Origin: Limnohabitans sp. Rim8
GTDB taxonomy: Bacteria; Pseudomonadota; Gammaproteobacteria; Burkholderiales; Burkholderiaceae_C
Direction: 5' to 3'
Assembly: GCA_945897465.1 (NCBI GenBank)
Contig: CAMDFK010000011.1
Location: forward strand, 30,271 to 94,270
DNA length: 64,000 nucleotides
This document shows positions 1 through 64,000 of the stretch, piece after piece. Position 1 is the stretch's first letter, and each line of letters starts with the position of its first letter. The notes under the pieces were generated by a model, which had not been told where the DNA came from, made no database searches, and was given only the letters and a program-made list of their open reading frames with translations. A program made the translations under genes and the position numbers.

Positions 1-657
1 GAGCAAAACGTGGACGCCGCCAAGGGCTTGTCGCGCGGCAAGCTGCGGGTGGCGGTGGTGAGCACGGCCAAGTACTTCATGCCGCACCTGATTGGCAGTT
101 TTTGCAAGCGGCATCCGGCCATTGACGTGTCGCTCGAAATTCTCAACCGCGATGGTGTGGTGCAGCGCCTGCGTGACAACCTTGACGACCTCTACATCAT
201 GTCCATGCCACCCAAAGACATGGACTTGGGCGATGAGGCCTTCATGCCCAACCCGATTGTGGTGATCGCGCCCATGTCCGACCCATTGGCCAAGCGCAGC
301 GCTGTGCCTTTGCACGAGCTGGTGCAGCGTCGTTTTATCTTTCGCGAAAAAGGCTCGGGCACGCGCATGGCCGCTGACCAGTTTTTCAAGCAGATGAAGT
401 TCCGACCCGATGTGCGGCTGGAGCTGGGCAGCAACGAGGCCATCAAGGAGTCCGTGGCTGGAGGGCTGGGGGTGGGCGTGGTCTCGCGCCACGCCTTGCA
501 TGGCCACCAGAAAGAAAACGGTGTGCGTGTGATCGACGTGCAGGGCTTTCCCCTGCCCTCAGCCTGGCACATCGTCTATCCGGCCGGTAAAAAACTCTCA
601 CCGCTGGCGCTGGCCTTCAAGCAGCATGTGCTCCAACAAATCAGTCGGCGCAAATGA
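1..657 (+). CDS. LysR-family transcriptional regulator, CbbR-like, 3' part only
   Basis: The reading frame is open from the first base of the window, so the N-terminal helix-turn-helix lies upstream and is not visible. The 218 visible residues are the LysR effector-binding (periplasmic-binding-protein-like) domain. They begin with a LRVAVVSTAKYFMPHLIG segment typical of CbbR-type regulators, followed by the second lobe and a GGLGVGVVSRHAL stretch common near the ligand cleft. CbbR proteins control Calvin-cycle genes, but no such genes are in this window, so the target is unknown. The gene converges on the photolyase gene with a gap of about 10 bases. Family assignment is firm; the CbbR subtype is inferred from similarity only. 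Confidence 0.85.
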   Translation, partial: EQNVDAAKGLSRGKLRVAVVSTAKYFMPHLIGSFCKRHPAIDVSLEILNRDGVVQRLRDNLDDLYIMSMPPKDMDLGDEAFMPNPIVVIAPMSDPLAKRSAVPLHELVQRRFIFREKGSGTRMAADQFFKQMKFRPDVRLELGSNEAIKESVAGGLGVGVVSRHALHGHQKENGVRVIDVQGFPLPSAWHIVYPAGKKLSPLALAFKQHVLQQISRRK

Positions 658-667
658 CCGTGGCGTC

Positions 668-2206
668 TCAGACGCTGTCCAGCCCCGCCCGCGTGGCATC
701 CGCTTGCAGATTGATCTGCGCCTTGTTTTCCGCGCTCATCTTGCCCACATGCTTGACCATGAGCGCGGTGCGCGGGTTGCCCGCAAAGTCTTGTTCGTGG
801 CGGATCAAAAAATCCCAATACAAGGTGGTCATGGGGCAGGCGCTGGGGCCGGTGCGCACTTCAGGCTGGTAACGGCAGCCTTTGCAGAAGTTGCTCATGC
901 GGCTGACGTATTGGCCGCTGGCCACATAGGGCTTGCTGGTGAATCGCCCGCCGTTGGCGTGCAGGGCCATGCCCAGGGTGTTGGGCGTTTCCACCCATTC
1001 CACCGCATCGATATACATGGCGCGGTACCAGGCGCTGACTTGCTGCGGTGACAGCCCGGCCAGCACCGCAAATTGCCCGGTGACCATGAGGCGCTGGATG
1101 TGGTGGGCGTAGCCGTGCTGCAGGCTTTGCCCAATGGTGGCTTGCATGCAGGCCATGTGGGTGTTGCCTGTCCAGTACCACTTGGGCAAGTCGCGGCTGT
1201 GGCCGTAGTGGTTGGCTTCGGCCATGTGCGGCATGTCCAGCCAATACACCCCGCGGATGAACTCGCGCCAGCCCAGCACCTGGCGGATGAAGCCTTCCAC
1301 GCTGGCCAGCGGCAGGCCGCGTTCGTGATAAGCCTGCTCGGCCGCCACAATCACTTCGCGCGGGTGGAGCAGGTGCAGGTTCAGGCTGCTGCCCACCAGG
1401 GCGTGCCAGCCAAAGGGCAGCGTGGTCCACATGGCGTCTTGCCATGCGCCAAAATTTTCGAGCCGCTGGTCGATGAAGTGCTGCAGCGCCACCAGCGCGT
1501 CCTCGCGGGTCACGGGCCAAGCAAAGTGCTCGAGTGTGCCCGGGTGCTGGGCAAAGCGTGTTTGCACCAGCGTGATCACGTCTTGTGTGACGCGGTCGGG
1601 TGCAAAGCGGGCGGGCGGCGGCACGGTACCCGGGCCTTTGGCGCCAAAACCTTTGCGGTTTTCGGCGTCGTAGTTCCATTGGCCGCCGATGGGCTCTTTG
1701 CCTTCCATCAGCACGCCGTGCTTTTTGCGCATCTCGCGGTAAAAGAATTCCATGCGCAGCTCTTTTTTGTCGCCCGCCCACTTGGCAAATTCGGCGCGGC
1801 TGCACAAAAAGTGCTTGTCGCCCACCCAACGCAGCAGTATCTGGGCTTGGGCTGTGGTGTCTTCGATCAGCCTTTCCATGCGCCAGGCCCCGGCTTCCAT
1901 GACCACCAGGGCTTGGGGTCGGTGGGTGGCCAAGGCGTGGGCCAAGCGCCCGGCAAAGTTCAAGGGGAGCTCGGTGTCGTCCACCTTCACATAAGTGCAG
2001 GGCCAGCGGCGGCGGTGCGCTTCATTGGCAAAGTGCCGCATGCCCGACAAAAAGATGGCGATCCGGGCTTGATGGTTCCAGACTTCATCGGCTTCGCTGT
2101 CGGCCTCGATCATCAAGAGCCGGTCTTGGGCAGGGTCAAAGTCGGCCAAGGCCGGGTTGTCCCAGCCGAGCTGGTCGCCCAGCACCAAAATCAGGTGGCG
2201 GGTCAT
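668..2206 (-). CDS. FeS-containing cryptochrome/photolyase (prokaryotic (6-4) photolyase type)
   Basis: 512-residue protein of the PhrB/CryB class (FeS-BCP), which repairs (6-4) photoproducts or senses light using FAD, a ribolumazine antenna and a [4Fe-4S] cluster. The N-terminus MTRHLILVLGDQLGWDNP is the typical antenna-domain opening. Four candidate cluster cysteines are C353, C441, C444 and C457; the spacing of 88, 3 and 13 residues equals that recalled for Agrobacterium PhrB (C350, C438, C441, C454). The ATG at 2206 was preferred over the longer frame because it starts the conserved domain and overlaps the upstream DUF2256 stop as ATGA, implying translational coupling. The partner gene also supports a light-damage role. 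Confidence 0.93.
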   Translation of the reverse strand: MTRHLILVLGDQLGWDNPALADFDPAQDRLLMIEADSEADEVWNHQARIAIFLSGMRHFANEAHRRRWPCTYVKVDDTELPLNFAGRLAHALATHRPQALVVMEAGAWRMERLIEDTTAQAQILLRWVGDKHFLCSRAEFAKWAGDKKELRMEFFYREMRKKHGVLMEGKEPIGGQWNYDAENRKGFGAKGPGTVPPPARFAPDRVTQDVITLVQTRFAQHPGTLEHFAWPVTREDALVALQHFIDQRLENFGAWQDAMWTTLPFGWHALVGSSLNLHLLHPREVIVAAEQAYHERGLPLASVEGFIRQVLGWREFIRGVYWLDMPHMAEANHYGHSRDLPKWYWTGNTHMACMQATIGQSLQHGYAHHIQRLMVTGQFAVLAGLSPQQVSAWYRAMYIDAVEWVETPNTLGMALHANGGRFTSKPYVASGQYVSRMSNFCKGCRYQPEVRTGPSACPMTTLYWDFLIRHEQDFAGNPRTALMVKHVGKMSAENKAQINLQADATRAGLDSV

Positions 2207-2388
2207 CGGGCACCTCGGTCGCCGTTGGGGCTTTTGGACTTGTCGGCTCTGCAGCGGTCGCTGCAATACAGCACGTTATCCCAGTTTTTGGCCCAGCTTT
2301 TGCGCCAGCTCATGGCCCGGCCACAGACGGTGCACGGCTTTTGCGGCAAATCCTGTTTGTTCCCTTTAAAACCCGAGGTTTTGGGCAT
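2203..2388 (-). CDS. DUF2256 family small zinc-ribbon-like protein
   Basis: 61-residue protein starting MPKTSGFKGNKQDLPQK, with a CTVCGRAMSWRKSW segment and a CSDRC motif. The two Cys pairs suggest a zinc-binding fold typical of DUF2256. The start at 2388 has a GGAGA ribosome binding site just upstream on the minus strand. The stop overlaps the photolyase start (ATGA), so both are made from one transcript. DUF2256 genes are commonly found beside cryptochrome/photolyase genes, but no biochemical role is known to me. The upstream promoter lies in the divergent space shared with the glutathione peroxidase gene. Confidence 0.88.
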   Translation of the reverse strand: MPKTSGFKGNKQDLPQKPCTVCGRAMSWRKSWAKNWDNVLYCSDRCRADKSKSPNGDRGAR

Positions 2389-2475
2389 GTTCGTCTCCGG
2401 TGAAAAGGTGCTGACGTGACAATTGATCCAAACAAGTTTAAACTGAGCAGTCACAAAATGGATTTTCAAGTGCAA

Positions 2476-3081
2476 ATGAACCACTCATGGGTAAAACAAT
2501 GGGGTGCCAGTCTGCTGATGGCCATCGTGGCTGCCATGCTGGGCTTGGGACTCGAAACCGTGCAGGCCAGCCCTCCAAAAGCGGCTAACGCTCAGGCCTG
2601 TCCCGCCATCCTCAACCACACGGTTGACCGTTTACAAGACGAAAAGCCCCAATCTCTGTGCCAATATGCAGGCAAAGTGGTGCTGGTGGTCAACACTGCG
2701 AGTTTTTGCGGCTTCACGTCCCAATACAAAGGTCTCGAAGCCCTGAACACCCAGTACAAAGACAAAGGCTTGGTGGTGCTTGGCTTCCCGTCCAACGATT
2801 TCTCGCAGGAAAAAGGCAGCAACAAGGACATTGCGGCCTTTTGCGAAAGCACCTTCGGCGTGAAGTTCCCGATGTTCACCAAAACCCAAGTGACTGGCGA
2901 GGGCGCAGCCCCCCTGTTCAAACAGCTCACCGCACAAACTGGCCAAAAGCCCCGCTGGAACTTTCACAAATACCTGATTGGCCGCGACGGCAAGGTGATT
3001 GACCAATACAACAGCATGGTTGGGCCCGAGAGCAAAACCCTGTTGGCGGCCATCGACAAAGCCCTGAAGGCGCAGCCATGA
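2476..3081 (+). CDS. glutathione peroxidase family protein with N-terminal signal/anchor
   Basis: Thiol peroxidase of the glutathione peroxidase family, reducing hydroperoxides with a catalytic cysteine instead of selenocysteine. From the start at 2476, a hydrophobic segment covers residues 11-26 and ends near a possible signal peptidase site, so export or membrane anchoring is likely. The peroxidatic Cys is C78 in NTASFCGFT. A GFPSNDF segment replaces the usual FPxNQF, so the canonical Gln is Asp here. The conserved WNF motif follows. Possible alternative starts are ATG 2458 and GTG 2416; the latter has AAAGG upstream. The stop overlaps the next start (ATGA). Location suggests lipid-peroxide defence within the operon. 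Confidence 0.88.
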   Translation: MNHSWVKQWGASLLMAIVAAMLGLGLETVQASPPKAANAQACPAILNHTVDRLQDEKPQSLCQYAGKVVLVVNTASFCGFTSQYKGLEALNTQYKDKGLVVLGFPSNDFSQEKGSNKDIAAFCESTFGVKFPMFTKTQVTGEGAAPLFKQLTAQTGQKPRWNFHKYLIGRDGKVIDQYNSMVGPESKTLLAAIDKALKAQP

Positions 3082-4421
3082 GTGTGATAACCCAGCCGCG
3101 CATGAAACTGGCCATTGTGGGTTCGGGCATCTCCGGCTTGGCTGTGGCCCACACCCTGAAAGACCATGCCGACATCACCCTGTTCGAGGCGGGTGACTAC
3201 TTTGGTGGCCATACCCACACGGTGGACGTCACGCTGCCCACGCCCAAAGGCCTGGTCACACACGGCGTGGACACGGGTTTTTTGGTGTTCAATGAGCGCA
3301 CCTACCCCAACCTGATCAATCTGTTTGCCGAATTGAAGGTCGAGACTGCGCCGTCCGACATGTCGTTTTCAGTCAAGGTGCCCGGGGCCCTGAACGGCAA
3401 AACCCTGGAGTGGAGCGGCACCGACCTGAACAGCGTGTTCGCGCAGCGCGGCAATTTGGTCAACCCACGTTTTTGGCGCATGTTGGCCGACGTGATGCGC
3501 TTCAACGCGCTGTGCACCCGCATTGCCAAAGAGCAGCGCGAAAAAGAGCTGCAGCAGCCCCTGTCCGACTTTTTGCGCACGCACCAATTCAGCGAGCCGT
3601 TTCGCGACTGGTACTTTTTGCCCATGCTGGGCTGCATCTGGAGTTGCCCGACCGACCAGATGCTGCAGTTCCCGGTGGCGACCATGATCCGTTTTTGCCA
3701 CAACCATGGCCTGATTCAGGTGACGAACCGCCCGCAGTGGTTCAGCGTGGTGGGCGGCGCCCGAAACTACGTCGAGAAAATTTTGGCGGGCCTGCACGAC
3801 AAGCGCTTGAACACGCCCGTGCGCTTGATCGAGCGCGACGCAAAAGGCGTGCGCATCATCACCGACGGACACGCCGAGCGCTTTGACCAAGTGGTCATTG
3901 CGACCCACACCGACCAGGCGCTGAACCTGCTGCGCCAGGCTTCTGGTGAGGAGCGCAGTTTGTTGGGCGCCATTCGATACCAAGACAACCGCGCGGTGCT
4001 GCACACCGATGCCAGCGTGCTGCCGGCCAACCCCAAGACCTGGGCCGCTTGGAATTACGAACGCGCCGCCAGCAGCGAGCGCGAGTCCTCGCGCGTGTGC
4101 TTGCATTACTTGCTCAACCGTTTGCAGCGCATCCCGTTTGCGCAGCCCGTGGTGGTGTCACTCAATCCTTTGCAGGACATCGACCCGGCCACCATCTTGG
4201 GTGAATTCGACTACGCCCACCCGGTGTTTGACTTGGCCGCCATCGAGGCGCAAAAACGTCTGCCCTTGCTGCAAGGCCAGCAGAGCACCTGGTTTGCCGG
4301 GGCATGGGCAGGGTATGGCTTCCACGAAGACGGCTTGAAGTCTGGCCTGCAAGTGGGCCGCGCCTTGCTCAAACTCATCCACGAACAGGCCAGCCCTGTT
4401 CAGGACAGACTGGTCGCATGA
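3078..4421 (+). CDS. NAD(P)/FAD-dependent amine-oxidase-like oxidoreductase (COG2907 type)
   Basis: 447-residue flavoprotein with an N-terminal Rossmann dinucleotide motif GSGISG at residues 15-20, followed by an FEAGDYFGGHTHTV segment typical of this amine-oxidase/desaturase-like family. The start overlaps the glutathione peroxidase stop as ATGA and its own stop overlaps the DUF1365 gene as ATGA. Members are regularly found with DUF1365 and cyclopropane-fatty-acid-synthase-like genes, and a role in oxidative modification of membrane fatty acids is likely. The substrate is not known from sequence. An alternative start at MKLAIVG (3102) is possible, but the overlap favours 3078. Confidence 0.9.
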   Translation: MSVITQPRMKLAIVGSGISGLAVAHTLKDHADITLFEAGDYFGGHTHTVDVTLPTPKGLVTHGVDTGFLVFNERTYPNLINLFAELKVETAPSDMSFSVKVPGALNGKTLEWSGTDLNSVFAQRGNLVNPRFWRMLADVMRFNALCTRIAKEQREKELQQPLSDFLRTHQFSEPFRDWYFLPMLGCIWSCPTDQMLQFPVATMIRFCHNHGLIQVTNRPQWFSVVGGARNYVEKILAGLHDKRLNTPVRLIERDAKGVRIITDGHAERFDQVVIATHTDQALNLLRQASGEERSLLGAIRYQDNRAVLHTDASVLPANPKTWAAWNYERAASSERESSRVCLHYLLNRLQRIPFAQPVVVSLNPLQDIDPATILGEFDYAHPVFDLAAIEAQKRLPLLQGQQSTWFAGAWAGYGFHEDGLKSGLQVGRALLKLIHEQASPVQDRLVA

Positions 4422-5299
4422 AGTCCACACAGGTCCCTGCTGCCACCGCCCTCATCGGCTGGGGACAGGTGCGCCACACGCGCCACCGCCCGGCGCACCA
4501 CGCGTTTGCTTACCCCACCGCGTTTTTGATGCTGCCCATGCGCAGCTTGCAGGTTATACAAGCGCAACAGGTCCATGGATCGACTGGGCCCCTCAAAATC
4601 GCCGTCACTGCGAGCGAAGCGCGGCAGTCCATGGCGGGGTCGACCTTCAACCCCGCTTTGGCCCTGAGCATCAACCGCAGCGCCTGGATTGCCTTTCACG
4701 ATGCCGACCATGGCGACGGCCGCCCGGCAGAGACGGGCGGGGCCTTGGCCTGGCTCGATGCCTTGCTGCAGCGCGAGGGCATTGAAGACGCCACAGGCGA
4801 GGTCTGGCTGCAGGCTTTCCCGCGTGTGCTGGGCCATGCCTTCAAGCCCGTGAGTTTTTGGTATGCGCACCGCACTGACGGCAGCCTGGCCGCCATCGTG
4901 GCCGAGGTGAACAACACCTTTGGTGAACGCCATTGCTACCTGCTGCCCGAGCCGCAATACGGTCAAACCATGTTGGCCCACAAAGTCTTCCACGTCTCGC
5001 CCTTTTGTGATGTGCAAGGCGAGTACCGATTCCGCTTCATGCGTGTGACGCACGGCGGGCAAGACCGCATCGTGGCGCGTGTGGACCATGGCGACGCCGA
5101 CGGCCCCTTGATTGACACCAGCTGGAGCGGCGTGCTCGAGCCCGCCACCGCTGCCGCGCTGCGCCGCGTGATGTGGCGTTTTCCGCTGCTGACGTTTGGC
5201 GTGGTGGCCCGCATCCACTGGCATGCGCTGTTGCTGTGGCTGAAAAAAGTACCGTTTTGGCGCAAGCCCGAGTTGCCCCGCGATTTTGTGACCCGATGA
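4418..5299 (+). CDS. DUF1365 domain protein with an in-frame REP-like insertion
   Basis: 293-residue DUF1365 protein, of unknown biochemical function and consistently linked to the flavin oxidoreductase upstream and the CFA-synthase-like gene downstream. Conserved stretches visible are the RHTRHRP segment near the N-terminus, FHDADHGDG, and PVSFWYAHR with the following EVNNTFGERHCYLL. Between the N-terminal strand and the FHDADHGDG block lies an extra segment of about 30 residues containing VTASEARQSM, encoded by a dispersed palindromic element copy at 4604-4634. The frame stays open, so the gene is probably functional. Both ends overlap neighbours by ATGA. The start at 4418 is supported by that overlap. 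Confidence 0.9.
   Translation: MKSTQVPAATALIGWGQVRHTRHRPAHHAFAYPTAFLMLPMRSLQVIQAQQVHGSTGPLKIAVTASEARQSMAGSTFNPALALSINRSAWIAFHDADHGDGRPAETGGALAWLDALLQREGIEDATGEVWLQAFPRVLGHAFKPVSFWYAHRTDGSLAAIVAEVNNTFGERHCYLLPEPQYGQTMLAHKVFHVSPFCDVQGEYRFRFMRVTHGGQDRIVARVDHGDADGPLIDTSWSGVLEPATAAALRRVMWRFPLLTFGVVARIHWHALLLWLKKVPFWRKPELPRDFVTR
4604..4634 (+). repeat. REP-like dispersed repeat copy inside DUF1365 gene
   Basis: These 31 bases match 39148-39178 at 29 of 31 positions, and two further C residues immediately upstream also match. Only the left arm and loop of the palindrome seen at 39148-39203 remain; the right arm is not recognisable. It is read in frame as VTASEARQSM. A related gtccatggatcgac fragment lies just upstream at 4571-4584. 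Confidence 0.8.
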
Positions 5300-6570
5300 A
5301 CACTGGACCCCACTGGATGCCCACCACGATGAAGACCGCCGACCACGCCCAATCCTTGGGAAGCCGTGCCAACACCATTTCGCACGCCAGCTTGCCCAAA
5401 GCCGCAACGCGCTTGCTGAGCCTGTTGACACGCCTGAAAATCGGCACGCTCACGGTGCATGCGCCGGATGGCCATCAACAGGTTTTTGGCACACACGAAG
5501 CGCCCTTTGCGGCTGTGCATATCCATCGCTGGGACATGTGTGCCGAGGTGCTCAAATCGGGCGACATTGGTTTTGCCGAGGGCTACATGGCGGGGGATTG
5601 GACAACGCCCGATCTGGCCGCCCTGCTGCGCCTGACGATCGCCAACCGCGACCACATCGAGAGCGCGATTTATGGCCATTGGCTGGGACGTTTGTTCTAC
5701 CGCATCAAGCACTTGCTCAACCGCAACAACCGAACCAACAGCCGCAAAAACATCCACGCGCATTACGACCTGGGCAATGCTTTTTACGAGCTGTGGCTGG
5801 ATGGCACGATGAACTACTCGTCGGCCTGGTTCGAGGGCGACCACACGAAAGACATGGCCGAAGCCCAAAGGGCCAAGGTGCGCCGCGCCTTGCGTATGGT
5901 GAATGCCAAGCCAGGCGACCGGGTGCTGGAAATCGGCTGCGGCTGGGGCGCATTGGCCGAGGCGGCCACCACCGAGTTTGGTGCACACATCACGGGTGTG
6001 ACCTTGTCCACTGAGCAGTTGGCTTTTGCCAACGCCCGCATGCAATCGTTCGGTGTTCAAGGAAGCGCTGACTTGCGATTGCAAGACTACCGTGACATCC
6101 ACGACGGCCCTTACGACGCGGTGTGCTCGATCGAGATGATCGAGGCGGTGGGGCAAGAATATTGGCCGACCTATTTCCAGACCGTGAGCCGCATGCTCAA
6201 GCCCGGTGGACGCGCGTGTATCCAAAGCATCACCATCGATGACCGATTTTTTGAGCGCTACTTGCAATCGACCGACTTCATTCAGCAGTACATCTTTCCA
6301 GGGGGTTGTTTGCCCAGTCCCAGCGAGTTCCGCAAACAGGCGAAAGCAGCGGGCTTGCAGGTGGTGGACGAGCTCAACTTTGGACCCGATTACGCCGAAA
6401 CCCTGCGCCGTTGGCGCGGCAGCTTCATGTCGCAATTGGACACCGTGCGCTCGCTGAAATTTGACGACAGATTCATTCGGCTGTGGTCCTTTTACCTGGC
6501 GTACTGCGAAGCGGCTTTTGACGAAGCCAGTATCGACGTCATCCAATTTACATTGGCCAAACCGGCCTGA
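5296..6570 (+). CDS. cyclopropane-fatty-acyl-phospholipid synthase-like SAM methyltransferase
   Basis: 424-residue protein of the CFA synthase/mycolic acid cyclopropane synthase family, transferring a methyl or methylene group from S-adenosylmethionine to unsaturated acyl chains in membrane phospholipids. The SAM-binding motif I is VLEIGCGWGALAE, preceded by HYDLGNAFYELWLDG and followed by CSIEMIEAVG, all family landmarks. The start at 5296 overlaps the DUF1365 stop (ATGA); ATGs at 5317 and 5329 also exist. In this operon with a flavoprotein and SDR it may make a modified fatty acid other than plain cyclopropane, such as a methylated or furan type; that is inference. Confidence 0.92.
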   Translation: MNTGPHWMPTTMKTADHAQSLGSRANTISHASLPKAATRLLSLLTRLKIGTLTVHAPDGHQQVFGTHEAPFAAVHIHRWDMCAEVLKSGDIGFAEGYMAGDWTTPDLAALLRLTIANRDHIESAIYGHWLGRLFYRIKHLLNRNNRTNSRKNIHAHYDLGNAFYELWLDGTMNYSSAWFEGDHTKDMAEAQRAKVRRALRMVNAKPGDRVLEIGCGWGALAEAATTEFGAHITGVTLSTEQLAFANARMQSFGVQGSADLRLQDYRDIHDGPYDAVCSIEMIEAVGQEYWPTYFQTVSRMLKPGGRACIQSITIDDRFFERYLQSTDFIQQYIFPGGCLPSPSEFRKQAKAAGLQVVDELNFGPDYAETLRRWRGSFMSQLDTVRSLKFDDRFIRLWSFYLAYCEAAFDEASIDVIQFTLAKPA

Positions 6571-7190
6571 TGCCCATGAGCCACTTGTTCCAAAACATCC
6601 GCGCACCGCGCCTTCACCCATGGGGTCTGCAGGTGCTGGCTTGTGCGCTGTTGTTGGGTGCCTTGGCGTGTGAGGTGCGGGCGCAAAGCACGACCGTGAG
6701 CAGCCCGAATGCGGCCTTCTCGCGCCCCGAAGTGACCAGCTTGGGCGGCGTGGTGCCGACCGCGCCTGTGCGTTTGCGGGTCTGGGGTTTTGAGGTGTAC
6801 GACGCCCGTTTGTGGACGCCCGTGGGTTTTCGGCACAGCGCTTACACGCAGTTTCCGTTTGCGCTGGAGTTGCAGTATTTGCGCAAACTCGAAGGCGCGG
6901 CGATTGCCAGCCGCTCGATCGATGAGATGCGGCGCGTGGGTTCGTTCAATGACGCCCAAGCGCAAAGCTGGCTGACCGCCATGCGAGAGCTGTTTCCCAA
7001 TGTGGCTGCGGGGGAACGCATCACGGGCGTGAACCTGCCGGGCGTGGGGGCCGAATTTTGGGTCAATGGGCAGCGTGTGGGCGCGGTGAAAGACCCAGCT
7101 TTTGCGCGTTTGTTTTTTGGCATCTGGTTGGATGAGCGCACATCGGAGCCCAAAATGCGTGCCCAGCTGCTTCAAGGTTTGCAGCCATGA
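6570..7190 (+). CDS. chalcone-isomerase-like periplasmic protein (Chalcone_3 type)
   Basis: 206-residue protein with an N-terminal hydrophobic segment (about residues 17-36) ending in a likely signal peptidase site near VRAQS. The mature part has the chalcone isomerase-like fold signature: VWGFEVYDARLW, ALELQYLRKLEG and PAFARLFFGIWLDERT. Bacterial members are not true flavonoid enzymes; the plant relatives include fatty-acid-binding proteins, which fits the lipid context. The start shares one base with the CFA-like stop (TGATG) and its stop overlaps the MFS start (ATGA). Exact role unknown. Confidence 0.85.
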   Translation: MPMSHLFQNIRAPRLHPWGLQVLACALLLGALACEVRAQSTTVSSPNAAFSRPEVTSLGGVVPTAPVRLRVWGFEVYDARLWTPVGFRHSAYTQFPFALELQYLRKLEGAAIASRSIDEMRRVGSFNDAQAQSWLTAMRELFPNVAAGERITGVNLPGVGAEFWVNGQRVGAVKDPAFARLFFGIWLDERTSEPKMRAQLLQGLQP

Positions 7191-8521
7191 GCGGTTCTGT
7201 CCTGTTAGACCCGGCAACTCTGCCGAGCCAGGCCTCGGCTGCGTATGGCTTGCTGGGCTTGCCATTGGCTTTTGTGGCCTTGCCGGTGTATGTGCATTTG
7301 CCCAATTTGTATGCCCAACAGTACGGTGTGACGCTGGCCGCTTTGGGCGCCGTGCTTTTGCTCAGCCGCAGCATTGACGCGGTGGTGGACCCTTGGCTGG
7401 GGCGTTGGGGCGACAAGTTGTACCGCCATTCATGGCAGGCTGTGTGGCTGGCGGCTGTCTTGTTGGCCCTGGCCGTGGCGCTGGGTTTTGCGGCTTTGTT
7501 TTTTCCACCCGCAGCGGCTTTGTCGCCTACGGGTTTGCTGGTGTGGGTAGCTTGTGCGCTCACGCTCAGTCACTTGGCGTACAGCGGCTTGGGCATCTTG
7601 CACCAGGCCTGGGCGGCGCGGCAAGGCGGTGGTGGGGTCGCGCAAAGCCGCTGGGTGGCTTGGCGCGAGGGATTCGCGCTGGTGGGTGTCTTGCTGGCGT
7701 CTGCCCTGCCCGCGCTGTGGGGTTGGGGGCCAACAACGGCCTTGCTGGTGCTCATGCTGGCGCTGGGCTTGCTCTTTTGGCGGCGGGTGGCACGCAGCCC
7801 CTTGGCATCGACCGTCCCGGTGGTCGCCAGTCATGCCGTGGGCAGCCTCTGGCAGCCCTGGCAGCACGCGGGCTTTCGCCGCTTGTTGATGGTTTTTATG
7901 CTCAACGGCCTGGCCAGTGCCGTGCCCGCTACGCTGGTGCTGTTTTTTGTGCAAGACCTGATCCAAGCGCCCAAGACCATGGAGCCGCTCTTTTTAGGTC
8001 TGTACTTTGCTGCTGGAGCGCTGTCGTTTCCCTTGTGGCTCAAGGTGATCGACCGCGTGGGACTGCTGCGCACCTGGGCCACTGGCATGGTTTTGTCGGT
8101 ACTGGCTTTTGTGGGGGTGGTCACGCTGGGCGCGGGTGACACCACAGGGTTTTTGATCGTGTGTACTTTGTCTGGCATGGCACTGGGCGCAGACCTCACG
8201 GTGCCTGGTGCCCTGCTCAATCAGCTGATCGACCGCTGTGGTGAGCGCGGGCGCACAGACGGCGCGTTCATGGGTTGGTGGAATTTGGCCACCAAACTCA
8301 ATTTGGCTTTGGCCGCTGGGCTGTCGCTGCCATTGCTCGGTCTGTGGGGTTACACCCCAGGCCAGCAAGGTGCCGATGCTGTGCTGGCGCTGGGCCTGGC
8401 CTATGGCCTGCTGCCTTGTGTACTCAAGCTTTTGGCCGGACTGGCTTTGTATGCGGGCCTGATGCGTCGCCCTGATTTGATTTCGGGGTCTGATGCAACC
8501 CAAGCCCACCCCCCGGCGTGA
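7187..8521 (+). CDS. MFS transporter of the GPH (sugar:cation symporter) type
   Basis: 444-residue integral membrane protein with about 12 predicted hydrophobic helices. The early motif LLLSRSIDAVVDPWLGRWGDK is the GPH-family signature with the conserved Asp pair near helix 2. It starts within the stop of the chalcone-isomerase-like gene (ATGA). Orthologous operons also carry such a carrier, so it probably moves a lipid-related or small organic compound across the inner membrane; the substrate cannot be read from sequence. It is followed by a 33-base gap and a fresh ribosome binding site for the next gene. Confidence 0.88.
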   Translation: MSGSVLLDPATLPSQASAAYGLLGLPLAFVALPVYVHLPNLYAQQYGVTLAALGAVLLLSRSIDAVVDPWLGRWGDKLYRHSWQAVWLAAVLLALAVALGFAALFFPPAAALSPTGLLVWVACALTLSHLAYSGLGILHQAWAARQGGGGVAQSRWVAWREGFALVGVLLASALPALWGWGPTTALLVLMLALGLLFWRRVARSPLASTVPVVASHAVGSLWQPWQHAGFRRLLMVFMLNGLASAVPATLVLFFVQDLIQAPKTMEPLFLGLYFAAGALSFPLWLKVIDRVGLLRTWATGMVLSVLAFVGVVTLGAGDTTGFLIVCTLSGMALGADLTVPGALLNQLIDRCGERGRTDGAFMGWWNLATKLNLALAAGLSLPLLGLWGYTPGQQGADAVLALGLAYGLLPCVLKLLAGLALYAGLMRRPDLISGSDATQAHPPA

Positions 8522-8554
8522 TGCCGCTTTGAACAGACAACACGGGAGCCCCCC

Positions 8555-9151
8555 ATGCAACAACCGCACATCGCCATGATTCACCGCCGCACCGCCCTGA
8601 GCCGCCTGGGCGCTTTGTCCGTGGTCGCGGCCACGCCCTTTGTGGCCAGCTGCGCTGGGCCGCAGGTGCAACAGTACGCACAAGAAAAACCGCTGCTGGA
8701 TTTGCGCACCTACTTCACCGGCACCATCGACGCTTGGGGCGTGTTCACCGACCGCAGTGGCCAGGTGGTCAAACGTTTCACCGTGGTCATGGACTGCAGC
8801 TGGAACGGCGACGATGGCGTGCTGGACGAGGCCTTTGTGTACTCGGATGGCACCAAGCAGCGCCGTGTCTGGCGGCTCAAAGCTGGGCCCAACGGCAGCT
8901 ACACCGGCCGCGCCGACGATGTGGTGGGCGAGGCCTCGGGCCAAGTCAGTGGCAACGCGTTCCGCTGGGGCTACACCCTGGCTTTGCCGGTCGATGGCCG
9001 GGTCTGGAATGTTGATTTTGACGACTGGATGTATCTCATGGACGACCGTGTCATGCTCAACAAAGCCACCATGAGCAAATGGGGCGTGAAACTGGGCGAG
9101 GTCACTTTGTCGTTCACACGCCGCATGCCTTTGGCGGCCAAGCCGGGTTGA
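8555..9151 (+). CDS. DUF3833 family lipoprotein
   Basis: 198-residue protein with an N-terminal export signal containing RRTALSRLGAL and ending at VASC, a probable lipobox with lipidated Cys near residue 33, so it is expected to be membrane anchored. The mature domain contains the DUF3833 features YFTGTIDAWGVFTDRSG and a FDDWMYLMDDRVMLNKATM block. The fold is lipocalin-like in related families, suggesting lipid binding. A GGGAG ribosome binding site precedes the ATG at 8555. The stop shares a base with the SDR start (TGATG). It is a usual member of this flavoprotein-CFA operon type. Confidence 0.88.
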   Translation: MQQPHIAMIHRRTALSRLGALSVVAATPFVASCAGPQVQQYAQEKPLLDLRTYFTGTIDAWGVFTDRSGQVVKRFTVVMDCSWNGDDGVLDEAFVYSDGTKQRRVWRLKAGPNGSYTGRADDVVGEASGQVSGNAFRWGYTLALPVDGRVWNVDFDDWMYLMDDRVMLNKATMSKWGVKLGEVTLSFTRRMPLAAKPG

Positions 9152-10044
9152 TGCGCATGAACCCCCATTCCTCTGGCGCCGCTGCACTGCCCACTGAAAC
9201 GGCCGATATGCCCATGCCCAAAGTGGGTCCACAAACTGCTTCGCCTTCCCCGCAGGCCCCAGCCAGAAACTGGCTGCAGCTGAACACGCCCATCACCGAT
9301 TGGCAGGGCCGCCGGGTTTGGCTGGTGGGTGCTTCCACCGGCATTGGCTTGGCTTGTGCACAAGCGCTGCGCTCGGCCGGGGCGCAGGTGGTGGTGTCGG
9401 CCCGCAATCCGCAAGGCGTGTTGGAATGGGCCAAGAAAGATGCGGGCGTGAAGTGGTGTGCGCTGGATGTGAGCGATGCCGCCCAAGTGCAGGCCATGGC
9501 CCGAGCCTTGTTGGCCGAAGGCCCACTCGATATGGTCGTTTATGCGGCGGGTTACTACCGCGCCCAACGCGCCACGGCCATGGACATCAACGACTTGCTT
9601 CAGCACGACAGGGTCAACTACCAAGGCGCTTTGCAGGTGATTCACGCGGTGCTGCCCGGCATGCTCGCGCGAGGCAGCGGGCACATCAGCCTGCTCAGCA
9701 GCGTGGCCGGTTGGCGTGGCCTGCCCAATGGTCTGGCTTACGGCCCGACCAAGGCCGCCCTCACCCACTTGGCCGAGACGATGTTCATGGATTTGCAAGA
9801 CCGAGGCATTGGCGTGAGCGTGGTCAACCCCGGCTTTGTGGCGACACCGCTCACGGCGCAAAACGAATTCACCATGCCCGCCCTGATCAGTCCCGAAGAG
9901 GCCGCCCGCCAAATGCTCAAAGGCTGGGCTGCAGGTCAGTTCGACATCCATTTCCCCAAGCGTTTCACGCTTTGGCTCAAACTGCTGCGCTTGCTGCCTT
10001 ATCGCCTCTACTTCCCGTTGGTGCGCAAGTTCACGGGGCTGTAA
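9151..10044 (+). CDS. short-chain dehydrogenase/reductase (SDR)
   Basis: 297-residue classical SDR. After a Pro/Ala-rich N-terminal tail of about 45 residues comes the NAD(P)-binding motif GASTGIGLA, then the NAG-equivalent YAAGYYR, the catalytic Ser in LLSSVAGW and the active-site YGPTK. It should oxidise or reduce a hydroxy or keto group; the substrate is unknown, but the operon suggests an acyl chain. The start at 9151 overlaps the DUF3833 stop by one base; ATG 9157 is an alternative. The C-terminus is basic and hydrophobic and could associate with membrane. Confidence 0.9.
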   Translation: MRMNPHSSGAAALPTETADMPMPKVGPQTASPSPQAPARNWLQLNTPITDWQGRRVWLVGASTGIGLACAQALRSAGAQVVVSARNPQGVLEWAKKDAGVKWCALDVSDAAQVQAMARALLAEGPLDMVVYAAGYYRAQRATAMDINDLLQHDRVNYQGALQVIHAVLPGMLARGSGHISLLSSVAGWRGLPNGLAYGPTKAALTHLAETMFMDLQDRGIGVSVVNPGFVATPLTAQNEFTMPALISPEEAARQMLKGWAAGQFDIHFPKRFTLWLKLLRLLPYRLYFPLVRKFTGL

Positions 10045-10064
10045 GTCTGAATTGAAAGCCGATC

Positions 10065-10499
10065 ATGGACAAGCGACAAACCACACAAAAACTGGCCACG
10101 TTTTTTGAAACCCTGTCACCGCAAAGCGTGACCCAGCTGAATACGGTCTACCACGCACAAGCCACCTTCAAGGACCCTTTTAATGAGGTGCAGGGCCTGC
10201 CCGAGATTGAGCGCATTTTTCGGCACATGTATGTGGCACTCGAGCAGCCGCACTTTGTGGTGACCGGCCAGGTGGTGGACGGCTCACAGGCCTTCCTGAC
10301 CTGGGAGTTTCGCTTTCGTTTCAAGCGCTTTGACACCGCCACACTGCAAGCCGTGCGGGGTGCCAGCCATGTGGTGTTCAACGAGCAAGGCTTGGTGACG
10401 ATGCACCGCGACTACTGGGATGCGGCCGAAGAGCTGTACGAAAAACTGCCGGTGCTCGGCGGCGTGATGCGTTGGCTCAAAAAACGCGCCAACAGTTGA
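10065..10499 (+). CDS. nuclear transport factor 2 / SnoaL-like protein
   Basis: 144-residue single-domain protein of the NTF2-like fold, with an N-terminal helix, a YHAQATFKDPFNEVQG segment and beta strands ending DYWDAAEELYEKLPVLG. Such proteins bind or isomerise small hydrophobic molecules, or are simple ligand-binding domains. It follows the SDR after 20 bases and is the last gene of the rightward operon. No catalytic residues can be assigned with certainty. The next gene is on the other strand. Confidence 0.85.
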   Translation: MDKRQTTQKLATFFETLSPQSVTQLNTVYHAQATFKDPFNEVQGLPEIERIFRHMYVALEQPHFVVTGQVVDGSQAFLTWEFRFRFKRFDTATLQAVRGASHVVFNEQGLVTMHRDYWDAAEELYEKLPVLGGVMRWLKKRANS

Positions 10500-10572
10500 G
10501 GCACAGCCAACCGTGTCGGGGCTTGACAGGATTGGCTACGGTGCAATTTAGAATGCGCTTGATTCAAGTGAG

Positions 10573-11541
10573 TTATTCAATCTTGATTCCTGCTTCTTTC
10601 ACCACTTTGCCCCATTTGTCGAGTTCAGACACCATCAACTGGGACATCGCATCGGGTGTTGACAGGCTGACTTGAACGCCAGCGTCGAACATGGCTTTTT
10701 GGGTCTCGGGCGTGTTCATGATCTTGGCGACGTCGCTGTTGAGGCGGTTGACGATGTTGGCAGGTGTGCCTGCGGGGGCCAAAAGGGCCAGCCAAATCGT
10801 GGCGTCATAACCGGGCACGCCCGCTTCTTGCATGGTGGGCACATTGGGCAGTTGGGGAATGCGTTTGGCGCTGGTCACAGCCAATGCGTTGAGTCGGCCA
10901 TTGGGCACTTGGGCCAGTGCATTGGGCACGCCTGCAAAACTGCTCTCCACGACACCGGCGACCAAGTCTGTGGCTGCCAAATTGCTACTTCGGTAGGGCA
11001 CATGCTTGAGTTGGGTCTTGGTCATGGAGGCAAACAGCCCGCCAATCAAGTGCTGAGCGCTGCCATTGCCCGATGAAGCGAAATGGACACCATTGGGTTG
11101 CGCTTTGGCCAGAGCAATGAACTCCTGGACGTTTTTGGCAGGGACCTTGGGGTTGGTCAATAAAACATAAGGTGAGTCCACCAACTTGGTCACAGGTGTG
11201 AAGGCTTTGATCGGGTCATAGGGGATGGTTTTGTAAATCCAAGGGCTGATCACGTGGGTGGAAGACACAATCAACAGGGTGTGTCCATCCGGGTTCGATT
11301 TGGCGACCTGGTCGGAGCCGATCGTGGAGCCAGCGCCAGGCTTGTTTTCAATCACCACGGGCTGGCCAAGGCTTTCACTCAGCTTCACACCCAAAATGCG
11401 CGCCACCACATCGGTGAAGCCGCCGGGCCCAAAGGGCACCACAATTTTGACGGGTTTACTGGGATAGGTTTGGGCCCAAACAGCACTTGCCGAGAAGGTC
11501 AACAAGGCTGCAGTGCATACGGCGTTCAATAGCTTTTTCAT
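10573..11541 (-). CDS. Bug-family (TctC-like) tripartite tricarboxylate transporter substrate-binding protein
   Basis: 322-residue periplasmic solute receptor. The signal peptide ends near SASAVWAQ at residue 24, followed by YPSKPVKIVVPFGPGGFTD, the Bug-family opening whose loop contacts the ligand carboxylate. The second landmark is GSTIGSDQVAKSNPDGHTLL. Bug proteins capture carboxylated compounds; no TctA/TctB membrane genes are in the window, so it may work with a distant partner or as a sensor. It is the last gene of a leftward cluster and begins 3 bases after the hydrolase gene, so co-transcription is almost certain. Confidence 0.92.
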   Translation of the reverse strand: MKKLLNAVCTAALLTFSASAVWAQTYPSKPVKIVVPFGPGGFTDVVARILGVKLSESLGQPVVIENKPGAGSTIGSDQVAKSNPDGHTLLIVSSTHVISPWIYKTIPYDPIKAFTPVTKLVDSPYVLLTNPKVPAKNVQEFIALAKAQPNGVHFASSGNGSAQHLIGGLFASMTKTQLKHVPYRSSNLAATDLVAGVVESSFAGVPNALAQVPNGRLNALAVTSAKRIPQLPNVPTMQEAGVPGYDATIWLALLAPAGTPANIVNRLNSDVAKIMNTPETQKAMFDAGVQVSLSTPDAMSQLMVSELDKWGKVVKEAGIKIE

Positions 11542-11544
11542 GAT

Positions 11545-12459
11545 TTAACCTTTGTAGGCGGGTTGGGGTTGGGAAAAAAAACTGTGCAAAATCTGATAAA
11601 CCATCAGATGGTTTTTTTGCTGAAAGCTGGCATGCGAGATGCCTTGCATGATGCTGAATTGTTTGTTGGTGCAGGGCAGTAGTTTGAAGAAGTTGAGCAG
11701 ATCATCGAGACTCGCAATGCCGTCATATTCGCCGCGCATGATGAGTGTGGCCGATTTGACTTGGGTAGGGTCCACCAGCGGCAATTTGGAGCACATGTCC
11801 ACATACGTGCCCGTGGGCATGGAGGAGTCGAGTGTGAGGATGGCGTCGGCAAAAGCATCTTTGGTGGCTTCGTCGGCGCAAGCGGCGTGGTCGCGGTTGA
11901 AAATGCTGTGCACAAAAGCACGGTCGATAGGGCGACTGTTTTTGGCCAAAAACTCGGGCAGTTTTTTGGTTCTTTCGGCCAGTGTGGGGCTTCCTTCACC
12001 AGTCCAGACAAAGGCGTCGAGTGCGAGTTTGGCCACGCGCTCCGGGTGGCGCTGCGCAAACAAGGCGGCCTTCAGGGCGCCCGAAGAAATCCCATAAACC
12101 AGCAGCTGCTGAGCGCCGGTGGTTTTCAGGATGTACTCGCTGCCCGCCGCCAAGTCATCGGCGCCGTTGCTGATGTCGAAGTTGATGGGGCGGTGTTTGT
12201 CCGAGCGGCCATAGCCTTCGTTGTCCATGCACCAGGTGTCAAAGCCACGCTCGGCAAACCAGTCCATCACCGAGGAGTGGGGCCTGCCCGGAACGTGCAA
12301 ATCAAACGTGGGTTGTGAGGCCATGGAAGAGCCATGGACAAACAAGATGGTGCCCGCAGACGGAGCATCAGGAGATGCGGGTTTGTTCCACAAGAAGAGA
12401 CGGATATCTTCTTTGTGGGTCCAGTGTTCCTGGCCACCAGACCATTGAACGTTTGTCAT
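11545..12459 (-). CDS. alpha/beta hydrolase (paralogue 2)
   Basis: 304-residue alpha/beta-fold hydrolase. The oxyanion region is LFVHGSSM, the nucleophile elbow is YGISSGALKA and the catalytic His is probably in GISHASF near the C-terminus, with an Asp in GEYDGIAS. It aligns along its length with the gene at 12635-13528: EDIRLFLWNKPA versus EDVRLYVYRKRA, WFAERGFDTW versus YFAERGYDVW, and a shared TGEGSPTL block. A strong AGGAGA ribosome binding site precedes the ATG. Substrate unknown; an ester, lactone or C-C bond substrate linked to the neighbouring FAH-family enzyme is possible. Confidence 0.9.
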   Translation of the reverse strand: MTNVQWSGGQEHWTHKEDIRLFLWNKPASPDAPSAGTILFVHGSSMASQPTFDLHVPGRPHSSVMDWFAERGFDTWCMDNEGYGRSDKHRPINFDISNGADDLAAGSEYILKTTGAQQLLVYGISSGALKAALFAQRHPERVAKLALDAFVWTGEGSPTLAERTKKLPEFLAKNSRPIDRAFVHSIFNRDHAACADEATKDAFADAILTLDSSMPTGTYVDMCSKLPLVDPTQVKSATLIMRGEYDGIASLDDLLNFFKLLPCTNKQFSIMQGISHASFQQKNHLMVYQILHSFFSQPQPAYKG

Positions 12460-12634
12460 GTTGCGTGTCTCCTGTTTGGAATTCGAGGTCTCTGATCGGG
12501 TCTCTAGATGGACCTTTTTGGTGCTTTGGTGTGTGTTTGATCAGACGCTTGATTGGGGTTTTGGCAAACGCTGCTGTACACATCTGAACAGCAGGGTGTT
12601 TCCACCGCCTGAGAGATTCCTTTATAAAGTCCGA

Positions 12635-13528
12635 TCACAAGGGTGCTTTGAGGAAGTTCTCCAAGGCAAAGTGGAATTTGTTGCGCACCACCCCCATCAT
12701 GGGGTTGTGTGCAATGCCCGACAGCACCACAAACTGCTTGTCTTTGGTCGGCAAGCGTGTGAAGAAATCCAGCAAATCGGGTTCTGCGGCAATGCCATCG
12801 AATTCGCCTCGAATCACCAAAGTGGGGCAGGGAATCGCCTCTGGCTTGGCCAAAGGCAAGTTGGCGCACATGTCCACATAGGTGCCTGTGGGTACTTCGC
12901 TGACCAAGGGCAACTCGGCCGCGGCAATGGCTTTGGGCACGCTGTCTTCGCTGGAGCCTGGCTTGTCGCGGTTGAACATGCCCTCGTAAAAAGCCAAGTC
13001 CACCTTGCGGCGGGGGCTGGCGCTGTATTCGGGCAGTTTTTTGCGGCGCTGCTCCAGTGTGGGTGAGCCTTCGCCGGTGTAGACCAGTGCCGACAAGCCC
13101 AGGCGAGACACGGTTTGGGGGTGCGCTTCGGTGTAGAGGCAAGCTCGCAGTGCCCCCGATGACGAGCCAAAAATGTTGATTTTTTCAACGCCAGTTTCTT
13201 GCATTATGAAGGGCACGACCGATGCCAAATCTTTGGCACCTGTACGCACATCGCTGTTGCCTCTGCCCGACCAGCTGGAGCGGCCGTAGCCTTCGTGGTC
13301 CACTGTCCAGACGTCGTAGCCACGCTCCGCAAAGTAATCCATCACCGAATAGTCTTGGCCTCCGGGTACTTGCAGGTCGTAGGTGCTGCGGCCCGACACG
13401 GTCGAGCCGTGAACCAGAAGCAAGACGGGCTTGGCAGTTTCGCCGGCCGCAGGCGCTGTGGCGCGCTTGCGGTAAACATACAGGCGAACATCTTCGCGGG
13501 TGACAAAATACCCATGGCTCCAAATCAC
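12635..13528 (-). CDS. alpha/beta hydrolase (paralogue 1)
   Basis: 297-residue alpha/beta hydrolase with LLLVHGSTVSG at the oxyanion hole, the nucleophile elbow FGSSSGALRA, GEFDGIAAEPD containing a probable catalytic Asp and SGIAHNPM with a probable His. It is a clear paralogue of the downstream hydrolase at 11545-12459, separated by 175 bases, so a tandem duplication is the simplest explanation. It lies between the upstream Bug protein gene and its paralogue in one leftward cluster. No signal peptide is evident, so it is cytoplasmic. Confidence 0.9.
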   Translation of the reverse strand: MIWSHGYFVTREDVRLYVYRKRATAPAAGETAKPVLLLVHGSTVSGRSTYDLQVPGGQDYSVMDYFAERGYDVWTVDHEGYGRSSWSGRGNSDVRTGAKDLASVVPFIMQETGVEKINIFGSSSGALRACLYTEAHPQTVSRLGLSALVYTGEGSPTLEQRRKKLPEYSASPRRKVDLAFYEGMFNRDKPGSSEDSVPKAIAAAELPLVSEVPTGTYVDMCANLPLAKPEAIPCPTLVIRGEFDGIAAEPDLLDFFTRLPTKDKQFVVLSGIAHNPMMGVVRNKFHFALENFLKAPL

Positions 13529-13617
13529 ATTTTTTCCTTTACTGAGGTTTCAAAATGGCAGCGGATCACCGTCTCTCCAAAGCTGTTTTGGCGGGTGACT
13601 CTGCGCCATGAAGCCAT

Positions 13618-14598
13618 TCAATCAACCTTGCCGATGCGCTTGACCAAGGCACGCATTTCCGTGGCATCGGCTTGTACAAAGCGCTCAAATTCAGGCGCAT
13701 CCTGGTACATGAAGGATGTGCCTGCAGCTGTCAAAGCACCCACGGCGCGGGCATCTTGTGCAGCGAATTTGGCGGCTTGGCGCAAACTGTCAACCACCGC
13801 AGCAGGGGTGTCGGCAGGCACAAACATACCGGCCCATTGTGAGTATTGGATCGGCACACCCAATTCCCTGAAGCTGGGTACCTCGGGCATGCTGGCCAAA
13901 CGTCCATTCCCCCAATGCGCCAAGGGGCGCAAGCGGCCAGAAGCGATGTGTTGCTTCACACTGGCAGGTCCGGTGGACAAGGCTTCGATTTGACCGCCGA
14001 GCAATGACAAGACGGCCGGGCCAGCACCCGTGTAGGGCACATGCAGCATGAAGGTCGAGGTGGCGGCTTTGAGCTGTTCCATGGGCACATGCATCGTGCC
14101 GTAGTTGCCAGACGATCCGAAGCTGATGCGGCCCGGGTTGGCCTTGGCGTAAGCAATGAAGTCGGCATAGGTTTTCCAGGGGCTGTCGGCACGCACCACC
14201 AAAACGGTCGGGTCAGCAGTGAAGCGCGCCACAGCTTTGAGTTGGTTTGTCTCGTACATGGGCGCACGTTGCAAAATTTTGGCGGCTTCTGGTAAGACCA
14301 CCAAGGACGACAAGGACATCAGGACGGTGTAGCCGTCCCCTTTGGCTTTGGCAACTTGGGCCATGCCGATACCGCCTCCTGCGCCCCCCTTGTTTTCCAC
14401 CACCACACTTTGCTTGAGATGCCTTGACATGGCCTCGGCCACAGGTCGCCCCACGGTGTCGGCCACACCACCAGGCGGAAATGGCACCACCATGGTGATG
14501 GGTTTGGCGGGGTAGGCTTGGGCGAAGGCCGTTTGGCCTAAACCGGCCACGGCCAGCGAAATGCTCAGTGCGGCGCAGATGAGGGGGCGTCGGTTCAT
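13618..14598 (-). CDS. Bug-family (TctC-like) substrate-binding protein, second copy
   Basis: 326-residue periplasmic binding protein. The start at 14598 was chosen because it gives a standard signal peptide (MNRRPLICAALSIS to TAFAQA) and has AGGAGA upstream. YPAKPITMVVPFPPGGVADT is the family opening, and GGIGMAQVAKAKGDGYTVL matches the second landmark. It differs well from the Bug protein at 10573, so the two probably bind different or related carboxylates. It sits directly downstream of the FAH-family gene with a 58-base gap and is part of the same divergent cluster controlled by the GntR gene, by inference. Confidence 0.92.
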   Translation of the reverse strand: MNRRPLICAALSISLAVAGLGQTAFAQAYPAKPITMVVPFPPGGVADTVGRPVAEAMSRHLKQSVVVENKGGAGGGIGMAQVAKAKGDGYTVLMSLSSLVVLPEAAKILQRAPMYETNQLKAVARFTADPTVLVVRADSPWKTYADFIAYAKANPGRISFGSSGNYGTMHVPMEQLKAATSTFMLHVPYTGAGPAVLSLLGGQIEALSTGPASVKQHIASGRLRPLAHWGNGRLASMPEVPSFRELGVPIQYSQWAGMFVPADTPAAVVDSLRQAAKFAAQDARAVGALTAAGTSFMYQDAPEFERFVQADATEMRALVKRIGKVD

Positions 14599-14656
14599 GT
14601 GAAGTCTCCTGGTGGTGGGGTGCTGCGAAAGCCAGACTTTGGCTGTTCGCATCGGT

Positions 14657-15529
14657 TCAAACAAAACGGTTTTCGATCAGACCTACGCCATCGATTTCGA
14701 CACGGATCACATCGCCTCTGGCGATGTAGCGAGGTGGATTGAATCCCATGCCCACACCGGCTGGCGTGCCCGTGGCGATGATGTCGCCGGGGTAGAGCGT
14801 GATGCCGCGCGAGATGGTTTCAATCAGGGTGGGGATGTCGAAAATCATGTTCTCGGTGGGGCCGTCTTGGCGCAACTCGCCGTTGACCCAGCAACGCACC
14901 CGGGTTTGGCGGCCATCCACTTCATCGGCGGTGACGATCCACGGGCCCATGGGGCAAAAGGTGTCAAAGGACTTGCCCATGTCCCATTGCTGGTGGCGCA
15001 TCTGCACATCGCGGGCGGTCACGTCGTTGACCACGGTATAGCCGAACACATGCTGCATGGCGTCGGCTTGGCTGATGTTTTTGCCGCCTCGGCCAATGAT
15101 CACGGCCAACTCGGCTTCGTAGTCGATCTGCTCTGACACGGCGGCTCCCGGCAGCTGCACGTCGTCGGTCGGACCGACCACACACTCGGGCACTTTGGTG
15201 AACACGATGGGCCAAGCCTTGGAGTCGGAGTTGCTGTCCTTGAAGACCGAGGCCTGCAGCTCTTTGGCGTGCGCATGGTAGTTGCGGCCCACGCACCAGA
15301 CGTTGCGGCGCGGCACAGGCAGGGGTGATTCGAGCTTGACGGAGGACATGTCCAGCGCGGCACCCGCCAAGGCCGGCAGGGCCTGCCCGGCAACCAGGGC
15401 TTCAATGATGGGCTGTGCGCCGCGATGGGCTTGTGAATCGTTCAGAGCAAATGGTGTGACATGCTGGCCATCGGCAGACACTTGGCCGACGTGGCGTTTT
15501 CCATTATGAACAAATGTGGCGATGCGCAA
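14657..15529 (-). CDS. fumarylacetoacetate hydrolase family protein
   Basis: 290-residue FAH-superfamily enzyme, which in aromatic and sugar-acid catabolism hydrolyses, hydrates or decarboxylates 2-oxo acids using a divalent metal. The conserved CVGRNYHAHAKE motif is at about residue 81; metal ligands are expected in YEAELAVIIGRGG (Glu) and in the TARDVQMRHQQWDMGK region (Asp). The start appears to be TTG at 15529, with GGAGAG just upstream; no closer ATG fits the conserved N-terminus MRIATFVHNGKRHVG. It heads the leftward cluster next to the GntR regulator and a palindromic operator candidate. Confidence 0.9.
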   Translation of the reverse strand: MRIATFVHNGKRHVGQVSADGQHVTPFALNDSQAHRGAQPIIEALVAGQALPALAGAALDMSSVKLESPLPVPRRNVWCVGRNYHAHAKELQASVFKDSNSDSKAWPIVFTKVPECVVGPTDDVQLPGAAVSEQIDYEAELAVIIGRGGKNISQADAMQHVFGYTVVNDVTARDVQMRHQQWDMGKSFDTFCPMGPWIVTADEVDGRQTRVRCWVNGELRQDGPTENMIFDIPTLIETISRGITLYPGDIIATGTPAGVGMGFNPPRYIARGDVIRVEIDGVGLIENRFV

Positions 15530-15577
15530 AATTCTCTCCAGATGCGGGTGACCGGCTTCAAAGCCAGGTCAGGTGAA

Positions 15578-15596
15578 TTGGTTGAAATTCAACCAA
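15578..15596. promoter_or_regulatory. perfect 19-bp palindrome, candidate GntR operator
   Basis: Two 9-base arms, TTGGTTGAA and TTCAACCAA, are exact reverse complements around a single A at 15587. The site lies between the leftward FAH-family gene and the rightward GntR gene. The TTGGT/ACCAA half-sites resemble operators of FadR-type (FCD) regulators. A second, looser pair, ATTGGT at 15719-15724 and ACCAAT at 15748-15753, brackets the region just before the gntR start. Confidence 0.65.
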
Positions 15597-15756
15597 AGCG
15601 AACCATCATAAGGCGCAAGAGAGCCTGGTCAAGGCATGAACCGACAATTTTGATGAGGGTTTTTACGGGGATGTGGAGCGTGATCTGGGCAACAAAGTGC
15701 TTTCGGTCAGCGCGTTAAATTGGTATGATTTGGTATTTTTTGACTCAACCAATAAC

Positions 15757-16443
15757 GTGAACTCCACATACCTTTTTCGCGTCACCTTGCTGGACCAATT
15801 GCACAGTGGTCAATGGCAGGCGGGCGATCGATTGCCCACCGAGCGCGAGTTTGGTGAGCAGTACCAGATCAGCCGCAGTACCGTGCGCAAGGTGCTGGCT
15901 GAGATGAAGGCCCAAGGTTGGATTGCACAGACGGTGGGCAGCGGCACGTATGTCACCGATAAGGCCTTGGTCGCTGTCCCTCACAACAAGGCAAGCACAG
16001 GCAGTTCGCCCAATGCGGGCTGGCACACCAGCCCTGCGGAACTCATGGAGGCTCGCATGGCCTTGGAGCCCGCCATCATTGAGATGGTCATTGGCAACGC
16101 CACAACGGCCGATTTTGAGCAGATGGCGCACTGCTGCACACGCGCGGAAGCGGCCACCAGTGTCGAAGAGTTTGAAGAGTGGGATGGCATGTTTCACGAG
16201 GTCATTGCGCGTGCCGCGCACAATGGTTTTGTGGCCCGCTTGTTCAAACTCATGAACCAGGCCCGCGCCCAAGGCGAGTGGGGCATGTTGAAAAAACGCA
16301 GCCTCACGCCAGAGCGGCGTTTGGCCTACCAGTTAGAACACCGTGCTTTGCTGCAGGCCATCAAGGCGCGAGACCCGGTGCAAGCCAAGGCCTTGGCCGT
16401 TCAACACTTGGTTCATGTGCGGCGCAATTTATTGAACTATTGA
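15757..16443 (+). CDS. GntR-family transcriptional regulator, FCD (FadR-type) subgroup
   Basis: About 228 residues: an N-terminal winged helix-turn-helix with AGDRLPTEREFGEQYQISRSTVRKVLAEM, then a mostly helical FCD ligand-binding domain with HEVIARAAHNGF and a C-terminal HRALLQAIKARDP segment, whose His residues are likely metal or ligand contacts. I chose GTG 15757 because it begins the DNA-binding domain at the usual place; a longer frame from GTG 15673 would add an atypical tail and run through the promoter. It is divergent from the FAH/Bug/hydrolase cluster, which it probably represses, and may autoregulate through the adjacent palindromes. Confidence 0.85.
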   Translation: MNSTYLFRVTLLDQLHSGQWQAGDRLPTEREFGEQYQISRSTVRKVLAEMKAQGWIAQTVGSGTYVTDKALVAVPHNKASTGSSPNAGWHTSPAELMEARMALEPAIIEMVIGNATTADFEQMAHCCTRAEAATSVEEFEEWDGMFHEVIARAAHNGFVARLFKLMNQARAQGEWGMLKKRSLTPERRLAYQLEHRALLQAIKARDPVQAKALAVQHLVHVRRNLLNY

Positions 16444-16471
16444 CTCGCTGGCAGCGGGCTACCCTGGCTCA

Positions 16472-17086
16472 TCAAGTGGGGGAGGTGTCGATGAAGCTTG
16501 GCCGCTGCGCCAATTTGTCGTGCAGTTTGTGCAGATTGGGGTAAGGCGTGCGCCAGTCGATCTGGGGGAATCTGAAGTCCAGATAGGCCAAGGCGCAGCC
16601 CACGGCAATGTCGGACAAGCTCAGGTGGATACCTGAACAAAAGGCTATGTCGCCCAAACCGGTGCTCATGGCCCGCAGCGCGTGCTGAATTTTGTCGAGT
16701 TGACGATCGATCCAGGCCTGGCTGCGCTGGCTGTCTTCACGGCCTGTCCAGACGGACTCCATACGTGCCAGCAAAGCTGCGTCGAGCAGGCCATCGGCCA
16801 AGGCTTCCCAGGTCTTGGCTTCGGCACGCTCACGTCCGGCAGTGGGAATGAGCTTGCCCACAGGCGATAAGGTGTCCAGGTACTCCACGATCACACGCGA
16901 ATCAAACACCGCCTCGCCACCTTCCATCACCAAGCAAGGCACCTTGCCCAAAGGGTTGGACACATGGATCTGGGTCTGTGCCGACCACACGTCTTCGGTG
17001 ATGAACTGGTAGTCCAGCTTTTTCTCGGCCATGACAACACGCACCTTGCGAACGTAGGGACTGGTGACAGAGCCGATGAGTTTCAT
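16472..17086 (-). CDS. glutathione S-transferase family protein
   Basis: 204-residue cytosolic GST. The thioredoxin-like N-terminal domain opens MKLIGSVTSPYVRKVRVVMAEK, with the probable catalytic Ser or Tyr around residue 9-11, and contains NPLGKVPCLV and the glutathione-contacting FDSRVIVEYLD. The all-helical C-terminal domain follows, with LSLSDIAVGCALAYLD. It is related to the stringent-starvation/GST set common in Burkholderiales. It is divergent from purB and converges with the GntR gene, and is probably monocistronic. Confidence 0.92.
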   Translation of the reverse strand: MKLIGSVTSPYVRKVRVVMAEKKLDYQFITEDVWSAQTQIHVSNPLGKVPCLVMEGGEAVFDSRVIVEYLDTLSPVGKLIPTAGRERAEAKTWEALADGLLDAALLARMESVWTGREDSQRSQAWIDRQLDKIQHALRAMSTGLGDIAFCSGIHLSLSDIAVGCALAYLDFRFPQIDWRTPYPNLHKLHDKLAQRPSFIDTSPT

Positions 17087-17243
17087 AAATTAAAAGAAGC
17101 AACAAATAAATGGATATTGGATTCTAGGTGAAGCCGAGGAATGTTTTTGGCGTCTTTCGTCAAGCTGCTCGTTTGAGGGGACAAGATATTTCCATCGGAA
17201 GGGCGTCATCGTGTTGGTGCAACGCGGCAATTACAATCCATGA

Positions 17244-18644
<1,401 letters not shown>

Positions 18645-18651
18645 GGTTCAC

Positions 18652-19212
18652 ATGGCCCTCAAATCCACCATCTACAAAGCCAACCTGTCGATCGCTGACA
18701 TCGATCACAGTTATTACGAAGACCACCAACTCACGTTGGCGCGTCACCCCAGCGAAACCGATGAGCGCATGATGATCCGCTTGCTGGCGCTGGCCATCAA
18801 TGCCTACAAGCTGCAGGCCGTGTGCCAGGGCGACGGCAAGCTGGCTTTTGGCGCGGGTCTGTCGGACCCGGACGATCCGGACTGCAGCCTGCGCGACTTC
18901 ACCGGGCAGACCCGCATGTGGATCGAGGTCGGCCAGCCCGAAGACAAGCCGATCATGAAAGCCTGCCAAAAGGCCGATGAGGTCTTGCTGTATTGCTTCA
19001 ACCACGCGGCCGAAGTCTGGTGGAAAGGCATCGAAACCAAACTGACACGCCTGGACAAGCTGCAGGTCTGGCGCGTGCCGACTGAAGGCTCTCAGGAACT
19101 GGCCAAACTGGCCGAGCGCAGCATGCAGCTGCAAGCCACGGTGCAAGAAGGCAGCGTGACCTTCAGCAGCGACAAAGGCAGCGTGCACATTGAGCTGAGC
19201 CGCTGGAAGTGA
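18652..19212 (+). CDS. YaeQ family protein
   Basis: 186-residue YaeQ protein, a family with a PD-(D/E)XK nuclease-like fold; the biochemical role is uncertain. The diagnostic N-terminus MALKSTIYKANLSIADIDHSYYEDH begins at ATG 18652, so the longer frame was not used. MWIEVGQPEDKPIMKACQKAD carries the Glu and Lys expected at the nuclease-like site. It starts 7 bases after purB and is probably co-transcribed. It is followed by two hairpins and the convergent argC gene. Confidence 0.92.
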   Translation: MALKSTIYKANLSIADIDHSYYEDHQLTLARHPSETDERMMIRLLALAINAYKLQAVCQGDGKLAFGAGLSDPDDPDCSLRDFTGQTRMWIEVGQPEDKPIMKACQKADEVLLYCFNHAAEVWWKGIETKLTRLDKLQVWRVPTEGSQELAKLAERSMQLQATVQEGSVTFSSDKGSVHIELSRWK

Positions 19213-19219
19213 ACAACAC

Positions 19220-19266
19220 TTGGCCCCTTTGATGGGGCCAAATCAACCATGACCTTTGTGGTCATG
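19220..19266. terminator. two hairpins between convergent yaeQ-like gene and argC
   Basis: The first hairpin pairs ttggcccc (19220-19227) with ggggccaa (19234-19241) around a 6-base loop. The second pairs catgacc (19248-19254) with ggtcatg (19260-19266). Neither has a long T-tract, so a bidirectional terminator is plausible but not certain. Confidence 0.5.
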
Positions 19267-19283
19267 GACAAAGCGCAAGCGGT

Positions 19284-20207
19284 TTACAAGCCCAACATCA
19301 ACTCGATGTTTTGCACCGCCGCGCCGCTGGCACCCTTGCCCAGGTTGTCCAGACGGGCGATGACCACCGCGTGACGTGCTTCTTCATTGGCAAAGACACG
19401 CAATTCCAGCTTGTTGGTGTCGTTCAGTGCTGTGGCGTTGAGTTTGGCATCGGCAGTGGCGCTCTCCACGCTGACCCAGCCTCCTGCAGCCTGGCTTGCC
19501 GCATAGTGCGCTGTCAATGCCGCATGCACATCCGCACCGGTGGGTTTGCCGGGTAAGGTGTCGAGATGCAGGGGCAGTTGCACCAGCATGCCTTGGCGGA
19601 AATTGCCTACAGCGGGCACAAACATGGGCCGACTGGTCAAGCCGGTGTAGCGCATGATTTCAGGGATGTGCTTGTGCTTCAGGGTCAGGGCGTAGGCCTC
19701 GAACAGAGGGGCACGACCGGCTTCATAGTCTTCGATCATGGCGCGGCCGCCACCGGAGTAACCACTCACTGAAGGCAAACACACCGGAAAATCAGGTGGC
19801 AGCAGACCGGCATCGATCAAGGGGCGCAAGATGGCGATCGCGCCTGTGGCGTAGCAGCCAGGGTTGGCCACGCGCTGGGCTTGGCGTACAGCAAGCAACT
19901 GGTCAGGGGCCAACTCGGGAAAGCCAAACACCCAGTCCGGGTGGCAGCGGTGGGCGGTCGAGGCGTCCACAATGCGCGGCTTGCGCCCGGGCAGACTGTC
20001 GATCATGGCCACCGACTCGATGGCCGCATCGTCGTGCAGGCACAACACGACCAAATCGGCCGCGGCCATCAACTCGCGTTTGGCTTCGGGGTCTTTGCGG
20101 CGGGCTGGGTCGATGCTGAGCACCTCGACTTGGGGCATCCGTGCCAGGCGCTCGCGAATTTGCAAACCAGTGGTGCCGGCTTCGCCATCGATGAATATTC
20201 TGGCCAT
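19284..20207 (-). CDS. argC: N-acetyl-gamma-glutamyl-phosphate reductase, short (type 2) form
   Basis: 307-residue ArgC of the short type 2 form. It reduces N-acetylglutamyl phosphate to the semialdehyde with NADPH in arginine synthesis. The start at 20207 gives [21 protein letters not shown], the typical opening with the nucleotide-binding loop; the longer frame adds a nonconserved tail. The catalytic Cys lies in [12 protein letters not shown] and the downstream His in [10 protein letters not shown]. It is the only arginine gene in the window, divergent from sucC. Confidence 0.93.
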
Positions 20208-20382
20208 GGGTATTACTTTCTCAGGACTGTTCTTGCCTTGCGTCAATTCAATGTAAGACGCAAAGCTCAGGATTGGTGCGTTGCAGCATGATACAGTCGC
20301 ACGCTGCAGTGTCCAGAGCCTGCTGACGGGTGAATCACCGCGGCAGACCGGTCAAATCAACCACCCTCTGAGAGAAGACCTC

Positions 20383-21543
<1,161 letters not shown>

Positions 21544-21553
21544 ATGACTTTGT

Positions 21554-21577
21554 GGGACAGATCTTCAGCTCTGTCCC
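21554..21577 (+). other. intercistronic hairpin between sucC and sucD
   Basis: gggacag at 21554-21560 and ctgtccc at 21571-21577 form a perfect 7-bp stem with a 10-base loop. It lies in the 53-base sucC-sucD gap and may stabilise or process the mRNA. No T-tract follows. Confidence 0.5.
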
Positions 21578-21596
21578 CTACTGATTAGGAAACCCC

Positions 21597-22493
21597 ATGT
21601 CGATCTACATCAACAAAGACACCAAAGTCATAACCCAAGGCATCACCGGCAAAACCGGTCAGTTCCACACTGAAAAGTGCCAGGAATACGCGAACGGCAA
21701 AAACTGCTTCGTCGCGGGTGTGAACCCCAAGAAGGCTGGCGAGTCCATCTTCAACATCCCCATCTACGCCTCGGTCAAAGAAGCCGCCACCCAAACTGGC
21801 GCGACCGTGTCCGTGATCTACGTGCCCCCAGCAGGCGCAGCCGCTGCGATCTGGGAAGCTGTCGAGGCTGACCTGGACATGGCGATTTGCATCACCGAAG
21901 GCATTCCAGTGCGCGACATGCTCGAAGTACGCAACAAGATGAAGGCCAAAGAAGCGGCTGGCGGCAAGCGCACGCTGCTGCTGGGCCCCAACTGCCCTGG
22001 TCTGATCACCCCTGACGAAATCAAGATCGGCATCATGCCCGGTCATATCCACCGCAAAGGCCGCATTGGCGTGGTGTCCCGCTCGGGCACTTTGACCTAT
22101 GAAGCCGTGGCGATGTTGACCGAAGTGGGCCTCGGCCAATCCAGCGCCGTCGGTATCGGTGGCGACCCGATCAACGGTTTGAAGCACATCGAAGTGATGC
22201 AAGCTTTCAACGACGATCCCGACACCGACGCCGTCATCATGATTGGCGAAATCGGCGGTCCAGACGAAGCCGAAGCCGCTCAGTGGTGCAAGGCCAACAT
22301 GAAAAAGCCCGTGGTCGGTTTCATCGCCGGTGTGACTGCCCCTCCCGGCAAGCGCATGGGCCATGCGGGTGCTTTGATTTCAGGCGGCGCCGACACGGCC
22401 GATGCCAAGCTGGCCATCATGGAAGAATGCGGCTTCATCGTCACACGCAACCCCTCTGAACTGGGCAAATTGCTCAAGGCTCAGTTGAAGTAA
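21597..22493 (+). CDS. sucD: succinyl-CoA synthetase alpha subunit
   Basis: 298-residue alpha subunit, carrying the CoA-binding domain and the phosphorylated His. The opening is [27 protein letters not shown], with the CoA site TGKTGQFH; the active-site His is in a [10 protein letters not shown] segment. [13 protein letters not shown] and [13 protein letters not shown] are also typical. It follows sucC after 53 bases and ends before a strong terminator at 22556. Confidence 0.97.
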
Positions 22494-22555
22494 TTCAAAT
22501 TCTTCCAAGCTGAAACCCCTTGTTGCCAGCAGGGATGTGGTTTGCCACAATATAA

Positions 22556-22593
22556 AAGCCGGATTTTCTGAGGGAAAATCCGGCTTCTTTTTT
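22556..22593 (+). terminator. Rho-independent terminator after sucCD
   Basis: A perfect 13-bp stem, aagccggattttc (22556-22568) with gaaaatccggctt (22574-22586), closes a 5-base loop and is followed by ctttttt. It ends the sucCD transcript. Confidence 0.92.
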
Positions 22594-22638
22594 GCACATC
22601 AAATGTAAGCGCCCGCCACAACGGGCTGAAGGACCACC

Positions 22639-23349
22639 GTGGAAGAATTTCTGACCCCCGCCTTTTGGTTCGCCGTCGGCCAGATCATCATGATCGACAT
22701 CCTGCTGGGCGGTGACAACGCTGTGGTGATTGCACTGGCCTGCCGCCAGCTGCCAGACCATCAACGAACCAAAGGCATCATTTGGGGCACCGCGGGTGCC
22801 ATCATTTTGCGTGTCATCCTCATTTTCTTTGCGCTCACACTGCTGGCCATCCCCTTCCTCAAATTCGTGGGCGCCCTCTTGCTGATTTGGATTGGCGTCA
22901 AACTGCTCACCCCCGATGCAGAAGACGATCACAGCAATATCCAAGGCAGCGACAAGCTCTGGGGCGCGGTCAAAACCGTGATCATTGCCGACTTGGTCAT
23001 GAGCGTGGACAACGTCATCGCCATCGCCGGTGCCGCCCAGACCTCGGGCAACGCCGACCACCAGATGCCTTTGGTCATCTTCGGTTTGCTGGTCAGCATC
23101 CCGATCATCGTCTGGGGCAGCCAGTTGGTGCTCAAGTTAATGGACCGTTTCCCGATGATCATTACCGCCGGTGGCATGCTGCTGGGTTGGATCGCGGGCA
23201 CCATGATGCAAACGGACCCTGGCTTGGTGGATTATTTGCCTCAAGACAAGGTGTGGGGTTATGGCATGGGCTTGGCGGGTGCTTTGCTGGTGCTGGCCCT
23301 GGGCAAAATCATCATGTCGCGCCGTCCGGCCTCGCAAGAAGCGGCTTGA
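22639..23349 (+). CDS. TerC/YjbE family integral membrane protein
   Basis: 236-residue membrane protein of the TerC family, with about seven hydrophobic segments and the conserved Asp-rich helices DILLGGDNAVVIALACR and VMSVDNVIAIAGAA, whose acidic residues probably bind metal. Family members have been linked to manganese or calcium handling and tellurite resistance; this one is not close enough to decide. The start is GTG at 22639 with AAGGA upstream. It lies alone between the sucCD terminator and the pilin gene, transcribed in the same direction. Confidence 0.88.
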   Translation: MEEFLTPAFWFAVGQIIMIDILLGGDNAVVIALACRQLPDHQRTKGIIWGTAGAIILRVILIFFALTLLAIPFLKFVGALLLIWIGVKLLTPDAEDDHSNIQGSDKLWGAVKTVIIADLVMSVDNVIAIAGAAQTSGNADHQMPLVIFGLLVSIPIIVWGSQLVLKLMDRFPMIITAGGMLLGWIAGTMMQTDPGLVDYLPQDKVWGYGMGLAGALLVLALGKIIMSRRPASQEAA

Positions 23350-23473
23350 ACAGAGGACTCTATTGCCCTGCCTGGGCTTGTGTGGCCGCTGTCACCACAA
23401 TGCCAATTTCAGCACTGGAATTCGGGTCATGCATGAATTACCATCATGACCCAATCACCAGGGAGGACATGCC

Positions 23474-23956
23474 ATGCAAAAAAGGCAACAAGGTTTGACA
23501 TTAATCGAGCTGATGATCGTCATTGCGATCATCGGCATCTTAGGCGCTTTGGCCCTGCCAGCCTACCAAGACTACAGCATCCGGGCAAGAGTCTCGGAAA
23601 TGCTGCTGGCGGCAAGCGGTTGCAAAACCGCTGTCAATGAGGCCATCACCACCGCTTCACAGGCCGATGTTTCGGCCACTTTGCCCCAAATCTGCGAAAA
23701 CCAGACCAGCAAATACGTCAGCCGCCTCAGTGCCGATGCCAACGGTGTGATCACTGTGGTCGGCAACCATGAGGCGCTGCGCGGCAACACCAGTGCAGCG
23801 GCCAACAGCATCAGCCTGACCCCGATCCAGACGGGCAGCACCGCTGTCAACGGCAGCACCGACGGCGGCAAGCCCATTGCCAGCTGGCGCTGTGGCCCGG
23901 CAGCCACCAATGCTTTACCGCTCAAATACCTGCCCGCTTCGTGCAAGGCATCCTGA
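23474..23956 (+). CDS. type IV pilin (PilA/PilE-like)
   Basis: 160-residue prepilin. The short positive leader MQKRQQG is cut by prepilin peptidase before LTLIE, with the key Glu at mature position 5, and is followed by the hydrophobic helix [22 protein letters not shown]. The residue after cleavage is Leu rather than the usual Phe or Met. Cys residues near CKTAV, ICENQ, WRCG and SCKAS could form the D-region disulfide. It is followed by a terminator-like hairpin and then by a PglL-type oligosaccharyltransferase gene, which suggests the pilin is O-glycosylated. No other pilus assembly gene is nearby. Confidence 0.93.
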
Positions 23957-23977
23957 TTTTTGGGCGCTCACCTGAAC

Positions 23978-24004
23978 GCCCGGCCCGAGCCGGGCCTTTG
24001 TTTG
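23978..24004 (+). terminator. hairpin after pilin gene
   Basis: gcccggc (23978-23984) pairs with gccgggc (23989-23995) around a ccga loop and is followed by ctttgtttg. A likely, possibly partial, terminator that would give high pilin expression relative to the downstream transferase. Confidence 0.7.
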
Positions 24005-24018
24005 TGAACTGAGTTCAC

Positions 24019-25485
24019 ATGACAGTGCTTCGGGCCTCAGCGCAGGACACGGGCCGCATCCACCATTTGTGGCTGGTGTTGCTGTTGGCTTGGCCATGGG
24101 TTCAGCCTTTTTCCAGCAGTCCCTTGCCCAATGTCTGGCCTTGGCTGACCAGCTGGACGTGTTTGGCGTTGGCCTTGTGGACGTGGCAGCGCATGAGTCT
24201 GGCCACCGTGGTTCAAGGCTGGGTGCTCGCAGCCTTGCTCAGCAGTGCCATGGGTCTGGTGCAGTTTTTTGGGCAGGCCGAGCTTTTGGCACCCTTCTTG
24301 CACGTCCCATCCTACTTGGGTGATGCGATGGGCAATTTGCGCCAGCGCAACCAGTTGGCCACGCTGCTGGCCATGGGCGTGCTGGCAGTCTTGGTCTGGC
24401 GTGCTTTGGGCCTGACCATCGCCCATTCGCTTTGGATGCTGGCCTTGTTGGCCATGGGCATGGCCGCCACCGCTTCACGTACGGGATTGCTCCAGCTGGT
24501 GTTCATCGGCCTGTGGATGCTGCTGCACCGCGCAGCCCCCAAAGGGCGCGAGGCTTTGCTGTTTACTGGATTCGCGCTGGGTGTGTATGCCCTGGCTTCC
24601 TGGCTTTTGCCACAGCTCTTGCAGCACCTGATTGGACAGGCCACAGACAGCGCCATGGCCCGCATGGGCGCCCTGGGCGGCTGCGGCAGCCGCCAGGCGC
24701 TCTGGGCCAATGTGCTGCACTTGGTGGCGCAGCATCCGCTGGGCGGGTGGGGTTGGGACCAGTTGCGCTATGCGCACTACATCACCGAATACCCCTCACT
24801 GCGTTTTTGTGACATGTTGGGCAACGCCCACAACCTGCCCTTGCACATCGCCTTTGTTTGGGGGGTGCCCGTGGCCGTGTTGGGCTGCCTGGGTGTGATG
24901 GTGTGGGTGGTTCGCGCAAAGCCATGGCAACACAAGGGTGGGGGGCAACAGCTCGCTTGGGGCGTGCTGGGTGTTTTGGCTTTGCACAGTTTGCTCGAGT
25001 ACCCGCTTTGGTATGGGCCCTTTCAAGTGGCCTTGCTGTTGTGCTTGTGGCTCATGAAGGGGCGCATTTGGCAAGTCTTACAAGTGAAGGGCCGCGCGCG
25101 GGGGCTGGCCCTGGTATTGGGGGGCGTTATGGCGTTTGTGGCCTATGACCATGCGCAAGTTCGGCAAATTTACCTGCCTGCAGCGCAGCGCTATGGCTTT
25201 TGGCGTGAGCCAGCGCTGCAAGTGGCCCAGCGCTCTTGGCTGTTCCATGGCACGGCCGTGTTTGCGCTGGTGACGACCACGCCGGTCCACGCAGGCAATG
25301 CCCGCACCATGCTGGCGGCCAGTTTGGAGGCCATGCATACCTCGCCCGAGCCACGCGTGATTGAAAAGCTGCTCGACAGTGCCCGATTGCAGGGGGAAGA
25401 CACACTTTATGAAAAACATAAAAAGCATTTCCAGCGTGTTTATCCGCAAGCCTACTTGGCCTGGGCGTACCACCGCCAACCTTGA
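24019..25485 (+). CDS. PglL-type O-oligosaccharyltransferase / O-antigen ligase (Wzy_C) family
   Basis: 488-residue protein with a large set of hydrophobic helices in its first 370 residues and a soluble C-terminal region. Landmarks are GNLRQRNQLATLL, ATASRTGLLQ and HNLPLHIAFVWGVPVA, with LEYPLWYGPFQ near the last helix; these fit PglL/PilO enzymes that move lipid-linked glycan onto pilin Ser/Thr in the periplasm. The gene follows the pilin by 62 bases, beyond a hairpin. WaaL or Wzy function is possible from the shared family, but the pilin neighbour favours glycosylation of type IV pilin. Confidence 0.85.
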   Translation: MTVLRASAQDTGRIHHLWLVLLLAWPWVQPFSSSPLPNVWPWLTSWTCLALALWTWQRMSLATVVQGWVLAALLSSAMGLVQFFGQAELLAPFLHVPSYLGDAMGNLRQRNQLATLLAMGVLAVLVWRALGLTIAHSLWMLALLAMGMAATASRTGLLQLVFIGLWMLLHRAAPKGREALLFTGFALGVYALASWLLPQLLQHLIGQATDSAMARMGALGGCGSRQALWANVLHLVAQHPLGGWGWDQLRYAHYITEYPSLRFCDMLGNAHNLPLHIAFVWGVPVAVLGCLGVMVWVVRAKPWQHKGGGQQLAWGVLGVLALHSLLEYPLWYGPFQVALLLCLWLMKGRIWQVLQVKGRARGLALVLGGVMAFVAYDHAQVRQIYLPAAQRYGFWREPALQVAQRSWLFHGTAVFALVTTTPVHAGNARTMLAASLEAMHTSPEPRVIEKLLDSARLQGEDTLYEKHKKHFQRVYPQAYLAWAYHRQP

Positions 25486-25683
25486 ACACTGACCGCTTGG
25501 GTGGAGGTTTTCACCCATCAACCGTTTGGACTGATGGCCCATGCGTTTTGAAAATGACAAATTCACTCGAAAGGTTCCGACGTGATGCAGAGGACGGTGT
25601 TGACGTTTCCTCTTGTGTAAACTGTCAACCGTTGAATCAGTGCCGTGGTTTTGCTTGGGCGCGGTTAAAATATTCACTTGTTC

Positions 25684-25791
25684 CAAGGAGCGTTGCAGCC
25701 CGCCGCCGTCAAAGCGCAGCGGGTCAGGCTTGGGGTCGTTCAATGTTTGAATGATTTTGCACAACGACGCTCACCTGTTATTCCAAGGTGA
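25684..25791 (+). promoter_or_regulatory. S-adenosylhomocysteine (SAH) riboswitch upstream of metH
   Basis: The leader contains AGGAGCGTTGCA at 25686-25697, CAGGCTTGG at about 25725-25733 and ACAACGACGCTCACC at 25761-25775, in the order and spacing of the known SAH riboswitch. GAGCG (25688-25692) pairs with CGCTC (25768-25772) and TTG with CAA for P1. A second hairpin, TCACCT (25771-25776) with AGGTGA (25786-25791), covers the ribosome binding site of GTG 25796 and overlaps the P1 strand. Ligand binding should therefore free the site and raise MetH. A TAAAAT at 25666-25671 could be the promoter -10. Nothing else was seen in 25486-25665. Confidence 0.88.
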
Positions 25792-25795
25792 GCCT

Positions 25796-28561
25796 GTGTC
25801 CGTTGTCTCGTCTTCCATCGTGTCTGTTCCCCCCATGAAGTTGTCCGGACTGGAGCCGGTCTCCATCGGCAGCGGTTCCCTGTTCGTCAACGTGGGCGAG
25901 CGCACCAACGTCACCGGCTCCAAAGCCTTTGCCCGCATGATCTTGAACGGCGAGTACGAGCAGGCTTTGGCCGTGGCACGTCAGCAAGTCGAGAACGGCG
26001 CACAAATCATTGACGTGAACATGGATGAAGCCATGCTCGACAGCCAGGCGGCCATGGTGCGGTTCTTGAACCTCATGGCCGGTGAGCCCGACATCGCCCG
26101 CGTGCCGGTGATGGTGGACTCCTCCAAGTGGTCGGTGATCGAAGCCGGTTTGCGCTGCATTCAAGGCAAGCCAATAGTCAACTCGATCAGCATGAAAGAA
26201 GGCGTGGACGAATTCAAGCGCCAAGCCAAGCTGGTCAAGCGTTACGGCGCGGCGGCTGTGGTCATGGCGTTTGACGAAAAAGGCCAGGCTGACACCTACG
26301 CCCGCAAAATCGAGATTTGCGAACGCGCTTACCGCGTGCTGGTGGACGAGGTCGGCTTTCCACCCGAAGACATCATTTTTGACCCGAACATTTTTGCCAT
26401 CGCCACCGGCATCGAAGAGCACAACAACTACGCGGTGGATTTCATAGAAGCCACGCGCTGGATCAAGCAGAACCTGCCGGGCGCCAAGGTCAGCGGTGGC
26501 GTGTCCAACGTGAGTTTTTCCTTCCGCGGCAACGACCCGGTGCGCGAGGCCATCCACACGGTGTTCCTGTACCACGCCATCCAGGCGGGCATGGACATGG
26601 GCATCGTCAATGCGGGCATGGTCGGCGTGTACGACGACCTCGAGCCCACGCTGCGCGAGCGGGTGGAGGACGTGGTGCTGAACCGCCGACCTGATGCGGG
26701 CGAGCGTTTAATCCAGGTAGCCGACAGCGCCAAGGGCGCCGCCAAAGATGAATCCACCAAGCTGGCCTGGCGCGGCACGCCCGATGCGCCTGTGCGCGTG
26801 GCGCAGCGTTTGTCACATTCTTTGGTGCATGGCATCACCGACTTCATCAGCGATGACACCGAAGAGGCCTACCGCGAGATTTTGGCTAAGGGCGGTCGCC
26901 CACTGCATGTGATCGAAGGCCCGCTGATGGATGGCATGAACGTGGTCGGTGACCTGTTCGGCCAAGGCAAGATGTTCTTGCCCCAAGTGGTGAAAAGCGC
27001 CCGCGTGATGAAGCAGGCCGTGGCGCATTTGCTGCCCTACATCGAGGCTGAAAAGCTCGCACAAGAAGCGGCAGGCGAAGATGTCAAAGCCAAGGGCAAG
27101 ATCGTGATCGCCACCGTCAAGGGCGATGTGCACGACATCGGCAAAAACATCGTCACCGTGGTCTTGCAGTGCAACAACTTTGAAGTGGTGAACATGGGCG
27201 TGATGGTGCCTTGCCACGAAATTTTGGCCAAAGCCAAGGCAGAAAACGCCGATATCATCGGCCTCTCGGGCCTGATCACGCCCAGCTTGGAAGAGATGCA
27301 ATACGTGGCGGCCGAGATGGAAAAAGACCCCTACTTCCGCGAGCGCCAGATGCCGCTCTTGATTGGCGGCGCCACCTGCAGCCGCGTGCACACGGCTGTG
27401 AAGATCGCGCCCAACTACTCAGGCCCCGTGGTCTATGTGCCCGACGCCTCGCGCAGTGTGGGGGTGGCGCAGGGCTTGCTGTCTGAGCAAGCGGCCAAGT
27501 TCATCGCCGACCTGAACACCGACTACGACAAGGTGCGCGAGCAGCACGCCAACAAAAAACAAACCCCCATGTGGACGCTGGCACAGGCCCGCGCCAACAA
27601 GACGCCCATCGACTGGTCACAAGGCGTGCCTGCTGCGCCCAAGTTCATTGGCCGCCGTGTGTTCAAGAACTACGACCTGGCCGAAATCGCGCAATACATC
27701 GACTGGGGCCCCTTCTTCCAGACCTGGGACTTGGCCGGGCCTTTCCCCGCGATCCTCAACGACGAGGTCGTGGGTGAGCAAGCCCGCAAGGTCTATGCCG
27801 ACGGCCAAGCCATGCTGCAAAAAATCATCGACGGCCGCTGGGTCACGGCCAACGCGGTGCTGGGCCTGTACCCCGCCAACAGCGTGAACGACGACGATAT
27901 CGCGCTGTATGCCGACGCCTCGCGCAGCCAAGTGGCCATGACCTGGCGCGGCCTGCGTCAGCAGTCCGAGAAACACATGATCGATGGCCCGGATGGAAAA
28001 AAAGTCCAGCGCCCCAGCCGTTGCCTGGCTGACTTTGTCGCGCCGCAAGGCACAGCGCCTGACCATGTGGGCGTGTTCGCCGTCACCGCAGGCATTGGTG
28101 CCGACAAACGCGCCGCCGCTTTTGAAGCCGCACACGACGACTACAGCGCCATCATGCTCAAGTCCCTGGCCGACCGCCTGGCCGAAGCATTGGCCGAATG
28201 CCTGCACAAAAAAGTGCGCACCGACCTGTGGGGTTACGCTGCCGCTGAGGCGCTGAGCAACGAAGAACTCATTGCTGAAAAATACCAAGGCATCCGCCCC
28301 GCGCCCGGCTACCCCGCTTGCCCCGACCACAGCGCCAAAAAAGCGATGTTTGACTTGCTGCAATGCGAGGACATTGGCATGGGCCTGACCGAAAGCCTGG
28401 CCATGACGCCTGCGGCCAGCGTGATTGGTTTTTACATCGCCCACCCCGAGGCGCAGTATTTCAACGTCGGCAAAGTGGGTGATGACCAAGTGCAGGACTT
28501 GGCGCAGCGCAGCGGCGTGCAAGTCAAAGACCTGCAACGTTTGTTGGCACCCAACCTCTGA
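25796..28561 (+). CDS. metH: cobalamin-dependent methionine synthase, pterin/B12/activation modules (split MetH)
   Basis: About 921 residues carrying the methyltetrahydrofolate-binding domain ([14 protein letters not shown] near the start), the helical cap and B12-binding domain with the His-on motif DVHDIGKN (about residue 445), and the SAM-binding activation domain with [12 protein letters not shown] (about 833). The N-terminal homocysteine/zinc domain of full MetH (about 1,200 residues) is missing, so it must be a separate gene, outside this window. GTG 25796 is chosen because AGGTGA at 25786-25791 precedes it and sits in the riboswitch hairpin; ATG 25751 lies inside the riboswitch. Start at ATG 25835 is another option. 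Confidence 0.94.
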
Positions 28562-28691
28562 AGTGGCGGTCAGACGCTCAGACAGAGGCGGCTTGACGGG
28601 TAATTGAGCGGGTTGTTGATCGGGGTGTGCGTTTGTCCGCGATCACATGGGTTAAGCTTTTCTTTGTCACACCGCTTGGGAGAAAAGACTT

Positions 28692-29297
28692 ATGAACCGT
28701 ATCGCGATGCGCGTCAGCGCCTGGATGGCCACCGCAGCCTTGGCGCTCAGCCTGACCGGCTGCGGCTACAACGATTTCCAGCGCCTGGACGAGCAGACCA
28801 CGTCCGCTTGGTCCGAAGTGCTCAACCAGTACCAGCGCCGTGCCGATCTGGTGCCCAACATCGTGGCTACGGTCAAGGGCGAGGCCAATTTCGAGCAGGA
28901 AACCCTGACCCAAGTGATTGAAGCGCGGGCCAAGGCCACAAGTTTCCAGATCACCCCCGAGGTGCTGACCAACCCACAGGCTTTGCAGCAGTTCCAGGCC
29001 ATGCAGGGGCAACTCTCGAGCGCCCTGTCGCGCCTGATGGTGGTGTCTGAGCAGTATCCCAACCTCAAGGCCAACCAGGGCTTTGCCGATTTGCGCGTGC
29101 AGCTTGAAGGCACTGAAAACCGCATCACCGTGGCGCGCAACCGCTACATCGCTGCTGTGCAGGAATACAACGTGCTGGCGCGCAGTTTCCCGAGCAACCT
29201 GACCGCCAAGGTCTTTGGCTACGCGCCCAAGGCCAATTTCACGGTGGCCAACGAAGCCGCCCTCAGTGCGCCGCCCAAGGTGGACTTCGGCAAGTGA
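28692..29297 (+). CDS. lemA: LemA family lipoprotein
   Basis: 201-residue LemA protein. The N-terminus has a lipobox SLTGC with lipidated Cys at about residue 27 and is followed by the family helix GYNDFQRLDEQTTSAWSEV and RRADLVPNIVATVKG. LemA proteins are membrane-anchored helical bundles of uncertain role, often paired with TPM-domain proteins as here. It has a GGGAG-like ribosome binding site and overlaps the downstream TPM gene by GTGA. A cell-envelope or stress-related function is likely but unproven. Confidence 0.92.
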   Translation: MNRIAMRVSAWMATAALALSLTGCGYNDFQRLDEQTTSAWSEVLNQYQRRADLVPNIVATVKGEANFEQETLTQVIEARAKATSFQITPEVLTNPQALQQFQAMQGQLSSALSRLMVVSEQYPNLKANQGFADLRVQLEGTENRITVARNRYIAAVQEYNVLARSFPSNLTAKVFGYAPKANFTVANEAALSAPPKVDFGK

Positions 29298-30286
29298 CTC
29301 ACCCCCGCATGCCCCAACCTGGGCCGATGTGCGGGGTCAGCGCTCAGGCCCTGTCCAAAGGCTTGACCCGGCTGCTGTTGGTCGTGTTGGCGTGGGTCAC
29401 GTTGAGCCTGTCGCCCGCATGGGCCCAAGCACTTGTGCCTGTGCCACCCCTGACCGCTCGGGTCATGGACCAGACCGGCGCCTTGACCGCCGCCGATGTG
29501 GCGGCTTTGGAGCAGCAACTCCAAACCTTTGAACAGCAGCGCGGCACCCAGATCGTGGTGCTGGTGTTGCCCAGCACCGCGCCCGAGGACATCGTCGACT
29601 TCACGCAACGTTTGGGGGATGCCTGGAAGATCGGTCGGCGCAAGGTGGGCGATGGTCTTCTGCTGGTGGTGGCGCTCAATGACCGCCGATTGCGCATCGC
29701 GCCAGCCAAGTCACTCGAAGGCGCGGTGCCCGACTTGGCGGCCCAACGCATCATCGATCAAGTGATTGCGCCCGCATTTCGCCAGGGCGATGTGGCCCGG
29801 GGGCTGCGTGCAGGTCTCAGCCACTTGCAAGCCCGCATCGTGGGCGAGGCCTTGCCGCTGCCTGAACCCGGTGCACCCCGGCAGGCAGATGGGGTGGATT
29901 GGCTGGACCTGGCCGTGTTGTTCATCGTGGCCGTGCCCTTGGTGGCCACGGTGCTGCGGCGTCTGCTGGGCCAGCGCTTTGGCGCATTGGCCGCAGGGGG
30001 CGCGGCCGGTTTTCTGGCCTGGAACATGACGGGCTTGATTTGGCTGGGCGTGATCGCCGCCATGATCGGCTTGATGACGGCCTTGTTCATGCAGGCCCTG
30101 CCCAGCCCGGCGGTGCGGCGCAGCCAGCGTGGCACAGGCCGCAGCGACTTTCCAAGTTGGGGTGGTGGCCATGGTGGGCACGGCGGCTGGGGTGGATCGG
30201 GCGAATCTGGCGGTTTGGGCGGGGGCGGATTTTCATCGGGCGGCGGTGGTGATTTTGGGGGCGGTGGTGCCTCCGGGAGCTGGTGA
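29294..30286 (+). CDS. TPM domain protein with Gly-rich tail (YgcG-like)
   Basis: 330 residues: a hydrophobic N-terminal segment, a TPM domain with VMDQTGALTAADVAALEQQL, RGTQIVVLVLPSTAPEDI and RKVGDGLLLVVALNDRRLRI, then two hydrophobic helices and a C-terminal tail made almost entirely of Gly, Ser and His from about residue 285. This is the standard LemA partner architecture. The start is GTG 29294 overlapping the LemA stop; ATG 29309 is an alternative. Function unknown, perhaps a phosphatase-like or assembly factor role in the envelope. Confidence 0.9.
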   Translation: MTHPRMPQPGPMCGVSAQALSKGLTRLLLVVLAWVTLSLSPAWAQALVPVPPLTARVMDQTGALTAADVAALEQQLQTFEQQRGTQIVVLVLPSTAPEDIVDFTQRLGDAWKIGRRKVGDGLLLVVALNDRRLRIAPAKSLEGAVPDLAAQRIIDQVIAPAFRQGDVARGLRAGLSHLQARIVGEALPLPEPGAPRQADGVDWLDLAVLFIVAVPLVATVLRRLLGQRFGALAAGGAAGFLAWNMTGLIWLGVIAAMIGLMTALFMQALPSPAVRRSQRGTGRSDFPSWGGGHGGHGGWGGSGESGGLGGGGFSSGGGGDFGGGGASGSW

Positions 30287-30287
30287 C

Positions 30288-30830
30288 ATGCGTGAATCGC
30301 TTCTGAGCTTTTGGGTGCGTTGGTGGCGACACCGCTGGATGGACGAGCGGGCCGCCGTGCGGGCGGTGCCGCCGGCCCTGGCCGAGCAGCTGCAGGCCCG
30401 GGTGAAGGCCAGCGAAGCGCGACACAGCGGCGAAATCGTGCTGTGCGTCGAAGCCGCTTTGCCCAACAGCTACCTGTGGCGGGCGGGCCGCGAAACGCCT
30501 TTGCCCGTGGTGATACGTGAGCGCGCACTATCGTGGTTTGGCAAGCAACGCTTGTGGGACACCGAGCACAACAATGGCGTGCTCATCTATTTGCTGCTGG
30601 CCGAGCGCCGGGTTGAGATCGTGGCCGACCGGGGCATCAGCCGCCATGTGCCCGATGCACACTGGCAAGCGGTGGTGCTGCATTTGGGTGAGCACTTGCA
30701 AACCGGGGACTTCGACAGCGGTCTCACCCAGGCGCTGCAGGAAGTCTCGGCGCTGCTGGTGCAGCACTTCCCGCTGCAGCCCGATGAGGCGAATCCGAAT
30801 GAACTGTGCAACCGGGTGATTTGGGCCTGA
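30288..30830 (+). CDS. second TPM domain protein
   Basis: 180-residue TPM-family protein starting MRESLLSFWVRWWRHRWMDE, with a short amphipathic N-terminus and the TPM core SGEIVLCVEAALP, NNGVLIYLLLAERRVEIVADRG and HLQTGDFDSGLTQALQEV. It lacks the Gly-rich tail of its neighbour. It begins 2 bases after the YgcG-like gene and completes a lemA-TPM-TPM operon. The longer frame from 30129 overlaps the upstream gene and was rejected. Confidence 0.9.
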   Translation: MRESLLSFWVRWWRHRWMDERAAVRAVPPALAEQLQARVKASEARHSGEIVLCVEAALPNSYLWRAGRETPLPVVIRERALSWFGKQRLWDTEHNNGVLIYLLLAERRVEIVADRGISRHVPDAHWQAVVLHLGEHLQTGDFDSGLTQALQEVSALLVQHFPLQPDEANPNELCNRVIWA

Positions 30831-30895
30831 GCTCGGGGCCGAACCAGAACAAAGACCATCGACACCCTTCGGGGTGGCAAGACCAAAGACTCAAC

Positions 30896-31825
30896 ATGCA
30901 CAACCTCTGGACCGCTTGCGGCCACCAACACCTGACCCGCAACGCCCGCGGCTGGATGAGCGCCACGCCCGACTACTGGCGTTTGTGGCTGCAGCGCCCC
31001 GAGCTGGCGCTGGTGCCGGAATCGTGCCCCGCCGAAAAGCGTTTGCACCAGGCCCTGCTGGATGCGCCCGGGATGCAGGTTGCGCCCGCGCAAATGAAGG
31101 CCTTCAAGGACGGGGATGCGCGGGAAAACTACGAGCTTTTTCGGCGCTTTCGTGACGACGTGGAAGCCGCAGGTTCGCTGGAGTCGGCCTACATTGCCTG
31201 GATGCGCCATGGTCAGATCCAGCTGCCCCCGCTGTTCATCGACCTGGTGGTCCAAGCCATCGTGTGCAATGTGCTGGCCGATGTGCAGGACGCTTGGGTC
31301 TGGCGTGCGGCCGAGTTGCTGTTTCGCCGCCAGTGCATCACCATCGAAGGCGGCCGTGTGCTGTCGGGCGACAGCGAGACGCTGGACAGTCTGAAATCCA
31401 CAGGTGGCTTGGGTGAGATGGGCCGCATCTTGATGGAGGGTGGGGCCGCGCTCAAGGCGGTCGATGTGAAGGTGCTGCACCCGGACAATGCGGAGCGCTA
31501 CCTAGCGCAGCGCGAGGGCTTGGGGCGCTACGCCTTTTTGCTCGACATGACACACGAGCTGAAGAACGAATTGCCGCACGGCTTGATTTTGAGCATGGTC
31601 AACGCCCGCTCAGGCCTCAAGGCCTTGTCGGTGGTGCTGGCCCGCTGGGTTCAGCACTTTTTGGGTGTGGCCGTCAGCATCGAGCCTGTGCAACAGGTGG
31701 ACGACCCGGCCTGGCGCTGGCATGTGGGGCTGGATGTGACGGCGACCGCCCTGCTCAACGACCTGTACCAGGGCACCGAGCTGTCAACCCAGCGCCAACA
31801 GCAACTCATCAGCCTTTTAAATTGA
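30896..31825 (+). CDS. DUF6352 family protein
   Basis: 309-residue soluble protein with the family opening MHNLWTACGHQHLTRNARGW at 30896 and a PELALVPESCPAEKRLHQALL block. It matches my memory of DUF6352, widespread in betaproteobacteria and without a known function. No signal peptide or membrane helix is seen. It follows the TPM genes after 65 bases. The C-terminus overlaps, in another frame, the start of a small ORF at 31822. Confidence 0.75.
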   Translation: MHNLWTACGHQHLTRNARGWMSATPDYWRLWLQRPELALVPESCPAEKRLHQALLDAPGMQVAPAQMKAFKDGDARENYELFRRFRDDVEAAGSLESAYIAWMRHGQIQLPPLFIDLVVQAIVCNVLADVQDAWVWRAAELLFRRQCITIEGGRVLSGDSETLDSLKSTGGLGEMGRILMEGGAALKAVDVKVLHPDNAERYLAQREGLGRYAFLLDMTHELKNELPHGLILSMVNARSGLKALSVVLARWVQHFLGVAVSIEPVQQVDDPAWRWHVGLDVTATALLNDLYQGTELSTQRQQQLISLLN

Positions 31826-31965
31826 GTTTTGACAATCCGCAAGACATGCGTGCCGTCGTGCAGGGCAAGCCGGTTTATTTGGGCTTGGCCATGAATGAGC
31901 TAGGCTTGCTCAAGCTCAAACCTCAAAACCTGTTGCTCAATTTGCCACTGGCCAGCGAGGTTTAA
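31822..31965 (+). CDS. small ORF of unknown function (39-47 residues)
   Basis: A short frame begins either at TTG 31822, overlapping the DUF6352 stop as TTGA, or at ATG 31846. It encodes DMRAVVQGKPVYLGLAMN and then a Leu/Lys-rich tail ending PLASEV before TAA. Codon choice looks like coding sequence. I do not recognise it; it could be a real small protein or the remnant of a longer gene. It is followed by the convergent DUF1109 gene. Confidence 0.35.
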   Translation: MSFDNPQDMRAVVQGKPVYLGLAMNELGLLKLKPQNLLLNLPLASEV

Positions 31966-32007
31966 AAACGCTCGCTCAGCTGCCAGGAGTGGCGTAAAGC
32001 CGTGCGC

Positions 32008-32646
32008 TCACCAGCGCAGCCATCGCCCACCGAGCAGGGCGCCCAAACCGGTGGCCAAGGCCATGCCCCCCACGTACCAGACGGCGAAAAACGTCAGGCT
32101 GGTTTCGGGGCAATGCAGCGAATAAATACTGGCTGACAAGCTGCCCGCCAACATACCCGCTACGGCACCCGTGAGTACCGGGCGGGTGGGGGCCAGCTGG
32201 CGCAAGGCCCAAAACATGGCGCCCAATATCGGCAAAGCCAAGGCCGCGATGCTCACCGAGCAAACCTGCCAGGAGCCGCCCATCCAGTGTGCGGTGCGTG
32301 TACCTGCATCGGTTTGCAGCAGCTGCACCAGACCCAAGCTGAACATGGCCATCAGCGCCAGGCCCATGCCCCACAGGGTGTGACCCGCCCCCATGCCGGG
32401 CCGGGCCAGGCGAAACAAACCATACAAACTGAAGCCCATCAGGGCCGCCAACCACAGCATCTTGGTGGCAAAGGCGGGGTGCGTTGCCATTTCGTCCATG
32501 CGTGGGTTCAGGCCGAACAAAGCGAGCAGCAGCACGCCACAGACCGCCGCACCGAGCACCAGTTTCTGCAGCAATTGCTGGCGCACGGGAGGTTGTGGCT
32601 GCAGCGTATCGCTGGCCAGCAAGGCAATCAGGTCGTTCGTTTTCAT
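32008..32646 (-). CDS. DUF1109/NrsF-like membrane protein, candidate anti-sigma factor
   Basis: 212-residue membrane protein starting MKTNDLIALLASDTLQPQPP, with about six hydrophobic helices. The family (DUF1109) includes Caulobacter NrsF, which holds the ECF sigma SigF inactive at the membrane until a stress signal arrives. Two Cys residues, in SWQVCSV and LHCPETS, could be redox-sensing, as reported for NrsF, but this is inference. Its start overlaps the sigma-factor stop (ATGA), so the two are made together, as expected for a sigma/anti-sigma pair. Confidence 0.85.
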   Translation of the reverse strand: MKTNDLIALLASDTLQPQPPVRQQLLQKLVLGAAVCGVLLLALFGLNPRMDEMATHPAFATKMLWLAALMGFSLYGLFRLARPGMGAGHTLWGMGLALMAMFSLGLVQLLQTDAGTRTAHWMGGSWQVCSVSIAALALPILGAMFWALRQLAPTRPVLTGAVAGMLAGSLSASIYSLHCPETSLTFFAVWYVGGMALATGLGALLGGRWLRW

Positions 32647-33203
32647 GACTTCGCTCCCCATTTGGCCATCAAGGTTTTCAGGCCCCTGTGGATGTTGACT
32701 TTGACCGAGGCTTCGCTTTGCCCGGTCCGCTCGGCGGTCTCGGTGATCGACAAACCCATCAGCCGCGTGTGCTCGATGGCTTCACGTTGGCGCACAGGCA
32801 AATCGGCCAACATCACATCCAAGTCCTTGTGTGCATCGCTGGCGGCTTCATCGCTGTCCACCGCCAGGATTTCAGACCAGTCGTCGATGTCGTCGTGCAG
32901 GCCCTCACGGCGGCCGTGGGCGCGCAAATGGTCCACCCATTTGTAACGCGCAATCGCATACATCCAGGCCGTCAGGGGCTGGTCGCTTTGGTAGGTGTGG
33001 CGCTTTTGATGGATCGCCATCAGGGTTTCTTGCACAAGGTCCTCGACATCGCTGAGTTGGGATTGCATCCGTTTTTGCAAAAAGCGCCGCACATGGCCAC
33101 TCATCAGGCTCAAGGCCCGTTGGTAACTGGCGTGATCGCCTTGCAGGGATTGCATCCATGCGGCGTGCAGTTCGGCTTCATGGGTTTGCAGGCTTTCGCT
33201 CAC
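32643..33203 (-). CDS. ECF RNA polymerase sigma factor
   Basis: About 186 residues with sigma region 2 (DVEDLVQETLMAIHQKRHTY, then LTAWMYAIARYKWVDHLR) and region 4 (LPVRQREAIEHTRLMGLSITETAERTGQ, a helix-turn-helix), and no region 3, which is the ECF layout. The likely start is GTG 33203, giving VSESLQTHEAELHAAW; an unbroken frame to TTG 33287 exists but adds an atypical tail. It is translationally coupled to the DUF1109 gene, so activity is presumably released by an envelope or oxidative cue. No second regulator is nearby. Confidence 0.9.
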   Translation of the reverse strand: MSESLQTHEAELHAAWMQSLQGDHASYQRALSLMSGHVRRFLQKRMQSQLSDVEDLVQETLMAIHQKRHTYQSDQPLTAWMYAIARYKWVDHLRAHGRREGLHDDIDDWSEILAVDSDEAASDAHKDLDVMLADLPVRQREAIEHTRLMGLSITETAERTGQSEASVKVNIHRGLKTLMAKWGAKS

Positions 33204-33427
33204 AACGTCAGTTCGTTTTGGTGGGTGGAAAAGTGACAAGCTTGCCGGAAAATAAAAAATTTTTGAGTACTGTAACCATTTGGACAAGGGCCTCGAATGA
33301 CAAAAGGACGACCGTTGATGCGGTTACTTGAGCATTGCCCAAGGTCGTCAATAGGACGAATGCCCTACAGTTTGTCTCATGAATCACAGTGGGCCAATGG
33401 CCAAAGCTTTTTTTGAATAAAACACTT

Positions 33428-34663
33428 ATGCAGTTCAAATATCTTGCTCCGGGTGTGTCGGTGGTCAACTTGACACGGCGTCAATCGCTCGCTTTCTGGA
33501 CGCTCGCCGCAGTGCCCGCTTGGGCGCAAGCGCAAAAGGCCGATTGGGCTGCCACCGAGCGTGCCGCCCGTGGCCAGACGGTGTACTTCAATGCCTGGGC
33601 CGGCAGCGAACGCATCAACGCTTATCTGCAATGGGCGGCAGGCGAGTTGCAGCGCGACTTTGGCGTGAAGCTGCAGCACGTCAAGATCAGCGATGCGGCC
33701 GATGTGGTCAAACGCATTCGCGCCGAAAAGCAAGCTGGCCGCAAAGACACCGAGGGCACGGTAGACCTGGTCTGGATCAACGGCGAGAACTTTGCTGCCA
33801 TGAAGCAGGGTGGTTTGTTGTCTGCGCCCTTCGCAACAGCATTGCCCAATTTCCAGTGGGTGGACACGGTGGGCAAGCCCACCACGCTGGTCGATTTTTC
33901 GGTGCCCACCGATGGTCTCGAATCGCCCTGGGGCATGGCGCAGCTGACGTTTTTTGCGGATGCCAAGCGTCTGGCCAAACCACCACAAAACATGGCCGAG
34001 TTGCTGGCCCTGGCCCGCAGCCAGCCCGGGCGTATCACCTACCCGCGCCCGCCGGAATTTCACGGCACCACCTTCGTCAAGCAGGCCTTGATCGAACACG
34101 CGCTCGACGTGAAAGCGCTGGCCCAGCCCGTCACGCCTGCAGCTTTGGCGGCGCAAGCTGCGCCGCTGTGGCGCTTTTTGGATGCGCTGCACCCGCACTT
34201 GTGGCGCGGTGGCAAACAGTTCCCGCAAAACTCGGCCGCCGTGCGCCAGATGATGGCCGATGGTGAGTTGGTGATGGCTTTGACGTTCAACCCCAATGAA
34301 GCGGCCAACGAGATCGCTGCCAAACGCCTGCCCGCCACAGTGCAGAGCTGGCAGTTCGCCAAGGGCACGATTGGCAACACCCACTTTGTGGCCATTCCAT
34401 ACAACGCGCCCAGCAAAGCGGGTGCGCAGGTGGTCGCCAACTTTTTGCTGTCACCCGCTGCGCAAGCACGCAAGGCCGACATCGATGTGTGGGGCGACCC
34501 GACGGTGCTGGGTGTGGCGCGCTTGCCTGCGGCTGAGCGTGCGCGTTTTCAATCCGCCTCACGACCCGGGCAAGTGGCTGTGACGGCCCCCGCGCTGCCC
34601 GAGCCGCATGCGTCTTGGGTCGATGCACTCGAAAAAGAGTGGACCCGCCGTTACGGCGTGTGA
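33428..34663 (+). CDS. ABC transporter substrate-binding protein, YnjB-like
   Basis: 411-residue periplasmic binding protein. A basic leader ending TRRQS and the segment LAFWTLAAVPAWAQAQ suggest export. The body resembles E. coli YnjB, itself related to thiamine- and iron-type receptors: YFNAWAGSERINAYLQW, DLVWINGENFAAMKQGGL and PYNAPSKAGAQVVANFLLSP. The ligand is unknown. It is followed by the YnjC-like permease with a GTGA overlap, making the first gene of a ynjBCDF-type operon. ATG 33428 was chosen for its leader; a GTG/TTG start a little downstream is possible. Confidence 0.9.
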   Translation: MQFKYLAPGVSVVNLTRRQSLAFWTLAAVPAWAQAQKADWAATERAARGQTVYFNAWAGSERINAYLQWAAGELQRDFGVKLQHVKISDAADVVKRIRAEKQAGRKDTEGTVDLVWINGENFAAMKQGGLLSAPFATALPNFQWVDTVGKPTTLVDFSVPTDGLESPWGMAQLTFFADAKRLAKPPQNMAELLALARSQPGRITYPRPPEFHGTTFVKQALIEHALDVKALAQPVTPAALAAQAAPLWRFLDALHPHLWRGGKQFPQNSAAVRQMMADGELVMALTFNPNEAANEIAAKRLPATVQSWQFAKGTIGNTHFVAIPYNAPSKAGAQVVANFLLSPAAQARKADIDVWGDPTVLGVARLPAAERARFQSASRPGQVAVTAPALPEPHASWVDALEKEWTRRYGV

Positions 34664-36291
34664 GCTTCTTGCCCGCCTTTTTGCTGGCCTTGATCGCTGC
34701 CGTGCCCATGGGCTGGGCGCTGTGGGCGGCCGCTTCGCAAGCGCTGGATGTCAGCGCTTGGCAGGCCTTGTGGGCCGATCCGCAAATGCTGCGTGCTTGG
34801 GGCATGACGCTGTGGACCGGGCTGGCTTCGACAGCTCTTTTGTGGTGGACCGTGGCGCGTTTGTTGGCCCATGGTTTCATTCGGCAGCAATTGGCCCGCT
34901 GGCTAACCCATGTGCCCGCCTTGCTGGCCACGCCGCACGCGGCCATGGCCATTGGTTTGGTGCTGTGGCTTGCACCCAGCGGCTGGGCTTTGCGCCTGGT
35001 GTCGCCAGGCCTGTCGGGTTTTGATGCGCCACCGCCTTGGTTGACCACACAAGACCCGTGGGGCTTGGGCTTGATTTTGGCGCTGTGGCTCAAAGAAGTG
35101 CCATTTTTGCTCTGGGTGGCGGCCACGCAACTGCAACGCGAAGACCTGCGCCGACGATGGCAAGCTGAATTTGCATTGGCCCAAACCTTGGGCCACACGC
35201 CCACACAAGCTTTTGCCCAAGTGGTCTGGCCGCAGCTGGGACCGCGCTTGCGCTGGCCGCTGCTGGCGGTGTTGGCCTATGGCCTCACGGTGGTGGACAT
35301 GGCGCTCATCATTGGCCCTGCGACGCCACCTACTTTGGCCGTGCTGGCCTGGCAATGGCTGGGTGATGCCGATGCGGCCATGCAGGCGCAAGGCGCGGCA
35401 GCGGCGGGTTGTCTCACGGTCAGTGTGGCGATGTTGGCGGGGGTGACCGTCATGGTGCTGCGCGCATGGGCGCGTCTGCGCAGATCCGCGAGCAGTCCCC
35501 TGTTGTTGCAGGGTGATTCGCCCTGGGTGGGTTGGGCCATCGGTGGGGCATATCTGGCTGTTTGGTGGGCCTTGGCGGTGGGCAGTGTGTCGGGCGTCTG
35601 GCCTTTTCCGCAGCTTTGGCCATCACTGTGGACGGGTGATGCCTGGGCGCAGGTGATCGCCAGTGCCCCCACGGTGTGGACCACCTTGGGTTTGGCGGCG
35701 GCCTCTGCCAGTGTGTGTCTGATTTGGTCGGTGGCTTGGCTGGAGCTGACACCGCGCCGCTGGCAACAGGCTTTGCGGCCCTGGTGGTTGCTGCCGTTGG
35801 TGTTGCCCTCGGTGCTGTGGGTGGTAGGCCTCTACAGCGTGGCGTTGCAGTGGCGGCTGGAGGGGCAGTGGCTGGGCCTGCTTTTGGCGCATGCGGTCAT
35901 GGTGCTGCCATATGTGCTGCTGGCCTTGGAGCCCGCCTATTTGGCGGTCGATCCGCGCCAATCGGCGGTGGTGGCCAGCTTGGGTCAGGGCCGATGGACT
36001 GACTTGCTGCGCATCAAATGGCCGCTGCTCAAACGCGCCATCGCCTCGGCCTGGGCGGTGGGTTTTGCGGTCAGTGTGGCGCAGTATTTGCCCACCTTGT
36101 ATGTGGGGGCGGGGCGCTTTGCCACGGTGACCACCGAGGCCGTGACACTGGCGTCTGGCGCGCAGCGCTCGCTCATGAGCGCTTATGCCGCCTTGCAGAT
36201 GCTCTTGCCCGTGTTGGCCTTTGCTTTGGCCGCTTACTTGGGCAGGCCACGCCAATTTGAGAAGATCGGGCCGATGAAAGACAACACATGA
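34660..36291 (+). CDS. ABC transporter permease, YnjC-like, two fused TM domains
   Basis: 543-residue permease with two successive membrane domains of about six helices each, each carrying a binding-protein-dependent transport loop (EAA loop): one at FALAQTLGHTPTQAF and one at VVASLGQGRWTDLL. This duplicated layout is that of the YnjC, ThiP and FbpB group. The start GTG 34660 overlaps the previous stop; the longer frame adds nonconserved residues. It pairs with the ATPase downstream (ATGA overlap at 36288). Confidence 0.92.
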   Translation: MSFLPAFLLALIAAVPMGWALWAAASQALDVSAWQALWADPQMLRAWGMTLWTGLASTALLWWTVARLLAHGFIRQQLARWLTHVPALLATPHAAMAIGLVLWLAPSGWALRLVSPGLSGFDAPPPWLTTQDPWGLGLILALWLKEVPFLLWVAATQLQREDLRRRWQAEFALAQTLGHTPTQAFAQVVWPQLGPRLRWPLLAVLAYGLTVVDMALIIGPATPPTLAVLAWQWLGDADAAMQAQGAAAAGCLTVSVAMLAGVTVMVLRAWARLRRSASSPLLLQGDSPWVGWAIGGAYLAVWWALAVGSVSGVWPFPQLWPSLWTGDAWAQVIASAPTVWTTLGLAAASASVCLIWSVAWLELTPRRWQQALRPWWLLPLVLPSVLWVVGLYSVALQWRLEGQWLGLLLAHAVMVLPYVLLALEPAYLAVDPRQSAVVASLGQGRWTDLLRIKWPLLKRAIASAWAVGFAVSVAQYLPTLYVGAGRFATVTTEAVTLASGAQRSLMSAYAALQMLLPVLAFALAAYLGRPRQFEKIGPMKDNT

Positions 36292-36965
36292 ACGCGGGAC
36301 TCCAGATCGACATCGAACGCCTGGGCACGGTGGCGCAGACCTTGGTGCAAGACCTGCATCTGCATGCGCCCGCAGGCGAGATCCTCACGCTCATGGGGCC
36401 AAGTGGTTGCGGCAAAAGCTCGGTGCTGGCCGCCACTGCGGGCACGCTGGCCAGCGTGTCCGAAGGTTTGCAGCCTTTGCAGTTTGAAGGCCGCGTGCAG
36501 CTGAACGGCCATGATCTCACCGCCTTGCCCACGCACCTGCGCGGTGTTGGCTTGGTGTTTCAGGATGCTTTGCTGTTTGCCCACATGACGGTGGCCGAAA
36601 ACCTGCTGTTTGCCGTGCCCCGCGCCTTGCCGCTTGCACAGCGCCAGGCGCGTGTGCAGCAAGCGTTGCAAGAGGCGGAGTTGTCGGGCTTGGGTGAGCG
36701 TGATCCTTCTACCTTGTCTGGCGGGCAACGCGCCCGCGTCGCGCTCATGCGGGCGCTGCTGGCCGAGCCGCAAGCGCTGCTACTGGACGAGCCGTTTTCT
36801 AAACTCGATGCCGCCTTGCGCGCCCAGCTGCGTCCGTGGGTGTTTGCGCATGTGCGCGAGCGGCGCATCCCGGTGGTGCTGGTCACCCACGACGAACAAG
36901 ACGTGGCCGACCCGCAGCGCGTGGTGCACTTGCGTGCCACCGAAGAAAGCCCAAGCCATGTTTGA
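36288..36965 (+). CDS. ABC transporter ATP-binding protein, YnjD-like
   Basis: 225-residue ATPase with Walker A GPSGCGKSS, Q-loop VGLVFQDALLF, signature LSGGQRARVALMRALL, Walker B LLLDEPF and the H-loop in VLVTHDEQD. It energises the YnjC-like permease. It lacks the C-terminal regulatory domain of larger family members. The stop overlaps the CDP-alcohol transferase start by 8 bases. Confidence 0.94.
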   Translation: MNAGLQIDIERLGTVAQTLVQDLHLHAPAGEILTLMGPSGCGKSSVLAATAGTLASVSEGLQPLQFEGRVQLNGHDLTALPTHLRGVGLVFQDALLFAHMTVAENLLFAVPRALPLAQRQARVQQALQEAELSGLGERDPSTLSGGQRARVALMRALLAEPQALLLDEPFSKLDAALRAQLRPWVFAHVRERRIPVVLVTHDEQDVADPQRVVHLRATEESPSHV

Positions 36966-37578
36966 CCGCCACGCCCAAACCCTTTTGCGCCCCGCGCTGA
37001 ACGCTGCCGCACGCGGCTTGGTGCGCGTTGGCATCAGCGCCGACGCGCTGACCTGGCTGGGCTTTGCCATCGGCATGGCCGCCGCCGTGGCCATTGCGCT
37101 GCAAGCGTGGTGGTGGGGCTTGGCGCTGCTGCTGGCCTCGCGCTTGCTCGACGGCCTGGACGGCAGCGTGGCCCGCCTGACCCAGCCCACCGACGCGGGC
37201 GGCTTTTTGGACATCGCACTGGACTTCGTGTTTTATGCCGCCATTCCCTTGGCCTTTGCCGTGGCCGACCCCACGAACAACGCCCTGCCCGCGGCCGTGC
37301 TCTTGGCCAGCTTCATCGGCACCGGCAGCAGCTTCTTGGCCTTCGCCGCACTCGCCGAAAAACGCGGCCTGACGGACACCGCCTTGCCGGGCAAAAGCTT
37401 TTACTTTTTAGGCGGTTTGACCGAAGCCACCGAAACCATCAGCGTGTTTGCCGCCATGTGCGTGTGGCCTGAACACTTTGCGGTGTTGGCTTATGTGTTT
37501 GCGGGTTTGTGTGTTGTTTCTACGGGGATGCGGGTGGTGTGGGGCTATAGGCGGCTTCAAGCTAGAACCCGTTCCTGA
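36958..37578 (+). CDS. CDP-alcohol phosphatidyltransferase family protein, YnjF-like
   Basis: 206-residue membrane enzyme with the CDP-alcohol phosphotransferase motif DGLDGSVAR-x8-G-x3-D-x3-D (Asp residues bind the metal and activate the alcohol), set between hydrophobic helices. It transfers a phosphatidyl group from a CDP-linked donor to an alcohol, but the acceptor is not known for YnjF. Start 36958 overlaps the ATPase stop by 8 bases. The ynjB-C-D-F arrangement matches E. coli, minus ynjE, so a lipid or envelope precursor import/usage link is possible. Confidence 0.9.
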   Translation: MFDRHAQTLLRPALNAAARGLVRVGISADALTWLGFAIGMAAAVAIALQAWWWGLALLLASRLLDGLDGSVARLTQPTDAGGFLDIALDFVFYAAIPLAFAVADPTNNALPAAVLLASFIGTGSSFLAFAALAEKRGLTDTALPGKSFYFLGGLTEATETISVFAAMCVWPEHFAVLAYVFAGLCVVSTGMRVVWGYRRLQARTRS

Positions 37579-37671
37579 CGCAGGCTGTAACCTTTCAACT
37601 TGTGGCGGCGAATCATCAATCAGCAGCTGTTCACTTTTTAAATCATAGGGTCATCCCGGAGCTTTCATCTC

Positions 37672-39981
37672 ATGCGCCTTCGTCAAATTGTTTTGTTGCT
37701 CTTGCTGGCGCTGGCCATCGGTGCTTTTGTCGCCCTAGACCTGGGGCGTTATCTGAGCTTTGAGCAGCTCAAGGCCAGCCAGGCCAGTTTTGACCAGCTC
37801 TATGCACAGCAGCCGGTGATGGTGGCCGCCGTTTACTTTGGGGTGTACGTCTTAGCCACGGCGCTGTCGATTCCTGGCGCGGTCATCATCACCTTGGCCG
37901 GTGGCGCGGTGTTTGGCCTGTGGCAGGGTTTGCTGCTGGTGTCGTTTGCTTCCACGCTCGGTGCCACATTGGCTTTTCTGGCTTCGCGTTTTGTGCTGCG
38001 CGAGTGGGTCGAAGCGCGTTTTGGTCAGCGCTTGGCCGACATCAATGCGGGTGTGGACAAAGAGGGCGCGTTTTACCTCTTCACTTTGCGCTTGATCCCG
38101 GTGGTGCCGTTTTTCCTGATCAATCTGCTCATGGGTCTGACGCGCATGAAGACCTGGACCTATTACTGGGTGAGCCAGTTGGGCATGTTGGCGGGCACCG
38201 CGGTGTATGTGAATGCGGGCACGCAACTGGCGCAGCTGGACTCGGTGCGGGGCATTCTGAGCCCGGCGCTGTTGGGCAGCTTTGTGCTGCTGGGTATCTT
38301 CCCTCTGTTGGCGCGGCGTGTGGTGGCGGCCGTTCAAAAGCGCAAGGTCTATGCCCGCTGGGCCAGCGTGCGACCCAAGACCTTTGACCGCAACCTGATC
38401 GTGATCGGCGGCGGCGCGGCAGGTTTGGTGTCGGCCTACATTGCTGCCGCTGTCAAAGCCAAAGTCACTTTGATCGAGGCGCACAAAATGGGTGGCGACT
38501 GCCTGAACTACGGCTGCGTGCCGAGCAAGGCCTTGATTAAGAGCGCCAAGTTGGCCCACCAGATGCGCCACGGCGCACAGTACGGCCTGAGCGACACCGC
38601 GCCCAGCTTCAGCTTCAAGGCGGTGATGCAGCGTGTGCACGACGTGATCAAAGCCATCGAACCGCACGACAGTGTGGCGCGCTACACCGGCTTGGGTGTA
38701 GATGTGTTGCAGGGTTACGGCAAGTTGGTGAACCCGTGGACCGTGGAAGTGACTTTGAACGACGGCCAGGTGCAGCGCTTGACCGCGCGCAGCATTGTGA
38801 TTGCGGCGGGCGCACGCCCCATGGTGCCGCCTTTGCCGGGCCTTGATGACGTGGGCTACGTCACCAGCGACACGCTGTGGGACGAGTTGGCCAAGCTCGA
38901 CGACATCCCGAAGCGCATCGTGGTGCTGGGCGGCGGGCCGATTGGCTGCGAGCTGTCACAAAGTTTTGCTCGCTTGGGTGCACAGGTCACGCAGGTCGAG
39001 ATGGGCGAACGCATCATGGTGCGCGAGGACGAAGAGGTGTCTGCGCTGGCACGCGACGCGCTGCAGTCCGATGGCGTGCGGGTGCTGACCGGGCACAAGG
39101 CGCTGCGTTGCGAATGGCGGCTCCCCTTCACAACGAGCGAGATCTCCGTCACTGCGAGCGAAGCGAAGCAGTCCATGGATCGCCACGCTTCGCTCGCGAT
39201 GACAGCAGACAAGTTGCCTGCGATGCAGGGAGACAAGTTGCTCGCGATGAATGAGGATCAGTCGACTGCGATGACCAAATACCTGATCGTCGAGCATGGA
39301 GGTCAAGAACACGCCATTCCTTTTGACGTTCTGGTTTGCGCCGTGGGCCGTGTGGCCCGTCTGCAAGGTTATGGCTTGGAAGACATGGGTGTGCCCACGC
39401 ACCGCACCGTCGAGACCAACGAGTATCTGCAAACGCTCTACCCCAACATCTATGCCGCAGGCGATGTGGCCGGGCCTTACCAGTTCACCCACACGGCCGC
39501 GCACCAAGCTTGGTATGCGGCAGTCAACGCGCTGTTTGGCGACTTCAAATCCTTCAAGGTCGATTACCGCGTGATCCCCTGGGCCACCTTCATCGACCCC
39601 GAGGTGGCGCGTGTGGGCCTGAACGAACAAGAGGCGCAAGCCCAAGGCATCCCGTACGAGGTGACGAAGTACGGCATCGACGACTTGGACCGAGCGATTG
39701 CCGACAGCGAAGCACACGGCTTTGTGAAAGTGCTCACCGTGCCCGGCAAAGACCGCATTTTGGGCGTGACCATCATGGGCTCGCATGCGGGCGACTTGCT
39801 GGCCGAATACGTGCTGGCCATGAAGCATGGCCTGGGCTTGAACAAAATTTTGGGCACCATCCACACCTACCCGACCATGGCCGAGGCCAACAAGTACGCG
39901 GCTGGTGAATGGAAGCGGGCCCACGCGCCGCAAAAGTTGCTGGCTTGGGTGAAGAAGTTCCACGATTGGCGGCGCGGATGA
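37672..39981 (+). CDS. TVP38/TMEM64 membrane domain fused to flavin disulfide reductase, with REP-like insertion
   Basis: 769-residue fusion. Residues 1-220 form a SNARE-associated TVP38/TMEM64 domain with several hydrophobic helices and a GAVFGLWQGLLLV motif. From about 240 a pyridine-nucleotide disulfide oxidoreductase follows: FAD motif VIGGGAAG, redox pair in GGDCLNYGCVPSK, NAD motif VVLGGGPIGCELSQ, FAD-ribityl YAAGDVAG and a dimerisation domain. It resembles mercuric reductase but has no HMA metal-binding domain. An extra segment of about 45 residues (about 486-532) is encoded by a palindromic repeat and a tandem repeat, in frame. Electron acceptor and substrate are unknown. Confidence 0.93.
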   Translation: MRLRQIVLLLLLALAIGAFVALDLGRYLSFEQLKASQASFDQLYAQQPVMVAAVYFGVYVLATALSIPGAVIITLAGGAVFGLWQGLLLVSFASTLGATLAFLASRFVLREWVEARFGQRLADINAGVDKEGAFYLFTLRLIPVVPFFLINLLMGLTRMKTWTYYWVSQLGMLAGTAVYVNAGTQLAQLDSVRGILSPALLGSFVLLGIFPLLARRVVAAVQKRKVYARWASVRPKTFDRNLIVIGGGAAGLVSAYIAAAVKAKVTLIEAHKMGGDCLNYGCVPSKALIKSAKLAHQMRHGAQYGLSDTAPSFSFKAVMQRVHDVIKAIEPHDSVARYTGLGVDVLQGYGKLVNPWTVEVTLNDGQVQRLTARSIVIAAGARPMVPPLPGLDDVGYVTSDTLWDELAKLDDIPKRIVVLGGGPIGCELSQSFARLGAQVTQVEMGERIMVREDEEVSALARDALQSDGVRVLTGHKALRCEWRLPFTTSEISVTASEAKQSMDRHASLAMTADKLPAMQGDKLLAMNEDQSTAMTKYLIVEHGGQEHAIPFDVLVCAVGRVARLQGYGLEDMGVPTHRTVETNEYLQTLYPNIYAAGDVAGPYQFTHTAAHQAWYAAVNALFGDFKSFKVDYRVIPWATFIDPEVARVGLNEQEAQAQGIPYEVTKYGIDDLDRAIADSEAHGFVKVLTVPGKDRILGVTIMGSHAGDLLAEYVLAMKHGLGLNKILGTIHTYPTMAEANKYAAGEWKRAHAPQKLLAWVKKFHDWRRG
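39148..39203 (+). repeat. REP-like palindromic element inside the reductase gene
   Basis: The left arm gtcactgcgagcgaagcg (39148-39165) pairs with cgcttcgctcgcgatgac (39186-39203) at 16 of 18 positions, with a 20-base loop. It is read in frame, giving VTASEAKQSM, the same frame and nearly the same peptide as the copy in the DUF1365 gene at 4604. Confidence 0.88.
39196..39275 (+). repeat. 24-bp tandem repeat (8-residue units) after the REP-like element
   Basis: Three imperfect 24-base units, each starting gcgatg, at 39196, 39220 and 39244, plus a partial unit at 39268. The encoded repeats read AMTADKLP, AMQGDKLL and AMNEDQST, then AMT. The first unit overlaps the right arm of the palindrome, so the tandem repeat seems to have grown from it. 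Confidence 0.8.
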
Positions 39982-40733
39982 ACCGCTTGTTGAAACCTGT
40001 TCCTGCGCTGTTGGCGCTGAGCATGGCCTGCGCCACAGCCGCTTCCTTTGCGCAAAGCCTGTCGCCTTTGGTGCCCGCCGATGGCGCAGCCGCCAGCACT
40101 TGGCGCTTTGTGGGCTTTCCCAAATCCAAAGCAGACATTCCCGCCACGCGCTTCGAGTTGGCTGATGTGCAGGGCGAGCGGGCGCTCAAGGTCAGCACCC
40201 GCGCTTCGTATGGCACCTGGGTGCACGATTTGCCCAAAGTCAATCCCGGGCGCTTGCAGTGGCGCTGGCGCCTCGACCAGCCACTCACCGGCGGCAAAGT
40301 CGTTGCCGACATCCAAACCAAAGCTGGTGACGACGCGGCCCTCAAAGTGTGTGTGATGTTCGACCACCCGCTGGACCGCGTGCCTTTTGTGGAGCGTACC
40401 CTGCTGCGAATCGCCCGCAGCGTGAGCGGCGAAGACCTGCCCGCCGCAACGCTTTGCTACGTGTGGGACAGCGTGCACCCGGCGGGCCTGCAAGGCGCCA
40501 ACCCCTACACCCAGCGCGTGCGCTTCATCACACTGCAAGGCAAGGGTGCGCCTTTGGCCCAATGGCAAACCGAAACCCGCGATGTGGCTGCCGACTTTGT
40601 GAACTTGTTTGGCGATGAACTGCCTGCAAGTACTGCCGCACCCAAAGTGCGAGCGGTGCTGATTGGAGCGGACAGTGACAACACAGGCGCTCTGAGTGTG
40701 GGTTGGATTAAAGGCATCGATTGGGTGCGCTGA
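39978..40733 (+). CDS. DUF3047 family exported protein
   Basis: 251-residue protein with a signal peptide (to about TAASFAQS, residue 26) and the DUF3047 features WRWRLDQPL, KVCVMFDHPLDR, LCYVWDS and GADSDNTGALSVGWIKGIDW. These proteins have a predicted jelly-roll-like fold and unknown role. It overlaps the reductase fusion by ATGA, so it is co-translated and perhaps a periplasmic partner of that membrane-anchored enzyme. Confidence 0.88.
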   Translation: MNRLLKPVPALLALSMACATAASFAQSLSPLVPADGAAASTWRFVGFPKSKADIPATRFELADVQGERALKVSTRASYGTWVHDLPKVNPGRLQWRWRLDQPLTGGKVVADIQTKAGDDAALKVCVMFDHPLDRVPFVERTLLRIARSVSGEDLPAATLCYVWDSVHPAGLQGANPYTQRVRFITLQGKGAPLAQWQTETRDVAADFVNLFGDELPASTAAPKVRAVLIGADSDNTGALSVGWIKGIDWVR

Positions 40734-40867
40734 AAACATTGCCCTCTTGGGGGACTGGTCATGTCGCTCGATCGAAATCGGTTCATTCACTTGGATGTTA
40801 AGAAGGCTGAGCCTGTAGCGATGTGTATGTTGCGGGCAGCATAGGTCGTCAGACGGATAATTCCGAT

Positions 40868-41719
40868 ATGACTGACCGATTCAAGCTATACCTCGACCTG
40901 ATTCGCTGGAACCGACCTGCAGGCTGGTTGTTGCTGCTGTGGCCAACTTTGTCTGCTTTGTGGGTGGCCGCTGACGGTTTTCCGGGTTGGCATATGGTGG
41001 CGGTGTTCACTTTGGGCACCATCTTGATGCGCAGCGCGGGTTGTTGTGTCAACGATGTGGCTGACCGCGAATTTGACAAGCATGTCAAACGCACGGCGCA
41101 GCGACCGGTGACGAGTGGGCGTTTGGGCGTCAAAGAGGCGCTGGGCTTGGGCGGCGTGCTGGCCTTGCTGGCTTTCATGCTGGTGCTCAGCACCAACCGT
41201 GTGACGGTGGCCTGGTCATTTGCAGCTTTGGCCGTGACTTTGGTCTATCCCTATGCCAAGCGTTGGGTGGCCATGCCGCAAGCGGTGTTGGGGGTGGCCT
41301 TCAGTTTTGGGATTCCGATGGCTTTTGCCGCAGTTCAAAGCGAAGTGCCACCACTGGCTTGGGGTTTGCTCTTGGGTAATTTGTTTTGGGTTTTGGCCTA
41401 TGACACCGAATACGCCATGGTGGACCGCGATGACGATCTGAAGATCGGCATGAAAACCTCGGCCATCACCTTGGGGCGATGGGATGTAGCCGCCATCATG
41501 GGGTTTTATGTAGCCTTTTTGACGATCTGGGCGCTGCTCTTGAATGCCCCTGATCGAGGGGTTTGGCTGTGGTTGGGTCTGACGGGGGCGGCCCTTCAGG
41601 CGCTTTGGCATGTGTGGTTGATCAAAGACCGCAGCCGCGAGGGCTGCTTCAAGGCCTTCAGGCTGAACCACTGGGTGGGTTTGAGCGTGTTTGCGGGCCT
41701 GGTTTTGTCTTATACCTGA
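40868..41719 (+). CDS. ubiA: 4-hydroxybenzoate octaprenyltransferase
   Basis: 283-residue UbiA, the inner-membrane enzyme attaching the polyprenyl chain to 4-hydroxybenzoate in ubiquinone synthesis. The first Asp-rich motif NDVADREFD and second [12 protein letters not shown] bind the diphosphate via magnesium. About eight hydrophobic helices alternate with these loops, and [14 protein letters not shown] is the typical opening. Start at ATG 40868 gives the normal N-terminus. It converges with proC across a GC-rich hairpin. Confidence 0.96.
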
Positions 41720-41757
41720 AGACCAGAACACCAGACCGCGGCTGGGCCGCGTTCAGG
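41715..41757. terminator. hairpin between convergent ubiA and proC
   Basis: cgcggc (41737-41742) and gccgcg (41746-41751) form a stem with a TGG loop, within an outer cctgaa/ttcagg pairing (41715-41720 with 41752-41757). It overlaps the last bases of both genes. No T-tract, so a bidirectional terminator is only a suggestion. Confidence 0.45.
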
Positions 41758-42577
41758 CCTTGCCAAACTCATCGCCCAATTCGCGGGCGCGTTGCTCAGC
41801 TGCTTGCATGGCTTTGACAAAAGCGGGCTTGATGCCGGCTGCTTCCATCGCGGTGAGTGCAGCATAGGTGGTGCCGCCTTTGGATGTGACGCGCTGGCGC
41901 AGCACCTCGGGTGATTCGGTAGAAGCTGCAGCCAGCGAAGAGGCGCCCGAAAACGTGGCCATGGCCAGTTGATAGGCCTGATCTGCGCTCAGCCCCATGC
42001 CCACACCGGCTTCGGTCATGGCTTCGAGGAAATAAAACACATAGGCCGGACCGGAGCCTGACAAGGCGGTCACGGCGTCCAGCTGAGACTCCTTGTGCAC
42101 CCAGATGAATTGCCCGGTGGTGCCAATGACTTGCTCCACCAGCGCTTTGTCCGCAACCGTGACCGAATGGCAGGCAAACAAGCCAGTGATGCCTTGGCCC
42201 ACCAGCGCCGGTGTGTTGGGCATACAACGCACCACCCGGTCGCTGGCGACCCAACGGCAGATGCTGTCGGTGCGGATGCCTGCGGCCACCGACAGGTGCA
42301 AGGCGGCGCGGGTGTGGGGCATGACCGGGGCAGCGGCTTCGCTGAAAATTTGCGGCTTGACCGCCCAGACCACCAGGTCTGCCTGGGCCAGGGCTGGGCC
42401 TGCGGCGGGCAAGGCGGTGATGCCGAAGTCGTTCAAGAGCTTGGCAGCGGTGTCGGCAAAGGGTTCGACCACGGTGAATTGATCGGGCTTCATGCCTTGG
42501 CGAATCAAGCCGCCAATGATGGCGCTGGCCATGTTGCCGCCGCCAATGAAGGCCATGTGGTGTGCAAAAGTCGTCAT
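41753..42577 (-). CDS. proC: pyrroline-5-carboxylate reductase
   Basis: 274-residue ProC, the last step of proline synthesis, reducing 1-pyrroline-5-carboxylate with NADPH. The Rossmann motif is [15 protein letters not shown] at the N-terminus; [15 protein letters not shown] and [18 protein letters not shown] are the diagnostic family signatures, and [11 protein letters not shown] the C-terminal one. Standard length. Divergent from glpK with a short intergenic region of about 90 bases. Confidence 0.97.
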
Positions 42578-42666
42578 GGTGCCCAGTCTCGCAGGTGTCT
42601 TTGTTGAAACGTCAATCGGGGAATTGTCGCTGTTTGTGCGGGCTGCTTTGCGCTAATCTTGAGTGC

Positions 42667-44169
42667 ATGGACTACATCCTTTCGATCGACCAAGGCACCA
42701 CCAGCTCACGGGCGGTGGTGTTTGACCGTGCCGGCCAAGTGGTGGCCATGGCACAACGTGAATTTACCCAGTATTTCCCACGTCCGGGTTGGGTGGAACA
42801 CGATGCCAACGAAATCTGGACCACCCAGTTGGCCGTGCTTCGCGAGGCGTTGGTGCATGCGGGCATCACAGCCCGACAGGTGCGGGCCATTGGCATCACA
42901 AACCAGCGCGAAACCACGGTGCTGTGGGATCGCCGAACGGGCGAGCCGGTGGCTCCGGCCATCGTCTGGCAAGACCGGCGCACCGCTGGGCTTTGCGCAG
43001 ACTTGCGCGCGGCAGGCCACGCCTCTGAGATCGCCGCCAAAACAGGTTTGGTCATTGATGCTTATTTTTCAGGCACCAAGCTGGCGTGGCTGCTGGATCA
43101 CGTGCCGGGTGCCCGGGTGCGGGCGCAGCGGGGTGAGTTGGCCTTCGGCACGGTGGACAGTTGGCTGTTGTGGCAACTGACGGGCGGGCGGGTGCATGCC
43201 ACCGAGCCCAGCAACGCCTCGCGTACCCTGCTGTTCAACCTGAAAACCGTTGCCTGGGATGACGAGATGCTGGCCCTGCTGAACATTCCGGCCGCTGTGT
43301 TGCCCCGGATCTTGCCCTCTTGCGGCCAGCTGGCCGAGACGGACGCCCGCCTGCTGGGGGCCAGTGTGCCGATTGCAGGCTGGGCGGGTGATCAGCAAGC
43401 AGCGCTGTTCGGTCAGGCTTGCTTTGCACCTGGCATGGCCAAAAACACCTATGGCACGGGGTGCTTCATGCTGATGAACACGGGCGATCAACCCGTGGCC
43501 AGTCACCACCAATTGCTCAGCACCGTCGCCTGGCAAGGCCCGGGCGCGGCACAACGGCCCATGGCTTATGCCTTGGAAGGATCGGTTTTTATGGCCGGTG
43601 CCACCGTGCAATGGTTGCGAGATGGCTTGCAAATCATCGACAGTGCAGCCCAGGTCGAAGCCCTGGCCGCCAGTGTGCAGGACACCGGGGACGTCTTCTT
43701 GGTGCCGGCCTTTGCTGGATTGGGTACACCCGACTGGGATGGCCAGGCCCGAGGCACCTTGGTGGGGATGACGCGGGGAACAGGCCGGGCGCACATTGCC
43801 AGGGCGGCTTTGGAGGCCATTGCACTGCAGACGGCCGATGTCTTTCGGGCCATGAGTGCGGACAGTGGTTTGGCGCTGACCGAACTGCGCGTAGACGGTG
43901 GTGCGAGCAAAAACGACCTGTTGATGCAGATCCAGGCGAATGTGCTGGGCGTGCCTGTGGTTCGCAGCCGCATCACTGAGACCACGGCGCTCGGGGCCGC
44001 TTACCTGGCGGGGCTGGCCACAGGCTATTGGTCTGGCGCCATGGAATTGGCTGCGCAGTGGCAAGAGGAGAGGCGGTTTTTGCCGCAATGGCATGAAGCC
44101 CAAAGGACTGCCCACGTGGCACGTTGGCGAGAGGCTGTCGGCCGTTCGCACGCCTGGGCCAAAAACTGA
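42667..44169 (+). CDS. glpK: glycerol kinase
   Basis: 500-residue FGGY-family kinase that phosphorylates glycerol to glycerol 3-phosphate. Diagnostic segments are [20 protein letters not shown] (phosphate loop), [31 protein letters not shown] and AGLGTPDWD, plus [19 protein letters not shown] near the C-terminus. No glpF, glpD or regulator lies beside it; it sits alone between proC and the ribosomal operon. The start at 42667 gives the conserved N-terminus. Confidence 0.96.
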
Positions 44170-44262
44170 AGCCTGCAGCCGCAGAGCGTTGATTGCTTGG
44201 CCGCTCCGTGCGCCAAAAACACAGCCAAACCGTTGAGAAACACAAAAATTTTCACAAACGAC

Positions 44263-44291
44263 TTGCGGGCATGCTTTTTTACAGGCATAAT
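44263..44291 (+). promoter_or_regulatory. sigma-70-like promoter for the rplN operon
   Basis: TTGCGG at 44263-44268 and CATAAT at 44286-44291 are separated by 17 bases, just after the glpK end. The leader of about 140 bases to rplN has a ccttaattaagg palindrome and a CGCCTT/AAGGCG pairing. The tRNA-Tyr promoter at 63411 has the same hexamers. Confidence 0.72.
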
Positions 44292-44438
44292 AGTGGGCTT
44301 CGCCTTAATTAAGGTGTCGATATCAACCCAAACTGAAGCAAGGCGAGTGGTTCGCAGTGTGAATGACGGGTCCAAGACTGATTCTAATTTGTTGGCTTTT
44401 AGGCTGGCAGATAAAGAATACAAGTTGGGAACAAAGAA

Positions 44439-44807
44439 ATGATCCAGACAGAATCTCGGTTGGATGTGGCCGACAACACCGGCGCCAAGTCCGTGCTGTG
44501 CATCAAGGTGCTCGGCGGGTCCAAGCGTCGTTATGCAAGTGTTGGCGACATCATCAAAGTGAGCATCAAAGAAGCCGCCCCACGTGGTCGCGTCAAAAAA
44601 GGCGAGATTTACAGCGCAGTCGTTGTTCGCACTGCCAAAGGCATTCGCCGTGGTGATGGTTCACTCATCAAATTCGATGGCAACGCGGCTGTGTTGCTGA
44701 ACGCCAAATTGGAGCCCATTGGCACCCGCATCTTCGGCCCGGTCACGCGTGAATTGCGTACCGAGAAGTTCATGAAGATCGTGTCCCTGGCTCCTGAAGT
44801 ACTGTAA
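44439..44807 (+). CDS. rplN: 50S ribosomal protein L14
   Basis: 122 residues, the standard L14 length, opening [27 protein letters not shown]. It binds 23S rRNA and helps form an inter-subunit bridge at the base of the L7/L12 stalk. It is the first gene of the spc-type group here and is followed after 9 bases by rplX. In most relatives rpsQ lies directly upstream; here it is glpK, so this gene heads its own transcript from the promoter at 44263. Confidence 0.98.
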
Positions 44808-44816
44808 GGACGCGCC

Positions 44817-45137
44817 ATGAACAAGATTCGCACAGGCGACGAAATCATCGTGATCACAGGTCGTGACAAAGGCAAGCGTGGCAAAGTGTCGTCGCGCGCC
44901 AGCGACTCGCACCTGTTGATTGATGGCATCAACATCGTCAAAAAACATGCCAAGCCAAATCCCATGAAGGGCACCACTGGCGGCATCATCGAAAAGGCCA
45001 TGCCGATTCACCAATCCAATGTGGCGATTTTCAACGCTGCAACGGGCAAGGCGGATCGCGTGGGCATCAAGTTGCAGGCTGACGGCAAGCGCGTTCGCGT
45101 TTACAAGTCCAGCGGCGAAGAAATCAAGGTGGCATGA
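44817..45137 (+). CDS. rplX: 50S ribosomal protein L24
   Basis: 106 residues with the N-terminal KOW motif region [22 protein letters not shown], which nucleates 50S assembly on 23S rRNA. Start at 44817 follows an AGGA-type ribosome binding site. Its stop TGA overlaps ATG 45134, next to rplE. Confidence 0.98.
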
Positions 45138-45139
45138 CC

Positions 45140-45679
45140 ATGGCACGTTTGCAACAACTCTTCCGCGAGAAAATCGCTGCTGACCTGACAGCTAAATTTG
45201 GCTACACGTCGCCCATGCAGGTGCCTCGCATCACCAAGATCACCTTGAACATGGGTGTGTCTGAAGCCGTGGCTGACAAAAAAGTCATGGACCACGCCGT
45301 GAGCGACTTGACCAAGATCGCGGGCCAAAAGCCTGTAGTCACCAAGGCCAAGAAAGCGATTGCCGGCTTCAAGATTCGTGAACAGCAGCCCATCGGCTGC
45401 ATGGTCACCCTGCGCGGCGTTCAGATGTATGAATTCCTAGACCGTTTCGTCACCGTGGCTCTGCCCCGAGTGCGTGACTTCCGTGGTATTTCAGGACGCG
45501 CTTTTGATGGCCGCGGCAACTACAACATCGGTGTCAAAGAGCAAATTATTTTCCCTGAAATTGAGTACGACAAGGTCGATGCCTTGCGCGGTCTCAACAT
45601 CAGCATCACCACAACGGCCAAGTCTGACGAAGAGTGCAAAGCGCTCTTGACAGCTTTCCGCTTCCCCTTCAAGAACTGA
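45140..45679 (+). CDS. rplE: 50S ribosomal protein L5
   Basis: 179 residues from ATG 45140, the universal L5 length, starting [16 protein letters not shown]. An upstream in-frame ATG at 45134 overlaps the rplX stop and could also be used, adding two residues. L5 binds 5S r[23 protein letters not shown] is its typical central signature. The gene is followed by rpsN after 8 bases. Confidence 0.97.
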
Positions 45680-45687
45680 GGTGCCAC

Positions 45688-45993
45688 GTGGCTAAAGTAG
45701 CTTTGATCGAGCGCGAGCTCAAGCGTGAAAAACTGGCAGCCAAATTCGCGAAGAAATACGCGGAATTGAAGGCCGTTGCCAACGATGCCAAGCGCAGCGA
45801 TGAAGAGCGTGCAGCTGCCCGTCTGGGTCTGCAAAAGCTCCCACGCAACGCCAACCCGACCCGTCAACGCAACCGCTGTGAAATCACCGGTCGCCCACGC
45901 GGTACGTTCCGTCAATTTGGTCTGGGCCGCGCCAAGATCCGTGAAATGGCCTTCGCAGGTCACATCCCGGGCGTGACCAAGGCCAGCTGGTAA
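45688..45993 (+). CDS. rpsN: 30S ribosomal protein S14
   Basis: 101 residues from GTG 45688: the longer, zinc-free S14 form, since it lacks the paired CxxC of the short form. The signature is [23 protein letters not shown]14 lies in the 30S head. Ends 18 bases before rpsH. Confidence 0.97.
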
Positions 45994-46011
45994 TCGGCAG
46001 GAGAGAACAAC

Positions 46012-46407
46012 ATGAGCATGAGTGATCCCATTGCCGATCTGTTGACCCGAATTCGCAACGCACAAATGGTGGCCAAAGCCGCTGTGATGGTGCCTTCTTC
46101 CAAAGTGAAGGTGGCCATTGCTCAAGTGCTGAAAGATGAGGGCTACATTGATGGCTTCCAAGTCAGATCCGAAGATGGCAAAGCCACCCTCGAAATCGCC
46201 CTGAAGTACTACGCCGGTCGCCCAGTGATTGAGCGCATCGAGCGCGTGAGCCGGCCAGGCCTGCGTGTGTACAAAGGCCGTGATGCGATTCCTCAAGTCC
46301 AAAATGGCTTGGGCGTCGCCATCGTCACCACACCTCAAGGCGTGATGACCGACCGCAAAGCGCGCGCAGCCGGTGTCGGCGGCGAAGTTCTTTGCTACGT
46401 AGCTTAA
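46012..46407 (+). CDS. rpsH: 30S ribosomal protein S8
   Basis: 131 residues opening [19 protein letters not shown]; binds 16S rRNA helix 21 and, in E. coli, represses its own spc operon by binding mRNA at rplE. The conserved C-terminal [21 protein letters not shown] is present. It has an AGGAGAG ribosome binding site. Confidence 0.98.
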
Positions 46408-46423
46408 AGGCAGGAGAGACTGA

Positions 46424-46957
46424 ATGTCCCGAGTAGCAAAAATGCCTGTGACCATCCCCGCTGGTGTGGATGTGTCGATCAATGCAACACAGATCAGTGT
46501 GAAGGGCACAGGTGGTCAACTGGCCATCTCCGCCAACATGCTGGTGACCGTGAACAACGAGGGTGGCAAATTGAGCTTTGCCCCGGTCAATGATTCACGT
46601 GAAGCCAATGCCATGAGTGGCACCATGCGTCAGTTGGTGAACAACATGGTGACTGGTGTTACCAAAGGTTTTGAAAAGAAGCTGAACCTGGTCGGTGTGG
46701 GTTACAAAGCGGCCGCCTCGGGCGCCAAATTGAACCTGGCCGTCGGTTATTCCCATCCCGTCAACATCGATATGCCTGCAGGCATCACGGTAGCCACACC
46801 CAGCGCGACTGAGATCGTGATCAAGGGTGCTGACCGTCAACGTGTTGGCCAAATTGCTGCTGAGATCCGTGCTGTTCGTCCTCCTGAGCCCTACAAAGGC
46901 AAAGGCATCCGTTATTCGGATGAGAAGATCACGATCAAAGAGACCAAGAAGAAATAA
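46424..46957 (+). CDS. rplF: 50S ribosomal protein L6
   Basis: 177 residues with the two tandem L6 folds; near the C-terminus is [14 protein letters not shown], the RNA-binding signature. Start ATG 46424 follows CAGGAGAGA. Located near the L7/L12 stalk base on the 50S. Confidence 0.98.
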
Positions 46958-46968
46958 GGAGCTGCATC

Positions 46969-47334
46969 ATGTTGACCAAGAAAGAGCAGCGTCTGCGTCG
47001 TGCACGCCAAACACGCATCCGCATTGCACAGCAAGGCGTGGCCCGTTTGACCGTGAGCCGCACCAACTTGCACATCTACGCCAGCGTTATTTCAGGCTGT
47101 GGCACCAAAGTGTTGGCCAGTGCCTCTACTGCCGAAGCCGAAGTGCGCACGGAATTGGGTGCAGCCGGCAAAGGTGGCAATGCCGCCGCAGCCACCGTCA
47201 TTGGCAAGCGCATTGCTGAAAAAGCAAAAGCTGTTGGCGTTGAGAAGGTCGCCTTCGACCGCGCAGGCTTCGCTTACCACGGTCGTGTCAAGGCTTTGGC
47301 CGAAGCAGCCCGTGAAGCAGGTCTGCAGTTCTAA
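46969..47334 (+). CDS. rplR: 50S ribosomal protein L18
   Basis: 121 residues opening [20 protein letters not shown], a basic 5S-rRNA-binding protein of the central protuberance. The C-terminal segment [24 protein letters not shown] is typical. It starts 11 bases after rplF. Confidence 0.97.
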
Positions 47335-47351
47335 ACGGATCGGAGATACAA

Positions 47352-47870
47352 ATGGCTAAATTTACAGCAAAACCGCAGAGCGACGGTCCTGAAGACGGTC
47401 TCCGCGAAAAAATGATCGCGGTCAACCGCGTGACCAAAGTGGTGAAGGGCGGCCGTATTCTCGGTTTCGCAGCTTTGACCGTGGTGGGTGACGGCGATGG
47501 CAAGGTCGGCATGGGCAAGGGCAAGTCGAAAGAAGTGCCAGCAGCTGTGCAAAAGGCGATGGAAGAAGCCCGTCGCAACCTGTCCAAAGTCCACCTCAAA
47601 AATGGCACGATTCACCATGCCGTGAACGGTCACCATGGTGCAGCCCGCGTCATGATGGCACCAGCGCCCAAGGGTACCGGCATCATTGCTGGTGGTCCTA
47701 TGCGCGCTGTGTTCGAAGTGGTGGGTATCACCGACATCGTGGCCAAGAGCCATGGATCGTCCAACCCTTACAACATGGTTCGTGCCACTTTGGACGCTTT
47801 GTCCAACTGCACAACAGCTTCCAACGTGGCTGCCAAGCGTGGCAAGTCGGTTGAAGAGCTGTTCGGCTGA
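47352..47870 (+). CDS. rpsE: 30S ribosomal protein S5
   Basis: 172 residues with the double-stranded-RNA-binding-like domain at [19 protein letters not shown] and the S5 signature ending [20 protein letters not shown]-like (here [11 protein letters not shown]). S5 acts in decoding accuracy and 30S assembly. Start ATG 47352 follows GGAGATACAA. Confidence 0.98.
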
Positions 47871-47884
47871 ACCGGAGAACGAAC

Positions 47885-48067
47885 ATGACGACAGCAACAA
47901 CTGTGAAAGTCCAACTGGTTCGCAGCCCGATTGGCACCAAAGTTTCCCACCGTGCCACCGTACGTGGTTTGGGCTTGCGCAAGCTCAACTCTGTGAGCGA
48001 GTTGCAAGACACGCCCGCAGTCCGCGGCATGATCAACAAGATCAGTTACCTGGTCAAAGTTCTCTAA
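47885..48067 (+). CDS. rpmD: 50S ribosomal protein L30
   Basis: 60 residues, the standard short L30, opening [19 protein letters not shown], with [15 protein letters not shown]. It lies on the 50S near L18 and 5S rRNA. 10 bases separate it from rplO. Confidence 0.97.
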
Positions 48068-48077
48068 GAGGCGAATG

Positions 48078-48509
48078 ATGGAACTCAACAGCATCAAGCC
48101 CGCAGAAGGCTCTAAGCACCCGGCACGTCGCGTGGGCCGTGGTATCGGCTCTGGTCTGGGCAAAACCGCCGGTCGTGGCCACAAAGGTCAGAAGTCTCGT
48201 TCCGGTGGCTACCACAAAGTGGGTTTCGAAGGCGGTCAAATGCCTTTGCAGCGCCGTTTGCCTAAGCGTGGCTTCAAATCGCAAAGTCTCAAGTACAACG
48301 CCGAAATCACCTTGACCACGCTGTCGCGTCTGGACTTGGCTGAAGTCGATGTCTTGTCTTTGAAGCAAGCGGGTTTGGTGGCACACATGGCCAAAGTGGT
48401 CAAAGTCATCAACACCGGTGAGTTGACCAAAGCCGTCAAGCTGACAGGCATTGGCGCCACCGCAGGTGCCAAGGCCGCGATTGAAGCTGCCGGTGGCTCT
48501 GTGGCCTGA
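48078..48509 (+). CDS. rplO: 50S ribosomal protein L15
   Basis: 143 residues from ATG 48078, opening [30 protein letters not shown], the Gly-rich, rRNA-binding N-terminus. ATG 48075 directly upstream is also possible. L15 is an early assembly protein of the 50S. Confidence 0.97.
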
Positions 48510-48531
48510 AACTGGATGGACGAGAAACAAC

Positions 48532-49851
48532 GTGGCAACCAACGTTAATCAAACAGCCAAAGCAGGCAAGTACGGCGACTTGCGTCGCCGACTCGTCTTT
48601 CTGCTGTTGGCGTTGGTGGTCTACCGAATTGGCGCACACATTCCTGTTCCTGGTATCGATCCAGACCAACTCAAGCAGTTGTTCAACGGTCAGCAGGGCG
48701 GCATCTTGAGCCTTTTCAACATGTTTTCAGGCGGCGCTTTGTCTCGGTTCACGGTATTTGCTTTGGGCATCATGCCCTACATCTCTGCATCCATTGTGAT
48801 GCAGTTGATGACTTACGTGGTTCCCATGTTCGAGCAAATGAAGAAAGAAGGCGAAGCAGGCCGTCGAAAGATCACGCAGTACACGCGTTTTGGTGCATTG
48901 GGCCTGGCGATTTTTCAATCCTTCGGTATTGCTGTTGCGCTGGAAGCTTCGGCTGGCTTGGTGATTGATCCGGGCTTGGGTTTCAGAATGACGGCGGTGG
49001 TCAGCTTGACAGCAGGTGCCATGTTTTTGATGTGGTTGGGTGAGCAAATCACCGAGCGAGGGCTGGGTAACGGAATTTCGATTTTGATTTTTGCAGGTAT
49101 TGCTGCAGGTTTGCCCAGTGCCTTGGGTGGTTTGTTTGAACTGGTTCGTACTGGTGCGATGAATCCCCTGATTTCGGTGTTGATCATTGTGGTGGTGGCC
49201 TTGGTCACTTACTTTGTGGTCTTCGTTGAGCGTGGTCAGCGCAAGATTTTGGTGAATTACGCACGGCGTCAGGTGGGCAACAAGGTATACGGCGGTCAGT
49301 CGTCTCACTTGCCTCTTAAGCTGAACATGGCAGGTGTGATTCCACCGATCTTTGCTTCATCGATCATTCTTTTGCCGGCCACCTTGATTGGTTGGTTCAG
49401 TTCGGGAACATCTGAGAGCTTCGTGGTCAGGTTTTTCAAGGATGTAGCCAGTGCACTGGCCCCTGGACAACCGGTCTATGTGATGTTTTACGCAGCAGCC
49501 ATTATTTTCTTTTGTTTCTTCTACACGGCATTGGTGTTCAACAGCCGTGAAACGGCAGACAACCTGAAGAAAAGTGGTGCGTTCATTCCTGGCATTCGGC
49601 CCGGTGATCAAACCGCTAAGTACATTGACAAAATATTGTTGCGTTTGACCGCAGTCGGTGCGGTTTACATCACCTTCGTGTGTTTGCTGCCTGAATTTTT
49701 GATTCTGAAATACAATGTCCCGTTTTATTTTGGCGGCACTTCCCTGCTGATCATTGTGGTCGTGACCATGGATTTCATGGCCCAAGTACAAAATTACTTG
49801 ATGTCACAACAGTACGACTCGCTTTTGAAGAAAGCGAACTTCAAGACGTGA
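48532..49851 (+). CDS. secY: preprotein translocase subunit SecY
   Basis: 439-residue ten-helix channel protein of the Sec translocon. Start GTG 48532 leads to [21 protein letters not shown], helix 1, which matches the SecY N-terminus; the longer frame from 48451 lies inside rplO. Typical loops include [12 protein letters not shown]-type (here [20 protein letters not shown]) and the [20 protein letters not shown]-terminal helix. Its position after rplO is conserved. Unlike many betaproteobacteria, infA is not between secY and rpmJ. Confidence 0.97.
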
Positions 49852-49955
49852 TCGACTTGAAGCAAGTTTGGTAGAGAACCCTGAGCGATCGCACGGGGCC
49901 ACATTTTTCACCTGGTCTGTAATGTCTGGGTATCGATGAGTTTTAGGAGAGAACC

Positions 49956-50069
49956 ATGAGAGTTTCTGCTTCGGTGAAAAAAATTTGCCGTAACTGCAAA
50001 GTTATCCGCCGTAAGGGCGTTGTTCGTGTGATCTGCACCGATCCACGTCACAAGCAGCGTCAAGGCTGA
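49956..50069 (+). CDS. rpmJ: 50S ribosomal protein L36
   Basis: 37 residues starting [20 protein letters not shown]. Cys11, Cys14, Cys27 and His32 form the zinc site of the C+ form. AGGAGAG lies just upstream. The gene is short and is easily missed by gene-length filters. It is followed by rpsM after 24 bases. Confidence 0.96.
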
Positions 50070-50093
50070 TTGAAATAGTTTTAGAGGACAAAA

Positions 50094-50459
50094 ATGGCAC
50101 GTATCGCTGGCATCAACATTCCGCCGCACAAACATGCTGAAATTGGCTTGACCGCCATTTTTGGTATTGGTCGCACCCGCGCTCGACAAATTTGCGAAGC
50201 CTCTGGCATCGCCTATTCGAAGAAGATCAAGGACCTGACCGACGCAGACCTGGAAAAAATTCGCGACCAAATCGCACTGTTCACCATTGAAGGTGATCTG
50301 CGCCGCGAAACGACCATGAACATCAAGCGTTTGATGGACATTGGTTGCTACCGTGGTTTCCGCCACCGTCGCGGTCTGCCGATGCGCGGTCAGCGTACAC
50401 GTACCAATGCACGTACTCGCAAGGGTCCGCGCAAAGGCGCTACGGCTCTGAAGAAATAA
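50094..50459 (+). CDS. rpsM: 30S ribosomal protein S13
   Basis: 121 residues opening [26 protein letters not shown], with the basic C-terminal tail [16 protein letters not shown]13 sits in the 30S head and contacts tRNA and the 50S. It begins the alpha-operon part: rpsM, rpsK, rpsD, rpoA, rplQ. Confidence 0.98.
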
Positions 50460-50477
50460 GCAGATTGAGAGACCATC

Positions 50478-50882
50478 ATGGCAAAAGCACAATCCAACAG
50501 CGCCGCACAACGTGTCCGTAAAAAGGTCCGCAAGAACATTGCCGACGGCATTGCACACGTTCACGCTTCGTTCAACAACACCATCATCACGATCACCGAT
50601 CGACAAGGCAATGCCTTGTCGTGGGCCTCATCGGGTGGCCAGGGTTTCAAGGGTTCGCGCAAATCGACACCCTTTGCAGCTCAGGTTGCCTCTGAAGTGG
50701 CCGGTCGTGCTGCGCAAGAACAGGGCATCAAAAACCTAGACGTCGAGATCAAGGGCCCCGGTCCTGGTCGTGAGTCTTCAGTTCGTGCCTTGGGTGCTTT
50801 GGGCATCCGTATCACATCGATTGCCGATGTGACGCCGGTCCCACACAACGGCTGCCGCCCTCAAAAGCGCCGTCGTATTTAA
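50478..50882 (+). CDS. rpsK: 30S ribosomal protein S11
   Basis: 134 residues with the S11 signature [19 protein letters not shown] and [19 protein letters not shown]. It forms the 30S platform near the mRNA exit. It has an AGGAG-type site and is followed by an 86-base gap before rpsD. Confidence 0.98.
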
Positions 50883-50968
50883 TCTCAAACCAAGCCCACC
50901 GCCAGGCCTTGCTTGCATCGCCTGGCTCCCGCATTGGTTGATGCGGCAGCTGAAAAAAGGAAAATCAA

Positions 50969-51592
50969 GTGGCACGCTACCTCGGCCCCAAGGCCAAACT
51001 CTCTCGCCGTGAAGGCACGGACCTGTTCCTCAAGAGCGCGCGTCGTTCCATCGCAGACAAGTCCAAATTTGACTCTAAGCCTGGCCAACATGGACGCACA
51101 TCCGGCCAGCGTACCTCAGACTATGGTCTTCAATTGCGTGAAAAGCAAAAGGTCAAACGCATGTACGGCGTGCTCGAGAAGCAGTTCCGCCGCTACTTTG
51201 CCGAGGCCGATCGCCGCAAAGGCAACACGGGCTCCAACCTGTTGGCCTTGCTCGAGTGCCGTCTGGACAACGTGGTTTACCGCATGGGCTTTGGCTCAAC
51301 ACGTGCAGAAGCCCGTCAAATGGTTTCACACAAGGCCATCACCGTGAACGGTCAATCCGTGAACATCCCTTCATACCTCGTCAAGGCCGGTGATGTGGTG
51401 GCGGTTCGTGAAAAATCCAAAAAGCAAAACCGCGTGGTTGAAGCTCTGCAATTGGCTGCCCAAGTCGGCATGCCTGCGTGGGTCGAAGTCAATGCCGACA
51501 AAGCCGAAGGTACTTTCAAGAAAGTGCCTGACCGCGACGAATTCGGTGCCGACATCAACGAATCGTTGATCGTCGAACTGTATTCACGTTAA
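50969..51592 (+). CDS. rpsD: 30S ribosomal protein S4
   Basis: 207 residues from GTG 50969, with the S4 domain [22 protein letters not shown] and [15 protein letters not shown]4 starts 30S assembly and in E. coli represses the alpha operon. AAAAGGAAAA precedes the start. Confidence 0.97.
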
Positions 51593-51610
51593 TTCGCTGT
51601 TTCAATCGTT

Positions 51611-51638
51611 CCCGACGCACAAGGCATTGTGGGTCGGG
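51611..51638 (+). other. hairpin in the rpsD-rpoA gap
   Basis: cccgacgcacaa (51611-51622) and ttgtgggtcggg (51627-51638) pair at 11 of 12 positions with a ggca loop. No T-tract follows. It may attenuate or stabilise the transcript before rpoA. Confidence 0.55.
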
Positions 51639-51692
51639 TGCTTCATCAGCCTTACCGGTGTAACGAACCGGGGGTATTGAGAGGAAGTCTGA

Positions 51693-52685
51693 ATGCAAAC
51701 CAATCTGTTGAAACCCAAAGCCATCCAGGTCGAACAATTGGCTGCCAACCGCGCCAAAGTCACGTTGGAGCCTTTTGAGCGTGGTTACGGCCATACCTTG
51801 GGTAATGCCCTGCGCCGTGTTTTGCTGTCTTCCATGGTCGGTTACTCTGCCACTGAGGTCACCATTGCAGGTGTTGTGCACGAGTATTCCTCCATCGATG
51901 GCGTCCAGCAAGATGTGGTGAACATCCTGTTGAACCTCAAAGGCGTGGTCTTCAAACTGCACAACCGTGATGAAGTCACACTCAGCCTGCGCAAGGATGG
52001 TGAAGGCCCAGTTATGGCGGCCGACATCCAGACGCCGCACGATGTCGAGATCATCAACCCTGAGCACGTGATTGCCAACCTGTCGCAAGGCGGCAAACTG
52101 GACATGCAAATCAAGGTCGAAAAAGGCCGTGGTTATGTGCCAGGCAGCATGCGTCGCTATGCCGATGAGCCCACCAAAGCTTTGGGTCGTATCGTGCTCG
52201 ACGCGTCGTTTTCACCCGTCAAGCGTGTGAGCTACACCGTTGAAAGCGCACGTGTCGAGCAGCGTACCGATCTGGACAAGCTGGTCATTGAGATCGAAAC
52301 CAACGGTGCCATCACAGCCGAAGACGCTGTGCGTGCATCGTCCAAGATTCTGGTGGAACAGCTGGCTGTATTTGCACAACTGGAAGGCAGCGAGCTGTCA
52401 GCCTTTGATGCACCTGCAGTGCGCGGTGGTGCGGGCAGTTTCGATCCAATCCTGTTGCGACCCGTGGATGAACTCGAACTCACTGTTCGTTCGGCCAACT
52501 GCCTCAAAGCAGAAAACATTTACTACATCGGCGACTTGATCCAGCGTACCGAGAATGAATTGCTCAAGACCCCTAACCTGGGTCGCAAATCACTCAACGA
52601 AATCAAGGAAGTTCTGGCTTCACGTGGTTTGACGTTGGGCATGAAGCTCGAAGCTTGGCCACCAGCAGGTCTTGAAAAACGATAA
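51693..52685 (+). CDS. rpoA: DNA-directed RNA polymerase alpha subunit
   Basis: 330-residue alpha subunit. The N-terminal domain (assembly, from [36 protein letters not shown]) and the C-terminal domain with [32 protein letters not shown] (UP-element and activator contacts) are both present. AGGAAG precedes ATG 51693. Standard length. Confidence 0.98.
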
Positions 52686-52766
52686 ATCGAAGTTCCCAGA
52701 AAATTCTGGGGTGTGCACGGGCAGTACCTGACACGGCTGCCTGTTTAATAAAGAAAGGAAAGCACC

Positions 52767-53153
52767 ATGCGTCACGGACACGGCCTCCGTAAATTGAACC
52801 GCACCAGCGAGCACCGCCTCGCCATGCTGCGTAACATGATGAACTCGCTCATCGAGCACGAAGTCATCAAGACCACATTGCCCAAAGCCAAAGAGCTGCG
52901 TCGCGTCATTGAGCCGATGATCACATTGGCCAAAGAAGACAACCTGTCGAACAAGCGTCTGGCCTTCAACCGCCTTCGTGACCGTGACAGCGTTGTCAAA
53001 TTGTTTGCCGATTTGGGTCCACGTTTTGCCAAGCGACCTGGTGGCTACACGCGCATCCTGAAAATGGGTTACCGCGTGGGTGACAACGCGCCAATGGCCT
53101 TGGTTGAGTTGGTCGATCGTGCTGAAACTCCTGCTGAAACAGCAGCTGAGTAA
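52767..53153 (+). CDS. rplQ: 50S ribosomal protein L17
   Basis: 128 residues opening [20 protein letters not shown], the standard L17 start, with [24 protein letters not shown] near the end. It lies around the exit tunnel. Upstream is AAAGGAAAGC. It closes the alpha operon and is followed by tRNA-fMet after 18 bases. Confidence 0.97.
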
Positions 53154-53171
53154 GGTACAATGATAAAATAC

Positions 53172-53248
<77 letters not shown>

Positions 53249-53272
53249 AAATTTCAACTGCAGTTGAACATT

Positions 53273-53299
53273 AAAAACCCTCTTCGGAGGGTTTTTTCG
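53273..53299. terminator. terminator after tRNA-fMet and rplQ
   Basis: aaaaaccctc (53273-53282) pairs with gagggttttt (53287-53296) over a ttcg loop, with T bases on the plus side and A bases on the minus side, so it could work in both directions, including for the convergent cinA-like gene. Confidence 0.9.
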
Positions 53300-53353
53300 T
53301 TAGTGCTGCCGATCAAGTGCATCTTCAATGAAATGACCGTTTCGTCGAAGACG

Positions 53354-53833
53354 TCATGCCGCCATCGGCAAGCGTTGAATCAAACCCTGAAGTGCATGCA
53401 CGCAACTGGCTTGTCGCACGTCTTGTCGGTTGCCGGTAAAAAGTCGGCACTCTGAATAGACCAAGCCACCGATGCACCAGCCAAACCACACCGTGCCCAC
53501 AGGTTTGGCGTCGCTGCCGCCATCGGGTCCTGCAATGCCAGTGACCGAAACAGCTGCCCGGGCTTGTGTTCTGTAAACAGCACCCAAGGCCATGGCTCGG
53601 GCAACTTCTTCACTGACAGCGCCATGCGCTGCAATCAATGACGGTTCCACACCCAACAGTTCTGTTTTGGCAGCATTGGAATAGGTGATCAAGCCACGGT
53701 CAAACCAGCGACTTGAACCGGGCAAATCGGTGCATTGCGCTGCAATCAATCCGCCTGTACAGCTCTCGGCTGTGGCCATCATCCAGCTCAAAGACGTCAG
53801 TTTGTCTGCCAAAACATGGGTGATATGGGTCAT
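53354..53833 (-). CDS. CinA C-terminal family protein (nicotinamide-nucleotide amidohydrolase)
   Basis: 159-residue CinA-type protein, probably the PncC amidase that deamidates NMN to NaMN for NAD recycling. Landmarks are MMATAESCTGGLIAAQCTD, FDRGLITYSNAAKTELLGV and VSVTGIAGPDGGSDAKPVGTVW. Start ATG 53833 shares a base with the pgpA stop (TGATG). The long N-terminal MoCF domain of full CinA is absent. Confidence 0.93.
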   Translation of the reverse strand: MTHITHVLADKLTSLSWMMATAESCTGGLIAAQCTDLPGSSRWFDRGLITYSNAAKTELLGVEPSLIAAHGAVSEEVARAMALGAVYRTQARAAVSVTGIAGPDGGSDAKPVGTVWFGWCIGGLVYSECRLFTGNRQDVRQASCVHALQGLIQRLPMAA

Positions 53834-54369
53834 CAGAACCACCTCCACAAGGCCAAGACGATCAGGGTGCAAAGGGCAGCGACCAGATCGTCAAACATTA
53901 TCCCCCAGCCGCCTCGCCAACCAAAACCTTTGAACAAACGGTCGGCCCAAGCCACGGGGCCGGGTTTGACGGTATCAAAAAACCGGAACAACAAAAAGGC
54001 CGAGAGTTGAGCCATGAAGCCAGCGGGCATGAGCAGAAACAAGATCAACCACATGGCCACGATTTCATCCCAAACAATCGAACCAGGATCGCTCACCCCC
54101 ATATGGCGTGCCGTCAAGGTGCACGCCCACCATCCGATAAACAGCGAAACCAAGATCAAGGCCGCCTGAGAGGTGAGCGACAAACTGTTTTGTATCAGCA
54201 ACCAAGAGGCCCAACCCCAAAGGCTGCCCACTGTACCCGGCGCTTTGGGCGATAAACCGGAGCCAAAGCCCAAAGCAATGGCATGGGCAGGATGCCGCAG
54301 CATGAACGCAGCTGTGGGGCGAATGGGATGCGCCACTGAAACAGTGGGAAATTCAGAAGTTGAAGACAT
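53833..54369 (-). CDS. pgpA: phosphatidylglycerophosphatase A
   Basis: 178-residue membrane enzyme that dephosphorylates phosphatidylglycerol phosphate. Conserved regions are GFGSGLSPKAPGTVGSL, VSDPGSIVWDEIVAMWL and VKPGPVAWADRLFKGFG, with the predicted acidic catalytic residues. Several hydrophobic helices. It is between thiL and the cinA-like gene, an order common in proteobacteria. Confidence 0.94.
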   Translation of the reverse strand: MSSTSEFPTVSVAHPIRPTAAFMLRHPAHAIALGFGSGLSPKAPGTVGSLWGWASWLLIQNSLSLTSQAALILVSLFIGWWACTLTARHMGVSDPGSIVWDEIVAMWLILFLLMPAGFMAQLSAFLLFRFFDTVKPGPVAWADRLFKGFGWRGGWGIMFDDLVAALCTLIVLALWRWF

Positions 54370-54371
54370 CT

Positions 54372-55331
54372 TCAGGAGAAATGGTCAAAAGAAGTGAAGG
54401 TGTTGGGCAAAACGCCCCCATCTTCAGACAACAAAAGCAAGTGGGGATCGGCCGTGATGCGGCCAATGCGTGTGACCGGTGTGCCACAAGCCTCGCTCAA
54501 GGTCAAAACCTGCTGTTGATGATCGGGGTGAGCAGTGAAAACAAGTTCGTAATCATCGCCACCCGACACAACACATCGCTGCAACAAGTCTTGTGGGCAA
54601 GACCATGCATCGCGGGTCAGCATCAAACAATGCAGGGCTGCCATGTCCACAGCGGCACCTACACGACTGGCTTTGAGAATATGGCCCAGATCACCCAAAA
54701 GGCCATCACTGATGTCGGCCATCGCGCTGGCCACGCTGCGCAATGCGATACCCAGCGCTGTGCGCGGCTCGGGCCGCTCTAAGCGTGAACGCGCCAATTC
54801 AAAAACATTTTGCGGCAAGCTGACCGAGCCGCGAAATGCCTCCAGAGCCAGACGGGCATCGCCCAGATGGCCGCTCACATAGATGTCGTCACCGACTTGG
54901 GCACCCGAACGCAAAATGGCTTGATGCGCAGGCACCTCGCCCATCACCGTGATGGACACATTCAAGGGGCCCTGGGTGGTGTCGCCACCAATCAATTCAC
55001 AACCCTGTGCATCGGCCAAGGCGCACAAGCCTTCTGAAAAACCTGACAACCAATCCTCATCCACACGCGGCAAGGACAAGGACAGCAAAAAAGCGCGTGG
55101 CGTCGCACCACAGGCGGCCAGATCACTCAAATTGACCGCCAAGGCTTTGTGACCCAAATCACGGGGATTCACTGTCGAAAGAAAGTGCCGACCTTCGACC
55201 AGCATGTCGGCAGAAATGGCCAGTTGGTGCCCTGGACTGGGTGTCCAGATGGCGCAGTCGTCACCGATGCCCACATCCGCTTGCCGCGCAGCACGTTTGA
55301 AATACCGGTCGATCAGTTCAAATTCACCCAT
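54372..55331 (-). CDS. thiL: thiamine-monophosphate kinase
   Basis: 319-residue ThiL, phosphorylating thiamine monophosphate to the active diphosphate. GEFELIDRYFKR, VGIGDDCAIW and SADMLVEGRHF are the typical nucleotide- and magnesium-binding segments, as are AVNLSDLAACGATPRA and DISDGLLGDLGH. Start ATG 55331 was chosen over TTG 55337. The stop lies 2 bases before the pgpA start. Confidence 0.95.
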   Translation of the reverse strand: MGEFELIDRYFKRAARQADVGIGDDCAIWTPSPGHQLAISADMLVEGRHFLSTVNPRDLGHKALAVNLSDLAACGATPRAFLLSLSLPRVDEDWLSGFSEGLCALADAQGCELIGGDTTQGPLNVSITVMGEVPAHQAILRSGAQVGDDIYVSGHLGDARLALEAFRGSVSLPQNVFELARSRLERPEPRTALGIALRSVASAMADISDGLLGDLGHILKASRVGAAVDMAALHCLMLTRDAWSCPQDLLQRCVVSGGDDYELVFTAHPDHQQQVLTLSEACGTPVTRIGRITADPHLLLLSEDGGVLPNTFTSFDHFS

Positions 55332-55369
55332 GGCCAAAGCTTAACCGAGAGCCAAACCTTGCAGCCGAC

Positions 55370-55762
55370 TCAATGCAATGTGCGACCGCCGGGGATGGCG
55401 TTGGAGGCGTCGAGCACGAAAGTGCCAATGGGCGCATCGAAACGGTGGCCGTCCTCGGCAACAAAAAAGTAGCTGCCGTGCATGGTGCCACTGGCTGCAC
55501 GCAAGCGGCAGCCGCTGGTGTATTGAAAAGATTCACCAGGACGCAACAAGGGCTGCTGCCCAACCACGCCCAGACCCTTGACTTCCTCGCTGTGACCGCG
55601 CTCGTCCTGAATCACCCAATGGCGAGAAATCAACTGCACAGGCACCAGGCCCGTGTTGGTGACTGTAACGGTGTAGGCGAATGCAAAAACAGCCTGCAAA
55701 GGGTCACTTTGCTGGGCCACGTACTGCGGCAGCACGTCAATTTGGACGGTGTAGGTGGTCAT
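55370..55762 (-). CDS. apaG: ApaG family protein
   Basis: 130-residue ApaG, a fibronectin-III-like fold linked with cobalt/magnesium homeostasis and diadenosine tetraphosphate handling in enterics. [46 protein letters not shown] and [17 protein letters not shown] fit. It is divergent from rpe and is followed by thiL. Confidence 0.94.
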
Positions 55763-55791
55763 GTACGCATGTTAACTGCGACAATTCACGG

Positions 55792-56472
55792 ATGACAACG
55801 ATCCACCGCATTGCCCCTTCCATCCTCTCGGCTGATTTCGCCCGTTTGGGCGAGGAAGTCAAAAGCGTCATCAATGCCGGTGCTGACTGGGTCCATTTTG
55901 ATGTGATGGACAACCATTACGTGCCCAACCTCACGTTTGGCCCCATGATTTGCCAAGCCCTCAAGCCGCATGCCAAAACGGCTGCTGGCCTGGCCGTGCC
56001 GATCGATGTGCACTTGATGATTTCGCCCGTCGATGCACTGGCCGCTTCTTTTGCCGAAGCCGGTGCCAACCTCATCAGCTTTCACCCCGACGCCAGCGCG
56101 CATGTGCACCGCAGCATTCAGGCCATCAAGTCCAAGGGCGTCAAGGCCGGGCTGGTGTTCAACCCGGCCGAACCCCTGGATGTGCTGGAGTGGACCATCG
56201 ACGAGATCGACCTGATTCTGATCATGAGTGTCAACCCGGGCTTTGGTGGCCAAAGCTTCATCGACTCGGCCTTGCGCAAGGTGGAGTTGGCGCGTCAGTG
56301 GATTGAGCGCAGTGGCCGCGACATTCGCCTGGAAGTGGACGGGGGCATCAAGGCCGACAACATCCGCCGTGTGGCCGATGCGGGGGCCGACACCTTTGTG
56401 GCGGGCAGCGCCATTTTTGGCAAACCCGATTACAAAGCCGTGATCGACCAGATGCGCGTCGCTTTGTCCTGA
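55792..56472 (+). CDS. rpe: ribulose-phosphate 3-epimerase
   Basis: 226-residue TIM-barrel enzyme interconverting ribulose 5-phosphate and xylulose 5-phosphate. [39 protein letters not shown]-like (here IDVHLMISP), [10 protein letters not shown] and LEVDGGI carry the metal and phosphate ligands. The start at 55792 begins [12 protein letters not shown]. It is 12 bases upstream of gph. Confidence 0.97.
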
Positions 56473-56484
56473 AGGGGGCACTCC

Positions 56485-57207
56485 ATGCAGGATCTGACGC
56501 AAATTGATGCGGTCATTTTTGACCTGGACGGCACCCTGGTGCACACCTTGGGTGATTTTCAGGTGGCTTTGCACCGCACCATGGCCGATCTGAACTTGCC
56601 GCCGGTGTCGGACTCGCTGATAGCGCAAACCATTGGCAAAGGCTCTGAGCACCTGATCCGCACCTTGCTGGCGCATCAAATCAATCGGCCCGAGGTCAAA
56701 GGCGTGGGCCAGGCTTGCCCGGCCCTGTCGGTGGACGCCCTTTTTGGCCGTGCATGGCAGCGTTACCAGCACCACTATCTGGCAATCAATGGGCAGTTTG
56801 CCGATGTCTACCCGGGTGCTCTCGACGCACTGGAGGCTTTGGCCGCGCAAGGCATGCCCATGGCGTGCCTGACCAACAAGCCCTTGGCCTTTGCCCAGGC
56901 CTTGCTGGAAGAAAAGTCACTGGCGCACTTTTTTGGCCCGGTGTTTGGCGGGGACAGTTTTGAGCGCAAAAAGCCCGATCCCTTGCCCTTGATCAAAACT
57001 TGTGAGGCGCTGGGCACTGCGGCAGCTCACACCTTGATGGTGGGCGATTCCAGCAACGACGCGCAGGCCGCCCACGCAGCGGGTTGCCCGGTGGTGCTGG
57101 TCACGTACGGCTACAACCACGGCCAGCGCGTGCAAGACACCCCAGCGGCGGCTTGGTTGGACACACTGGCTGACTTGCCAGAACGAATGAACGCCACGGG
57201 CCGATGA
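56485..57207 (+). CDS. gph: phosphoglycolate phosphatase (HAD family)
   Basis: 240-residue HAD-family phosphatase with the nucleophile motif DLDGTLVHT near the N-terminus, LTNKPLAFAQALLEE (motif 2), KKPDPLPL (motif 3) and MVGDSSNDAQAAHAAG (motif 4). It removes phosphate from 2-phosphoglycolate. The rpe-gph-trp order is known in proteobacteria. GGGGGC at about 56473 lies ahead of ATG 56485. Confidence 0.92.
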   Translation: MQDLTQIDAVIFDLDGTLVHTLGDFQVALHRTMADLNLPPVSDSLIAQTIGKGSEHLIRTLLAHQINRPEVKGVGQACPALSVDALFGRAWQRYQHHYLAINGQFADVYPGALDALEALAAQGMPMACLTNKPLAFAQALLEEKSLAHFFGPVFGGDSFERKKPDPLPLIKTCEALGTAAAHTLMVGDSSNDAQAAHAAGCPVVLVTYGYNHGQRVQDTPAAAWLDTLADLPERMNATGR

Positions 57208-57274
57208 GCTCAGGCCAGGCAGGCTGCAGATCCGGTGGAAATGTGTCTCCGGGCTTTGCTACACTAGACAAACC

Positions 57275-57370
57275 ATGTTCATCATCCAAAGCCATTTCAG
57301 CGCAGCCAGCCTGCCGAGCCACTCTTTTGCAGTAGGCCGGGGAGCCTGGCCCTGGCGTCGGCCAGCCTGA
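57275..57370 (+). CDS. trpL: trp operon leader peptide (attenuation)
   Basis: A 31-residue peptide, MFIIQSHFSAASLPSHSF and ending GRGAWPWRRPA, with Trp codons flanking one Pro. It lies 122 bases before trpE. A stem CTGGCC/GGCCAG (57346-57351 with 57360-57365) overlaps the Trp codons, and a weaker gcccggtttcat/atgaacgggc pairing follows downstream. This is the classic layout for transcription attenuation, though no clear poly-U terminator could be seen. The rest of 57208-57492 holds no other gene. Confidence 0.7.
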   Translation: MFIIQSHFSAASLPSHSFAVGRGAWPWRRPA

Positions 57371-57492
57371 CCCCATCGACTGTGCGGCTTGCCCGCCACC
57401 CGCGCCCGGTTTCATGTGCACCATGAACGGGCACTTGGATGAATGAAAAGTACCTCGCCCGAGGTCGCTGAGCGCTTTGGAGGCTCTAGCCT

Positions 57493-58992
57493 GTGATCAC
57501 TGAACTTGAATTCAAAAGCCTGGCCAGCCAAGGCTACAACCGAATTCCCCTCATGCTGGAGGCCTTTGCGGACCTGGAAACGCCCCTGTCGCTTTACCTC
57601 AAGCTGGCCCACACCAAGGACAACGGCCAATACAGCTTCTTGCTCGAGTCGGTGGTGGGTGGCGAGCGTTTTGGCCGATACAGCTTCATTGGTTTACCTG
57701 CCCGTACTCTGCTGCGCGCCAGCGGTTTTGGCCACGAGGCCAAGACCGAAGTGGTGCGTGATGGCCTGGTCATCGAGTCGGCTGCGGGCAACCCGCTCGA
57801 CTTCATCGACCAATACCAAAAGCGATTTAAAGTGGCCTTGCGCCCGGGCCTGCCGCGTTTTTGCGGTGGCTTGGCGGGCTATTTTGGCTATGACGCAGTC
57901 CGTTACATCGAGAAAAAACTCGAAAAATCCTGCCCGCCCGACACCTTGGGCACACCCGACATCTTGCTGCTGCAGTGTGAAGAACTGGCGGTGATCGACA
58001 ACCTGTCGGGCAAGCTCTACCTGATTGTTTATGCCGACCCGGCAACGCCCGAGGCCTATGTGGGCGCGAAAAAACGACTGCGTGACCTTAAAGAGCAACT
58101 CAAGTACTCGGTGAGCGCCCCGGTCGTCAAACCCACCCAGTCGTACCCCGCCGAGCGGGATTTTGCCAAGGCCGATTACATCGCTGCCGTGGAAAAAGCC
58201 AAGGAGCTGATCGCCGGAGGCGACTTCATGCAGGTGCAGGTGGGGCAGCGTATCAAAAAGCGATACACCGAAAGCCCGCTGTCCTTGTACCGTGCGCTGC
58301 GTTCGCTCAACCCCAGCCCCTACATGTACTTCTACAACTTCGGCGACTTCCATGTCGTCGGAGCCAGCCCCGAAATTTTGGTGCGTCAGGAGCAAACCGA
58401 CGAGGGCGCCAAAGTCATCATCCGTCCTCTGGCGGGCACACGCCCTCGTGGCGCGACGCCGGAGAAAGACAAGGCTGCCGAGCAGGAACTGATCAACGAC
58501 CCCAAGGAGCGGGCCGAGCATGTGATGCTGATCGATCTGGCGCGCAATGACATTGGCCGCATCGCCCAGATCGGATCGGTCAAGGTGACCGAGGCCTTTG
58601 TGGTCGAGCGCTACAGCCATGTCATGCACATCGTGAGCAACGTCGAGGGCTTGCTCAACGAAGGCATGAGCAATATGGACGTGCTCAAAGCCACCTTCCC
58701 GGCGGGTACGCTGACAGGCGCGCCCAAAGTGCACGCCATGGAATTGATCGACCAGTTTGAACCGGTAAAGCGCGGCATCTACGGCGGCGCGTGTGGCTAC
58801 ATCAGCTATGCGGGCGACATGGATGTGGCGATTGCAATCCGTACCGCCGTCATCAAGAACCAGACGCTGCATGTGCAGGCCGCAGCCGGGGTGGTGGCCG
58901 ATTCGGTGCCCGAGATGGAGTGGCGCGAAACCGAGCACAAGGCGCGTGCCTTGTTGCGGGCCAGCGAGTTGGTCGAAGAAGGCTTGGAGTGA
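57493..58992 (+). CDS. trpE: anthranilate synthase component I
   Basis: 499-residue TrpE, converting chorismate and glutamine-derived ammonia to anthranilate. The N-terminal LLES motif (about residues 50-53) is part of the tryptophan feedback site. The C-terminal chorismate-binding region has [28 protein letters not shown] and [23 protein letters not shown] start at 57493. It precedes trpG by 2 bases. Confidence 0.97.
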
Positions 58993-58994
58993 TC

Positions 58995-59576
58995 ATGACC
59001 CAAAAAATCAAACTCCTGATGGTCGACAACTACGACTCGTTCACCTTCAACATCGTGCAGTACTTCGGTGAACTGGGCGCAGAGGTCGAGGTCTATCGCA
59101 ACGACCACATCACGCTCGAAGGCATTGCGGCCCGCCAGCCTGACCGCTTGGTGATTTCGCCCGGCCCCTGTTCGCCAGCCGAAGCGGGTATATCGGTGTC
59201 AGCGATTCAACATTTCGCAGGCCAGCTGCCGATTTTGGGCGTGTGCCTAGGGCACCAAAGCATTGGCGCGGCCTTTGGCGGCAAGATTGTTCGTGCGCAA
59301 GAGTTGATGCACGGCAAGACCAGTGTCATCACCACCACGCAAGACGGCGTGTTCGCGGGACTTCCCCAACAGTTCACCGTCAACCGCTACCACTCCTTGG
59401 CCATTGAGCGGGCCACTTGCCCGCCCTGCCTGAAAGTCACCGCCTGGACAGACGACGGCGAAATCATGGGTGTACGGCACACCGAGCTGGCCATCGAAGG
59501 CGTGCAGTTTCACCCCGAATCCATCCTGACCGAGCATGGCCATGCCCTGCTCAAAAACTTTTTGGTGCGACCATGA
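58995..59576 (+). CDS. trpG: anthranilate synthase component II (glutamine amidotransferase)
   Basis: 193-residue class I amidotransferase. The catalytic Cys is in [10 protein letters not shown], and [10 protein letters not shown] carries the His-Glu of the triad. It supplies ammonia to TrpE and may serve PabB too. ATG 58995 is 3 bases after trpE. The stop overlaps ltaE (ATGA). Confidence 0.96.
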
Positions 59577-60649
59577 ACACGACCATTGATCTGCGCAGCG
59601 ACACCGTGACTCAGCCTACCGCTGCCATGCGCGAGGCCATGCTGGCTGCGCCTGTGGGCGACGATGTGTTTGGCGACGACCCCACAGTCAACGCCTTGCA
59701 AGCGCGCATCGCGCAGATCACCGGCAAAGAAGCGGCGCTCTTCATGCCCTCGGGCACACAAAGCAATCTGTGCGCCTTGATGGCGCATTGTGAGCGGGGC
59801 GACGAGTACATCGTGGGGCAAAACGCACACACCTACCGCTACGAAGGCGGTGGCGCGGCCGTGTTGGGCAGCATTCAGCCCCAGCCGCTGGCGCAAAACA
59901 GCGTGGGAGAAATGGCGCTGGGCGACATCGCGGCAGCCATCAAACCCATCGACTGCCACTTTGCACGCACCCGCTTGCTGGCGCTGGAAAACACCTGGAA
60001 CGGCCACCCCATGTCGCAGGCCTATCTGGCGCAAGCCACAGCGCTTGCCCGGCAGCACGGCTTGGGTGTGCACCTGGACGGTGCACGCCTCTTCAATGCG
60101 GCCGTGGCGCAGGCCGAGGGTGGGCCAGTCACGGCCAGTGTACGGCGCATCGTGGACCACTTTGACAGTGTGTCGGTTTGCTTCAGCAAGGGCCTGGGCG
60201 CGCCCGTGGGTTCGGCCTTGTGCGGATCGCATGAGCTGATCGCTAAGGCGCTGCGCTGGCGCAAGGTGTTGGGCGGTGGCTTACGCCAGTCCGGCATTTT
60301 GGCGGCCGCTGCTTTGCACGCATTGGAGCACCATGTGGACCGTTTGGCCGTTGACCATGCGCTGGCACATCGATTGGCCCAAGGCCTGCACGGCGTGCCG
60401 GGTCTGAGCGTGCGTTCGGCGCAAACCAACATCGTGTTTGTGGATGTGGCCGATGGCCGAGGCCCAGCGCTGCTCGAAGATCTGAAGGCCCAAGGTGTGT
60501 TGGCCACAGGTTTGATTGGCCTGCGCTTTGTGACGCATCTGGGCCTGGATGCGTCGGGCATCGACCATGCCATCGATTGCATCCAGCGCTTCATGGAAAA
60601 CGCGCCTGAACAGACAAGTCCGGCCTGCGCACGAGTAGGCGTTTACTGA
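59573..60649 (+). CDS. ltaE: low-specificity L-threonine aldolase
   Basis: 358-residue PLP-dependent aldolase, cleaving threonine or allo-threonine to glycine and acetaldehyde. [37 protein letters not shown] and the PLP Lys region [19 protein letters not shown] are diagnostic. It starts inside the trpG stop (ATGA) and lies between trpG and trpD. It is not part of tryptophan synthesis, so its place in the operon is unusual. A 119-base gap with no gene follows before trpD. Confidence 0.94.
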
Positions 60650-60768
60650 AGGCATGGTGCGAGCATGACAGGGCCTCATGTATCGAGTCTTTCGGCTGAT
60701 CGCATACCGACCAACGCGCCATCTCACTGAATCATTTCACGAAACCCACATCCGACAGGAAACCGACC

Positions 60769-61797
60769 ATGCCCATCACCCCTCAGGAAGCGCTGCAACG
60801 CACCATTGAGCACCGCGAAATTTTTCACGACGAGATGCTCCACCTCATGCGCATGATCATGAATGGCGAGCTATCGCCTTTGATGACGGCGGCACTCGTT
60901 ACAGGTCTGCGCGTGAAAAAGGAAACCATTGGCGAGATCACGGCAGCTGCCCAAGTGATGCGAGAGTTCTCGACCAAAGTGCATGTGGCCGACCCCACAC
61001 ACCTGGTGGACATCGTGGGCACGGGTGGCGATGGGGCCCACACTTTCAACATTTCGACCTGCGCCATGTTTGTGGCCGCTGCCGCTGGGGCCAAAGCGGC
61101 CAAGCACGGCGGGCGCAGCGTCAGCAGCAAATCGGGCAGCGCCGACGTGGTCGAAGCCCTGGGCGGCAATATCCACCTGTCGCCCGAGCAAATTGCACGA
61201 TCCATTGAAAAGGTGGGCATCGGCTTCATGTTCGCCCCTAACCACCACCCGGCCATGAAAAACGTGGCCCCGGTGCGCAAGGAGCTGGGGGTGCGCACGA
61301 TGTTCAACATCTTGGGCCCACTGACCAATCCGGCCAGCGCACCCAACATCTTGATGGGTGTGTTCCACTCCGACTTGGTGGGTATTCAGGTGCGCGCCCT
61401 GCAACGCTTGGGGGCCGAACATGCGGTGGTGGTGTATGGGCGTGATGGCATGGACGAAATCAGCCTGGGCGCGGCCACCTTGGTGGGTGAGCTCAAGGAC
61501 GGTCAAATCACTGAATACGAAATCCACCCGGAAGACTTTGGCCTGACCATGGCCAGCAATCGGGCCCTGAAAGTGGATACGCCCGAGCAATCCATGGCCA
61601 TGTTGCGTGGTGTGCTGGACAATGAGCTCGGAGCGGCACGCGACATCGTCTTGATCAATGCGGGGGCAGCCTTGTACGCGGCCAATGTGGCCAGCAGCAT
61701 CGCCGATGGCTTGGCAAGGGCGCTTGTGGCCATCGAGTCGGGCGCGGCCAAAGCCAAGTTGGCGCAGTTTGTGGCCTTTGGCCATAAGGCGGCTTGA
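60769..61797 (+). CDS. trpD: anthranilate phosphoribosyltransferase
   Basis: 342-residue TrpD, joining PRPP and anthranilate. [18 protein letters not shown] is the PRPP loop, [21 protein letters not shown] and [19 protein letters not shown] are further signatures. Start ATG 60769 after AGGAAACC. It is followed by trpC after 46 bases. Confidence 0.97.
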
Positions 61798-61843
61798 GTC
61801 ATTTCAAAAAACGGTGCCCACGCGCCCGCACAGAAAGAAAATC

Positions 61844-62632
61844 ATGAGTGACATCCTGGACAAAATCGTCGCGGTCAAACGCGAGGAAGTGGCGGCGGCC
61901 CTGAAGCAAAAATCGTTGGCCTTGGTGCGCGCCGATGCCGAAAGCCGGGTGCTGACCCGCGACTTCGAAGGCGCGATGCGCGCCAAGATCGCCGCAGGCC
62001 AAGCGGCAGTGATCGCCGAAATCAAAAAGGCCAGTCCGTCCAAAGGTGTGTTGCGGGCCGATTTCATTCCGGCCGACATCGCCCAAAGCTACGCCGAATA
62101 CGGCGCGGCTTGTCTGTCGGTGTTGACGGACAAGCAGTTCTTCCAAGGCAGTGTGGATTACCTCAAGCAAGCCCGCGCCAGTTGCAACTTGCCGGTGCTG
62201 CGCAAGGACTTCATGATCGATGCCTACCAGGTCTACGAAGCCCGGGCCATGGGGGCCGATGCCATCTTGCTCATCGCCGCCTGCCTGGACGACGCCCACA
62301 TGACCGACATGGAGGCCGTGGCCCGCAGCCTGGACATGGCGGTGTTGGTGGAGGTGCACGACAGAGCCGAGTTGGAACGCGCCCTGAAACTCAAAACGCG
62401 TCTGGTCGGCATCAACAACCGCAACCTGAAAACCTTCGAGGTGTCCCTGCAGACCACGCTGGACATGCTGCCCGATGTGCCTGCCGATCGCTTGCTGATC
62501 ACCGAAAGCGGGATTCAAATCCCGGAAGATGTCCGGCGCATGCGCGAGGCCAAGGTCAACGCGTTTTTGGTGGGAGAGGCTTTCATGCGCGCCAGCGAGC
62601 CCGGTGAGGCGCTGGCCAAACTCTTTGCCTGA
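61844..62632 (+). CDS. trpC: indole-3-glycerol phosphate synthase
   Basis: 262-residue TIM-barrel enzyme. [16 protein letters not shown] starts at ATG 61844; [38 protein letters not shown] and [13 protein letters not shown] are the signature segments, and [15 protein letters not shown] is near the end. The trpF domain is not fused. It overlaps the ung start by one base (TGATG). Confidence 0.97.
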
Positions 62633-63393
62633 TGGTTGGCATGCTGGGGCAGCAAAGCTTGGTGTTTGAAGATGCGCCTTCCGTGCCCAATCAAGGTCTG
62701 AATTGGCCTGCAGATCTTCAAGGCTTGGACGCGGGTTGGCGACCCTTGGTTGACGACTTTCTGAGCTCCGAGGCTGGGCTTGCCTTGTCCAAGCGATTGA
62801 CCGCTGCCCTGCAAGCGGGCCACACCATTTACCCGCCCGAGCCCTTTCGGGCGATGAGCCTGACCCCTTTGAGCCAGGTGCGGGTGGTGATTCTGGGGCA
62901 AGACCCGTACCATGGGCCGGGTCAGGCAGAGGGCTTGGCCTTCTCGGTCGCGCCAGGTGTTCGCCTGCCGCCCAGTTTGCGCAACATCTTCAAGGAACTG
63001 CATCAAAGCCTGGGTGTGTCTCCTCCTGCGGATGGGTCTTTGGTGCGCTGGGCACATCAAGGCGTCTTGCTGCTCAACACCTGTTTCACGGTGGAAGCCG
63101 GTCAAGCGGCCAGCCATGCCCGCTGGGGTTGGGAGGTGCTGAGCGACCAGATCATTCAAAGGGTCGCCCAAAGTTCCAAGCCGGTGGTATTCATGTTGTG
63201 GGGTGCCCAAGCTCAGTCCAAAAAAGCCTTGATCGATCAAATCGGAAACCCTTGCAGGCATTTGGTGCTGATGGCCAATCACCCTTCGCCTTTGTCAGCC
63301 ATGCGAGCGCCCATGCCATTCATAGGCTGCGGCCATTTCGCGAAGGCCATTGCCTTCTTGGCGCAATCCGGCGGAAAAACCATCGTCTGGTGA
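62632..63393 (+). CDS. ung: uracil-DNA glycosylase, family 1
   Basis: 253-residue UDG. The catalytic water-activating motif GQDPYHGPGQAEGLAFSV and the Leu-intercalation loop HPSPLSAMRAPMPF (with the conserved His) are both present, as are LLLNTCFTVE and VVFMLWGAQAQ. It removes uracil from DNA. It overlaps the trpC stop by one base. Confidence 0.97.
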   Translation: MVGMLGQQSLVFEDAPSVPNQGLNWPADLQGLDAGWRPLVDDFLSSEAGLALSKRLTAALQAGHTIYPPEPFRAMSLTPLSQVRVVILGQDPYHGPGQAEGLAFSVAPGVRLPPSLRNIFKELHQSLGVSPPADGSLVRWAHQGVLLLNTCFTVEAGQAASHARWGWEVLSDQIIQRVAQSSKPVVFMLWGAQAQSKKALIDQIGNPCRHLVLMANHPSPLSAMRAPMPFIGCGHFAKAIAFLAQSGGKTIVW

Positions 63394-63410
63394 AATTTTC
63401 GTGAGCCGTC

Positions 63411-63440
63411 TTGCGGAGCGTCACCAAAAGATGGCATAAT
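63411..63440 (+). promoter_or_regulatory. promoter of the tRNA-Tyr/Gly/Thr-tuf operon
   Basis: TTGCGG at 63411-63416 and CATAAT at 63435-63440, spaced by 18 bases, with a GC-rich stretch CTCGC after the likely start site, as often seen at stable RNA promoters. The tRNA-Tyr gene starts 16 bases later. Confidence 0.75.
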
Positions 63441-63455
63441 ACAAGGCTCGCTTCT

Positions 63456-63541
63456 GGAGGGGTGCCCGAGTGGCTAAAGGGGGCAGACTGTAAATCTGTT
63501 GGCTTACGCCTACACTGGTTCGAATCCAGTCTCCTCCACCA
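63456..63541 (+). tRNA. tRNA-Tyr (GTA)
   Basis: 86 bases with encoded CCA, a class II cloverleaf with long variable arm and anticodon GTA (in gactgtaaatc). It begins the tRNA cluster upstream of tuf. Confidence 0.95.
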
Positions 63542-63628
63542 GCTAACTGGCAAATGCCGGATTGATTTGAGCAATTGGAAATGGTTTCCAAGCATTGGCG
63601 TCTCATCCACTCATGTGACGCAATCAGT

Positions 63629-63702
63629 GCGGGAGTAGTTTAATGGTAGAACCTTAGCCTTCCAAGCTAATGACACGGGTTCGATTCCCGTCTCCCGCTC
63701 CA
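63629..63702 (+). tRNA. tRNA-Gly (TCC)
   Basis: 74 bases with encoded CCA. Acceptor gcgggag pairs with ctcccgc; the anticodon is TCC (in gccttccaagc). It is 87 bases after tRNA-Tyr. Confidence 0.95.
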
Positions 63703-63734
63703 AGCGGTTTTTGGTGTGCAGGTGAAGAGTTTTC

Positions 63735-63809
<75 letters not shown>

Positions 63810-63852
63810 GAGTTTAGGTTTTTTGTTGTGAGTTTTTTTTCGGAGTCGAAGA

Positions 63853-64000
63853 ATGGCAAAAGGCAAGTTTGAGCGGACCAAACCGCACGTGAACGTTGGC
63901 ACGATTGGCCACGTTGACCATGGCAAGACGACGCTGACAGCGGCGATCACGACGATTTTGTCGGCGAAGTTTGGTGGTGAGGCCAAGGCCTACGACCAAA
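63853..64000 (+). CDS. tuf: elongation factor Tu, 5' part only
   Basis: [20 protein letters not shown] starts at ATG 63853, and the G1 motif GHVDHGKTT is visible. Only 49 residues fit before the window ends. EF-Tu delivers aminoacyl-tRNA to the ribosome. The tRNA-Tyr/Gly/Thr-tuf order is the tufB-type arrangement common in proteobacteria. Confidence 0.97.

Follow-up and report, generated by a model that had tools for sequence, protein, structure and literature searches.

The locus described here lies in a 64-kb window, the whole stretch of DNA analysed, from Limnohabitans sp. Rim8, a freshwater bacterium with photosynthesis genes; all coordinates are positions in this window. On the minus strand, a photolyase and a DUF2256 protein face a rightward run of genes that begins with a glutathione peroxidase, and a promoter-like sequence and a palindrome lie between the two groups:

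668..2206, minus strand: FeS-type photolyase (DPRP, PF04244; Pfam E 4e-75; solved FeS photolyases E 4.5e-143)
2203..2388, minus strand: DUF2256 protein (Pfam E 5e-20; start codon picked by alignment)
2416..2444, plus strand: sigma-70-like promoter GTGACA-N17-TAAACT, kept in 47 aligned rows
2442..2453, plus strand: palindrome ACTG-AG-CAGT plus CA, overlapping the -10/start region; candidate operator for TetR
2476..3081, plus strand: glutathione peroxidase (GSHPx; Pfam E 2e-31; N terminus resembling a signal peptide; judged by eye to be of the Cys type)
3078..4421, plus strand: UfaD homologue, amine-oxidase-like FAD protein (Pfam Amino_oxidase E 4e-17)
4418..5299, plus strand: UfaO homologue (DUF1365; Pfam E 1e-72)
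5296..6570, plus strand: UfaM homologue, SAM methyltransferase of the CFA-synthase superfamily (Pfam CMAS E 4e-86)
6570..7190, plus strand: chalcone-isomerase-like protein (Chalcone_3; Pfam E 9e-11)
7187..8521, plus strand: MFS_2 (GPH-type) carrier (Pfam E 3e-35)
8555..9151, plus strand: DUF3833 protein with a lipobox judged by eye (start at 8555 or 8576; Pfam E 8e-70)
about 9208..10044, plus strand: short-chain dehydrogenase (SDR), start uncertain (Pfam E 1e-36)
10065..10499, plus strand: SnoaL_2/NTF2-like protein (Pfam E 2e-13)

The genes and families named in the initial annotation are all present by Pfam match, the minus-strand pair does face the rightward run, and the six overlapping joints that it counted comprise five of the ATGA type and one TGATG. 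For the peroxidase, 2476 is the most likely start, because the alternative ATG at 2458 is missing in some relatives.

Genes of the ufaD, ufaO and ufaM types stand together in the run. These are the published furan-fatty-acid (FuFA) genes, and their order here is the one described for R. palustris (PMC7380195). As this core matches the published genes in both family and order, the earlier guess of a furan acid is well supported by homology, and sequence comparison makes it very probable that the run is a FuFA operon. The UfaD homologue is 44–50% identical to plasmid comparators, and the ufa homologues together range from 35 to 53% against plasmid comparators that adjoin rpoE-chrR or a MerR gene and that stood in for the characterised R. 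sphaeroides and R. palustris proteins. The predicted fold of UfaO (pLDDT 83, pTM 0.84) has no Foldseek match in the PDB that reaches E 0.001 (best 0.057), so no mechanism can be read from it. Part of the run is left unexplained, since deletion of the RSP1087-1089 homologues in R. sphaeroides is reported to leave fatty acids unaffected (PMC7380195).

In a competing assignment, the methyltransferase acts as a cyclopropane synthase, and the lipids that the run makes or handles are cyclopropane-containing rather than furan-containing. Its best NCBIfam matches are indeed CFA-synthase models, all of them below their cut-offs. The canonical bacterial cyclopropane synthase residues are absent from the UfaM homologue, in a 79-row alignment in which Ser replaces Cys139 in 78 rows and Gln replaces His266 in every row (E. 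coli CFA synthase numbering); the UfaM of Mesorhizobium terrae, encoded beside rpoE-chrR, has the same Ser and Gln signature. Cotton cyclopropane synthases are reported to carry these changes and still yield cyclopropane, but both residues are described as strict in non-plant synthases (PMC3132707). With both replaced here, and with UfaD and UfaO adjoining the methyltransferase, we consider a cyclopropane product improbable and retain the FuFA assignment.

The order ufaD-ufaO-ufaM recurs in 78 of 81 fetched loci, which were picked for holding UfaO and represent some genomes twice; contig ends cut the remaining three. On a plasmid of Azoarcus sp. KH32C, the stretch of eight genes that runs from ufaD to NTF2 recurs in identical order, with 41–57% protein identity over the compared genes. 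Judged from these two observations of gene order, the arrangement is not due to chance. Within the genus, DUF1365 (UfaO) was found in 56 of 60 genomes.

Known systems share parts of this arrangement. The three pathway families stand in the same order in R. palustris RPA2571-2569, and a GPH carrier and an SDR also accompany the pathway genes in R. sphaeroides RSP1091-1087 and RSP2144 (PMC7380195, PMC7074977). In the R. sphaeroides accounts, however, rpoE-chrR adjoins the operon and ufaM lies apart, whereas the Limnohabitans locus lacks rpoE-chrR; and unlike the ufa genes of either species, those of Limnohabitans are adjoined by the peroxidase, the FeS photolyase and DUF2256. The last three do not adjoin the Azoarcus operon either, which has a divergent MerR gene. 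The phrB/ufaM region of Pseudomonas mendocina and P. putida brings together photolyase, SDR, FAD oxidoreductase and ufaM in a circuit described without sigma-E, but its repressor is LitR, with TGTACA-N12-TGTACA boxes and a LOV photoreceptor as antagonist (PMC9758184). Peroxidase, photolyase/cryptochrome and cfa-type genes are likewise reported for the Shewanella oneidensis RpoE2-ChrR regulon and the Rhodobacter capsulatus rpoE-chrR locus; unlike Limnohabitans, both are described as under ECF11 control, with the Shewanella genes spread over several loci and the R. capsulatus locus described as lacking RSP1087-1091 homologues.

As the initial annotation stated, the genes are of the kind found under sigma-E/ChrR in R. 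sphaeroides. The set corresponds to the ECF11 core regulon as published (PMC6852236, PMC4336711), and a single TGATCC occurs at 2424, as might be expected if this were an ordinary sigma-E/ChrR operon with its sigma and anti-sigma genes located in another part of the genome or lost to a gap in the assembly. The locus nevertheless has neither a sigma nor a ChrR gene, as claimed, and the search suggested for one elsewhere gave ChrR above cut-off in none of the 60 genus genomes, the own genome included (Caulobacter control positive), with every weak match beginning at model position 79 or later. The TGATC-N16-20-CGTA sigma-E motif, which two alphaproteobacterial plasmids carry next to rpoE and ufaD, was not found near the operon or in the intergenic region, and the TGATCC at 2424 falls in a variable stretch; the window holds two matches to the motif, at 14684 and 15097, where 0.43 would be expected. 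We are therefore confident that the operon is not under ECF11 control, and regard displaced or unassembled sigma-E/ChrR genes as highly improbable. Among five sigma region-2 matches in the own genome, the two inspected closely are ECF-type, with an NrsF and a DUF3619 protein as their partners; the ECF sigma encoded at 32643-33287 was rejected as an ECF11 member because it pairs with NrsF. Cupin_7 proteins were also rejected as ChrR, the own genome having eight matches, four over the cut-off, and both of those scanned consisting of cupin domains only.

A ChrR-free run finds no support as a novelty: in other Betaproteobacteria the same genes form a run without ChrR, and a divergently oriented MerR gene of the LitR type lies beside it. 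LitR takes this position in six named loci and in genomes G045 and G059, a LitR-like protein matching over most of its length occurs in five of the 60 genus genomes, and ufaM is reported to be light-induced under LitR in Pseudomonas (PMC9758184). The Limnohabitans operon might thus answer to a regulator other than TetR, such as a LitR-type MerR light regulator with its gene elsewhere, and the palindrome, whose link to TetR is statistical only, might belong to that protein. In the own genome, however, the only match, confined to the HTH, is a MerR protein lacking a B12 domain, which was rejected as a class II LitR, and no TGTACA-N12-TGTACA-type box occurs at the promoter or in the intergenic region (betaproteobacterial LitR boxes may differ). 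Such control seems to us rather unlikely.

Several observations point instead to a TetR-family repressor; the initial annotation includes neither this candidate nor the conserved promoter with its palindrome, nor the reaction-centre genes. GTGACA-N17-TAAACT is the sole such site in 400-10700, where 1.6 are expected by chance, and ACTG-NN-CAGT overlaps the -10 and start region of this conserved sigma-70-like promoter. The palindrome is present in all 46 readable tetR-bearing genus genomes. Exact matches to the site number 34 in the 60 genomes, 30 of them at this operon, against three for the reversed control; two of the four off-operon matches share a promoter before another gene. The tetR gene of the own genome (positions 8632-9255 of locus L186, minus strand) is unlinked to the operon, and in two other loci (L127 and L117) a TetR relative is encoded divergently from ufaD. 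The tetR promoters share ACT-N4-AGT half-sites and their spacing, with mismatches summing to 26 against 48.6 (sd 2.6) and none of 200 shuffles equalling this, for a half-site defined post hoc, after inspection of these promoters; ACTGNNCAGT was not so defined, and the 18 kb surrounding the tetR of the own genome hold no exact ACTGNNCAGT. This comparison used 28 of 30 rows (L172 and L183 left out), drawn from the tetR loci of 21 of the 54 tetR-bearing genus genomes (best-scoring and own), seven outgroup rows and two from other Limnohabitans records; rows L175 and L234 look like the same genome.

Some of the evidence runs against the TetR link: in a set of 69 rows, five carry tetR but lack the site, and three reach the site score without tetR, which partly reflects the -10 itself. 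Genome G058 carries the site although no tetR was detected there. Most genomes that lack tetR show decay of the site, a trend that is not phylogenetically significant in an independent-pairs test unable to reach significance. Four rows (L102, L106, L107 and L110) were dropped from the test because each duplicates a G-numbered genome, and rows whose promoters are cut have no site label. From context, shared half-sites and co-occurrence, TetR is a candidate to bind the palindrome, and we lean towards the unlinked protein as the direct regulator of the operon; the link, its sign and its signal are our inference. Among the literature matches listed, with most subscription journals outside scope, there was no TetR-controlled ufa operon and no ufa operon in Limnohabitans.

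The photolyase gave a full-length match and has the four C-terminal-domain cysteines of FeS-BCP photolyases (alignment to 5kcm), which presumably bind the FeS cluster. The own genome holds two reaction-centre genes, so a singlet-oxygen source in the host is plausible, with bacteriochlorophyll and the humic water outside as likely sources; reaction-centre genes occur in 41 of the 60 genus genomes. A rhodopsin search of the own genome gave no match, and its controls gave no signal either.

Taken as a whole, an operon for FuFA synthesis and photo-oxidative defence, with a sigma-70-like promoter and TetR repression, is the explanation we think probable. By the published pathway, UfaM would methylate vaccenoyl chains of membrane phospholipid, UfaD would then introduce a second double bond and UfaO would close the furan ring with O2. 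The furan chain would scavenge singlet oxygen within the membrane, while the peroxidase would handle peroxides and the photolyase UV lesions. Transcription would start from the promoter whose -10/start region is covered by ACTG-NN-CAGT, and a TetR-family protein encoded elsewhere most likely binds the palindrome and represses the operon until a signal releases it. We consider it possible but unlikely that this signal is an acyl chain, whether oxidised, methylated or furan, which the operon itself produces or breaks down, giving a self-contained lipid-sensing loop; a one-component repressor would then read singlet-oxygen membrane damage directly, replacing sigma-E/ChrR or LitR.

This kind of operon is already known, and the regulatory variant would be new: a so far unstudied repressor may take the place of the usual light-stress switch. 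One conserved operon would stand under sigma-E/ChrR, LitR or, probably, TetR, so that a single lipid-defence module is wired to three unrelated switches, and the switch to test in Limnohabitans is named. Singlet oxygen in sunlit humic water is reported to shape lake communities in which Limnohabitans-related phylotypes rise or hold, and one isolate is said there, as data not shown, to adapt after mild pre-exposure (PMC3965437). The operon offers a concrete candidate behind that adaptation.

The operon, as called by Pfam families in this genome (3.02 Mb, 48 contigs, completeness 99.5%; contig C11 carries the window), contains every gene named in the initial annotation, and the six overlapping joints described there were confirmed. 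The order ufaD–ufaO–ufaM is kept in 78 of 81 fetched loci, which were selected for holding UfaO and represent some genomes twice; the remaining 3 are incomplete. The flanking content varies more: 45 of the 81 have a divergent photolyase, 46 have DUF2256, 69 the MFS gene and 74 DUF3833. Of 60 sampled genus genomes 56 have DUF1365, as do all 36 of high quality, and loci encoding UfaO at 71–84% identity are almost all titled Limnohabitans or unnamed Comamonadaceae/Burkholderiales. One record titled Akkermansia muciniphila (L075, CALQKH020000010.1) bears the Limnohabitans operon at 81–93% protein identity for most genes, so its title looks wrong.

Operons of this kind are known; what is new here is the switch. 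PMC7380195 describes, for R. sphaeroides and R. palustris, methylation of a vaccenoyl phospholipid by UfaM, a desaturation step by the FAD protein UfaD and insertion of O2-derived oxygen by UfaO (DUF1365); the R. palustris genes ufaD (RPA2571), ufaO (2570) and ufaM (2569) stand in the same order as in the window. The MFS_2 and SDR genes resemble R. sphaeroides RSP1089 (GPH symporter) and RSP1087 (SDR) (PMC7074977); single deletion of RSP1087, 1088 or 1089 left the fatty acids unchanged (PMC7380195). Plasmid loci served as identity comparators: Mesorhizobium terrae (ufaD–ufaO–ufaM with divergent rpoE–chrR), Azospirillum thermophilum (rpoE–chrR one gene away; annotated methyltransferase short only) and Azoarcus KH32C (MerR gene present). 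Identities to the window are 44–50% for UfaD, 35–43% for UfaO and, with two comparators, 48–53% for UfaM. The UfaO structure model (window 4418–5299) is confident (pLDDT 83, pTM 0.84). It is built mainly of antiparallel strands, has a long helix at the C terminus and matched no solved fold at E 0.001 or better; for a lipid enzyme that uses O2, the fold is possibly unusual.

One alternative considered for the methyltransferase is a canonical bacterial CFA synthase. Non-plant cyclopropane synthases strictly keep Cys139, Glu239, His266, Ile268 and Tyr317 (PMC3132707). Among 79 UfaM rows (the window and 78 loci) the Glu and Ile positions are retained throughout, Ser replaces Cys139 in 78 and Gln replaces His266 in 79, which rules out that assignment; the M. 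terrae UfaM has the identical Ser/Gln pair. Because cotton cyclopropane synthases have both changes too (PMC3132707), these residues are no proof of product.

The genome encodes two adjacent reaction-centre proteins (PF00124, E 4e-108 and 3e-96), a family that 41 of the 60 genus genomes have. Two Limnohabitans strains are on record as having a photosynthesis gene cluster (PMC3591437). Genus members without reaction-centre genes also have the operon, so phototrophy is no condition for it. In a humic lake under singlet oxygen, Limnohabitans-related phylotypes rise or stay unaffected, and one isolate adapted after mild pre-exposure, given as data not shown (PMC3965437). Singlet-oxygen defence is a plausible role for the operon, which may, we infer, cause this tolerance and adaptation.

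The locus had been noted to lack an RpoE–ChrR pair, and a genome-wide search extends this, for ChrR, to the genus: ChrR (TIGR02451) scored above cut-off in 0 of 60 genomes, with a positive Caulobacter control. Weak matches in 39 of 60 all start at model position 79 or later, which we take to be the cupin part of ChrR. The motif TGATC-N16-20-CGTA lies upstream of rpoE and of ufaD in both alphaproteobacterial comparators and was not found in the window's intergenic region. Five sigma region-2 matches occur in the genome; the two ECF-type sigmas examined have NrsF and DUF3619 as partners. The former belongs to the sole sigma/anti-sigma pair inspected in the window:

32008–33287, minus strand: ECF sigma factor, then NrsF-family anti-sigma (PF06532, E 2e-56)

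This sigma factor was rejected as a ChrR-linked one, its partner being NrsF.

A LitR-type gene is divergent to the operon in six loci (L115, L120, L121 (incomplete), L123, L128 and L130) as well as in G045 and G059 of the genus; MerR and B12 domains are present in the two of the six loci that were scanned. Three more genus genomes encode a LitR-like protein elsewhere, matched over most of its length. For LitR the window's own genome gave an HTH match only; its contig C21 encodes a MerR protein whose HTH is LitR-like and in which no B12 domain was recognised (L156 745–1758, minus strand). Other genus members show similar HTH-only matches.

The region separating DUF2256 from the peroxidase contains a block, nearly invariant in 47 rows (some genomes twice), that consists of GTGACAA-N7-AAA, then AGTTTAAACTGATCAGTCAC. 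It reads as a putative promoter: -35 GTGACA, a 17-base spacer and -10 TAAACT, with TATACT in some relatives. Window 400–10700 has no other sigma-70-type site, but 1.6 are expected there by chance, so that conservation is the argument for it. Deep-branching members retain ACTG-NN-CAGTCAC where AGTTTAAACT is lost, making the former the likely operator.

The candidate binder is encoded by an unlinked gene:

C5:120637–121227, own genome: tetR, adjoining a PhoD-like gene

Two other loci, L117 and Comamonas L127, have a TetR gene divergent to ufaD. An ortholog at 52–59% identity is single-copy in 53 of the 60 genus genomes, split into two pieces in another and not found in six (G004, G017, G045, G049, G058, G059). 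Among 56 DUF1365-bearing genomes, with 51 promoters readable at first, all 46 with tetR bear the site, with no more than two mismatches, 589–666 bases ahead of ufaD. Of the five readable tetR-less genomes, G045 and G059 have LitR and no site there, and G004, G017 and G049 retain the -10 half and have lost the right half; G004 and G045 reach a two-mismatch score at unrelated places only. Three of the five incomplete promoters, later read (G002, G005, G058), all bear the site, in G058 with tetR undetected in a 680-contig assembly. At a fixed threshold with outgroups, 69 rows comprise 49 with both, 12 with neither, 5 with tetR only and 3 with site score only (G004, L105, L108). Of 22 genomes searched individually, 9 have tetR; in L115, L116 and L123 it is present and the site is not. 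On the UfaD tree the in-genus losses come down to one clade and the LitR pair, and just three independent pairs leave a co-loss test unable to reach significance. Given these exceptions and few losses, a link between TetR and the operon site is moderately probable. Separately, in the tetR-less Limnohabitans loci L102, L105, L106, L107 and L108 the operon is also missing its divergent photolyase, DUF2256 and MFS gene.

The tetR promoters (28 readable from 30 loci) carry ACT-N4-AGT at 26 summed mismatches against 48.6 (sd 2.6) in shuffles, related rows not being 28 independent tests; coding stretches give 62. Spacing N3 gives 51 against 49.0 and N5 gives 55 against 49.1. For ACTGNNCAGT, which was fixed before these promoters had been looked at, the sum is 54 against 75.7 (sd 3.1). 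The promoter of the genome's own tetR matches weakly.

The lipid-defence module thus lies beside sigma-E/ChrR in the alphaproteobacterial comparators and beside LitR in several Betaproteobacteria; in Pseudomonas it is under LitR, and in most Limnohabitans it is probably under TetR. We infer that its switch was exchanged in evolution.

Exact TAAACTGNNCAGTCA occurs 34 times in the 60 genomes, 30 at the operon and 4 elsewhere; the reversed control pattern occurs 3 times. Two of the four off-operon matches lie in homologous DNA preceding a solute-receptor gene, so the site is perhaps not confined to the operon, and that gene is a possible second target. These matches are at position 1501 of L231 and L232 from two genus genomes (receptor named by eye), where the two sequences agree at 73% over 213 bases.
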